NCBI GenBank assembly: GCA_023488905.1
Contig: JAMDCQ010000011.1
Location: 1 to 37,944 of the forward strand
Length of the DNA: 37,944 bases
DNA from: Candidatus Bathyarchaeota archaeon
Lineage (GTDB): Archaea; Thermoproteota; Bathyarchaeia; Bathyarchaeales; Bathycorpusculaceae
Direction of reading: 5' to 3'
Positions 1-37,944 of the stretch are shown here, piece after piece. The position numbers and the translations under genes were made by a program. How positions within the stretch are numbered: the stretch's first letter is position 1; each line of letters opens with the position of its first letter. Below the pieces are notes generated by a model. It was given only the letters and a program-made list of their open reading frames with translations. It was not told the origin of the DNA and did not search any database.

Positions 1-20
1 TACTTATTTGCACCTCGTTA
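1..20. repeat. Left arm of 20-bp exact inverted repeat
   Basis: The first 20 bases of the window are the exact reverse complement of 2971-2990. The match stops after base 20; whether it extends left of the window cannot be seen. It covers the TTG proposed as start of the first gene. It may be a shared promoter or leader element, a small mobile-element end, or an assembly fold-back at a contig edge. Confidence 0.8.
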
Positions 21-781
21 AACCCGCCCAAATCACCTACACGCGGCGTGGTGACGTTTCAGTTTTGAAGATGCCCACTGGACACGCCATCGTTGCGGGT
101 TCTACCTCAAGCGGCGCAGTTGGACCCAAAGAACTGGACCAAGTTAAGGTTGACGGGCGCGTATTGGGCAAATTCTTAGCAAGAGTCGCATTGATGGATG
201 TAACCGCCACAGGTGCGTTTCCTCTGCTTCTTTCGGTGACTTTGGGGGTTGAGAAGGAACCCACGGGCAACGAAATAATTGAGGGCATAAAACGTGAAGC
301 CCGAACCATAGGACTAGACCCAAACCAAGTGCTTATGGAGAACACTGAAGACAACTTCCAAACCAAACAAACTGGCGCAGGCTTAACCGTCGTCGGCTTA
401 GCAAACGAGGACGAGCTACGGTTGGGAAAAACGATGCCGGGCGACTTGATTGTGGCGATAGGCAGACCCAAAGTGGGGCAGGAAGTCATCGCCGCTGAAG
501 CACGCGGCGAAATCGCCGATTTGCGGAATGTAACCCAGCTTACTCAACGCAAATATGTGCATGACATCGCGCCTGTGGGAGGTTTCGGGATTGCCAGTGA
601 AGCAAAAATGATGGCTTACGGCGTTGGCAGGCAACTTAAGATGGTTGAGGTTCAGGGTTTGGATTTGAATAAGACTGCTGGTCCAGCAACCGTGGTTTTA
701 GTCACTATTGACAGGGAACGCCTTGACGATTTAACGGCGCTGATTCCTAAGCCCATCAGTGTAGTGGGAGAAATACTCTAA
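8..781 (+). CDS. cblS: CblS-like alpha-ribazole kinase (AIRS/ThiL/SelD superfamily)
   Basis: A 257-aa protein of the AIR-synthase/selenophosphate-synthetase fold. The pattern STSSGAVGPKELDQV near residues 32-46, followed by a conserved RVALMDVTATGA stretch and TGNEIIEGIK, resembles the CblS group, which phosphorylates alpha-ribazole during salvage of the cobalamin lower ligand. The C-terminal half has the GDLIVAIGRPKVG strand typical of the fold. The start is uncertain: TTG at 8 lies inside the inverted repeat, no ATG occurs before residue 22, and the gene could begin left of the window. It converges on the PPAT gene with one base between the stops, so the two are not co-transcribed. Other AIRS-family kinase functions remain possible; the CblS call rests on recognised sequence pattern, not on a search. 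Confidence 0.62.
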   Translation: MHLVKPAQITYTRRGDVSVLKMPTGHAIVAGSTSSGAVGPKELDQVKVDGRVLGKFLARVALMDVTATGAFPLLLSVTLGVEKEPTGNEIIEGIKREARTIGLDPNQVLMENTEDNFQTKQTGAGLTVVGLANEDELRLGKTMPGDLIVAIGRPKVGQEVIAAEARGEIADLRNVTQLTQRKYVHDIAPVGGFGIASEAKMMAYGVGRQLKMVEVQGLDLNKTAGPATVVLVTIDRERLDDLTALIPKPISVVGEIL

Positions 782-782
782 C

Positions 783-1262
783 CTAAACTGCTTGCTTTAA
801 CATGTGACCGTTGCGGTCTATTTCCCCACTGCGAATTCTAGTGGTGGATATGGGGCAGTCATTTTCAGCTGGAACCATTTCTACAGTAACTATCTGAAGA
901 GGCGTAAGCCCCGCTTTTTGGCGTCGCTCGTTTATGGCGTAAGCAATTTTTAAGGTATCTCGACTGACCACCAATGCGTCAAAGCCCTGACCAGAAATGG
1001 TTAAGCCATATGTGTCGTTTAGGGGCACGATTTCAGTGCACCTATCGAAACCTTGCTGTGACAAATATGCTTCAAGTTCCCTGCGTCGTTCATCATAGGG
1101 TGCAGTTTTGTGAGGCTTACCCATCTTAGCAACAAAGCTATCTGAGGTTAAGCCGATAACAACTTTTTCTCCAACCTCTAAAGCTTTTCCAAGAAGTGCT
1201 CTGTGCCCCTTGTGCAGTTTGTCAAAGGTTCCGCCGACCGCCACTTTCTTGAATTGTCTCAT
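783..1262 (-). CDS. coaD: Archaeal phosphopantetheine adenylyltransferase (PPAT)
   Basis: A 159-aa nucleotidyltransferase that transfers AMP to 4'-phosphopantetheine, giving dephospho-CoA. The N-terminal GGTFDKLHKGH (about residues 10-20) is the HxGH-type nucleotide-binding motif and ISTTRIRSGEID near the C-terminus is the second signature of the archaeal form. The length is normal for archaeal PPAT. Its start overlaps the stop of the pantoate kinase gene by four bases, so it is the last gene of an ECF S-component / pantoate kinase / PPAT operon. Soluble cytoplasmic enzyme. Confidence 0.93.
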   Translation of the reverse strand: MRQFKKVAVGGTFDKLHKGHRALLGKALEVGEKVVIGLTSDSFVAKMGKPHKTAPYDERRRELEAYLSQQGFDRCTEIVPLNDTYGLTISGQGFDALVVSRDTLKIAYAINERRQKAGLTPLQIVTVEMVPAENDCPISTTRIRSGEIDRNGHMLKQAV

Positions 1263-2188
1263 TTTATCAGCCTTGGACCTAGGAAATCGATTTTGCTCGC
1301 AATTACCTGTTCTTTGGGCAAGGTTTGTTTAAAAGCTTCTGCTACCGAGCTAGCGTTCTCTTCATGCACAACTGCATGCACCGCTTCGCCAATCATGTTC
1401 TGAGCTGCACCAACGGCACCTGCATTCTTTGCCGCCTTGACGAGATGCCGGACGTTTTCGGTTGCTATCCCTGCGTTCTGCGCGAATTGCCAGCATGAGT
1501 TCAAAAAGTTCTCCAAGCTTGGCTCGGCGAGGATGGCTTCTAAGGCGGTTTTGCCGTAACGGTTGATCTCCTGCTTTCGCTCTGGTGAGGATAAGAAGGA
1601 TTTTTTTGGAATCTGAGTTGGATAGTACCCCACTACAATCATGTAGTTGGGCGATATGGGTATGCGGTCGATTTTGCAGATACCCGGCGCACCTGGCTCA
1701 GTAACGAGGATGAGGCCGCCGCCAAATGTTAGGGAGCTAACTGTGCCCAAGCCTGTGAGGCACTGGATTTCAGAGATGTGCGCGATTCGACCGATTTCGT
1801 TGTATGTTAAGGGTAAACTTATCGCTTCGCATAATGCTAACCCTGTGGTTAATGCGCCGCCTGCGCTGGTGCCGAAGCCCATGCCGATGGGAACTTGGAT
1901 TTGATGCTCCACGGTGAGGCGGTACTTTTTGTTTGTTTTTTTGAGAAGGGTTTCGATTACTTGTCTTGTGGTTTTGGCTTGAGAAGGCAAATTGTTTATC
2001 AGAATTGTGATTTGGTTTTCTTTTGCTTCTTGCGCAGTTACTTTGGTGTAGCTGCCTTTGTCGAGGCCAAATCCGCCGCCGATAGCACCAACCCGCTCTA
2101 AATCGGGGATGGGTACGCCGTTTTCGGTATCGTGGATTTCAAAAAAGCTCGATATTGCTCCTGGCGCAAATGCTTTGGCACTTTTCAC
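1259..2188 (-). CDS. Pantoate kinase (GHMP kinase family)
   Basis: A 309-aa GHMP-fold kinase. In archaea pantoate kinase and phosphopantothenate synthetase replace the bacterial PanC/PanK route to 4'-phosphopantothenate. The ATP-binding glycine/serine loop PIGMGFGTSAGGALTTG lies at about residues 102-118, and the start FAPGAISSFFEI is typical of this family. Both ends overlap neighbours by four bases (ATGA): the ECF S-component upstream and PPAT downstream, implying translational coupling. The phosphopantothenate synthetase partner is not in this window. Confidence 0.92.
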   Translation of the reverse strand: MKSAKAFAPGAISSFFEIHDTENGVPIPDLERVGAIGGGFGLDKGSYTKVTAQEAKENQITILINNLPSQAKTTRQVIETLLKKTNKKYRLTVEHQIQVPIGMGFGTSAGGALTTGLALCEAISLPLTYNEIGRIAHISEIQCLTGLGTVSSLTFGGGLILVTEPGAPGICKIDRIPISPNYMIVVGYYPTQIPKKSFLSSPERKQEINRYGKTALEAILAEPSLENFLNSCWQFAQNAGIATENVRHLVKAAKNAGAVGAAQNMIGEAVHAVVHEENASSVAEAFKQTLPKEQVIASKIDFLGPRLIK

Positions 2189-2934
2189 TGTATTTCACTT
2201 GGTGTTTTCTTTCGCTTTAAGGATGGAAATGCTCTGTAGCAGGCTTTTATAATTGGCGGTCCAACCAGCAGGACGAATGGGACTTCTGTGGCAAATGTCC
2301 AAACGAACAGCGGAAGAACAATCCATGGAGCCAGAGGTTCCCCGAAATATGTGAGGAAATATGGGCTAACAGCCACGACTGTAACTGAAAGCAGGGCAGC
2401 GCCAAATATTTGGCCAACAACTGCACCTATAGCATAGCTTCTCCATTCCTTATAGCGAACCGACACTATGCCAATAACTGCTAAACTAAGGATAACTGTT
2501 AACACAAAAGTTGACAGAAATGTTTCAGTGGATAAACCTGTAAAAGCCACAAAATCGGGAAGAAAAACTATGGTTGGAACAAGCAGACCGACTCCAGCTA
2601 TTATTAGGCCTGCAAGGGTTTGTTTGAGGCTAATTTGTCTAAGTGCTATGTATCCGATTAAGAAGAACACGATGAAATTTGGAGGTACACCGGCTACGAG
2701 GCTTAAGCCTGCGTTTCCGTGGACAACCATATCCCGGATGAAGATGCCGATAGCCGCGCCAAAACCACCCACCCATGGGCCATACAGCGCAGCAAACACT
2801 GCAGGAATCACCACGGCAGGCAGAAAACCTACGCCTAGAAAATTAAAGCCAGCTGTTAGAATTCCAAACGCAGCATAAAGCGCTGCACTGATTCCTATAA
2901 CCACAACATCTATCGTTTTTAATTGGAGCTTCAA
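2185..2934 (-). CDS. ECF transporter S component, candidate CoA-precursor uptake protein
   Basis: A 249-aa hydrophobic protein with about six membrane segments. The start TIDVVVIGISAALYAAFGIL and the following Gly/Pro-rich GFLPAVVIPAVFAALYGPWVGG stretch are typical of substrate-binding subunits of energy-coupling factor vitamin transporters. No energising ATPase or T subunit is encoded nearby, so it would use a shared module encoded elsewhere. It is the first gene of the operon with pantoate kinase and PPAT, overlapping the former by four bases, so pantoate, pantothenate or a related CoA precursor is the obvious candidate substrate. The substrate is inferred from context only. The leader carries the right arm of the 20-bp inverted repeat, about 37 bases before the ATG. 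Confidence 0.78.
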   Translation of the reverse strand: MKLQLKTIDVVVIGISAALYAAFGILTAGFNFLGVGFLPAVVIPAVFAALYGPWVGGFGAAIGIFIRDMVVHGNAGLSLVAGVPPNFIVFFLIGYIALRQISLKQTLAGLIIAGVGLLVPTIVFLPDFVAFTGLSTETFLSTFVLTVILSLAVIGIVSVRYKEWRSYAIGAVVGQIFGAALLSVTVVAVSPYFLTYFGEPLAPWIVLPLFVWTFATEVPFVLLVGPPIIKACYRAFPSLKRKKTPSEIQ

Positions 2935-2970
2935 TAGGTATCCCTTTGAACTTGAGCTTAACCTTTGAGA

Positions 2971-2990
2971 TAACGAGGTGCAAATAAGTA
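2971..2990. repeat. Right arm of 20-bp exact inverted repeat
   Basis: Exact reverse complement of bases 1-20. On the minus strand it lies 37-56 bases before the ECF S-component start codon and contains the AT-rich run TACTTATTT, which could be a TATA-like element. It could therefore be part of a duplicated promoter region facing both transcription units. Confidence 0.8.
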
Positions 2991-3047
2991 TTCCGTTTAT
3001 AACGTTTAAACAGGTTTAAACTGATAAAACGTCTCCAAACCAAGGCT

Positions 3048-3368
3048 CTAAAGCGGACGGCTGCGTTGTCTTTTTGCGAGCTCTTGGCGGTCTCGGCAGT
3101 ATTCTTCCTTGGAGTAGCTGTAGGGTTGGTTGCTGTTTGACAGAGGCGAGTTGTGATGGTAGCCGCGTTTCTGCATCTCTGCCGCTTGATCGGCGTGCCT
3201 ATAGTAAAGCTGCGCGATGCGGTCTTCGAATCGCAGGGTTTCGGGGTGCTTACGGTAAGCTTTGTATTTGCCCAGTAATGCGCCGATTATGCAGTGGAGT
3301 TCTGCGTGTTCGCCAAGGAGGTGTTGGCGGTCAAGTTCGCTGACAGGTACTGCCCAGATTCGAACCAT
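3048..3368 (-). CDS. T4 endonuclease V-like pyrimidine-dimer DNA glycosylase
   Basis: About 106 aa. Set beside T4 DenV without gaps, the N-terminus matches at R3, I4, V9, S10, E11, L12, Q15, H16, L17, E20, E23 and L24 when the ATG at 3368 is used, so this start is preferred over the GTG four codons upstream. Glu23, the catalytic acid of DenV, is present. DenV uses the free amino group of Thr2 as nucleophile; here residue 2 is Val, which still supplies an alpha-amine after Met removal. The central F-E-x-R-I-A-Q-L-Y-Y-R-H segment and the EMQKRGYHH stretch also fit. The C-terminus is shorter than in T4 (138 aa). It is predicted to excise UV photoproducts. A small basic protein lies 54 bases upstream on the same strand. 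Confidence 0.77.
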   Translation of the reverse strand: MVRIWAVPVSELDRQHLLGEHAELHCIIGALLGKYKAYRKHPETLRFEDRIAQLYYRHADQAAEMQKRGYHHNSPLSNSNQPYSYSKEEYCRDRQELAKRQRSRPL

Positions 3369-3422
3369 AAAGAAAACCACTAAAAACGATTGAATAAAGG
3401 GAAGAAATGAAAAGAAGGAGGA

Positions 3423-3752
3423 CTATTTTTTGTGCCGCTTAATACGGTCTTGTCGCTGTTCCTTCTTGCGCCAGTCTCTCTTGCGTTGCGTCTGCATAGA
3501 GAACCGTTCTTGGCGTGGAGCATCTGATTTTCTAAAACGCGAAACATTCCCATAGAAGGTGCCCATGTCAATTTTGTTATCAAATAGGTCCTGTATGTTC
3601 CGGTTTAGTTCCTCTTTTGCTTGGCTGTCACGTGCCTTGTCGAATGCTTCTTCATAGACAACGTAAGCAGCATGAAACTGGAAATTCTCGGGGTTATCGA
3701 TTAAAAGTTTTTGGGGTTGGGTTTGGTTGTTCGGGTTTGGTTGTTCGGTCAT
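3423..3752 (-). CDS. Small charged protein of unknown function
   Basis: A 109-aa protein if the ATG at 3752 is used (a TTG eight codons upstream is open). The N-terminal 20 residues are rich in Pro, Asn and Gln, the middle is amphipathic (ENFQFHAAYVVYEEAFDKA), and the last 35 residues are strongly basic with many Arg, Lys and Gln, suggesting nucleic-acid contact. It shows no motif I recognise. It lies just upstream of the endonuclease V-like gene on the same strand and may share its transcript. Confidence 0.6.
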   Translation of the reverse strand: MTEQPNPNNQTQPQKLLIDNPENFQFHAAYVVYEEAFDKARDSQAKEELNRNIQDLFDNKIDMGTFYGNVSRFRKSDAPRQERFSMQTQRKRDWRKKEQRQDRIKRHKK

Positions 3753-3865
3753 GTTTATCCGCTTTTGAATAGGCAATGATTGTTTTTCACTCTTTTATAG
3801 GTGTGCCTATTCGAAGAGGTGGTTTATGGTGTTTAACGACTGTTTGAGGACAGTGTGGATTTTGT

Positions 3866-4021
3866 TTTTCTAGTAGTTGTTGCCGAAAACCTCCTATACA
3901 CAACAACCAACAGACTGAGAGAAGCGGTGTATTTTGGCATCAGCCCGAGGTTTGGGTTGCAGGCGGGTTGTGGCGAATTCCGCAAGCAGAACAAAGTCGC
4001 AAAGAATCCGAAAATCAACTG
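3866..4021 (-). ncRNA. Structured RNA candidate, copy A (orientation provisional)
   Basis: This intergenic segment resembles two others, at about 17.94 and 24.87 kb. On the plus strand it reads TTTTTCTAGTAGTTGTTG, a loop, then CACAACAAC (stem GTTGTTG/CAACAAC), a variable middle, and a second hairpin TTGTGG-CGAATT-CCGCAA followed by GCAGA. An outer TTGC/GCAG pairing closes the second hairpin around a 7-base bulge (AGGCGGG). Copy B keeps both stems with different bases. I assign the minus strand because a TATA-like CTTTAAATAAGGGGGTCT lies just outside the right end in copies A and B; the plus strand is not excluded. No open frame is shared by the copies. Confidence 0.55.
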
Positions 4022-4052
4022 CTCTTGGGCGACTAGACCCCCTTATTTAAAG
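4022..4052 (-). promoter_or_regulatory. TATA/GGGGTCT box next to copy A
   Basis: Read on the minus strand: CTTTAAATAAGGGGGTCT, then a short GC segment and AGAGCAG. The same arrangement occurs twice around copy B. The CTTTAAATA core looks like an archaeal TATA box placed to start a minus-strand transcript through copy A. On the plus strand the same bases (CTTATTTAAAG) lie about 80 bases before metG and could serve that gene. Confidence 0.45.
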
Positions 4053-4132
4053 CCGCATACGAAACCGCCATCTTTCAGGTCTCTAGCAATTTTAATAAGG
4101 GCGATACCAAACGATTTGTTGGAGACATAGCT

Positions 4133-5827
4133 TTGCCAGAGAAAGTTCTTGTAACATCCGCTTGGCCCTACATCAACGCCACCCCACACTTGGGCAACCT
4201 AGTCGGCTCCGTCCTATCCGCCGACGTAACCGCCCGCTACTACCGCCTCAAAGGCGCCGACACGTTGATGGTCAGCGGTTCAGACACACACGGCACACCC
4301 ATGGAGGTCGCTGCCTTAAAAGAGGGCATAACCCCCAAAGCCCTCACCGAACGCAACCACGCTAAAGTCGCCGACCTATTCCGCCGCTGGGACGCCTCAT
4401 TTGACAATTACACCAGCACCGAGAGCCCAGTTCACAAAGAGTTCGTCCAAAAAACGCTCCTCGAAATAGAAAAAAACGGCTACATCTTCGCCAAAGACAC
4501 ACAGATGCTCTACTGCGAGCATGATCAGCGTTTTCTGCCCGACCGCTTCGTCGAAGGCAAATGCCCCTATTGTGGCTGCGAAAAAGCACGGGGCGACCAA
4601 TGCGACAGCTGCGGAAAACTCCTCGAACCAACACTGCTGGTTGAACCTTACTGCATTATCTGCAAAAGCAAGCCAGTAATTAAAAACACGAAGCACTGGT
4701 TTATCGACCTCACCATGCTTGAGCAGCCTCTAATCCAGTACATAGAAAACAACTGTCAGTTGCCGACTAACGCCAAGAACTTTAGTTTAAACTGGATAAA
4801 AGAGGGCTTAAAGCCCCGCGCGGTCACTCGTGATGTGGATTGGGGTATCCCGGCGCCGTTTGATGGCGCAGAGGGCAAAACCATCTATGTCTGGGTAGAC
4901 GCTGTTTTGGGATATGTTTCAGCCACCATTGAGCAGTGTCAACGGCTTGGGCAGCCTGAGCGTTGGCGTGATTTCTGGTTCAACAAAGACGCAAAGACGC
5001 TGTACTTTGTGGGCAAAGATAACATCCCCTTCCACACCATCATCCTCCCAGCGCTCCTCTTGGCTTCCGGACAGGGTTACAACCTACCATGGAATGTATC
5101 CGCCACAGAGTTCCTCCAGTTCCGCGGCCAAAAAGCCTCAAAAAGCCAGCGCGTGGGCATCTGGATAGATGAGGCACTGGAAATGTTCCCTGTGGATTAC
5201 TGGCGCTTCTACCTCATCGCTACGCGCCCAGAGAGCAAAGACACAAACTTTACTTGGTGCGGCTTTGCGGATAAAATCAATGCGGACTTGAACGACACTT
5301 TCGGCAACTTTATTCACAGAACGCTCTCGTTTATCAACAGCAAATTCGAAGCCACAATTCCAGCACCAACCAAACTGGATGCCGACGACCAAGCAGTCCT
5401 CGACTGCGTAAAACAGAGAGTGACGCAAGCAGCTAAAGAAATCGAGGATGGATGGCTCCAATCCGCCGCAAACACCCTTATCGCAATCAGCCGCGCAGGT
5501 AACCAGTACCTCAACACCACAGAACCCTGGAACCTTATGAAGACCGACAAAGAAAAAGCAGGAACAATCTTCTACGTTGCAGCTCAAGTTGTAAAGGCCA
5601 TTGTAGTGGTTTCGGAACCGTTTATGCCCCAAACAGCGCAGCAACTCTGGCAAACCCTGAACCTGCAGGGCACGGTAGAGCAGAGCAAATGGACAGACGC
5701 TGTAGTTCCAGTTGAAGCTGGACACAAAATCAACAAGCCCCAGCCCTTATTCCACAAGATTGACGCAAACGAAGACATACTTGACGAGCAGCTAGCGCAG
5801 GTTCGAGCCAAAGCAGGAGCCAAATGA
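4133..5827 (+). CDS. metG: Methionyl-tRNA synthetase
   Basis: A 564-aa class I synthetase that charges tRNA-Met. The HIGH-like signature is PHLGN (about residue 18), the anticodon-binding domain starts near residue 380, and the KMSKS loop reads KASKSQ, a variant with Ala for Met. The connective domain has two zinc knuckles (CPYCG/CDSCG, and YCEHD with YCIICK). No C-terminal EMAP-like tRNA-binding domain is fused. The TTG start at 4133 is supported by GGAG eight bases upstream. The PHP gene follows nine bases downstream with its ribosome site overlapping the metG stop, so the two form an operon. Confidence 0.96.
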   Translation: MPEKVLVTSAWPYINATPHLGNLVGSVLSADVTARYYRLKGADTLMVSGSDTHGTPMEVAALKEGITPKALTERNHAKVADLFRRWDASFDNYTSTESPVHKEFVQKTLLEIEKNGYIFAKDTQMLYCEHDQRFLPDRFVEGKCPYCGCEKARGDQCDSCGKLLEPTLLVEPYCIICKSKPVIKNTKHWFIDLTMLEQPLIQYIENNCQLPTNAKNFSLNWIKEGLKPRAVTRDVDWGIPAPFDGAEGKTIYVWVDAVLGYVSATIEQCQRLGQPERWRDFWFNKDAKTLYFVGKDNIPFHTIILPALLLASGQGYNLPWNVSATEFLQFRGQKASKSQRVGIWIDEALEMFPVDYWRFYLIATRPESKDTNFTWCGFADKINADLNDTFGNFIHRTLSFINSKFEATIPAPTKLDADDQAVLDCVKQRVTQAAKEIEDGWLQSAANTLIAISRAGNQYLNTTEPWNLMKTDKEKAGTIFYVAAQVVKAIVVVSEPFMPQTAQQLWQTLNLQGTVEQSKWTDAVVPVEAGHKINKPQPLFHKIDANEDILDEQLAQVRAKAGAK

Positions 5828-5836
5828 GGCGGCTCA

Positions 5837-6505
5837 ATGCTGATAAAAGCTGACCTCCACGTACACACAACATACTCAAATGACTCGCTAATCACACCCA
5901 AAGACCTCGTCTTCTACGCGAAAAAACGTGGCCTAAACGCTTGCGCAGTTACTGACCACAACTATTTGGAGGGCGCTTACAAGATCGCTAAAGAAACCGA
6001 TTTCCTAATAATTCCCGGCATGGAAGTCTCCAGCGTCCACGGACATATAGTTGCCCTTAACGTGAAAGAGCTCATTCCCCGAGGCTTAAGCGCAGTTGAA
6101 ACCGTGGGGCGCATCCACAAAGCAGGGGGAATCGCCATCGCCTGCCACCCTTATGTCTTCTTCAAGGGCTGCTTACGCAACAATGTCTGCGAGGCCTTCG
6201 ACGCTATAGAAGTGATTAACGCGCGGGCGTTTCCGTTTGGTGACAGCGTTAAGCGGGCGGAGGAAGCCGCTGAGAGGTTTAAGCTGTCGCGTGTGGCGGG
6301 GACGGATGCGCATTATGGGCCGCAGATTGGATATGGCTACACTGAAATCGATGCCGCTGAGCCAACGGTTGAAGCCATCGTAGAGGCGATTGTGGAGGGG
6401 CGTTGTTCGCCGCATGGGCAAAAGGTGCCTGTTTACTTGAATGCTTCGCAGACGGTTCAGAGGTTTAAGCGGATGGTTAAGAAGTTCAGCCATATAGATA
6501 GCTGA
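5837..6505 (+). CDS. PHP-domain metal-dependent phosphoesterase
   Basis: A 222-aa protein with the full PHP metal-ligand series in order: DLHVHT (residues 7-12), TDHN (about 40), GMEVSS (about 62), HGH (about 69), CHPY (about 123) and GTDAH (about 175). PHP proteins of this size hydrolyse phosphoesters such as nucleotide or histidinol phosphates; the substrate cannot be read here. The ATG follows metG by nine bases with GAGG overlapping the metG stop, implying co-expression. Soluble and cytoplasmic. Confidence 0.87.
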   Translation: MLIKADLHVHTTYSNDSLITPKDLVFYAKKRGLNACAVTDHNYLEGAYKIAKETDFLIIPGMEVSSVHGHIVALNVKELIPRGLSAVETVGRIHKAGGIAIACHPYVFFKGCLRNNVCEAFDAIEVINARAFPFGDSVKRAEEAAERFKLSRVAGTDAHYGPQIGYGYTEIDAAEPTVEAIVEAIVEGRCSPHGQKVPVYLNASQTVQRFKRMVKKFSHIDS

Positions 6506-6567
6506 TGGCGTCCTGTTTTCGGCAAGAGAAACTCATGGGGCTGAGGCGCAACAGGCAGATAGTAACC

Positions 6568-7392
6568 TTAGAGGTTTAGTCTAAAAGCCAGCATATCTCG
6601 CATTATCCTTTTGGAATCCCGCACAGGATTCACTTTTGAGCCATTCTTATTGTGCTCACACCAGTTAACTGGAACTTCCGTAACAGGGTAACCCATCTTT
6701 TTACATGTCACAATCATTTCGGTATCAAAAAAGTAGCCGTCTGAGCGGGAATTGGCTAGCACCGCCGTGGCGAGGGTTCGGCTCATGGTTTTGAAGCCGC
6801 ACTGGTGGTCATGAATGCCGTCAAGGAAAAGCAGCCGCACAAAAACGTTGTAACTCAAGCTGAACAGGGTTCTTTTGGCGTGGCGCTGCACGTTGGAACC
6901 TTTGACGTGTCTTGACCCGATTGCCATGCCGCCACGAGATTTTACTACGTCATAGAGTTTTGGTAGGCATGCGAGGTCTGTGGCTAAATCCACATCCATA
7001 AACGCGATGTATTTGCCGTTGGAGGCGTTGACTGCGTTTTTGATGGCTTTTCCCTTGCCCAGTCGTGTAGGGGAATGGAGCAAAACCAAGTCAGGGTTGC
7101 CTTCAGCCATTTCTGCGACGATTTTGTCGGTGCCATCAGAACTGCCATCCTCCGAGACGATGATTTCGTAGCTTTTGCAAAACTTCTTAACAGCCGCATC
7201 CACCGCTTCTATGCACCGCCGTATCTGCGATGCCTCGTTAAACGCTGGCAGCAGTATGGAGAGTTCCTTTTGGGGCAGTCGATTCTTCAAGCGGATTCCA
7301 CGACGTTTAGACTTTTGAAGAACGAACCTTCCATAAATCACTTGTGCATGCCAATGGGCTTTGTTATCGCAAACTCTTTTTAGAACCGCCAA
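6568..7392 (-). CDS. GT2 glycosyltransferase, dolichyl-phosphate sugar synthase type
   Basis: A family 2 glycosyltransferase of up to 274 aa. LSILLPAFNEASQIRRCIEA opens the catalytic domain near residue 45, followed by the acidic SEDGSSDGTD, the MDVDLATDL metal-binding DxD-type motif, and HDHQCGFKTMSR, all as in dolichol-phosphate glucose/mannose synthases. These load a sugar on a polyprenyl phosphate at the cytoplasmic face for N-glycosylation or lipid glycosylation. No membrane segment is evident. The TTG at 7392 leaves a basic 40-residue extension; a TTG near 7293, just before KNRLPQKELS, is equally plausible. The divergent GT-C enzyme next door could use the product. Confidence 0.85.
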   Translation of the reverse strand: MAVLKRVCDNKAHWHAQVIYGRFVLQKSKRRGIRLKNRLPQKELSILLPAFNEASQIRRCIEAVDAAVKKFCKSYEIIVSEDGSSDGTDKIVAEMAEGNPDLVLLHSPTRLGKGKAIKNAVNASNGKYIAFMDVDLATDLACLPKLYDVVKSRGGMAIGSRHVKGSNVQRHAKRTLFSLSYNVFVRLLFLDGIHDHQCGFKTMSRTLATAVLANSRSDGYFFDTEMIVTCKKMGYPVTEVPVNWCEHNKNGSKVNPVRDSKRIMRDMLAFRLNL

Positions 7393-7483
7393 CTAATCAT
7401 CCATCCAAAAAGAGAGGGGCGTAATCATCACCCAAGACAGCAGCACACACCAAAGCGGATTTGTTGAGAAACAGAAGTACAGA

Positions 7484-9049
7484 TTGGTGTTGCTTGCGTT
7501 CCTTGTGGTTTTCGCTGTGGCTGCCAGCTACGAGTTAGGGTACATGTCGGTGCAGTGGGATGAAATGCCTCACCTCTTCGGCGCTACACTGCTAAGCCGC
7601 GGCCAAACTTGGGATTACATGACCACTTACGGGTACTACCCGCCATTGTTTGACTTAGCTGCAACGGGATTTTTTGCGCTGTTGGGTGTGAATGAGGTTG
7701 CGGGACGACTTGTCGCGGTTACGTTTTCGGTTTTGGCGATTTGGCTGCTCTTTGAATTCACCAAACGCAGCTATGGACAAAAACATGCATTGGTCGCCAG
7801 CGTGTTGTTGGGGACGATGCCGGGGTTCTTTTGGCTCAGCCGCGTAACCATGCTTGAAACCCTGCTCATCTTCTTCTTTACGCTGGTTATGTTTGCGTTC
7901 TACACGTGGCTAAATAAAGAGGGCAGCAACCGTGCATTGATTTTCAGCGGTGTCGCTTTGGGCTTAGGCGTTTTGGCAAAGTACCAGATTGTCGTTGCCG
8001 CCTTAGCGATGCTGCTAAGTATCCTGTTTTTAGCTCGGAAGCATCTTAAAAGCAACATAGGCAAACTCATCATAATCGGCATCATCACCGTTTTGATTGT
8101 GTCACCATGGTTTTTGGCCATATACCACTATAATGGCATGACCAAATTCGAAACCCTCCAGTACGTCATGAGTGAAGGCGGCCAAGACCGACCCGCATAC
8201 AGCAACCGCTTCCAACCCATCCCCATCTACTACCTAGTGGAAATGACTTGGCCGTTCAAAGACATCGCCGTCCACCCTATCGCGCTGCCCATCTTCATCT
8301 TGGGACTATGTGGGCTGGGTTTGTTTGCGTACCGCAGAAGCCGACAGGACATCTTCTTCTTAACATGGTTCTTAGTCATCTATGTTTTCTTCTCGTTCAT
8401 CCCGAACAGGCAATGGCGCTACATAACGCCGCTGTTCCCTATTATGGCGATTTCAGCCGCCAGTTTCATCATGTTGCTCTATGGTAAAGTGCAGCGCTGG
8501 CGGCCCCAGCAGATGGGACTTAAAGCTGAGCGGCTAAAGAAGTTGGCTGCGGTGTCCTTTATCGCGTTGATCGCTGGTACAGTGGCTTATAGCGGGTACG
8601 CGTCGTATCAGATGACGGTTAGGGACCAAATCCACATCCCCATAAAAGAAGCCACCAGCTACCTTGTGGGTAACTTGACGGGGGATCAGTCGGCGGTGCT
8701 GGTTTGCGCCTACAACCTGTTAAGCCAAGACATGTTCCGCTTCTACTTACCCTCCAACATGTCCAGCGAGCAAATCTGGCAGTACCCCACCCTCGCCGTA
8801 GACGCATTCACGCCAAACTTCAACATAACCGAATTTGTGGAGCTGTGCCGCGAACGAAACGTGAAATACATCATACTCTACGATTACGGCGTCAACGCAG
8901 AATTCTTCAACACCACACTCAACTATACGCAGGTGAGGCGGATGATTGCGGAGACAGGCTTGTTCGGTGACCCCAAAGATCAACCGTTCTGGGGCGACTA
9001 CAACGGCTGGATGGGCTACCGCATATTCCTAGTTCGATTTTTGGGATAA
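7484..9049 (+). CDS. GT-C membrane glycosyltransferase (PMT/ArnT-like, GT39/GT83 type)
   Basis: A 521-aa protein with about ten to twelve membrane segments over residues 1-375 and a C-terminal extramembrane domain of about 140 residues. The first external loop carries QWDEMPH, the acidic pair expected in GT-C enzymes that use polyprenyl-phosphate sugars; RVTMLE lies in the next loop. It is divergent from the dolichyl-phosphate-sugar synthase-like gene, which fits a donor/transferase pair. The reading frame is open upstream to 7397 with a hydrophilic segment but no ATG, GTG or TTG before 7484, so the true N-terminus is uncertain. Five NxS/T sequons (for example NLT, NMS, NIT) lie in the C-terminal domain. 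Confidence 0.85.
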   Translation: MVLLAFLVVFAVAASYELGYMSVQWDEMPHLFGATLLSRGQTWDYMTTYGYYPPLFDLAATGFFALLGVNEVAGRLVAVTFSVLAIWLLFEFTKRSYGQKHALVASVLLGTMPGFFWLSRVTMLETLLIFFFTLVMFAFYTWLNKEGSNRALIFSGVALGLGVLAKYQIVVAALAMLLSILFLARKHLKSNIGKLIIIGIITVLIVSPWFLAIYHYNGMTKFETLQYVMSEGGQDRPAYSNRFQPIPIYYLVEMTWPFKDIAVHPIALPIFILGLCGLGLFAYRRSRQDIFFLTWFLVIYVFFSFIPNRQWRYITPLFPIMAISAASFIMLLYGKVQRWRPQQMGLKAERLKKLAAVSFIALIAGTVAYSGYASYQMTVRDQIHIPIKEATSYLVGNLTGDQSAVLVCAYNLLSQDMFRFYLPSNMSSEQIWQYPTLAVDAFTPNFNITEFVELCRERNVKYIILYDYGVNAEFFNTTLNYTQVRRMIAETGLFGDPKDQPFWGDYNGWMGYRIFLVRFLG

Positions 9050-9496
9050 TTAAGTCGTTTCTAAGAGTTCAAAGCCAGTGGTTCTGTTTTTTACGCGTCT
9101 AGCTGAGTCGCCCGTTAACTCTAAGATTGTAACTTCGCCGATTTGCCAAACCTCAACCCCCATCCGCACGCAGCCCGTGACCGCGTTGTCGTTGCGTCCG
9201 AAGCTCGCGTGCATGTGCAGTTTCGGTGTCCCTGCTTCGTCGGTGAATATGGTGCCGACTCCAGCGCCTTCATGCACCCCTTTGAGTAGCGTCACCATGG
9301 GTTGTGGGGGCATGGCTTTGCCGTCTTTGGGTCCGACGACGACTTTACTTTGGTCTTCTGCGCCGCCTAAAAAGAAGCACAGGGCGCTTTTGATTTGTTT
9401 TTGGGCTGCGAATTTCTCGATTTCTTCGTGCAGGACTTCTCCTTGGCGGAGTCGGAGGATGAATATTCTGCCGAGGTTGGCTTCAGTGTAATCCAT
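9050..9496 (-). CDS. DUF296/PPC-domain protein
   Basis: A 148-aa protein matching the PPC (plants and prokaryotes conserved, DUF296) fold: FILRLRQGEVLHEEIEKFA at residues 12-30, the FFLGGAED turn, HEGAGVGTIF, and the metal-site-like HMHASFGRND (about residues 93-102), ending VTILELTGDSARR. Free-standing prokaryotic members are small trimeric proteins, some called DNA-binding; no AT-hook is present here. A TATA-like TTTTATACC lies about 35 bases before the ATG, and tandem 61-bp repeats lie upstream. Confidence 0.86.
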   Translation of the reverse strand: MDYTEANLGRIFILRLRQGEVLHEEIEKFAAQKQIKSALCFFLGGAEDQSKVVVGPKDGKAMPPQPMVTLLKGVHEGAGVGTIFTDEAGTPKLHMHASFGRNDNAVTGCVRMGVEVWQIGEVTILELTGDSARRVKNRTTGFELLETT

Positions 9497-9558
9497 GATT
9501 GCTCGTCTCTATTTTAAAACGGATGCTCAGGTATAAAAGAATTAAAAATCTACTATCT

Positions 9559-9670
9559 CTCTATAGGTTTCTGCATAGAATCTCTATTAGGCTCCAAATA
9601 TGTTGGTGCAGACCCTCCCCTCTATAGGTGCTGTGCATAGGTTGGATATTAGGATCCAAATATGAAGGCG
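9559..9670. repeat. Two tandem imperfect repeats, 61-bp period
   Basis: Two units begin CTCTATAGGT at 9559 and 9620. Both contain TGCATAG, TATTAGG, TCCAAATATG and a final GG, with differing bases between, roughly 75 percent identical by eye. They lie between the promoter of the DUF296 gene and the 3' end of the 42-aa ORF. They may be paired regulator sites. Confidence 0.6.
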
Positions 9671-9680
9671 ATTTTTCAAT

Positions 9681-9809
9681 TTAGACTCTGGTTATGTAGA
9701 GCGGCTCTTCAGCTTCTTCTTTGTGTGCCTTTGCACACACAACGATTTCCGCCGTTGCCTCTGCTGATTCATCTGAGAATTCCAGCTTGGTGATTTTTTT
9801 CGGGGACAT
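9681..9809 (-). CDS. 42-aa acidic small protein
   Basis: A 42-codon ORF starting MSPKKITKLEFSD and ending PLYITRV. It is acidic and contains one Cys. GAGGT lies eight bases before the ATG, and a TATA-like ATTTATAAG at 9852-9860 is placed to start the transcript about 20 bases before the ATG. Start, ribosome site and promoter together argue that it is a real gene. I do not recognise the family. Confidence 0.58.
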   Translation of the reverse strand: MSPKKITKLEFSDESAEATAEIVVCAKAHKEEAEEPLYITRV

Positions 9810-9851
9810 ATTCTGTGACCTCGTAAGAGTCCAACGAAGTATCACAGACGA

Positions 9852-9860
9852 CTTATAAAT
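9852..9860 (-). promoter_or_regulatory. TATA-like box for the 42-aa ORF
   Basis: Minus-strand ATTTATAAG, 43-51 bases before the ATG at 9809. Transcription would begin near 9830, giving a short leader that contains the GAGGT ribosome site. Confidence 0.45.
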
Positions 9861-9951
9861 GTTGTCTTATTTTTAAAATAGCGGAGTTAAACGCTAAAAC
9901 TGTTGCAAAATAGCCCATTATGCGTTCTGCAGTGATTAAATCGAAAGCGCT

Positions 9952-10542
9952 TCAGCGGCGGTAGCGGTCGTTGCGCCACACATCTGCGCTGTCACTGTAA
10001 CCACGCCGCTCCCAAAACCCCAACTCCTTGCCGCGGGTAAACCTCAACCCAACAACCCACAAAGCACTCTTATACGCATATTTACTGGGCACAATCAACC
10101 GTACAGGAAACCCAAGCCCTTCCTCTAAAGGTTCTCCGTTAAGTTTATGCGCCAAAAGCATAGCGTCACCTGCAAGTTCCTCCCGGTAGAGTGAGGTTGT
10201 GTAGTTGTCGGCGCATTCAAAGGTGACTGCTCGGGCAACATTGCGGGGTTTAACTAGTGCTTCTATGTCCCGAATTCGAACGCCTTCCCATTTACAATCC
10301 AACACACTCCAACCCTCGACACAATGAAAATCGCTGACCGAAACTGTCTGAGGCATCGCCAAAAAATCTTGCCAGCTAAGCTTAACGGGGTTTTCGACTT
10401 CGCCATCTATTTTGAGGGTGTATGTTTCGAGTTTAAGCTGCGGATTTGTGGCTGTTATGCCTGGGTGGTCTGTGCCTCATCTTAGAATGTGGTCTGTTGC
10501 TGTTTGGTCAGGTGGCAACCTGTTTTTTTGGTTATGAGTCAT
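9952..10542 (-). pseudogene. Sulfite-oxidase-type molybdopterin oxidoreductase with in-frame TGA
   Basis: The catalytic part VSVSDFHCVEGWSV, with the Cys that would ligate molybdenum, AVTFECADNYTT, and the C-terminal ALWVVGLRFTRGKELGFWERRGY are those of the stand-alone Oxidored_molyb domain. Reading upstream in the same frame gives the family's N-terminal strand, LETYTLKIDGEVENPVKL, then a TGA at 10477-10479, then MTHNQKNRLPPDQTATDHILR from an ATG at 10542. The family usually begins with such an RLPPGQ-like segment, so the two parts belong together (196 codons). A Trp fits the TGA position. Other genes here end with TGA, so it normally means stop. Nonsense mutation, sequencing error or recoding are the options; TTG at 10362 would give only a 136-aa fragment. 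Confidence 0.72.
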
Positions 10543-10792
10543 GAAAACCCTGTTTTATTTGATATTTTCGATAAATAAATGCTCTTCGGATGGTTTTTCA
10601 TTTTATTCAGGTTCAGGGATTTCTCTTATGGAGAGTTCAAGTTTTGTTGAATTTAAACTATTATTAGATAAGCTATTGCTGCTTTTTAGCGCGAAATAAA
10701 TGATTCGACAATATGTCGCAAGATTTCATAAACAATATAGTTCTATCCGGCAGTTTAATTTATGAAGCAAAATTAGGGGAACAGAATACACC

Positions 10793-11575
10793 ATGAAAAT
10801 CAAAGGAAAGATGTTATTATCATACATGCTGATTGTTGCTCTTTTCGTCGGCATAGGCGTGGCAGTAACGCTAAACACAATGAAAATGAGCGATATACAA
10901 GCAAACGTAAACAAACAGGTTGAAATCGGCAACTATGCAACTGCATACCAGAAGGGTTTCACGCTAAGAAGCCAAGGACTAGGCGAAGTTACCACAGACC
11001 CAGAAAATGCAATCACAGACACACAAACAGGTCAAGCATTGACAGCCGCAACATCGGAATACCTGATTAGTACCCTGCCGAAAGATTCACAGTTATACTC
11101 TGTCTTTGACAGCTGCTACCAAATTGACACAAACACCATAACACCAGCAGTGAATAAAGTAATCGAGGCATACCAGACACAGAACACCGCAGAAGTGGCA
11201 GCACAGATGCAGGTTGTCAACGACGCCACCCGTGAAATCAACGCAAACCTAGACAACTTTCAACTGCTAGTTATCGAAAACGTCCAAGCTGCAACCGCTG
11301 AATCACAAAGCTACGCAAACTTTAGCGTCATTCTATCAGCGGTAGGCATATCCACAATCGCTGTTGTATCAATCGCAATGGCATTAGTAATGGGCAAACG
11401 CATCACAGACCCACTCAAAAAACTAACCGACATCGCAGGCAAAGTAAGCATGGGCGAACTCGAACACGAAATCAAAATCAACACCAAAGACGAAATCAGC
11501 GACTTAGGCGAAGCCTTCCAGCGAATGATAAACGCATTCAAAATGACAAGCGCAATGAGCCAAACGGAGGAATAA
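10793..11575 (+). CDS. Membrane sensor with HAMP domain but no output domain
   Basis: A 260-aa protein: membrane segment at about residues 7-28, an external helical sensor domain (about 29-178), a second membrane segment (about 180-200), and a HAMP linker (GKRITDPLKKLTDIAGKVSMGELEHEI through EISDLGEAFQRMINAF). It ends there, with no histidine kinase, cyclase or methyl-accepting domain. It looks like the receptor half of a chemoreceptor-like protein whose output is passed to a partner. The 74-aa gene immediately downstream, reached through a strong GGAGG, is the likely partner. Confidence 0.83.
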   Translation: MKIKGKMLLSYMLIVALFVGIGVAVTLNTMKMSDIQANVNKQVEIGNYATAYQKGFTLRSQGLGEVTTDPENAITDTQTGQALTAATSEYLISTLPKDSQLYSVFDSCYQIDTNTITPAVNKVIEAYQTQNTAEVAAQMQVVNDATREINANLDNFQLLVIENVQAATAESQSYANFSVILSAVGISTIAVVSIAMALVMGKRITDPLKKLTDIAGKVSMGELEHEIKINTKDEISDLGEAFQRMINAFKMTSAMSQTEE

Positions 11576-11579
11576 GTCA

Positions 11580-11804
11580 GTGTCAGTTGAACAACAATGC
11601 CTAACCGTACTAACAAAGCAGATGGGACCAGCCGCAAAAGCCTTCCTTGAAAGGCAATGCAAATCACACCTCAAAAAGGAACCCGCAGCACTACAGAAAA
11701 GCGACCTCGACGAGCTGGCGAAATGGTGCCAAATCGGGACACAACTCATCTTAGGCCAAGTAGTCGGAGAAAAAGTCAAAGCTGACCTATTGGCACTAAA
11801 ATAA
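11580..11804 (+). CDS. 74-aa partner of the HAMP receptor
   Basis: A 74-aa helical protein with Cys at positions 7, 27 and 50 (in EQQCLTVL, ERQCKSH, KWCQIG). GTG start with GGAGG nine bases upstream, overlapping the end of the HAMP gene, so co-translation is likely. Family not recognised; no HTH or kinase motif. Its tight linkage to an output-less HAMP receptor suggests that it carries or modulates the signal, which is inference. Confidence 0.7.
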   Translation: MSVEQQCLTVLTKQMGPAAKAFLERQCKSHLKKEPAALQKSDLDELAKWCQIGTQLILGQVVGEKVKADLLALK

Positions 11805-11834
11805 GCCAAACACCCTTTTTCCTTTTTCAATATT

Positions 11835-12935
11835 TTATTGTCCAAAAAAGAAGCTTAATTGTTTCTGCTTAGGTTCTTCTTTGCTGAACCCTGAAACCTT
11901 CACGCCTACACGTCGGATTTCAAGCGGCGACTCAGATAGGAACTTCTCAAACAGCGCCTTGACGTTTCTCAGGATTGTTTCTTTGTCTTTTGCTGGTTGC
12001 TCAAGCGTGACTGAGCGGGTTTTGCTGCTTAAATCCACGTTAACCACGTAGATGGAGACTGTTTTGTAGCTGTAGCCTTTGGCTGAGACTTCTTTGTAGA
12101 CGAATTCGGCTAGTTCGTCGGTTTTCTGTAGGATAAACGCCAAGTCGTGTGTGTCTTGTTTTAGGGTGCCGATTTTGCTTATGGATTCCGCTTCGCCCTG
12201 CTCCATGACGGGTTCGTTGTCAACTGCGCTGGCGGCGTTGTGGAAGTATATGCCCATGGCTTTGCCGAAGACTTCGATGAGCACTTGGCAATCGTATCTA
12301 GCGAGGTCACTTATGGTTTTTATCCCCATCTGCTCCATGCGCACAGTGGTTTTTTTACCTACACCCAAAAGGCGGTCAACCGGCAGCGGCGCAAGAAAAG
12401 CCTCCGCCTCTTCAGGTTTGATGATGGTTAAACCGTCGGGTTTTTGGCTGTCACAGGCGATTTTGGCGACCAGTTTGTTGGGGCCTACACCTATGGTGAA
12501 ACTTATGCCCACCTGCGCCTTCACATCCGCTTTAATTTTGAGCGCGTAATCCCTTGCCTTCTCAAAGCTGCCCTCCACTTGCTCGGTGACATCCAAATAC
12601 GCTTCGTCCACGCTGACTTGCTCGATGGCGGCTGCGTAAGTGCGGAATATGTTCATGATTTTGTTGCTGATCTCGTCGTAGTATTCGTGGTCTACTTTGA
12701 AGAAGACGGCGTCTGTGCCTTCGAGTTTGTGTTTGGCCATGAAGAGGGGGAGCCCTGATTTGACGCCGTATTTGCGGGCGATATAATTGCTTGTTGATAC
12801 TGCGCCGCTGTCTTCGGTGCGCCCCGAATAGACACCGACCACGATAGGTTTGTCTTTGATGGAGGGGTTTCGGAGTTCTTCGCATTGAGCAAAGAAGTAA
12901 TCGAAGTCAGCAAGGAAAATCACGCGAGCCTGCAC
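11835..12935 (-). CDS. dinB: Y-family DNA polymerase IV (Dpo4/DinB)
   Basis: A 366-aa translesion polymerase. The palm has FLADFDYFFAQCEE (first metal-binding Asp) and VSVDEAYLDV (about residues 105-114, catalytic DE); the thumb has LLGVGKKT, and a little-finger domain follows. The extreme C-terminus QKQLSFFF is a PCNA-interacting box (QxxLxxFF). Its start lies inside the 3' end of the radical SAM gene, overlapping by 16 bases, so the two are co-transcribed. Confidence 0.96.
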   Translation of the reverse strand: MQARVIFLADFDYFFAQCEELRNPSIKDKPIVVGVYSGRTEDSGAVSTSNYIARKYGVKSGLPLFMAKHKLEGTDAVFFKVDHEYYDEISNKIMNIFRTYAAAIEQVSVDEAYLDVTEQVEGSFEKARDYALKIKADVKAQVGISFTIGVGPNKLVAKIACDSQKPDGLTIIKPEEAEAFLAPLPVDRLLGVGKKTTVRMEQMGIKTISDLARYDCQVLIEVFGKAMGIYFHNAASAVDNEPVMEQGEAESISKIGTLKQDTHDLAFILQKTDELAEFVYKEVSAKGYSYKTVSIYVVNVDLSSKTRSVTLEQPAKDKETILRNVKALFEKFLSESPLEIRRVGVKVSGFSKEEPKQKQLSFFFGQ

Positions 12936-13804
12936 TGTTTAGCCTCCTTTGCTTTGGGCATAAGCCACGAGCCGTCGCAGGCAGCCGTATTCAGCTCCGC
13001 TAAACCTTCACGACAAACCCCAAACCCCAAGTCACAATCCACTGCCAAATCCCTCACACCCTTGAGAAGCTTGAACCGGTAATCTTTAGGCAAGAGCACA
13101 CTTCCGCCGACTCGTTCGCCCTGCTGGAAATACAGCGGTTTGAGCTGCTCCATCACCTTTGGGAAAGCGTGGGTGAGGCGGGTCCAGTTGTCGGGTTTGG
13201 CTTTGTAGGTTGAGGCGGTTATGTGTTTGACACCGACGCTGGCTAATTCGGATATGAGCTTTTGAGGTTGGTCGTTTAGGGCGGGGATGATGGGGTCGAT
13301 TCGCACAGATACGGGGATACCTGCTTTAGTGAGGTCTTGGGCGGCTCTTATCCGCTGGGATGGCGGCGGCGCATACGGCTCAATGATTCTGGCGAGGTTG
13401 TCGTCGCCGGTTGTTATGGTTAACGCCACTGTCGCAGGCACCTTGCTGAGAAGGTCGTCGTCTCGGGTGACAAGGTTACTTTTGGTTATGATTTGGATAC
13501 GGCAGTTGCACTCCGCTAAAACTTCGAGGCACCGCCGTGTTAAGCCCTCGGAGGCTTCTATGCGGGGGTATGGGTCGGATGAATTGGAGAGCGATATGGT
13601 TTCGCCACTCAGTTTTGCTGCTTCCCTCTTTAGCGTGGCAAGGAGCTCTTTTTTGGGGTGGATGTCTTGGAAGTTTTGGATGTAGCTGGATGCGTAACAG
13701 TAGAGGCATTGGTGGTCACAGCCTGTGTAGGGGTTAAAGGTCAACTTGGGTGGGCATGTGCAGAGGCTTGAACGCCAAGGGTCGAAGCGGGAAATCAGCG
13801 GCAA
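12920..13804 (-). CDS. SPL-family radical SAM protein
   Basis: A 294-aa radical SAM protein of the spore-photoproduct-lyase-related group (COG1533). The cluster motif is C29-x3-C33-x2-C36, preceded by LTFNPYTG. SLSNSSDPYPRIE and RIDPIIPALND are family signatures. TTG at 13804 is the first possible start because an in-frame stop lies three codons upstream. It overlaps the Dpo4 gene by 16 bases. Family members are widespread and are not all repair enzymes; the operon with a lesion-bypass polymerase favours a role with damaged DNA, by inference. Confidence 0.87.
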   Translation of the reverse strand: MPLISRFDPWRSSLCTCPPKLTFNPYTGCDHQCLYCYASSYIQNFQDIHPKKELLATLKREAAKLSGETISLSNSSDPYPRIEASEGLTRRCLEVLAECNCRIQIITKSNLVTRDDDLLSKVPATVALTITTGDDNLARIIEPYAPPPSQRIRAAQDLTKAGIPVSVRIDPIIPALNDQPQKLISELASVGVKHITASTYKAKPDNWTRLTHAFPKVMEQLKPLYFQQGERVGGSVLLPKDYRFKLLKGVRDLAVDCDLGFGVCREGLAELNTAACDGSWLMPKAKEAKQCRLA

Positions 13805-13871
13805 TGAGTGTCACTAATCAGTATATTGGTGGGGTTTGGGTCAAAAAGGTTCGCTTTATCCATCAAAAAGT

Positions 13872-13914
13872 TAGTCAAGAAACCTTGACTAAGCTTTAGT
13901 CCAGAAACCTTGAC
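13872..13914. promoter_or_regulatory. Two tandem palindromic sites before the repair operon
   Basis: Units TAGTCAAGAAACCTTGAC (13872-13889) and TAGTCCAGAAACCTTGAC (13897-13914) differ at one base and start 25 bp apart. Each is an inverted repeat GTCAAG-N4-CTTGAC, perfect in the first and with one mismatch in the second. They lie between the divergent radical SAM/Dpo4 operon and the small zinc protein gene, where an operator is expected. Confidence 0.65.
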
Positions 13915-13965
13915 AAAAACGCTTTTACAGCATAAACAAGAAGCTGCATATTGGAGCGATATGTA

Positions 13966-14136
13966 ATGGCAACAAACCACTATGTGATTAACCACAGACT
14001 AATGTTGCGTATACGAAAAAAAGGAAACCTCTCATGTCTAATCTGCCACAAACCCATCCTTGAAGGGCAACGGGTTGCAGCCCGAAAAGCCACCGCGCTA
14101 AGACATGAAGACTGCTACCAAAAATCCTTCTTCTAA
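13966..14136 (+). CDS. Small zinc-binding protein
   Basis: A 56-aa protein if the ATG at 13966 is used; a TTG five codons upstream is open. It has C-x2-C (SCLICHK) and a later H-x2-C (RHEDCY), a probable Cys3His zinc site, with a basic N-terminus. Such tiny zinc proteins are common in archaea and usually contact nucleic acid or protein partners. It is divergent from the radical SAM/Dpo4 operon across the tandem palindromes. Confidence 0.66.
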   Translation: MATNHYVINHRLMLRIRKKGNLSCLICHKPILEGQRVAARKATALRHEDCYQKSFF

Positions 14137-14176
14137 AAAAACACCTGCAAAAGATGCCAAAAACGCGTTGCTGCAT

Positions 14177-14218
14177 CGAAAGTGTTTTAAACACTTCGAG
14201 TCCATCCCAATGATGGGA
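14177..14218. other. Palindrome and hairpins in a gene-free gap
   Basis: AAGTGTTT-T-AAACACTT (14180-14196) is a perfect 8-bp-arm palindrome, extended by CGAA/TTCG with one bulged A. It is followed by TCCCA-ATGA-TGGGA (about 14205-14218). The gap 14137-14357 lies between a plus gene and a convergent minus gene, so these may be terminators, although no long T tract follows. Confidence 0.4.
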
Positions 14219-14357
14219 AAGGACAACTATTGAGGAAAACTCCGCTCTTCGAGTTTGAAGTGCCCTCCTATCGGAAACGCACAGTCGGACTCGAAGCCAA
14301 CAGCAAACACGCAAGATAAACGGCTGACACTTGAGGCGAAACAAACCTAAGTGCTCT

Positions 14358-15212
14358 CTAACCAGCAGATTTTCTCGAAGACAACCAAGAAACTAAACTC
14401 TTCCGCTTGACATAGAGAACTATAGCTATCAAAAATATGTCTAAAGCTACTGGAATAATCCAGAGCGGTGATTCTTCAGTTTTCTTGCTGTTGGAGTTGG
14501 AAGGCGACGCACCGTCGGAGAAGACTATGGCTAAATCGCCAGGCAGCACGATTGCGTATTGCGATTGCATTTCCACTTTTAAGGTGCTGACTGCGCCTTC
14601 ATGGGTTAGGGTGTATTCTTTGGGTTTCCACTCGCTTGGGGCACTGTCGGGCGGCGCGGTATAAACATCCAGCTCCGCCAAGTCGGTTTCGAAATACACC
14701 GTGAAATAGGCCGTGGAGGTGGGGTTTTCCGCAGAAAGGTACTGAGCTATGTTTAAGTCGTAGAGGAACACGTAGCTCCCGTTCACCGCTTCCAGCGGGT
14801 GCTCATAGTGAATTCGCAAGGTGAACGTGTCTGAGATGTTTTCGAGCAGGCAGTAGATTTGCCACCAGTCGCCTATAGCGGTTTTATGAACCATTGAGGA
14901 GTATGTTTGGGTGTAGTTGCTCCAAGCGACCTCTTTACCGTTTAAGGTGACGGTGATGTTTGTTGCGTTGGGTGGCATGGGGTAGAGCATCGGCAACCCG
15001 TCGAGGTTTCGGTTGTCTGTGTGGATGGGGTATTCGCCGTCAACCGTCGCCCATACGGCGACGTTGTTTTTGGTAATGGTGTAGTTGATGTGTTCAATCG
15101 GCATAGCTAACTGTGGAAACGTTTGCTGATTCACGGTGGTAGCGGAAGCTTCAGCTGCATCTGCTAAGAGAAGGATAAACGCAAAAACTACGACGCCAAC
15201 AGCAGGCTTCAT
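14358..15212 (-). CDS. Secreted, C-terminally membrane-anchored glycoprotein
   Basis: A 284-aa protein with an N-terminal signal segment (about residues 4-24), an extracellular beta-rich region, a low-complexity Ser/Asn linker (about 230-245) and one C-terminal membrane helix (about 250-268) followed by a basic tail KRKSLVSWLSSRK. At least six NxS/T sequons are present (such as NYT, NAT, NIT, NIS, NGS), fitting archaeal N-glycosylation. No catalytic motif is seen. Function unknown; a cell-surface role is inferred. Confidence 0.72.
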   Translation of the reverse strand: MKPAVGVVVFAFILLLADAAEASATTVNQQTFPQLAMPIEHINYTITKNNVAVWATVDGEYPIHTDNRNLDGLPMLYPMPPNATNITVTLNGKEVAWSNYTQTYSSMVHKTAIGDWWQIYCLLENISDTFTLRIHYEHPLEAVNGSYVFLYDLNIAQYLSAENPTSTAYFTVYFETDLAELDVYTAPPDSAPSEWKPKEYTLTHEGAVSTLKVEMQSQYAIVLPGDLAIVFSDGASPSNSNSKKTEESPLWIIPVALDIFLIAIVLYVKRKSLVSWLSSRKSAG

Positions 15213-15358
15213 AAGTCAACAACCAACGTTGCCCAGAGACGCTTTTAACATTTTGCACACAACATGCCAATGGGGGCTGATTGGGTGTAAGCTTTTAATT
15301 AGGCTGAAGCTTATTTTGGGTAAGGTTCCGTTTTATTCGAGGCTTTTCAGGTATAGCT

Positions 15359-17314
15359 ATGGACACATGTAAAGAGAAACCAGAGCTCGCTCGGGGTGAA
15401 GAATCAGAGAATAAGCGGGTGCTGGTTGGTTTCGCTGTTTGGCTGGGAGCCACCATACTGGTCTGCGGCGCGCTGGACAGCTTCTTCGGCGGCATCCCGC
15501 TCAACTTCACAGTTCCTCTCCTCAATCTGCCCGCTTCGGTGAGCATGATTCTCTACTACGCAGCCATCTTGGTCGCTGCCATCTACATCGGCGTCACTGG
15601 ACTAAAGGAACTCGTTGTCGAACGGCGTTTCAGCGTCGAATTCCTCATGGCAGTCGCAGGGTTGGGCGCTTTGGCATTGGATTACCGCTTTGAAGCCGCC
15701 ACAGTGCTTTTCCTGTACTGCATCGCCGAGTACTTTGAAGGCTATATTCAGGATCGGGCGCGGCGGACGGTGGAGAAGATTTCGCAGGTGATTCCCGAAA
15801 ACGCCCGCGTTTTAATTGACGGTAAAGAGGTAAGCGTCAGGGTCTCCGAAGTAGAAAAAGACGCCGTAATAATGGTTAAGCCTGGTGAGCGAATTCCCCT
15901 TGACGGCAACGTGGTAGACGGGTTTTCGCATGTTGATCAGGCGCTGGTAACGGGGGAGTCTGTGCCTGTGCCCAAACGGGTCAACGACTGCGTCTTTGCA
16001 GGCACACTCAACACGGGCGGCGTGCTCAAAATCGCGGTGACAAAGAAAGCCAGTGAAACATTGGTGTCGCGCATCGTGGAGTTGGTGGTGGAGTCGCAGA
16101 AGCGTAAAGCAGGCATCGAGCGATTGGTGGACAGATTCGCACGGTTCTACGTGCCCATTGTGATTGCTTTGGCGGTTTTCACTGCTGCGGGATTGCCGCT
16201 TTTGCTGGGGGGCGGGTTTGAAACGTGGTTTTACCGCTCGCTAATTTTGCTGGTTGTGTCTTGTCCAAGTGCGTTCATCATCTCTGTGCCCGCAACGATT
16301 TTTGTGGCGATAACGATTGCAGCTAAACGTGGAGTCATAATCAAAGGCGGCGTCTTCATCGAGAAACTCGCAGGCGTTAAACGCGTGGTCTTCGACAAAA
16401 CAGGCACCTTAACGCTTGGGCGGCAGGCGGTTCATGAGGTGAAGCGGGTCGATATTTCCGTTGCAGAAGACGAAGCCATAACCTACGCAGCGGCGCTGGA
16501 CCAGTTCTCCAACCACCCCATCGCGCAAGCCATCGTCCGCAAAGCTATAGATCGCAAAATCGACCTCAGCAAAGTAAAAGTCACCGACGTAGTCGAAGTT
16601 CCCGGAAAAGGCATCGTCGGCTTAGTTAACGGCAAGCATGTGGCGATAGGCAACTTGGAGTTCATGCGCGAGTTGGGCTGCAACTGCACCGACGCCTTTG
16701 AAATAACCGAAGGAGACGTTCACACTGCGGTTTGTGTTTCCGTGGCTAAGACGGGGTTGGCTGCGGTCTGTGTTGTTGATCAAGTCCGCGAAGACGCCCT
16801 CAAAGCTGTGCATCAACTCAAAGCGGCAGGCGTGAAAACCATGATGCTCACAGGTGATAGGGCAGAGATTGCTAATGACACTGCGCGTTCGTTGGGCATT
16901 GAGGAAGTGCGCGCTGAGCTGTTCCCCGAGGATAAGCTACGTTGCATTGAGGAGTTGAAGGGTAAAGATGGGTTGGTGGCGATGGTGGGGGATGGTGTGA
17001 ATGATGCGCCTGCGTTGGCAGCTTCGGATGTGGGGATTGCAATGGGCGCGCGGGGTGTGGATGTGGCGTTGGAGTCGGCTGATGTGGTTCTCGTCAAGGA
17101 TGAGCTTGCCCAAATTCCATATCTGCTAAAGTTGAGCCAGAAAGCAATGGTTATCGCCAAACAAAACATCGCCGCTTCATTGGTCATCAAATTCGTGTTG
17201 GGCGCTTTGGGGTTGGTGGGGTTGACGCCGCTGTGGTTTACGGTGGCTGCAGGCGACGACGGCGTAACCATGCTGCTGCTCCTCAACACGCTTCGACTGG
17301 AACGCGTTAAATAG
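15359..17314 (+). CDS. P1B-type heavy-metal ATPase with CPS motif
   Basis: A 651-aa P-type ATPase. TGES (about residue 199) is the actuator motif, DKTGTLT (Asp about 347) is the phosphorylated site, SNHPIA is the P1B His-Pro motif, and GDGVNDAP (about 544) is the hinge. The membrane metal site reads S301-C302-P303-S304 instead of CPC, CPH or SPC, so the transported ion cannot be assigned. No N-terminal heavy-metal-associated domain is present; only one Cys occurs in the short N-tail. Eight membrane segments are expected. The 168-aa membrane protein gene downstream is on the same strand, 64 bases away. Confidence 0.92.
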   Translation: MDTCKEKPELARGEESENKRVLVGFAVWLGATILVCGALDSFFGGIPLNFTVPLLNLPASVSMILYYAAILVAAIYIGVTGLKELVVERRFSVEFLMAVAGLGALALDYRFEAATVLFLYCIAEYFEGYIQDRARRTVEKISQVIPENARVLIDGKEVSVRVSEVEKDAVIMVKPGERIPLDGNVVDGFSHVDQALVTGESVPVPKRVNDCVFAGTLNTGGVLKIAVTKKASETLVSRIVELVVESQKRKAGIERLVDRFARFYVPIVIALAVFTAAGLPLLLGGGFETWFYRSLILLVVSCPSAFIISVPATIFVAITIAAKRGVIIKGGVFIEKLAGVKRVVFDKTGTLTLGRQAVHEVKRVDISVAEDEAITYAAALDQFSNHPIAQAIVRKAIDRKIDLSKVKVTDVVEVPGKGIVGLVNGKHVAIGNLEFMRELGCNCTDAFEITEGDVHTAVCVSVAKTGLAAVCVVDQVREDALKAVHQLKAAGVKTMMLTGDRAEIANDTARSLGIEEVRAELFPEDKLRCIEELKGKDGLVAMVGDGVNDAPALAASDVGIAMGARGVDVALESADVVLVKDELAQIPYLLKLSQKAMVIAKQNIAASLVIKFVLGALGLVGLTPLWFTVAAGDDGVTMLLLLNTLRLERVK

Positions 17315-17378
17315 AAAGCGCATTAATGGGTTTAGATTTTTAAGTAAACAAGCACAATAACAGAACAGAGGACAATAG

Positions 17379-17885
17379 ATGACAGCGACAAACCAAGAAC
17401 GCGAAGCCAGAATAATAAACACCATAGTCAACACAACCGTAATCGTGATGAGCGTAATGATGGGAGCTTTCTCGCAGGTCATGGTAAAAGCGACGGGTGC
17501 GATGGCGTCGGGCATGACTGAAGCTTTTGCGGGTAAGGAAGAAGGCGAAAAAGCCAAAGAAGCCGTTGAGAAGCAGCTTCCTGAAGTGGACCAGAAAATG
17601 ACACAGATCGTCTCTGATTTGAGGAAAGAAATGTATGAGAAGATGCAGCAGAACCGACAAGAAATCGCGCCATATCTTGTTGACCCCGTTTTTGATGCGG
17701 GACCAAAAATAATCGAAGCCTACGATTTTGGGTTGCCCAAACTTACCCAAGAACTAGACGACCAAACACTTGCACAGTACACCCAACTCATCACAACCGA
17801 GGATGCACGTTTCGCCGAGATGTTTAAGCAACTCTCAGAATGGCTCAACAAACTACCCATCAATAAGAAAACCGCGAGCGAATAG
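17379..17885 (+). CDS. Membrane-anchored helical protein of unknown function
   Basis: A 168-aa protein with one hydrophobic segment near the N-terminus (about residues 12-33, rich in Val and Met), followed by a charged, probably coiled-coil region (GEKAKEAVEKQLPEVDQKM) and a soluble C-terminal half. No known motif. It follows the metal ATPase by 64 bases on the same strand and may share its transcript. Confidence 0.68.
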   Translation: MTATNQEREARIINTIVNTTVIVMSVMMGAFSQVMVKATGAMASGMTEAFAGKEEGEKAKEAVEKQLPEVDQKMTQIVSDLRKEMYEKMQQNRQEIAPYLVDPVFDAGPKIIEAYDFGLPKLTQELDDQTLAQYTQLITTEDARFAEMFKQLSEWLNKLPINKKTASE

Positions 17886-17914
17886 CTGCTCTCGGCGCTA
17901 TAGACCCCCTTATC
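17886..17914 (-). promoter_or_regulatory. GGGGTCT/GAGCAGC box left of copy B
   Basis: Minus strand: GATAAGGGGGTCTATAGC, then GCCGAGAGCAGC. It closely matches the box beside copy A (AATAAGGGGGTCTAGTCGCC, then AAGAGCAG) and a third version at 18119-18153, so copy B is flanked by the box on both sides in the same orientation. No TTTAAA precedes this one. Confidence 0.45.
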
Positions 17915-17939
17915 AGTAAATCAAAATTTGATTTGTTTG

Positions 17940-18074
17940 TTTTTCTATAGTTGTTGTTGCAGAGAACCCCTATACACAACAACAACCTACAGACGGTGTA
18001 GGCAGCTGCTTTTTGGGTTCGGCTGACGTTTGCGGCTGCAAGCTGGTTGTGAACGACACCACAAGCAGACACTA
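17940..18074 (-). ncRNA. Structured RNA candidate, copy B (orientation provisional)
   Basis: Second copy of the element at 3.87 kb. On the plus strand: TTTTTCTATAGTTGTTGTTG, a loop with AGAACCCCTATACA, CAACAACAAC closing the first stem, a variable middle, and a second hairpin TTGTG-AACGACAC-CACAA followed by GCAGACA. The outer pairing here is CTGC/GCAG around a 7-base bulge AAGCTGG (copy A has TTGC/GCAG around AGGCGGG). Stem bases change while pairing is kept. It lies between convergent protein genes, so it cannot be an mRNA leader of the right-hand neighbour. Confidence 0.57.
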
Positions 18075-18118
18075 AAAATTTTTGACCTACTGATAAAGCC
18101 ATGTTGAAAAAGCGTTTG

Positions 18119-18153
18119 CTGCTCTCACCGAGACCCCCTCCCCTTATTTAAAG
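18119..18153 (-). promoter_or_regulatory. TATA/GGGGTCT box right of copy B
   Basis: Minus strand: CTTTAAATAAGGGGAGGGGG, then TCTCGGTGAGAGCAGC. The CTTTAAATAAGGGG core is identical to that beside copy A. It lies 45-80 bases to the right of the copy B structure and is not needed by any plus-strand gene, which supports minus-strand transcription of copy B. Confidence 0.5.
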
Positions 18154-18193
18154 AAACGAAACTAAAACGATACAGAACAGTGCATACCCCCCA

Positions 18194-19030
18194 TCACTTC
18201 AGGGCAGCCCAGAGCCTATCAAAATAGCCGCAGCACACCGCAACCACCCCCACATGCCTACTCCACAGATCAGGCCCCACAGCCAAACGCGCCGTCGGCT
18301 CAAACGCCACCGCCACCAATGCGCCATCAAAGATGGTGAGGGCAACCGCAGGCACACTGAGCATCTCGCGAAGTTCAAAAGCAGAATAATCGCTTATCCA
18401 TTTTGGGTAATTGGGGCAAGACGGCTTCTCAACAGCCACACGCACCCGCACCCCCCTCTTAAGCACCGCTTTCAGTTCATTCTCACAATGGAAACACAGC
18501 TGCCTAAACCGCACCCAACTAGAAACCACTTCGATGGAGCCCTGTGTGTCACCTATGGCTTGGAGGAATTTTTTGCCTCGGTCTGCTCCAAAGAGGGTGC
18601 CAAAACAGGGCGTCACAGCAGGCGGCGGGTAAGAGGTGTTCTGAAGCTTCCTAGCCAACTGTCGGGTTTGCTGGGTGAGGCTGTTTAGCTGGCTTGTTTT
18701 CTGTTTCAACAGCTGGTCGGCAGCCTCTGTGATGGGCGTCGCTGTAAAGGTCATGGGTCTGGTGAGGTGCTTTCGGATAAGCCCCAACGCTTGGAGGCTG
18801 TTGATTAGGGGGTAGATTTCTTGGCGATGTACCAAAGACAAATCCATAATCTCCTGAGCTTTACAGCTGCCCAACTTAAGCGTCGCCAAATACACTTTCG
18901 CCTGCCTGCCCGTCAACCCCAACCCCACCAAAACATCCACCCCCAACAAACGTTTACCCAACCGTGGCGTCAGGGCTGTTACGTTGATTTGCTTGGTCAC
19001 TGGCGGGGCGTTTATGGTTTGGTAGACCAT
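18194..19030 (-). CDS. TrmB-family transcriptional regulator
   Basis: About 278 aa from the ATG at 19030; a GTG at 19090 would overlap the zinc-ribbon gene and is less likely. The winged helix-turn-helix is at about residues 30-100 (LGLTGRQAKVYLATLKLGSC, then IMDLSLVHRQEIYPLINSLQALGLI), followed by a coiled-coil-like stretch and a C-terminal effector domain (TLFGADRGKKFLQAI through VALTIFDGALVAVAF). TrmB-type regulators usually sense sugars, but many archaeal members have unknown ligands. A remnant with the same C-terminal signature lies at 36.26 kb. Confidence 0.8.
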   Translation of the reverse strand: MVYQTINAPPVTKQINVTALTPRLGKRLLGVDVLVGLGLTGRQAKVYLATLKLGSCKAQEIMDLSLVHRQEIYPLINSLQALGLIRKHLTRPMTFTATPITEAADQLLKQKTSQLNSLTQQTRQLARKLQNTSYPPPAVTPCFGTLFGADRGKKFLQAIGDTQGSIEVVSSWVRFRQLCFHCENELKAVLKRGVRVRVAVEKPSCPNYPKWISDYSAFELREMLSVPAVALTIFDGALVAVAFEPTARLAVGPDLWSRHVGVVAVCCGYFDRLWAALK

Positions 19031-19041
19031 GTCTAATGCTC

Positions 19042-19251
19042 CTACTGAGTTACCTTGGGGTCCACGAATTGTGCTACAACCTTGCCGCACTTAGGGCAAT
19101 GCACATGAAAACCGTACTTGTACGAAGAATCCCCAGACAACACAGCGCCCCTCGTAGGAAGCACAAAGCCGCAAGCGCATACCCATACCGAATGCTTAGC
19201 CGTATCCTTGGCTTTATTTTTGGTAGGAGTGAATGTTTTAGGTCGTTTCAT
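19042..19251 (-). CDS. Small zinc-ribbon protein
   Basis: A 69-aa protein with paired knuckles C-x-C (VCACGFVLPTR) and C-x2-C (HCPKCGKVV), a zinc ribbon, and a very basic first 20 residues. It ends 11 bases before the TrmB start on the same strand, so the two are probably co-transcribed. Confidence 0.75.
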   Translation of the reverse strand: MKRPKTFTPTKNKAKDTAKHSVWVCACGFVLPTRGAVLSGDSSYKYGFHVHCPKCGKVVAQFVDPKVTQ

Positions 19252-19295
19252 TTCAGTCGCTCGTTATTTATGTTTTGTTGCCTTTTAAGATTTGC

Positions 19296-19383
19296 TATAC
19301 CAATTTTCTACACAAAATGTATGTCTGATTGGTGCTCAGAAACGCATAATTCGGAAAACAGCTAGTATCACCAAATTGGTATA
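19296..19383. promoter_or_regulatory. Inverted repeat pair before the AbrB-like gene
   Basis: TATACCAATTT at 19296-19306 and AAATTGGTATA at 19373-19383 are exact reverse complements 66 bp apart, the right one ending four bases before the ATG at 19388. Both are followed by a TACAAAATG-like string (TACACAAAATG and TACAAAATG). The placement suggests an autoregulatory operator. Confidence 0.5.
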
Positions 19384-19387
19384 CAAA

Positions 19388-19573
19388 ATGCTCGAAGGCG
19401 AAAGCAAACTACTAAACCGACCCACTCAAACCGCAGGCAAACAATACGACAAATACTACATCTACATACCCACAGACCTAGCCCGAGACAGCGCTTTCCC
19501 CTTCGAAAAAGACGAAAGGCTCAAATTAAGAATCGACCCCCAAAACAAAAGACTAATTATAGAAAAAGTCTAA
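19388..19573 (+). CDS. AbrB/SpoVT-like small DNA-binding protein
   Basis: A 61-aa protein from the ATG at 19388; the frame is open upstream to 19292. KYYIYIPTDLARDSAFPF followed by ERLKLRIDPQNKRLIIEKV has the beta-strand layout of swapped-hairpin AbrB domains. It is preceded by a long inverted repeat. No toxin-like gene follows on the same strand; the region to 19683 is without a convincing gene. Confidence 0.7.
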   Translation: MLEGESKLLNRPTQTAGKQYDKYYIYIPTDLARDSAFPFEKDERLKLRIDPQNKRLIIEKV

Positions 19574-19683
19574 TCCTAAAACTAAGTTAAAACCACGCAA
19601 CCCTCCTTCTAAACCAAAAAATTCCAATGAGGGGAAACAGCCAACTATTCTGTCTTAGCTGTCTAATTTGCTCCCCTTCAAAG

Positions 19684-19800
19684 TTATTGTCCTTTATTAT
19701 CTGCTTTCCAATCGGCCCCTTTCTTAATTTCCATTGTCAATGAAGGATCAGGTTTCCACTCTTTCTTTCCAGCATCTTTCTCCGTACACCCCTGTGGCAA
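19684..19800 (-). CDS. 38-aa small protein downstream of the membrane gene
   Basis: A 38-codon ORF from TTG 19800: a short Cys-containing start, then EWKPDPSLTMEIKKGADWKA and a hydrophilic end. GAGGTGAT, a near-perfect ribosome site, lies four bases before the TTG and overlaps the stop of the membrane gene. The ORF is also in the same frame as that gene, so readthrough of its TGA would fuse this tail on. Both readings are possible; separate initiation is simpler. Confidence 0.5.
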   Translation of the reverse strand: MPQGCTEKDAGKKEWKPDPSLTMEIKKGADWKADNKGQ

Positions 19801-19809
19801 TCTATCACC

Positions 19810-20286
19810 TCACATTAACCAGTTAATGATTGATACTATTAAAAATGATATCACTGCCAGAATTAAGACTATGAAGGAAGCCGAGATATATCTAACTTTT
19901 TTACCGTTAAGGGAAAAATTATGAAGTGTATGCTCAGAAGTGGTTGCGGTAATTGCAATTAACGTCTCTAACTCTGTTTTGTCTTTGTATCCTTCAATTA
20001 TCTTTTGTGGGTTCATCCCTCTGAAACTTGTTATCCATGAAGCTAAGATGCCAAAAAGGGCTGAAATTATTAATAAGATCAAAGGAACCAAAAATAAATA
20101 GTCATGGTTAGCTTTCGGTATTAAGGTGGTTATTCCAGCGGTTAGGGTTGCCAATAACCCAGCGAATCCAGTCAAATTATTCGCTTTTGCGTCAAGGTCG
20201 TCTGTTCTCTTCCACTCAAGTGCATAACGGTCATTTACAGCGTCGTAAATCAGTTTATCTCTGTTTTCCGCTTTTCCTTGAGTCAT
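19810..20286 (-). CDS. Four-helix membrane protein in an AbrB operon
   Basis: A 158-aa protein. The N-terminal soluble helix (EWKRTDDLDAKANNLTGFAG) leads into two membrane helices (about residues 38-58 and 66-88), then a soluble segment (NPQKIIEGYKDKTELETLIAI), then one or two C-terminal helices (about 130-157). This helix, hairpin and cytoplasmic segment layout recalls small membrane effectors of conflict systems, but no family can be assigned. It follows an AbrB gene by 26 bases and precedes a 38-aa ORF. A toxin/antitoxin or effector role is speculative. Confidence 0.68.
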   Translation of the reverse strand: MTQGKAENRDKLIYDAVNDRYALEWKRTDDLDAKANNLTGFAGLLATLTAGITTLIPKANHDYLFLVPLILLIISALFGILASWITSFRGMNPQKIIEGYKDKTELETLIAITATTSEHTLHNFSLNGKKVRYISASFIVLILAVISFLIVSIINWLM

Positions 20287-20312
20287 GGCTTTGTTTTTAT
20301 ACTTTTAAGGTT

Positions 20313-20465
20313 TTAAGTTTTTGCATCGCTAAAAGTTCGCTTAACTTTAACAAGTATCAGAATAAATTCGCATCTTAGAGTTATTGTATTTCCAAGTTGA
20401 TTGCGTACTTTTTTGGGCAAGTATATTCTACCGCTGGAGTCAATTTTGACTTTGTATTGCGTCAT
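20313..20465 (-). CDS. AbrB-domain DNA-binding protein
   Basis: A 50-aa protein from the ATG at 20465 with YKVKIDSSGRIYLPKKVRNQ, the classic swapped-hairpin AbrB start, then a short strand (FILILVKVKR). It is a minimal AbrB domain, as in many archaeal antitoxins and regulators. It lies 26 bases upstream of the four-helix membrane protein on the same strand and probably regulates that operon. Confidence 0.72.
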   Translation of the reverse strand: MTQYKVKIDSSGRIYLPKKVRNQLGNTITLRCEFILILVKVKRTFSDAKT

Positions 20466-20584
20466 CTTTTCCACAGGGATTGTTTGGCTGAAGTACATTA
20501 AAAAACTGACCTAAGAAACAGAATACGGCTTGGGAGTGGGAGGCTGTGAAATGTTAATAAGGGCTGATTCCGCAACTACCCTCT

Positions 20585-21058
20585 ATGCCTAAGCCATCTA
20601 AAGTTCGCCCCAAACAGAAAACCAAACCCAAACCTAAAGGCAAACCTGAACCTGAAACCCCAAGCTTCACAGCTAAAAAATCCTACTGGGTTATGCTTAC
20701 GGCTGTGTTTGTTGTGGTTTCGGCGGTTTTTGGCGTTGTGCTGGGCTTGGGCTTAGAAAAAACGGCTGTGTTGGCGGCGACGTTTGCGGTGTTGATTGGT
20801 GTTGTAGGCTTCATCCGCACCAGCCCATCCTCGCTGTCAATCAGTAAGCGGGTAACGTTTGTTTTTGTGGGTGCATCGGTTATTGGGTTTGGCATCTGGG
20901 CAGTTGTGGCGTTGGTGTTTATGCCGCAGATAATTGCGCTCGACGTTTTCTTCGTAGCCGCAAGCTTGGCGATTTGCTTAGCCGTTGGAGCCTTGATTGG
21001 GGAGTTGTTGGGCAGGATTCGCAGAGTGCAAGAGCGACTTTTTCCCCAGAACCTTTAA
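20585..21058 (+). CDS. Four-helix membrane protein with basic N-tail
   Basis: A 157-aa protein whose first 30 residues are Lys/Pro rich (KPKPKGKPEPE), followed by four membrane helices (about residues 36-56, 62-78, 90-112 and 118-140) and a short C-terminal basic amphipathic tail RIRRVQERLFP. The RTSPSSLSISKR loop separates the two helix pairs. No family recognised. The RimK-family gene starts 46 bases downstream on the same strand. Confidence 0.68.
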   Translation: MPKPSKVRPKQKTKPKPKGKPEPETPSFTAKKSYWVMLTAVFVVVSAVFGVVLGLGLEKTAVLAATFAVLIGVVGFIRTSPSSLSISKRVTFVFVGASVIGFGIWAVVALVFMPQIIALDVFFVAASLAICLAVGALIGELLGRIRRVQERLFPQNL

Positions 21059-21104
21059 GAGCACAAACCCTTTGCATCTTCTAAGCACCTAAGGACAGAC
21101 CCCA

Positions 21105-21983
21105 ATGAAAATTGGCATAATGACACGGAACCCTGAAGCTTGGAGCAGCAGCCAAGTCCGCGAAGCCCTCACAAAAAGAGGCATCGCCTATGAATGTTTT
21201 ACTTTTCCTCGCCTGGTTGCACGGCTGGCGTATCGACCTTACTTCAAAGTTAACGACACAAGCATCACAGACGATTTGGATGCGCTGATTATTCGCCCCA
21301 TCGGGCGCGGCAGTCTTGAGGAGCTGGTGTTTCGTATGGATATGCTCTACAAGCTGGAGCGCAAGGGCTTCTACATGGTAAATCCGCCCACGGCGATTGA
21401 GCACTGCGTGGACAAATACGACATCCTCGCGCTGCTCGAAGACGTAGGCGTCCCCGTCCCCCGCACGCTGGCAACCGAAAGCGTTAACGAAGCCATAAAA
21501 GCCTTCCATGAACTCGGCGGCGACGTCGTCGTCAAACCCATCTTCGGCAGCCGCGGACAAGGCGCCACACGCGTCAACGACATAGACGTAGCCGACACCA
21601 TATTCAAAGCCATCACCTTCCATCACGGCGTCATCTACATGCAGGAATTCGTCGAGCACGGCTTCAGCGACATCCGCGCCTTTGTCTTAGGCGACCAAGT
21701 CATCGCTTCGATGCGGCGTGTAGCCACGGGCTGGAAGACCAATTATAGCAGAGGAGCCAAACCTGCCCCGACGGAGATAAGCGACGAATTCAAAGAACTC
21801 GCAGTAAAAGCCGCCAAAGCAGTCGGCTGCAAAGTTGCCGGCGTAGACATCCTCGAAGGACCCAAAGGACCCCGCATCGTAGACGTCAACAGCCAACCCG
21901 GCTGGAAAGGGCTGCAGGTCGTAGCGAAAGTCAACATTGCCGAAGAAATCATAAAGTTCGTGCTGTCTGAACTCAAAAAGTAG
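21105..21983 (+). CDS. RimK-family ATP-grasp alpha-L-glutamate ligase
   Basis: A 292-aa ATP-grasp ligase. The central VVVKPIFGSRGQG is the ATP-binding loop, VIYMQEFVEHGFSDIRAFV the second signature, and GVDILEGPKGPRIVDVNSQP the metal-binding C-terminal strand with its NSQP asparagine. Closest by pattern are MptN (tetrahydromethanopterin:glutamate ligase), CofF (F420) and LysX. The N-terminal RNPEAWSSSQVREAL fits the cofactor-ligase group, but the acceptor cannot be decided from sequence. The stop overlaps the convergent AIRS-family gene by 11 bases. Confidence 0.86.
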   Translation: MKIGIMTRNPEAWSSSQVREALTKRGIAYECFTFPRLVARLAYRPYFKVNDTSITDDLDALIIRPIGRGSLEELVFRMDMLYKLERKGFYMVNPPTAIEHCVDKYDILALLEDVGVPVPRTLATESVNEAIKAFHELGGDVVVKPIFGSRGQGATRVNDIDVADTIFKAITFHHGVIYMQEFVEHGFSDIRAFVLGDQVIASMRRVATGWKTNYSRGAKPAPTEISDEFKELAVKAAKAVGCKVAGVDILEGPKGPRIVDVNSQPGWKGLQVVAKVNIAEEIIKFVLSELKK

Positions 21984-22971
21984 CGGCCATCATGGCTGTG
22001 TAGGGGTCGTCGGCGTGCTCTGGAAAAGCGCCTATGTTTTGTCCTTTAGTTAGAATGCGGTCTTTGTAGCTGGTGAATTCTCCGATCACGTATCCCCGAA
22101 GCCCCAGCTTCTCAAGAGCTTGCAACGCGTCTCTTTTTGCTTTGGGCTCTACCGCAACCAGAATCGTCCCAGTCGAAGACATAGCCAACAATTGCGCATC
22201 ACTTAAATCGAAATGTCTCTGCAACGCTACAGCTTCAGGTTGGATGGCAATTTTGTTCCAGTCAACTTCGAAACCGAGCTTTGAAGCTCCCGCGAGTTCG
22301 TTTAGCGCCGCCACAAACCCGCCCTCCGTTGCATCATGCATCGCGTGCACCCCTTCAACTTCAGATAGCGCTAGGGCTTCTTTGACGCAGCTCTGCATGG
22401 GTACAAGCTCGCTGTATTCCGCTGGATTTTTGGAGCCGAATAGGTGTTGGGCGGCTTCTTTGTGGGCAAGTGCATAGTTGGTGACTGTCTCCAGCCCCAA
22501 TGGTTTGGTGCATAGGATGAGGTCGCCGGGTTTTGCGCCGCCCGACGTAATCAGCCGCTGTGGCGCCACGGTGCCGTAGACGGTGCAGACGCCGAGGAGG
22601 TCGTTGAGGCTATCATACATGCCTGTGTGTCCGCGGACTATGGCTATGCTCAACTCGTCGGCGGCTTGGCAGGTTTGTTGCATGGCTCTTTGGAAGCGGG
22701 CGGGGTCGGTGGGGCGGGGTCCAAGCAGGGTGATGGTACAGAATTCTGGCTTAGCTCCTGACAGTGCCACATCTGAGGCGGCGTAGTTGATGAGCAGCCA
22801 GCCGAACCACTCCTCAGGGACGCCTGTGCAGGGGTCTGCTGCGACGACGAGGTACTGGTCGCCCATGCGGTGAACCCCCGAGTCGTAACCAATCAGTGGC
22901 GGAACAACTATGCGGTCGTCAGGTTTTATGCACTGCAACAGCGCCCTTAATTGTTCTCCAGACAGCTTCAC
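21973..22971 (-). CDS. HypE/ThiL-like AIRS-family protein in the thiamine operon
   Basis: A 332-aa AIR-synthase-superfamily protein. It has YAASDVALSGAKPEF in the N-terminal ATP-binding domain, GGAKPGDLILCTKPLG at the domain boundary, and MHDATEGGFVAALNELA in place of HypE's HDPTRGG. Sequence signatures are HypE-like, but no hydrogenase maturation gene is near. It follows ThiT by 16 bases under the TPP riboswitch, so a thiamine-related kinase role (ThiL-like, using TMP or thiamine) is a reasonable inference. The canonical ThiL DDAA motif is not obvious. Confidence 0.75.
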   Translation of the reverse strand: MKLSGEQLRALLQCIKPDDRIVVPPLIGYDSGVHRMGDQYLVVAADPCTGVPEEWFGWLLINYAASDVALSGAKPEFCTITLLGPRPTDPARFQRAMQQTCQAADELSIAIVRGHTGMYDSLNDLLGVCTVYGTVAPQRLITSGGAKPGDLILCTKPLGLETVTNYALAHKEAAQHLFGSKNPAEYSELVPMQSCVKEALALSEVEGVHAMHDATEGGFVAALNELAGASKLGFEVDWNKIAIQPEAVALQRHFDLSDAQLLAMSSTGTILVAVEPKAKRDALQALEKLGLRGYVIGEFTSYKDRILTKGQNIGAFPEHADDPYTAMMAATF

Positions 22972-22987
22972 GCTTAAGTGGGCTCCT

Positions 22988-23536
22988 CTACAGGTATGCT
23001 TTTAACACTTTGGTTTTCTGCAGCAGAAAGAGTATGAATCCGCTTACAGCCAACTCGGGCAACAGGTAGCTGCCATTGTACACAGACGAGTAGATTATGG
23101 GGTCTATGCCGGGGGCGTAGATGGGTGCCCAGTAGATTGCCCCCGCCAAGAAGTGCATCACAAACCGCAACCCAATCCCCACCGCTGTTCCCACGACGGG
23201 CCACTTCTGGAAGAACCCCGCCAACCCCAACACGGCAAACGCCAAGGGGTAATCAAGCAGGACCTGTATGGGGTCGATCGCGTAGGGCAACAACATGAAC
23301 TGTACGACGCCATAGATGGCACCTGTGACTACGCCGACTAACGGTCCACGCCTAAGCGAGAGCCACAAAATCGGCACCATCGACGCCAACGTGATGGAGC
23401 CGCCCTGAGGCATAACATAGATAACTATGGTGCTTAGCGCGGTGGCCAACGCGGTGAAGATGGCGATTTCAGCTAAAACTTTTGGGTTTCTAAAAGAGGT
23501 TGGATTTTTAAATTCACTTGTGTATGTAGTTTTCAC
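22988..23536 (-). CDS. thiT: ThiT-family thiamine transporter S component
   Basis: A 182-aa membrane protein with six helices. MPQGGSITLASMVPILWLSL, RRGPLVGVVTGAIYGVVQ, DPIQVLLDYPLAFAVLGLAG and the C-terminal YNGSYLLPEL match the ThiT/YuaJ family of ECF thiamine-binding subunits. A TPP riboswitch ends five bases before its GTG start, giving direct support for the substrate. The energising ECF module is not in this window. Confidence 0.92.
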   Translation of the reverse strand: MKTTYTSEFKNPTSFRNPKVLAEIAIFTALATALSTIVIYVMPQGGSITLASMVPILWLSLRRGPLVGVVTGAIYGVVQFMLLPYAIDPIQVLLDYPLAFAVLGLAGFFQKWPVVGTAVGIGLRFVMHFLAGAIYWAPIYAPGIDPIIYSSVYNGSYLLPELAVSGFILFLLQKTKVLKAYL

Positions 23537-23540
23537 TTAT

Positions 23541-23633
23541 GTTTCCCTCCGCCAGTATTACCTGGTTCAGGTTCACAGGGTCGATGCCACTTTAGGCATC
23601 CTCTCAGCCGGGTCCTATCCCAGCTCCCCAAGA
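23541..23633 (-). ncRNA. TPP riboswitch (THI element)
   Basis: On the minus strand: GGGGAGCTGGGAT opens the outer stem, GGCTGAGAGGATGCC (23595-23609) is the pyrimidine-sensing arm with the CUGAGA signature, then ACCCTGTGAACCTGAACC and GGTAATACTGGCGGAGGGAA form the pyrophosphate-sensing arm. All conserved THI-box parts are present in order. The final GGAGG doubles as the ribosome site 11 bases before the thiT GTG, so TPP binding should directly mask translation start. Thiamine pyrophosphate riboswitches are known in a few archaea. Confidence 0.95.
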
Positions 23634-23924
23634 ACTAAAAAGTAATGCAACTAAGACCCATATTAGTTTTGCTAAAACCTCTTCCGCGCCCCTGTTCCAA
23701 AGCGATTCAGCTAACGTTTCCCTAAATGGCAACGAGGTCGTAGTAAAGTTTACAAGATACCCATAGCTTGATTCCTTAGGGGAAGGGATGAAAAGAACCA
23801 TTATAAAAATGGAAGACAGCTTCTTCAATTCATTCATCTCAGTAAAAACCGTCTGGTTCCTACCGTTCATCTTCATTCTTAAAACTTTGGTTAACGTTAA
23901 AAGAAGAAAAGACAGAAAATGCAA
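23604..23924 (-). CDS. Doubtful small membrane ORF running into the riboswitch
   Basis: A 106-aa frame with two hydrophobic stretches (LSSIFIMVLFIPSP and VLAKLIWVLVALLF) around a hydrophilic middle. Its stop lies within the 5' part of the TPP aptamer, which is unusual for an intact gene and may indicate a truncated remnant. A competing plus-strand ORF of 51 aa (23788-23943, MKRTIIKMEDSFFNSF, with GGGGAAGGG before the ATG) overlaps it. I cannot decide which, if either, is real. Confidence 0.3.
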   Translation of the reverse strand: MHFLSFLLLTLTKVLRMKMNGRNQTVFTEMNELKKLSSIFIMVLFIPSPKESSYGYLVNFTTTSLPFRETLAESLWNRGAEEVLAKLIWVLVALLFSSWGAGIGPG

Positions 23925-23968
23925 ACTCGCGACTTTCTTCTAGTTCAGACAGCTTAGGGAAAACAGAA

Positions 23969-24775
23969 TCAGACAATTGAGAAGTACTTGAGAAGCATCT
24001 GCACACTCACAACCACCAAAGCCACCGCGAAAAGCACCTGAACCCGGTTCGCTGATACCTTTTTGCTTAGGTATGCCCCGACCTGCGCACCGACGAGTGC
24101 GCCGACCCCAAGCAAGACCACATAAAAGAAGTCAATGTTACCCAGCGTGTAATGCTCAAAGACGCCTGAAAGCGAGGTTAGAAGCATCAGAAACATGGAT
24201 GTGCCAACCGCTACATGCATGGGCAGATACACAACTAAAAGCAGTATCGGAACCAACAGAACGCCTACACCGATGCCCAGCAACCCCGAGAGTACACCCG
24301 TAAAGAGGCTTAACACAAAAGCCAGCGCCAACCGCTTTCTGCTCTTGAAGCATTCCGCCTCGTATGCAACCGTTCTAAATGCACTGGTTAGGTTGCCGTT
24401 TTTGAAAAACCTGCTCGTGACAATCATATACGCCGCCAGTATAATGAGGAAGGCCGCAAAAGATAACCCTAAAAGGGCGCTGGACAGAATGGACGTCAGA
24501 TAAGCGCCCAGTATCGCTCCGGGGGCAGTTGCCAAAGCCAGCAGCAGCGCAGCTTTGAAGTAGACCCTTTTTTACAGCGCATAACCTATCGTGGCTCCGA
24601 AGCCTCCGAAGATCATCACAAACAGACTGGTGCCCACAGCCACAGAAGGCTCAAAACCCCAACCCAACGTCAGCAGGGGAACGAATAACACTCCACCACC
24701 CACGCCAGTTATGGCTGCGAAAACCGCGATTAAAAACCCCAGCAGAGGCAAAATCCACTCGTACAACACGGTCAC
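23969..24775 (-). pseudogene. TauE/SafE-family sulfite/anion exporter split by an in-frame TAA
   Basis: Two same-frame pieces, 67 aa (GTG 24775) and 188 aa, join into one 268-codon TauE/SafE protein, a normal length. The first holds AITGVGGGVLFVPLL and AVGTSLFVMIFGGFGATIGYAL; after TAA at 24572-24574 the frame continues KRVYFKAALLLALATAPGAI, then the second repeat GLLGIGVGVLLVPILLL and AVGTSMFLMLLTSL. Family members usually have Gln in the YAxQKRV position of the stop, so a single C-to-T change of CAA explains it. The 188-aa part has only an internal TTG as possible start. Confidence 0.82.
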
Positions 24776-24867
24776 TCAAAATTAGGAACAGCTAACCAAA
24801 TAATAAATGGAGCTACCGCAAAACTGCCCAGATGAGCCATCACAGTCGTGCTGGAAGGCTTTTTGAT

Positions 24868-24950
24868 AGGTAGTTGTGCCGAGAACGCACTTGCACAACA
24901 ACAATCCGCGGGTTGGCTGTGGAAGGCGCCATAAGCTTTGCCTTGCGGCG
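24868..24950 (-). ncRNA. Structured RNA candidate, copy C (diverged, partial)
   Basis: Plus strand: CTTTTTGATAGGTAGTTGTG, CCGAGAAC, GCACTTGCACAACAACAA, the same first hairpin as copies A and B (stem GTTGTG/CACAAC). The second hairpin is CTGTGG-AAGGCG-CCATAAG, with GGTTGG before it as in copy B. The terminal GCAGA and the nearby GGGGTCT box are absent. It lies between the divergent TauE/SafE and AbrB/PIN genes. Confidence 0.45.
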
Positions 24951-25007
24951 ATAAAACGGCTTTTACAGTTCTTCAAACCTCTTGACAGTGCTTTTTCTTT
25001 ATCGGAA

Positions 25008-25027
25008 AAGTAAAAATTTATTTACTT
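25008..25027. promoter_or_regulatory. AGTAA-N8-TTACT operator, AbrB/PIN module 1
   Basis: A 20-bp near-palindrome AAGTAAA-N6-TTTACTT ending 19 bases before the ATG at 25047. It overlaps the AT-rich TATA-like run, so binding would block transcription. The same half-sites with the same spacing precede module 2 at 36334-36353. Confidence 0.65.
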
Positions 25028-25046
25028 GTAAAACAGGTTTTAAGGT

Positions 25047-25307
25047 ATGTCAGAGCAAATCGAAGACATCATCAAAGTCTCCTCCAAAGGCCAAGTCGTC
25101 ATCCCCAGAGAAGTCCGCAAAAAATTGGGAGTAAAAAGCGGCGAAAAACTCCTCGTCCTCACCCGCAACGGAGACATACTCCTCAGAAAAACCCAAAAAG
25201 CATCCATTGAAGACATAGCTAACAAACTTCAAGCGGCCAGCGAAGAATCACTTGATGTTGATACAATCGTGGCTGAGGCAGTCGTGTGGGCAAGAAAATC
25301 AAAGTAG
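25047..25307 (+). CDS. AbrB-type antitoxin, module 1
   Basis: An 86-aa protein: AbrB domain at residues 8-50 (IIKVSSKGQVVIPREVRKKL, then GEKLLVLTRNGDILLRK) and a C-terminal helical tail (IEDIANKLQAASEESLDVDT) that would bind the toxin. The TATA-like run lies about 27 bases before the ATG, so the mRNA may be nearly leaderless. The PIN gene starts 22 bases before this gene's stop. Confidence 0.9.
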   Translation: MSEQIEDIIKVSSKGQVVIPREVRKKLGVKSGEKLLVLTRNGDILLRKTQKASIEDIANKLQAASEESLDVDTIVAEAVVWARKSK

Positions 25308-25705
25308 TCTTCGACACAAACGTCTGGATAGCCATCTTCCTAAAAAAGCACCTCACAGAAGAGTATACACGAACCAAACAAGATCTAACCATCTACATCA
25401 GCCCCGACATCCTCTCCGAAATCGCCAAAGTCCTTTTGTACCAAAAAATCGCCACTATCCTCAAAAAAGCAAACGTGACCCAAAAAGAAGTTCTACGCGC
25501 CATCCAAGCCAACTCAACTACTGTGAAGCCTAAAGAAAAACTGCAAACGATAGAAGAAGACCCCTCAGATAAAAGGATACTAGAATGTGCCATAGCTGCC
25601 GATGCGGAAGTCATTGTAACTGGAGACAAACACCTCCTAAAACTGGGCAAACTCAAAAAAACCAGAATACTCACACCCAAAGAATTTTTCGACAGCGTCA
25701 AATAG
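25286..25705 (+). CDS. PIN-domain RNase toxin, module 1
   Basis: A 139-aa PIN-domain protein of the COG1569 putative-toxin type. VVFDTNVWIAIF carries the first catalytic Asp, SPDILSEIAKVL the acidic second position, and EDPSDKRILECAIAADAEVIVTGD the last acidic cluster. The GTG start at 25286 overlaps the antitoxin gene by 22 bases. Predicted activity is metal-dependent RNA cleavage restrained by the AbrB partner. Confidence 0.9.
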   Translation: MGKKIKVVFDTNVWIAIFLKKHLTEEYTRTKQDLTIYISPDILSEIAKVLLYQKIATILKKANVTQKEVLRAIQANSTTVKPKEKLQTIEEDPSDKRILECAIAADAEVIVTGDKHLLKLGKLKKTRILTPKEFFDSVK

Positions 25706-25774
25706 AAATTGCAGCATGATCCCCCATCAGTTCGGCGCTTGTGCTTTCATGCCAGTACAATCAGATACAAAAAA

Positions 25775-26167
25775 TCAGGCGAACCCTGTTTTTTCGTCCA
25801 GCCAAGCCGCCCATTTTGGCTTGTTAAAACCGTTCCGTTTGCCAACCCAGTAACCCCAAACTGCGCCGAGCGCCGGGGCAACAAAAATTATAAACACAGC
25901 GTACTCAGCCGAAAAGAAATACCGAAGCAACGGTCTAGCGAACGTAGCCAAAACTAGAGCTACTCCAAAGAACGAGATCGCAAAACCAAGCCAAGCCCCG
26001 CCAAGCGGATAAGCTATCCGCATCCGTTTCTTCATCCGCTCGGAGCCCAGTGGAGGCGGATTAACCATCATTTTGTAACCGAAGTATGACATAGGTAACC
26101 ATATGGCACAACCGATGGACGCCTGGATAAGCCGTGTCGAATCAATTGAGCCCAAAAAATAGAACAA
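25775..26167 (-). CDS. Small membrane protein coupled to a wHTH gene
   Basis: Up to 130 aa with three or four membrane helices (around residues 15-33, 52-75 and 88-110) and a hydrophilic C-terminus GKRNGFNKPKWAAWLDEKTG. The TTG at 26167 gives a 26-base overlap with the wHTH gene; a second TTG at 26155 gives a shorter overlap. The overlap implies that the membrane regulator and this protein are made together. Confidence 0.68.
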   Translation of the reverse strand: MFYFLGSIDSTRLIQASIGCAIWLPMSYFGYKMMVNPPPLGSERMKKRMRIAYPLGGAWLGFAISFFGVALVLATFARPLLRYFFSAEYAVFIIFVAPALGAVWGYWVGKRNGFNKPKWAAWLDEKTGFA

Positions 26168-26525
26168 AGCTTGCCAAAATGACGATTTGTCCCACTGCTA
26201 AAAGCGACCAGTAAATTTTTTGGGCTTTGCGCTTGTGTGCGACGTCGGCTTCGGCGGGAAAATTATACAGCACCGAATAAGCAACTTTCCCCTTATCGGT
26301 AAGCACATATTGCCCAGAGTCGTTTTTTTCGATGAGGTCGCCGAGGGCTTTTAGATGGCAATTCATAAGCCCCGTGCTTCCCGTCTCAGAAGCCTCCAGT
26401 AGTTCAGTGTAGCTTGCGCTTCCTCTTTCTTGGAGAATCGTGATTATTTTTTGTCTGTTCGCGTCTTTTAGGATCTTGTAGAGAGAAAAGCCAGCGTTCA
26501 TGGATCTAAAGTTGTAGCTCATCAA
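26142..26525 (-). CDS. Winged-helix regulator with C-terminal membrane helix
   Basis: A 127-aa protein with an ArsR-like winged helix at about residues 12-85 (LYKILKDANRQKIITILQER, then a recognition helix in TGSTGLMNCHLKALGDLI) and one C-terminal membrane helix (about 105-125). Membrane-tethered one-component wHTH proteins are frequent in archaea. An ATG start eight codons downstream is an alternative. Co-expressed with the small membrane protein. Confidence 0.82.
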   Translation of the reverse strand: MMSYNFRSMNAGFSLYKILKDANRQKIITILQERGSASYTELLEASETGSTGLMNCHLKALGDLIEKNDSGQYVLTDKGKVAYSVLYNFPAEADVAHKRKAQKIYWSLLAVGQIVILASFVLFFGLN

Positions 26526-26808
26526 ATTTAGGGTTTTTTGACTGCAGATTTAGTCAAACCACATACTTTTAAGGCGAAGATAAAAGTGGCAAATAGCGTT
26601 GAAGTGGAGATGCGCCTTGGAGTAAGGTTTTTAGGTTCTGCCTCGATTTGCTAAGTCAATCAGCAACTTGTTGAAAAAATCTATGATAACTAATTTTAGA
26701 ATAAAGTATAATATTCAGAGTTATGGAATTTTAGCTAACTTGATAGTTAATTGAAAGAGAAGGAGACTATCGCGCCCTTATTTGAGCGACTGAGAGAGAA
26801 GATGGTAA

Positions 26809-27938
26809 TTGGCTTCGTACATCCAAGCGTTTGACAGCATCGATAAAGTACTGAGTATAAAAGAGTGGAACGAGTTAGCCAGCAAAAGCGAAAATCCATA
26901 CTATTTAAGTGGTTTTATCGAGCAGTTTTTCAATTCAGCAATCAAATTAAAGCAAAAACCACTATGCCTGGTGTATTTCTCTGAGCAGAAAGCAGTCGGA
27001 ATAGCCCCCGTTGCCATCAGCCACTGGAGAGGAGTTTTTCGGATTGCGAGTTTCTTAACGGGATCTGATTTTGACCCCGATTTTGTCGTTGAAGAAAAAT
27101 ACCGAGAACAATTTATTCACGAAACCATAGATTTTCTTTTTAGAAAAATGGGGTGCACATTCATCGATTTTTCGATGCCCTCCAAAACCAGAAGCCTACA
27201 GATTTTGAGAGAAAACAGAAAAACGCTTAGAGGATCCAACCACATCCTGCGAAATATAGCGGGTCATTCAGTGATCTTTGTTGAAGAAACCTGGGCAGAT
27301 TTCGAAAAGCGCAGAGGAAGGAATTTCAAAAAATTTTTCCGCAACATCGAAAGAAGAATGACATTATCTGGAAATTGGAGAATTGAATTCGCGTCAAGCA
27401 TATACTCCCAAGCAGAAATTAAGGAGTACTTTTTGGAGATCGAAAAAGAAAGTTGGAAACAGAGCTATAGGGCGGAGCGAGGCATCGAAAGAGATGAAGG
27501 TCTTCTTGAATTGTTCACTGCAGCCGCTAATACTCAACTTATAGAGGCAGGATTCAAGTGGGAGGTGGCCTTCCTAGAAATCGATGGAAAAAAATCGCCT
27601 ACAGCTTCTATTATGAGTACAAAGGCAATGTGTTTCTCTGCAAAACATCCTTCGATGACAACTACAAAAAGTGTTATCCAGGAGTGTACATCAACAACGC
27701 GGTAATTCGGGAAGTTTTTAATAATGCTACAATAAAACGGATCGATTTAATGACGGATTTACCGTTTCATTATAGGTGGGCACCTAAGAAAACTCCCCGT
27801 TCCAGAATTACAATGTCAAACAGCCCAATCCCAATTGCAATCATAAAAGCACTTCAAAACCCACACGTGTCGCATATACGCAAGAGAATAAGCAAAGCCA
27901 CCAACCGAACTTTCCCATACCTGCCCCCAATTACATGA
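26809..27938 (+). CDS. GNAT (BioF2/FemAB-like) acyltransferase, frame broken at an A7 run
   Basis: The first frame (26809-27705) reads correctly to WEVAFLEIDGKK and then becomes nonsense; the family C-terminus continues in the -1 frame as IAYSFYYEYKGNVFLCKTSF through VYINNAVIREVF and RIDLMTDLPFHYRWA. Joined, it is about 376 aa, normal for this family, which transfers acyl or aminoacyl groups in cell-surface or lipid pathways. The switch falls at A7 (27588-27594), in the phase A-AAA-AAA, the classical -1 slippery heptamer. A lost A, a sequencing error, or real slippage all fit. TTG start. Confidence 0.75.
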
Positions 27939-28132
27939 CAACAGTTTTGTCTCGAAACGACTTTCATGAAATTGAACAAGCAGATTCCAAAATTTGAACG
28001 CAACAGCCAATCAAACAAAGACAGCAAAGGCTTTTCAATCGATAATTATCGCCTAAACAAGGCAAACTCGAATGCGTAAGACTTAAACAGTCATTAGCCC
28101 TTAACCAAACAAGTTTACGGAGTCAACTAACC

Positions 28133-30592
28133 ATGCAACCTATGCCTAAAGACTACAACTTTGCAGAAATCGAAGCCAAATGGCAAGCCCAATGGGAAGA
28201 AATGGGCATCAACCGCTACGACTGGAACGATAAAATCCGCCAGCCATACAGCATCGACACCCCCCCGCCATATCCTTCAGGCGAGCTCCACATGGGCAAC
28301 GTCTTGAACTGGACTTACTTTGACATGGTTGCCCGCTACAAACGCATGCAGGGTTTTAATGTGCTGTTTCCGCAGGGCTGGGACTGCCATGGATTGGGCA
28401 TAGAGATTCAGGTGGAGAAAGCCCGAAACATCCGCAAACGCGACGTACCCCCCGAGCAGTTCCGAGAGTGGTGCATCGAGCTTGTTGACAAATACATCGG
28501 TATGATGAAAGAAGGCATCCTAAAACTCGGCGCCTCCATCGACTGGTCTACTGAGTATAAAACCATGAACCCTGATTATTGGCGCCGCACCCAACTCAGT
28601 TTCGTGCAGCTCTACAAGAAGGGCTTCATGTATCAGGGCACACACCCCGTGAATTGGTGTCCACGTGACGAAACCGCCATAGCCGACGCCGAAGTTGACC
28701 ACGTCAAAAAAGAGGGCACCCTGCACTACATCAAGTTCCACTTAGCGGGCAGCCAAGAATACCTCTTAATCGCCACGTCTCGCCCCGAGTTTATCCCCGC
28801 CTGCGTCGCAGTTGAAGTTAACCCCAAAGACGAGCGCTACAGCAAGTACGTTGGCAGAAAAATCTCTGTGCCTCTTATGAATCGGGAAGTCACAATCATA
28901 GCCGACGAAGCCGTTGACCCCAAATTCGGCACAGGAGCGATGCAAATTTGCACCTACGGCGATAAAGAAGACGTGAAAACGGTCATAAAACACAAGCTGC
29001 CAGTTATTCGGCTGATAAATCAGAATGGGCAGATCAGCGAGGCTGGCTGCAAATACGCTGGGCTCTACGTGAATCAGGCAAGGGCAGCCATCGTCAAAGA
29101 TCTAACTGAGGCGGGTTTGCTTGAGAAGAGCGAGAAAATCCAGCATGAAGTCGGCGTCTGCGACCGCTGCAAAACCCTCGTCGAAATCCTCGAGGTCAAA
29201 CAGTGGTTCATGAAAACCATGGAATTAACCGCTAAGGTAGAGGAGAACGCTAACGCCATCCCCTGGTACCCCGACTACATGCGCAACCGCCTAATTGACT
29301 GGGCAAAAGCGTTGGATTGGGACTGGGTTATTAGCCGCCAACGGCTTTTTGCCACTCCGATTCCAGTTTGGACCTGCAAAGGCTGCGGCGAATTAGTCGT
29401 GGCTGAGGAAAGCTGGTTGCCCATCGATCCCAAGCTTGAGGGTCCACACCTCGAGAAGTGCCCCAAATGCGGCGGCAAAGACTTCCAGGGCGAACAGGAT
29501 GTTATGGACACTTGGATGGATAGCTCAATCACCTGTGCGGTGCACGCTGGCTGGCCCGACCGAGCCGACTGGCGTCACCTGTTCCCCGCGAGCATTCACC
29601 CATCTGGCACAGACATCATCCGCACATGGGCCTACTACCTCATGGTACGCCACCTAGCGCTATTCGACGAGCGCCCCTTTAACAGCGTCCTCATAAACGG
29701 CATGGTTTTGGGCGCGGATGGCAGAAAAATGAGTAAATCCCTCAAGAACTACGCTGCTGCTCCCGAAGTGCTTAACAAAAGCGGTGCCGACGCGGTTCGG
29801 CAGTGGGCTGCTGGTGGAGGAGCAACGGGCTCAGACATCCCCTACCGCGCGCAGGATGTGGAGTATGGCAGGCGCTTCTTGGTGAAGCTGTGGAATGCTT
29901 CTGGATTTGCAAGCAACCTCCTCGCCAACTTCGACCCCAAAAGCATAACAACACCCGATTATCAATTGCTAGACAAGTGGATTCTAAGCAAAACCGAGAA
30001 CCTAACCAAAAAAGTCACCGAATCCTTCGAGCGATGCCAATTCAACATCGCAATAGAGGACATCCGCAACTTCACCTGGCACGTCCTCTGCGACTTCTAC
30101 GTCGAAGCAGTCAAAGACCGCCTCTACCGCCCCGAAGCCTACGGAGAAGCCAACGCCGCCGCAGCCCAACGCACCCTCTACGAAGTGCTCTACCGCATGC
30201 TCCAGCTATTGGCGCCGGTGATACCTCACATGACTGAGGAGATTTACCAGTACATGTACAAAGACGGCAAAGGCTACCCAAGCATACAGGTCTCAGCATG
30301 GCCCAAATTCAATGCCGCACTCATCGATGAGGCAGCGGAGAAGGACGGCGACTTGGTCACCGCAGTGATGAGTGAAATCCGCCGCGACAAAGCCGAAAAC
30401 AAAAAACCCCTCAACGCACCCATCCAAAACCTCACAGTAACCGCCAAAGACGAAGCAGCCGCACAAGCCATACGCAGAGCAGAAGCAGACATCAAAGCCA
30501 CACTCAAAATCGAAGCCATCACCATCCAAACGGGCTCAGCCGACGGCAGACAAGTCGCCCAGTACGAAGTCTATATAAAACCTCAATACTAG
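28133..30592 (+). CDS. valS: Valyl-tRNA synthetase
   Basis: An 819-aa class I synthetase. PPPYPSGELHMGN carries the HIGH motif (about residues 44-56), NGMVLGADGRKMSKSLKN the KMSKS loop, and the editing domain lies between about 170 and 330. GTDIIRTWAYYLMVRHLAL and the Cys pairs CDRC, CKGC and CPKC fit the archaeal ValRS type more than LeuRS or IleRS. The second ATG at 28142 is an equally good start; GGAG lies upstream. It is followed after ten bases by nadX. Confidence 0.9.
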   Translation: MQPMPKDYNFAEIEAKWQAQWEEMGINRYDWNDKIRQPYSIDTPPPYPSGELHMGNVLNWTYFDMVARYKRMQGFNVLFPQGWDCHGLGIEIQVEKARNIRKRDVPPEQFREWCIELVDKYIGMMKEGILKLGASIDWSTEYKTMNPDYWRRTQLSFVQLYKKGFMYQGTHPVNWCPRDETAIADAEVDHVKKEGTLHYIKFHLAGSQEYLLIATSRPEFIPACVAVEVNPKDERYSKYVGRKISVPLMNREVTIIADEAVDPKFGTGAMQICTYGDKEDVKTVIKHKLPVIRLINQNGQISEAGCKYAGLYVNQARAAIVKDLTEAGLLEKSEKIQHEVGVCDRCKTLVEILEVKQWFMKTMELTAKVEENANAIPWYPDYMRNRLIDWAKALDWDWVISRQRLFATPIPVWTCKGCGELVVAEESWLPIDPKLEGPHLEKCPKCGGKDFQGEQDVMDTWMDSSITCAVHAGWPDRADWRHLFPASIHPSGTDIIRTWAYYLMVRHLALFDERPFNSVLINGMVLGADGRKMSKSLKNYAAAPEVLNKSGADAVRQWAAGGGATGSDIPYRAQDVEYGRRFLVKLWNASGFASNLLANFDPKSITTPDYQLLDKWILSKTENLTKKVTESFERCQFNIAIEDIRNFTWHVLCDFYVEAVKDRLYRPEAYGEANAAAAQRTLYEVLYRMLQLLAPVIPHMTEEIYQYMYKDGKGYPSIQVSAWPKFNAALIDEAAEKDGDLVTAVMSEIRRDKAENKKPLNAPIQNLTVTAKDEAAAQAIRRAEADIKATLKIEAITIQTGSADGRQVAQYEVYIKPQY

Positions 30593-30602
30593 ATGAGATG
30601 AT

Positions 30603-31337
30603 ATGGCAAAAAAGGTTGGTTTAATTGGATGCGGCGCAATCGGCACAGTTCTGGCCGATGCTATAGAACGTAAAGTAATCGTCTGCGACGAACTCGTCGT
30701 TTTTGACACTGACGCCGCCAAAGCCCAGAAACTAAAACGCTCACTCAACTTCCGAGTTAAAATTGTGGGCAGCGTTGATGAGTTGCTTGCCGCTAAACCC
30801 AAAGTGGTTGTGGAAGCAGCTGGTCAGCAGGCAGTCCGCGATTACTACGAGAAGCTTGTGGCGTCCAACGCCGAAATAATCGTGATGAGCACCGGGGCAC
30901 TGCTTAACTTAAACGCGGATGACCCGAAAGTGCATTTTCCAGCGGGAGCAATCGGCGGATTAGACGCCATCGCAGCCGCCGCCAACGCAGGCATAGATGA
31001 AGTCACGATAACTTCACGCAAAAACCCCAAAGCGCTGGGAAAAAGCAACACCGAGGAAGCCACCATCTACGAAGGCACAGCCAAAGAGGCAGCACGCCAG
31101 TTCCCCCGCGAAATGAACGTCGCAGCCACGCTGGCACTAATGGTTAAGCCCGTCCAAGTTAAAGTCAAAGTCATAAGCGACCCCAAAGTCACACGCAACA
31201 CCCACGAAATCAACGTAAAGTGGCGTTATGGCGATATGACGTTGCGGTTTGCTAACATGCCTCACCCAGACAACCCTCACACAAGCGCGCTGGCAGCTTG
31301 GGCAGCTATACAACTACTAAAAACTCTTCTCAAATAA
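30603..31337 (+). CDS. nadX: L-aspartate dehydrogenase
   Basis: A 244-aa NAD(P)-dependent enzyme that makes iminoaspartate for NAD synthesis. The N-terminal Rossmann loop is GLIGCGAIG, followed by VVEAAGQQAVRDY, VMSTGAL, FPAGAIGGLDAI, and NVAATLAL, all family signatures. The C-terminal HEINVKWRYGDM strand is present. ATG preceded by GAGATGAT. Ten bases downstream of valS, so probably co-transcribed. Confidence 0.93.
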   Translation: MAKKVGLIGCGAIGTVLADAIERKVIVCDELVVFDTDAAKAQKLKRSLNFRVKIVGSVDELLAAKPKVVVEAAGQQAVRDYYEKLVASNAEIIVMSTGALLNLNADDPKVHFPAGAIGGLDAIAAAANAGIDEVTITSRKNPKALGKSNTEEATIYEGTAKEAARQFPREMNVAATLALMVKPVQVKVKVISDPKVTRNTHEINVKWRYGDMTLRFANMPHPDNPHTSALAAWAAIQLLKTLLK

Positions 31338-31371
31338 TAACGTCCCACACACACCCAGAATGCACAAGGGC

Positions 31372-31464
31372 TTATCCGACCTCAAGAACAGTGAAAGACA
31401 AGAGCGAAGCTACATGCTCCCTAACACGCTTACAATCCTTACAGCCAACGCCATCCTGAGACAT
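31372..31464 (-). CDS. Doubtful 30-aa Cys-containing ORF
   Basis: Thirty codons starting MSQDGVGCKDCKRVREHV with one C-x2-C pair. A TTG four codons upstream adds another Cys. It may be a tiny zinc protein or chance; no ribosome site is clear. It sits in the 272-base gap after nadX, where I see nothing else. Confidence 0.25.
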   Translation of the reverse strand: MSQDGVGCKDCKRVREHVASLLSFTVLEVG

Positions 31465-31609
31465 AGTACAGTGCAAAATAGTCGTAATTGAAGATTAATG
31501 GCTTTAGAGCCTAAACACGATAATAGCAAAATTTGAGACATACAAGTATCGTAAAGTGAATATCAATTGATTTTGTAAGATGAAGGGAAAATTGTGTGAA
31601 CCCTATTGA

Positions 31610-31783
31610 CTATGCGGTTCTTCTTGCACCGCAATGAGGACAGGATGTTGCCGTTTGCGGGAAAAGGGTACCACAGTACTTGCAAGGGATTACTACCACT
31701 TCTCTGATAATCTCACGTGTCCCATTGTCCTGTCTGGAGCCAAATATAGAACCGAAGATTGAACCACATCCGCATCCAAACAT
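31610..31783 (-). CDS. Small Gly/Cys zinc-ribbon protein
   Basis: A 57-aa protein from the ATG at 31783, starting MFGCGCGSIFGSIFGSR and ending with a zinc ribbon C-x2-C (PCKYCGTLF) and C-x2-C (SCPHCGARR). The ORF runs open further upstream, but that part overlaps the ArsR gene. It is the gene immediately downstream of arsR on the same strand and may be metal-responsive. Confidence 0.68.
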   Translation of the reverse strand: MFGCGCGSIFGSIFGSRQDNGTREIIREVVVIPCKYCGTLFPQTATSCPHCGARRTA

Positions 31784-31797
31784 TTTTGAATCACTCC

Positions 31798-32136
31798 TTA
31801 GTGTAGGCTTTGCGATAGTTCGTGTCTCTGACTTAGTTGGTCGAGGAGAACTTCTCGAACCATATCGCATGCTTGGTTAATTTTTGGGTTAGTGACGCTA
31901 TAGTAGATGCTTGTGCCCTGCTTTCTTGTTTTTAGTATACCTACCTGTCTCATAAGGGCTAAATGCTGCGACAAATTGGATTGGCTGATTCCTAACATAT
32001 CGGTTAATTCGTTGACGTTTTTTTCTCCGTCTCTTAGTGTGTGAAGAATTGCTAGTCGTATAGGATTGGCTAAGGTCTTGGAGATGCCTGCTTGCAGGTT
32101 GTAGATTGTCATGTCAATCTTTGGTTTTTCTGTCAT
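31798..32136 (-). CDS. ArsR-family winged-helix repressor
   Basis: A 112-aa protein from the ATG at 32136, preferred because AAGGA lies nine bases upstream. The wHTH is LANPIRLAILHTLRDGEKNV, then ELTDMLGISQSNLSQHLALM with the recognition helix, and the wing ILKTRKQGTSIYYSV. No CVC metal site is visible in the recognition helix (it reads ISQSNLSQH), so it may sense something other than arsenic or zinc. A possible operator AATATTCTAAC lies just before the start. Confidence 0.9.
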   Translation of the reverse strand: MTEKPKIDMTIYNLQAGISKTLANPIRLAILHTLRDGEKNVNELTDMLGISQSNLSQHLALMRQVGILKTRKQGTSIYYSVTNPKINQACDMVREVLLDQLSQRHELSQSLH

Positions 32137-32150
32137 CGCTTGTTCCTTCG

Positions 32151-32166
32151 AATATTCTAACATTAT
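32151..32166. promoter_or_regulatory. Possible ArsR operator
   Basis: AATATTCTAACATTAT lies 15-30 bases before the arsR ATG. A matching AATATTCTAATGTTA occurs at 33207-33221 on the other side of the secreted-protein gene, sharing 13 of 15 positions. A related TTCGAATA string precedes the secreted-protein start at about 33081. Confidence 0.35.
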
Positions 32167-32227
32167 AACCATCTCTTAAGGTTTGTTTTCAAAAAAGGGG
32201 AAGAAAAGTGTTGTTTGTTGTCCTCGT

Positions 32228-33043
32228 TTAGCTTACGTCCTGTTCTTGGACGAAGGCTCCGTGCCAATTGTGGTACCAGACTTGTCCGGTGAAGCTGTTG
32301 ACGCTTAGCATTCCGTAGGGTGTTTCGTTGCTTAGGACTTCGATTGTGTAGTGGCCGCTAAAGGCTGTGACATCGCCGACTGTTGTTCCTTGTAGATAGC
32401 TGTCTAGGTATTGCTGCGCATAGGTTTTTGCTTGCTCAACGGTGATTGTTGGGGTTGTTGTTACTGTTCCTCGTGCCCAGTTGCACCAGCCATTGCCAAA
32501 GGTGTATTGGGAGTTCCACATCATGTTTGGTCCAGGTTCGGGTGTTACTATTCCAGTGTATTTGTTGATGAGTAGTTCGAAGGCTCCGTTGCCTGTGCTT
32601 TTCTCTTCCACTATAACATAGAAGTTGTTGGTGTATTCTTCTACTTCTTTGACTGTTAGATCAGGGTTGTTTAGTGAGGCCACATATGTTTTTGCTATGT
32701 CGACTGCTTGGCTGATGGTTAATGGTGTGGTTGATGTGGTGGTTGGAGCGCCATAGACGTTGCTTCCCCCGCGTCCCATGCATCCACCCCAGCCCCATCC
32801 AGCTCTGTAACCGGGTGAGACTACTTGTGCTGGCGGTGTGTAGAGTGTTGGTGTCTGAGTGTTAGTTTGAGTTACTGGTGCTAAGGACTGCGGTGAACTG
32901 ACTTGGTTGGCTACAGGTGCCGGTTGATTAAGCGCCGGTGCTTGTGTATTCCACCCTCCTAAGGCGAAGGTTGTTGCTATAGTTGCGCCCACACTGAGGA
33001 GCGCTAATATTGCGAGGACTGAAACTAATTTCCAAGTTTTCAT
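32228..33043 (-). CDS. Secreted PepSY-like two-repeat protein
   Basis: About 271 aa from the ATG at 33043, chosen because GGAGGAAC lies just upstream. A signal/anchor segment (about residues 4-25) is followed by a Pro/Gln/Thr linker, a Gly/Trp-rich patch (RAGWGWGGCMGRGG) and two similar domains, each starting ITISQAVDIAK-like or TITVEQAKTYAQ-like and ending in a Tyr/Thr-Gly strand (NKYTGIVTPEP, NSFTGQVWYHN), typical of PepSY-type modules. PepSY domains are often inhibitory or metal-binding; function here is unknown. Exported to the cell surface. Confidence 0.75.
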   Translation of the reverse strand: MKTWKLVSVLAILALLSVGATIATTFALGGWNTQAPALNQPAPVANQVSSPQSLAPVTQTNTQTPTLYTPPAQVVSPGYRAGWGWGGCMGRGGSNVYGAPTTTSTTPLTISQAVDIAKTYVASLNNPDLTVKEVEEYTNNFYVIVEEKSTGNGAFELLINKYTGIVTPEPGPNMMWNSQYTFGNGWCNWARGTVTTTPTITVEQAKTYAQQYLDSYLQGTTVGDVTAFSGHYTIEVLSNETPYGMLSVNSFTGQVWYHNWHGAFVQEQDVS

Positions 33044-33058
33044 TTTTTGTTCCTCCAT

Positions 33059-33273
33059 TTCTATTTGATTAATATTATACTATTCGAATGATTTGATAGT
33101 TCGGTGAAACAGTTGTGAAACAGATTGAAACAAACCCTGAAACACCCAAAACAAGGTTCTTGTATGGATGTTCAGCAGCCCCTCCACAACCATTTACATA
33201 TATTATAATATTCTAATGTTACTTATAGGGATTGTGGTACGCGACAAACAAGTCGTTCCAGAGCAACAAAAGC
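33059..33273. other. Intergenic region before the secreted-protein gene
   Basis: No gene is seen between 33059 and 33396. It holds the promoter of the secreted-protein gene (AT-rich, with TTCGAATA about 33081), a second AT-rich patch at 33197-33221 with the ArsR-like site, and the repeat D1 at 33274. Confidence 0.4.
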
Positions 33274-33293
33274 GCTTTTTATAGGGGATAGGG
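33274..33293 (+). repeat. 20-bp repeat D1
   Basis: GCTTTTTATAGGGGATAGGG, identical to 37040-37059. The flanks are also similar: AGCA(AC)AAAAG before it and GTCGCCTGAAAGCTACAGAC after it, against GTCCTCGGCAAAGCAACAAA at the second site. A 12-bp palindrome AAAAGCGCTTTT (33268-33279) overlaps its left end. It resembles the TATA/GGGGTC boxes beside the structured RNA copies. Confidence 0.6.
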
Positions 33294-33396
33294 TCGCCTG
33301 AAAGCTACAGACTTGAATTTAGGTAGGGGTACCCCGCTACAGACAGTAGAATGCCCAGATGATAAATTCCGAGAGCGCTCAACCTGCATACGAGTG

Positions 33397-33681
33397 CTAA
33401 GTTCCATTGTTTTTCGGCTCGAGGTTATCCATAAAACCGTTAGCAAAACCATCAGACATCAAATCTTCCATCATTAAATGCCCTATGGCGCTACATGCAC
33501 GGCCCCAGTCGCCTCTAATTATTTGGTCTATTTCGGTTAAGGTTTGTATTTTCTTTTCATCCAGCGCCTCGCAGAGATACGTTATGTATCCTATGGCACC
33601 TTCCAACCGCGCCTTATGCAATAGCCTATCAAGTTGACGACAACTCAGGAGCACGTCGCCATCAGCTACGCTTTCGCTCAT
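33397..33681 (-). CDS. Acidic helical protein, distal gene of the RHH divergon
   Basis: A 94-aa protein, mostly helical (SCRQLDRLLHKARLEGAIGY, then EIDQIIRGDWGRACSAIGHL), with two Cys and no recognised motif. Its ATG overlaps the TGA of the 40-aa gene upstream (ATGA), so the two are translationally coupled. The pair is divergent from a ribbon-helix-helix gene across phased repeats. Confidence 0.65.
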   Translation of the reverse strand: MSESVADGDVLLSCRQLDRLLHKARLEGAIGYITYLCEALDEKKIQTLTEIDQIIRGDWGRACSAIGHLMMEDLMSDGFANGFMDNLEPKNNGT

Positions 33682-33800
33682 TCTTTTTTCGCCTCTTGTA
33701 TGTTCATGGCTGTTTCTTCGGCTGTTGCTTTGTTTTTGTCTTTTTTGGGAATGACTTGGTCACGGGTGCTGCTCCATGCAGGTTGTTGGTGGGTTTTCAT
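33678..33800 (-). CDS. 40-aa hydrophilic protein, first gene of the RHH divergon
   Basis: A 40-codon ORF starting MKTHQQPAWSSTRDQV and ending MNIQEAKKE. GAAGTGA lies upstream of the ATG at 33800, and the stop overlaps the next start as ATGA. Coupling and promoter position support it over the longer opposite-strand ORF at 33634-33843, which would overlap both genes and the repeats. Confidence 0.55.
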   Translation of the reverse strand: MKTHQQPAWSSTRDQVIPKKDKNKATAEETAMNIQEAKKE

Positions 33801-33820
33801 GTTTGTCACTTCAAGGATTT

Positions 33821-33900
33821 TAATTGTTATTAATTATCATTAATAGTTATTAAAAAAGGTTGATAAAGCTTTCCATTAATAGCCATTAGCGATCATTAAC
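33821..33900. promoter_or_regulatory. 10-bp phased AT-rich repeats in a divergent promoter
   Basis: Two blocks. Block 1 (33821-33850) reads TAATTGTTAT, TAATTATCAT, TAATAGTTAT, three units in direct 10-bp phase. Block 2 (about 33874-33903) reads CCATTAATAG, CCATTAGCGA, TCATTAACAT, again in 10-bp phase, the last reaching the ATG of the RHH gene. One helical turn per unit suits cooperative binding of RHH dimers on one DNA face. Confidence 0.65.
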
Positions 33901-34062
33901 ATGCCCAAAAAACTCATCCTAGACATAGATGACGCCACCTGGAAAGACGTCATCAAATTCAAAATAGACAACGATCTAAAAAACAACAACGAAGCTGTAG
34001 TAACCCTTATCAAAAGAAGCCTCTACACTGGCAATCCAAAACCACCGAAAAGTAAACCCTAA
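33901..34062 (+). CDS. Ribbon-helix-helix DNA-binding protein
   Basis: A 53-aa protein. KKLILDIDDATWKDVIKF gives the N-terminal ribbon strand and first helix, and NNNEAVVTLIKRSL the second helix with its usual Asn-turn, as in CopG/Arc-type proteins; the tail is Pro/Lys-rich. ATG at 33901 abuts the phased 10-bp repeats, its likely autoregulatory operator. Divergent from the 40-aa/94-aa pair. Confidence 0.72.
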   Translation: MPKKLILDIDDATWKDVIKFKIDNDLKNNNEAVVTLIKRSLYTGNPKPPKSKP

Positions 34063-34163
34063 ATCACCGCATTTTTTTGGCAAAGTTTAGTTCCCTTTGG
34101 TTAGTTCACTCAAAGGTGCAAGCGATAGCTTCTTTTTTCTTCGCCGCTTCATATTCCGCTATA

Positions 34164-34182
34164 GCCGAAGCGCCTCTTCGGC
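34164..34182. terminator. Strong hairpin between convergent genes
   Basis: GCCGAAG-CGCCT-CTTCGGC has a perfect 7-bp stem. It lies between the convergent RHH and TrmB genes and may terminate one or both. Only short T runs are nearby. Confidence 0.35.
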
Positions 34183-34224
34183 GGGTTCTTCATAGCCAAG
34201 CACAAAACCAATCAGAAACTTTCT

Positions 34225-35499
34225 TTAAGTGGGAGATGCAACAGCCCATAGATCATCAAAAAAAGTTCTACTTCTCCGAATAAGCTCTGAATCAGTTGTA
34301 CAAAATAGCATATCAAAAAAACCCGTACTTTCTCTATCCTCAAATGAGTCCCCATTAAGAGCAAACAAACACGTTTGGTCAATCATCAAAGTAACACTAT
34401 ACTCTTTATCGACTATTTTTAGCTCAATGTCGGGCGAAATCCCTCTAAAAATTGCAATACCTTCACTTGATAGAGACCCAATAATTCTTATTTTAACGCC
34501 CCTCTTAACAGCCGCTCGAAGATATTGCCTAAACTGCTTGATAACCCAAATATACTCTTCAGAAAAGGCAATAAAAATCTCCTTCTGGGCGGAAACAAGA
34601 GCAGCTGTAAGCTTTTCTCGTGCCAATTGAGGTTCAGTCAATACCTGAGGCTCAGCAATAACTTTACCAGTTTCTATCTCAACTATTTTTCTCTCTACAC
34701 TAACGGAGTTTTGCCAAAGAAAATCAAACAAGCTTTTAAAGCCCACGATTAACGCCTTACTATTTGTCCATAAACCCACCGGCTCATCATCAGAAGTTAC
34801 TTGCTCCGATAAAGACGAAAGAAAGAAAAGAACCGCTTTGTTATCTTGGATAATCAATCGAGAAACTGATTTTATACTAGATCGAATAGCTCTTCCTTCA
34901 AATCTATGGACATGCCCTTTTTGTAATAACTTCATTATCGGAACATCCTGAGAAGAAATGTAAACTAGATGTTTACAGGCCAACATAGATTTTGAAGAAT
35001 GCCCATTGATGGCATCAGATAAACCAAAATTATATGCATAAAGATCCTTAACCGTCGTTATTGCCAGATACTCATTTTTACTCTCACTGACCATTTCAAT
35101 AGCTTTACGAAAAATCTTTTTTTCACCCTGAATTATCATAATTTTTGGTTGCGTATCGGTGTTTTCTTTGTCACCGAACGACTGTAGATAGGAACTTAAT
35201 TCTTTTTGATTTCTTTTTAAGGCGGCTACTTCATCAAGCTTTCTTTTTATCGCCAAATTACAGACGTCATCAAAAGAAATGGCAGAAAAACGAGCAGGAT
35301 GTTCAAGTGTAGAACAAATAAATCCCTTATTTTGCAGGTTACAGAGGGTTCTGTAGGCTCTTTGGCGACTAATCTTTAATGCATTCAATATTTCCTTTCC
35401 CTTCTTCGGGCCATTTTTCGCAAGAAATGAGTAGACCGAGATTTCTGCATTTTTAAGTCCTAATTCTGTAAGTATCTCGATAATAAGTTCTGTATTCAA
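34225..35499 (-). CDS. TrmB-family regulator with two PLD-like sensor domains
   Basis: A 424-aa protein: winged helix at about residues 8-75 (LTELGLKNAEISVYSFLAKN, KISRQRAYRTLCNLQNKGFI), a short coiled coil (about 85-110), then a PLD-like sensor (IMIIQGEKKIFRKAI through LFDFLWQNSVSV) and a second one (REKLTAALVSAQKEIFIAFS through RSRTFFDDLWA). It is longer than most TrmB proteins. No catalytic HKD motif remains. Ligand and targets are unknown. The upstream region to 35788 holds no convincing gene; overlapping minus frames there look like noise. Confidence 0.8.
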   Translation of the reverse strand: MNTELIIEILTELGLKNAEISVYSFLAKNGPKKGKEILNALKISRQRAYRTLCNLQNKGFICSTLEHPARFSAISFDDVCNLAIKRKLDEVAALKRNQKELSSYLQSFGDKENTDTQPKIMIIQGEKKIFRKAIEMVSESKNEYLAITTVKDLYAYNFGLSDAINGHSSKSMLACKHLVYISSQDVPIMKLLQKGHVHRFEGRAIRSSIKSVSRLIIQDNKAVLFFLSSLSEQVTSDDEPVGLWTNSKALIVGFKSLFDFLWQNSVSVERKIVEIETGKVIAEPQVLTEPQLAREKLTAALVSAQKEIFIAFSEEYIWVIKQFRQYLRAAVKRGVKIRIIGSLSSEGIAIFRGISPDIELKIVDKEYSVTLMIDQTCLFALNGDSFEDRESTGFFDMLFCTTDSELIRRSRTFFDDLWAVASPT

Positions 35500-35788
35500 G
35501 ACGCCGACCCATAACCGGTTGAGTTTTGAATTTTGCCAATTAATCTTTCTAATAATCTTTAGTTTGTCTCGCTTGAGAGTGACTATTGTTTATTAATATA
35601 AAGGATTCGTTCATTAGCAAAATAAAAAACTGCGGTGGGAACAGCGCCTGAAAAGATGCCAAAATCGCGCAGGAAAAATCGCCTGGTGCAATCTCCTTGA
35701 AAGGTTCTGTAATGCACCATTTGAATATCAAACGTGCAGTCGCTATGAGGAAAAGTTGTAACATAAACGCTCAAGGAAATGTATTCAC

Positions 35789-35905
35789 TTGGACCCCAAA
35801 AATAAAGTAAGAAAAAAGCGATTATGGTTTAAGGCCCTTTTCTTTACACTATTGACACCCTTATTTTTGATTGGCTGGATTCTTTTCATAAAGGGAAAGA
35901 GATAA
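35789..35905 (+). CDS. 38-aa single-helix membrane protein
   Basis: A 38-codon ORF from TTG: a basic start (NKVRKKRLWFK), one membrane helix (ALFFTLLTPLFLIGWILFI) and a basic end KGKR. AAGGAA lies ten bases upstream. The composition, positive-inside on both ends with a single helix, is that of a genuine small membrane protein. Function unknown. Confidence 0.6.
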   Translation: MDPKNKVRKKRLWFKALFFTLLTPLFLIGWILFIKGKR

Positions 35906-36004
35906 GCCGCCAAAGAATCGAAGACACGGTTTCATGTACCCCACCCAAAGTGCAGAAAGGTAACAGTACAATTCATCGACCAAAACAAGGATAGGCGCAC
36001 CCAG

Positions 36005-36193
36005 ATGGACTGGCAAATACCGAAAAAAACGCAAAGTCACTCAGCAATCACTAAACAAATCAACGTAACAGACCTGACGGAAACCAAAAAACAGACACTA
36101 TTCATCAACTGCGTTAACCAAATAGGCTTTGCAGGTTTTGTTAAAAAGGAAATCGGCAACCAAACATATTACACCTTTTTCTACGAAACCTAA
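36005..36193 (+). CDS. 62-aa hypothetical protein
   Basis: An ATG-started frame with a Gln/Thr-rich N-terminal half and a more ordered C-terminal half (LFINCVNQIGFAGFVKKEIG, then YYTFFYET). No motif recognised and no clear ribosome site. It may be the N-terminal or internal part of a decayed gene. Confidence 0.4.
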   Translation: MDWQIPKKTQSHSAITKQINVTDLTETKKQTLFINCVNQIGFAGFVKKEIGNQTYYTFFYET

Positions 36194-36260
36194 CCGTCAA
36201 GTACAGAGACGGTTTTGTTTATGAAAAGAGAAGACCTTGGTTAAAGATTTTGAAAATAGA

Positions 36261-36413
36261 TGCTGAGGGTGCCTGCAGTTGGGCTTGCCATCTTCGACGG
36301 CACAGAGGTGGCGGCTTACCCGGCTACATTTTTTAGTAAGAAAGTTCTTACTATTGGCTGGTGGGAGTTGTGGTCGAAGCTTCAACAACCAAAGTTTCCT
36401 CTAAAGGACAAGT
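36261..36413 (+). pseudogene. Remnant of a TrmB-type effector domain
   Basis: The frame MLRVPAVGLAIFDGTEVAAY, followed by LTIGWWELWS, matches the C-terminal strand of TrmB-type regulators; the intact one at 18.2 kb has MLSVPAVALTIFDGALVAVA. A TAG lies just upstream and no HTH part is found, so this is a decayed fragment. It overlaps the start of the AbrB gene of module 2, whose promoter seems to lie inside it. Confidence 0.5.
36334..36353. promoter_or_regulatory. AGTAA-N8-TTACT operator, AbrB/PIN module 2
   Basis: TAGTAAGAA-AG-TTCTTACTA is a perfect 9-bp-arm palindrome ending seven bases before the GTG at 36361. AGTAA and TTACT are separated by eight bases exactly as in module 1 (25008-25027). 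Confidence 0.7.
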
Positions 36414-36618
36414 AGTTATCCCTGCTAATGTCCGCAAAGCAGCAAACCTAAAAAAAGGCGAAAAAATCCTTGCAATAGCCATCGACGACACGATAGTCCT
36501 TAAAAAAATAGTTGACAAATCCTTCCAAGAAACACTAAAACCAGTATGGGCTAAAGTTAAGCAAATGGGCCTCACAGAGGAAGATATAAACGCCATCATC
36601 GAAGAAGCAAGAGCTTAA
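36361..36618 (+). CDS. AbrB-type antitoxin, module 2
   Basis: An 85-aa protein from GTG: AbrB domain (TTKVSSKGQVVIPANVRKAA, then GEKILAIAIDDTIVLKK) and a helical C-terminal tail (ETLKPVWAKVKQMGLTEEDI) for toxin binding. The core KVSSKGQVVIP is identical to that of module 1. The promoter palindrome lies just before it. The PIN frame begins at its very end. Confidence 0.88.
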   Translation: MGVVVEASTTKVSSKGQVVIPANVRKAANLKKGEKILAIAIDDTIVLKKIVDKSFQETLKPVWAKVKQMGLTEEDINAIIEEARA

Positions 36619-37024
36619 GATAGTTCTTGACACTAACGTTTGGATTTCAGCACTTCTCTGGGGCGGCAAACCCGCAGCAATCATACAAGCCGCCGAGGAC
36701 GGAAAAGTACGCATTTTTATTTCCGAAAGTATAGCCGCTGAAATCGGCGAGGTTTTGGCTTACCCTAAACTTGAAAAAATCTACCGCCAAGAGCTTCGTC
36801 GTGAAGATTTGGTTGCGCAAGTGCTGAAAAACGCAAAGTTTGTTAAAGCGCCAAGCAAGGTTCAGATTATCCAAGAGCATCCTGCCGATAATAAGTTCTT
36901 AGATTGTGCTTTGGCAGCTGACGCAGATTGCGTTGTTAGCGGCGATAAACACTTGCTCAAAGTGGTTTCGTTTAAGAAAACCAAGATATTGACTGTAAGT
37001 GATTTTCTTAAGTCGATACAGTAA
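36614..37024 (+). CDS. PIN-domain toxin, module 2, without a standard start codon
   Basis: The frame KIVLDTNVWISALLWGGKPA, SESIAAEIGEVLAYPKLEKI and EHPADNKFLDCALAADADCV is a complete PIN domain of the same type as module 1 (about 136 aa). No ATG, GTG or TTG occurs in frame between the upstream stop and the catalytic Asp; the first is TTG at 36755, which would lose it. The codon before KIVLD is CTT at 36614, overlapping the antitoxin TAA. Non-standard initiation, a +1 shift from the antitoxin, or a lost start are possible. Confidence 0.78.
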   Translation, partial: LKIVLDTNVWISALLWGGKPAAIIQAAEDGKVRIFISESIAAEIGEVLAYPKLEKIYRQELRREDLVAQVLKNAKFVKAPSKVQIIQEHPADNKFLDCALAADADCVVSGDKHLLKVVSFKKTKILTVSDFLKSIQ

Positions 37025-37027
37025 AGT

Positions 37028-37046
37028 AAGCAGAAAACTGCTTTTT
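37028..37046 (+). terminator. Hairpin and T-tract after module 2
   Basis: AAGCAG-AAAA-CTGCTT followed by a T run, four bases after the PIN stop. It looks like an intrinsic terminator. Its 3' half is also the start of repeat D2. Confidence 0.5.
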
Positions 37047-37059
37047 ATAGGGGATAGGG
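37040..37059 (+). repeat. 20-bp repeat D2
   Basis: GCTTTTTATAGGGGATAGGG, identical to 33274-33293, followed by GGTCCTCGGCAAAGCAACAA. Downstream, CAACA-N11-TGTTG followed by TTTTT (about 37072-37097) could end a very short transcript beginning near the box. Confidence 0.6.
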
Positions 37060-37104
37060 GTCCTCGGCAAAGCAACAAACGTATGATATGTTGTTTTTGG
37101 GCGC

Positions 37105-37142
37105 TGTCTTTTGTTTGTGGAAATTGTTTATAAGGTGTGGAG
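37105..37142 (+). promoter_or_regulatory. Promoter-like repeat, first copy
   Basis: GTTTGTGGAAATTGTTTATAAGGTGTGGAGTG includes a TATA-like TTTATAAGG. A close copy, GTTTGTGGAGATTGTTTATGGGTGTGGGGTG, lies at about 37668-37698. The first serves the DUF5678 gene; the leader between also holds a TGACGGG/CCCGTCA inverted repeat (37143-37174). Confidence 0.45.
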
Positions 37143-37232
37143 TGACGGGCGAGTGGATTAGTTTTTTCCCGTCATTTACAATAAAGTTAAGAGCCCCTTA
37201 CTGCAATAATTACTCTGTGAGGTGTACTGTGA

Positions 37233-37445
37233 ATGGGTGAGGTCACCGTGAAAGCTCCAAGTATCAGCCCCGACGAATACGAAAAGTATAGGGGCAAAAA
37301 CGTTGCTATTTACAATGGCAAAATCATTGCCGCAGGCCAAAACTCAGCTGAAGCACTCCAGAAGGCGCTTAAGAAAAACCCCAAGTTAAAACCAAGCCAA
37401 ATCGAGATTGAGTACATTCAATTGGCGGATGAACTTATCTTTTGA
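37233..37445 (+). CDS. DUF5678-type small protein
   Basis: A 70-aa protein with YRGKNVAIYNGKIIAAGQNSAEALQKALKK, the typical pattern of the archaeal DUF5678 family (a short beta hairpin and a helix). Members are often next to retropepsin-like proteins, as here. GAGGTG lies nine bases before the ATG. Confidence 0.8.
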   Translation: MGEVTVKAPSISPDEYEKYRGKNVAIYNGKIIAAGQNSAEALQKALKKNPKLKPSQIEIEYIQLADELIF

Positions 37446-37611
37446 ATGGGTTAACCTGAAAATTGAGGACACAGTTTTATCTGTCAAGACTGCTTTCGCT
37501 GACTCCGATGAGGTTCCTCGTCTGCTGGGCCGAACAGACGTTTTTAACCATTTCAGAATCACCTTTGATGAGCGGAAACTGGAAACAATTCTGGAAACTC
37601 TCAGTACTTAA
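37429..37611 (+). CDS. Shortened retropepsin-like protein partner of DUF5678
   Basis: A 60-aa frame from the ATG at 37429, overlapping the DUF5678 gene by 17 bases. The segment VPRLLGRTDVFNHFRITFDE resembles the C-terminal LLGR-F-F signature of archaeal clan AA aspartic-protease-like partners, but the D-S/T-G catalytic region that should precede it is missing. Probably a truncated derivative that has lost protease activity. Confidence 0.6.
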   Translation: MNLSFEWVNLKIEDTVLSVKTAFADSDEVPRLLGRTDVFNHFRITFDERKLETILETLST

Positions 37612-37667
37612 TTCGTCCCTTGGGCGGCACCGGCAGAGCCAAAGTTGTTTTTATAAGGGCTTTGTTG

Positions 37668-37698
37668 TTTGTGGAGATTGTTTATGGGTGTGGGGTGG
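37668..37698 (+). repeat. Promoter-like repeat, second copy
   Basis: A copy of 37105-37142 with about four differences and a one-base gap; TTTATGGG replaces the TTTATAAGG TATA-like core. It precedes the structured segment at the right edge. Confidence 0.45.
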
Positions 37699-37717
37699 CT
37701 TTGGGTGCGGCTGTAGT

Positions 37718-37818
37718 GGGTGCATGGGAACCGTATGAGCTGTGTTAGTGCTCAAATCGCATCGTGCTATGCAGTGGTTCCACGGAAAACGCTGTTGCAG
37801 TGCGTTTTGCGCCAACAT
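37718..37818 (+). ncRNA. Possible structured RNA or leader at the right edge
   Basis: No open frame. Pairings: GGAACC (about 37728) with GGTTCC (about 37777) enclose two hairpins, GAGC-N9-GCTC and GCAT-CGTGCT-ATGC, a three-way junction; then AAAACGC-N9-GCGTTTT, a 7-bp hairpin. It follows a promoter-like repeat and precedes the partial gene at the edge by about 20 bases, so it may be a regulatory leader. No known riboswitch class was recognised. Confidence 0.35.
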
Positions 37819-37835
37819 ATTAGGATCCGAGAGGT

Positions 37836-37944
37836 GTGCATAATTTTAAATCTAGCAAGCGCCTTCTTGGCTTTATGGAAGCCTGTGAACTCATCAGGCT
37901 TATCCTCAACAAAGTCACCGTTCCAGCAAAGCCTAAAAAAGCAG
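37836..37944 (+). CDS. 5' part of a gene running off the window
   Basis: GTG at 37836 (GAGAGGT just upstream) or ATG at 37875 opens a frame that is still open at the window end (36 codons). It reads SSKRLLGFMEACELIRLILN, then a basic segment KPKKA. Too short to identify. Confidence 0.4.
   Translation, partial: MHNFKSSKRLLGFMEACELIRLILNKVTVPAKPKKA

Follow-up and report, generated by a model that had tools for sequence, protein, structure and literature searches.

What is the structured sequence that precedes the methionyl-tRNA synthetase gene in the genome of this uncultured archaeon, and does it belong to that gene? The stretch of DNA analyzed here (37,944 nt, hereafter the window) contains a plus-strand reading frame of 564 aa with a TTG start (4133–5827), which we take to be metG, as did an initial annotation. 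That annotation, made from the sequence alone, regarded the gap before metG as a copy of a structured RNA family. Our results show that the gap carries one copy of a ~143-nt repeat, named K here, and that K is a real structured sequence, probably a mobile one rather than a private switch of metG, given its more than 100 scattered copies, its two conserved hairpins, and its partial travel as a small non-autonomous transposon.

Two whole copies of K lie in the window, both on the plus strand: copy A (3860–3998, 117.1 bits) and copy B (17937–18077, 118.9 bits). The covariance model that produced these scores was built from 99 aligned K copies, with A and B themselves in the training set. In copy A, a T-run that is conserved in the family, TTTTTCTA (3865–3872), marks the 5' edge and is followed by a hairpin, P1 (3876–3907), in which GTTGTTG (3876–3882) pairs with CAACAAC (3901–3907), an arrangement expected zero times by chance in the window. 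A linker of near-constant length and without a conserved helix (3908–3963) then leads to a second hairpin, P3 (3964–3989), where TTGTGG (3968–3973) pairs with CCGCAA (3980–3985) and the outer part (CGG 3964–3966, CAG 3987–3989) is imperfect. The T-run, the stem, and the hairpin with its GCAGA were thus all present as annotated, and copy B has the same order, with its P1 (GTTGTTGTTG/CAACAACAAC) at 17950–17986 and its P3 (CTG-G-TTGTG/CACAA-G-CAG) at 18043–18068. A third copy was annotated without coordinates; its best candidate, probably copy C, lies at 24857–24939 on the plus strand (20 bits, E = 0.0017 for the window) and retains the T-run, a GTTGTGC/GCACAAC hairpin, and a short 3' hairpin, while an internal deletion has removed most of the linker. 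A further TTTTTCTA at 36176 does not overlap any covariance-model match better than E = 5. The annotated interval (3866–4052) was drawn too long at its 3' end, since ~4019–4066 on the plus strand is part of a different dispersed promoter-like repeat, module Q, with a TATA-like CTTATTTAAA at 4042–4051.

K is abundant in its own genome (1.79 Mb, 23 contigs, ~91% complete). A DNA search with the region before metG returned 55 matches there, and profile searches recovered 33 full-length copies, then 105 when relatives were included; 99 of the 105 form the alignment used below (L008, L011, L027, L032, L085, and L109 were left out). With the covariance model, the own genome has at least 114 matches at E ≤ 1e-4, a lower bound because only 150 of 932 first-look candidates were scored. 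At 114 × 143 nt in 1.79 Mb, K makes up about one percent of the genome. Among 32 genomes of the genus (100 candidates scored in each), 15 had a match at E ≤ 0.01 and 17 had none, with between 0 and 95 matches per relative. A sample of 151 genomes from the class, searched under Infernal's stricter filters, which can miss weak copies, yielded 13 with a match: six belong to the same genus, four to two further genera in its family, and three to another family with single weak matches (E = 5e-4 to 2e-3) that we do not rely on. These patchy counts mean that K comes and goes between close relatives. No match to the K sequence pattern, which fits 30 of the 99 family rows, was seen in viral contigs. 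The notion of an ordered hairpin architecture shared by a family is therefore borne out, with many copies in three genera.

Upon inspection of the 99-copy alignment, we found real compensatory change in the P1 hairpin. P1 is paired in 88.6% of cells, and both sides have changed in five of its seven pairs. P1 and P3 together contain 51 double-changed cells versus 21.0 in shuffled alignments, with a covariation score of 0.170 versus 0.117, and none of 500 shuffles reached either observed value. The number of pairs with a both-side change, taken alone, is not above the shuffles, and, P1 being a triplet repeat, moving the partner by three columns still gives a fairly high score. Another 42 matches from 40 further loci (21 outside the own genome) were aligned by fitting to the model and gave 31 double-changed cells versus 15.0 shuffled (0 of 500). 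P1 variants among the copies include GTTGTTG/CAACAAC, GAAGAAG/CTTCTTC, and GAAGATG/CATCTTC, and in another genus GTAGATG/CATCTAC (L227) and AGTTGTGCA/TGCACAACT (L237). Of two P1 pairs that were checked, at least one is mispaired in 19 of the 99 copies. Resolution is poor in the tree used to count changes, 59 of whose 96 inner branches are open; on it, the AU-type P1 requires at least 12 changes versus 13.3 for shuffled labels, and at least three are forced by well-supported branches.

The other proposed pairings fared less well. The core of P3 (TTGTGG/CCRCAA) is conserved, and its variation is almost all wobble. The TTGC/GCAG outer helix, which was annotated as still paired through sequence change with a retained 7-base bulge, is paired in 91.3% of cells, but the structure that includes it has one double-changed cell versus 5.2 in shuffled alignments; its covariation is not above the shuffles, and as a covarying helix it was set aside. 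An alternative outer pairing, CTG-G-TTGTGG/CCRCAA-G-CAG, is paired in 89.5% of outer cells and has four double-changed cells; copy A forms two of its three outer pairs and all four of the TTGC (3957–3960)/GCAG (3986–3989) pairs, so the outer part might pair either way. A long outer stem around K was likewise rejected, as the best flank pairing averaged 19.6 versus 18.9 with shuffled partners, copies with transposon repeats excepted. Taken whole, the element folds no more stably than its shuffled counterparts do (mean z = -0.44), and it is the two local hairpins alone that stand out. The contention that pairing is conserved over sequence is supported by P1; the outer helix adds no covariation to it. 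The wider alignment that the initial annotation had called for did contain covariation, in the 5' hairpin of 99 copies, and for that hairpin the objection that covariation might be lacking falls away.

The plus strand of K is favored, not proven. P3 has 91 G-T versus 19 A-C cells on this strand, and P3 taken alone also folds more stably, relative to shuffles, when read as plus strand (mean z = -1.96) than as minus strand (-0.80). P1 points against the plus strand, with one G-T versus 18 A-C cells, 8 of the 18 falling on the final pair, the helix being shorter in some copies. In 81 of 99 copies, 79 nt separate the end of P1 from P3, and a search for a third helix inside the linker found none that is conserved across copies.

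K apparently has not been described in the libraries searched. At gathering thresholds, Rfam models matched nothing in the whole window other than a TPP riboswitch aptamer (23527–23640, minus strand, 63.5 bits against a gathering score of 54.3); a relaxed search of 3700–4200 and searches of 7 and of 14 loci with K copies returned nothing on K, as the initial annotation had surmised in assigning the sequence to no known class. Archaeal H/ACA and C/D guide RNAs occur as dozens of small structured RNA copies per genome, a copy number that K resembles; unlike them, K does not conserve the defining boxes. The H/ACA-like guide RNA that was previously considered is not supported, with an ACA within 9 nt after CAAG in just 34 of 91 copies, and a C/D guide RNA was rejected too, since the C box (RTGATGA) is found in 0 of 99 copies, the D box (CTGA) in 29, and both in none. 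In the titles and abstract openings covered by our literature search, whose scope lay outside subscription journals and preprints, we met no description of the K family.

The ends of K connect it to a transposon. Copy B is a repeat-bounded element spanning 17914–18092, with a left terminal inverted repeat, CAGTAAATCAAA (17914–17925), just after TTAT, and a right one, TTTGACCTACTG (18081–18092), followed by ATAA. The 12-bp terminal inverted repeat of such elements is CAGTAGATCAAA. Allowing up to three mismatches, 24 of 105 K copies carry it on the left, 29 on the right, 13 on both sides, and 40 on either, versus a background of 3 (left) and 2 (right) in flanks ~250 bp away; at the remaining 65, copy A included, no inverted repeat is recognizable at either end. 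In the own genome, the repeat (up to one mismatch) occurs 92 times versus 4 for a reversed control. Many occurrences form inverted pairs ~165–185 bp apart around K, others are ~254–278 bp apart around a second core, M, and one pair, 1113 bp apart and flanked on either side by TTAT, contains an open frame of 349 aa. This last is a complete transposon (L194 558–1670; G000 C22:38857–39969), inserted in a TATA-like box. Its protein matches Pfam DDE_Tnp_1 (1.1e-11) and NCBIfam ISH3 (4.4e-51), and is called ISH3-like only, because its score against NF033541 (173.8 bits) is below the curated cut-off of 225. The own genome therefore contains an autonomous relative with the same ends as the K elements. 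A second, identical transposase piece of 29 aa was noted at the end of contig C6.

Of 36 repeat-bounded stretches, 12 are bordered by exact 4-bp direct repeats versus 5.7 in shuffled data (0 of 2000 as high); the other 24 lack them, and a few of the 36 are probably chance pairs. Several repeat-bounded insertions split TATA-like boxes. A comparison of an empty and a filled site (L304, L312) showed K in genome G024 and ~224 nt less in G013. For copy A, one locus (L123) shares the gene order, but divergence of its gap prevents the ends from being located; for copy B, no empty site could be found because the adjoining gene has no close orthologues in the genus (best 46% identity). That neighbor of copy B is a 298-aa gene (18194–19090, minus strand); the own genome contains 13 matches to it at E ≤ 0.001, and congeners have many. 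At E ≤ 0.001, the transposase was not found in the K-rich relatives G009, G014, G016, and G029, some of whose K copies do carry the repeat. Judging from these sequences, K appears to be mobile, at least in part. We also noted one inverted-repeat pair (341 bp, L062 431–771) that holds two tandem K copies, as if a compound element had moved.

Copies without repeats keep 6.23 of the seven P1 pairs intact on average versus 5.83 in copies with repeats, and this, with the near-constant linker, indicates more conservation than expected of dead MITEs. Two orthologous pairs, from a gene neighborhood in which G013 and G024 each carry two K copies at matching positions, have identities of 0.825 and 0.776 with 3 gap columns each; the flanks (60–120 nt) range from 0.64 to 0.77, with between 2 and 42 gap columns (shuffled flanks, 0.574). 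This hints, from two pairs only, that K is constrained in place at orthologous sites.

Taking these observations together, we lean, by a little, towards K being a MITE-like element whose core is structured at the RNA level and which has been moved in part by the ISH3-like transposase. K has some of the traits of a MITE: it is multi-copy and intergenic, with neither a transposase gene nor a coding signal of its own. Its core is probably structured at the level of RNA. We envisage K as a short interspersed element of this kind in Bathyarchaeia, composed of T-run, P1, near-fixed linker, and P3, with more than 100 intergenic copies. An ISH3-like DDE transposase recognizing CAGTAGATCAAA would act in trans to move copies with intact ends, with insertion at TTAT/TTAA, often inside TATA boxes, and copies without ends would have lost them or have spread by other routes. 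The hairpins might owe their retention to transcription of the element, with P1 and P3 folding in the RNA; P3 would fit the plus strand. A likely effect on host transcripts would be that read-in is stopped at the T-run and that ends are protected or processed. Several points count against this reading: the majority of copies without ends, the missing transposase in K-rich relatives, the strand bias of P1, the 24 repeat-bounded stretches lacking exact direct repeats, a linker and a P1 better preserved than dead MITEs would lead one to expect, and the T-run before P1, which would be an obstacle to transcription entering K from upstream.

If K is a mobile element, it would provide a clear archaeal example of a MITE with a covarying fold in its core, and would caution that covarying pairing in a multi-copy family is by itself no proof of an RNA gene. 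If its copies work as RNAs, a transposon would have built a very large RNA family, with effects that could be tested by comparing K-rich with K-free sister species.

The latter possibility, a functional non-coding RNA gene family comprising dozens of small RNAs in which a fixed two-hairpin scaffold and a variable, target-recognizing linker act in trans, spread by transposition and kept by selection, ranks second after the MITE-like element; we consider it conceivable but doubtful. Compensatory change in P1 extends to another genus, the linker is nearly constant in length, P1 persists in copies without transposon ends, and the two orthologous copies are more alike than their flanks, all of which would suit such a family. 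So would the 5 of 147 copies that start 3–22 nt past the 3' end of a same-strand tRNA (L011, L095, L103, L238, and L248), none of the 147 being within 250 nt 5' of a tRNA gene. However, most copies lack a recurrent upstream promoter: a TATA-like match within 40 nt upstream is found for 18% of 67 own copies, 5% of 58 congeneric copies, and 16% of 19 further ones, so that promoter-driven K was rejected as a general rule. About half of the genus has no match, which makes K dispensable, and the orthologous constraint comes from two pairs only. More than 100 working loci in one archaeon would constitute a transposon-built RNA regulon or guide system, and we think this rather unlikely. Alternatively, the hairpins might act as single-stranded DNA, as substrates of HUH/Y1 transposases (IS200/IS605, REP, or PATE-like). 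The two subterminal hairpins and the almost pure Watson-Crick pairing of P1 (604 such cells to its single G-T) fit such a role, but the G-T cells of P3 suit RNA, and the inverted and direct repeats together with a same-ended DDE transposase fit another mechanism; we judge this reading to be improbable.

Copy A lies on the metG strand, and K might in principle be a cis-regulatory RNA leader of the downstream gene. A Q-like promoter stretch does follow K in the own genome, on the same strand in 13 of 41 copies and on the opposite strand in 1 of 41 (background, 3 and 4 of 108 windows on the two strands), but in none of 13 copies from relatives. K shares the strand of the downstream gene in 20 of 53 loci and of the upstream gene in 23 of 53, and all four arrangements occur; the direction of K is random relative to neighboring genes, which also fails to support the RNA gene that was initially proposed. 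Moreover, a conserved promoter-like box of metG, AGCAATTTTAATAAGG (4085–4100, plus strand, identified by eye), lies downstream of K. The box is recognizable by eye in all 13 of the relatives' metG loci inspected for it, out of 43 retrieved. The nearest of these relatives are metagenome-assembled Bathyarchaeota including Candidatus Bathycorpusculum, which points to a Bathycorpusculum-like genus for the window, and none of the 43 loci, several with less than 3 kb of upstream sequence, has K (best E = 0.48). Copy A thus appears, from its position, to be an insertion upstream of an existing metG promoter and would not control metG as a leader, a role for which we see very little chance. Equally remote is the idea that K is a remnant of coding sequence with a conserved peptide. 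Stops are fewest in frame 0 of the plus strand (33 over the 99 copies, 70 of which are stop-free), and the related module M has a 3-base rhythm; yet in every K frame pN/pS agrees with column-shuffled values (z = -1.53 to -0.27), stops or frame shifts occur in many copies, 79 copies show no synonymous excess, and both P1 strands change together. Coding on either strand was rejected for K.

Among known systems, the MITE-like reading of K finds its closest parallels in Correia/NEMIS and ERIC, bacterial MITEs with RNA-folding cores (PMC10969869, PMC2229807). As far as the parts of these sources that we consulted describe them, K resembles both in being short, non-coding, and intergenic, in its tens to hundreds of copies, the inverted ends of part of these copies, and insertion near promoters, and presumably in forming structure in the transcript. 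It differs in being archaeal, in its ISH3-like ends and many copies without recognizable ends, in having two local hairpins and a linker rather than one long palindrome, and in the strong base-pair covariation between copies. The CIR repeats of Caulobacter, compared by description only, share the plan of two arms and a linker with a phylogenetically conserved structure, in an unrelated host and with a GANTC site (PMC2229807, consulted in part). Sulfolobus SM1–SM4, likewise compared by description, are archaeal MITEs present in dozens of copies, whose movement is ascribed to IS transposases acting in trans, as K's may be; a conserved RNA fold, present in K, is not mentioned for them in the portion of the source consulted (PMC10969869).

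K is not the only dispersed module in this genome. Module Q (GCTGCTCT...GACTAGACCCCCTTATTTAAAGGCGCATACGAAACCG) shows ~90% identity at several places when its best 40-odd bases are compared, with sites in the window (4019–4066) and at L013, L015, L021, L023, L030, L032, L035, L036, and L038. The second core, M, lies within repeat-bounded elements that measure 254–278 bp and share their ends with K elements; 13 copies were aligned (L164 1501–1774, L165, L170, L171, L184, L192, L197–L199, L205–L207, and L030). Because a 3-base rhythm is seen in 11 rows (one frame with pN/pS 2.9, z = 7.3), M may hold, or once have held, a small CxxCG-containing reading frame. Intergenic regions of the own genome (L007, L009, L012, L019, L028, L037, L064, L065, and L082) are mosaics in which K, Q, M, and at least two more modules follow one another in recurring order.
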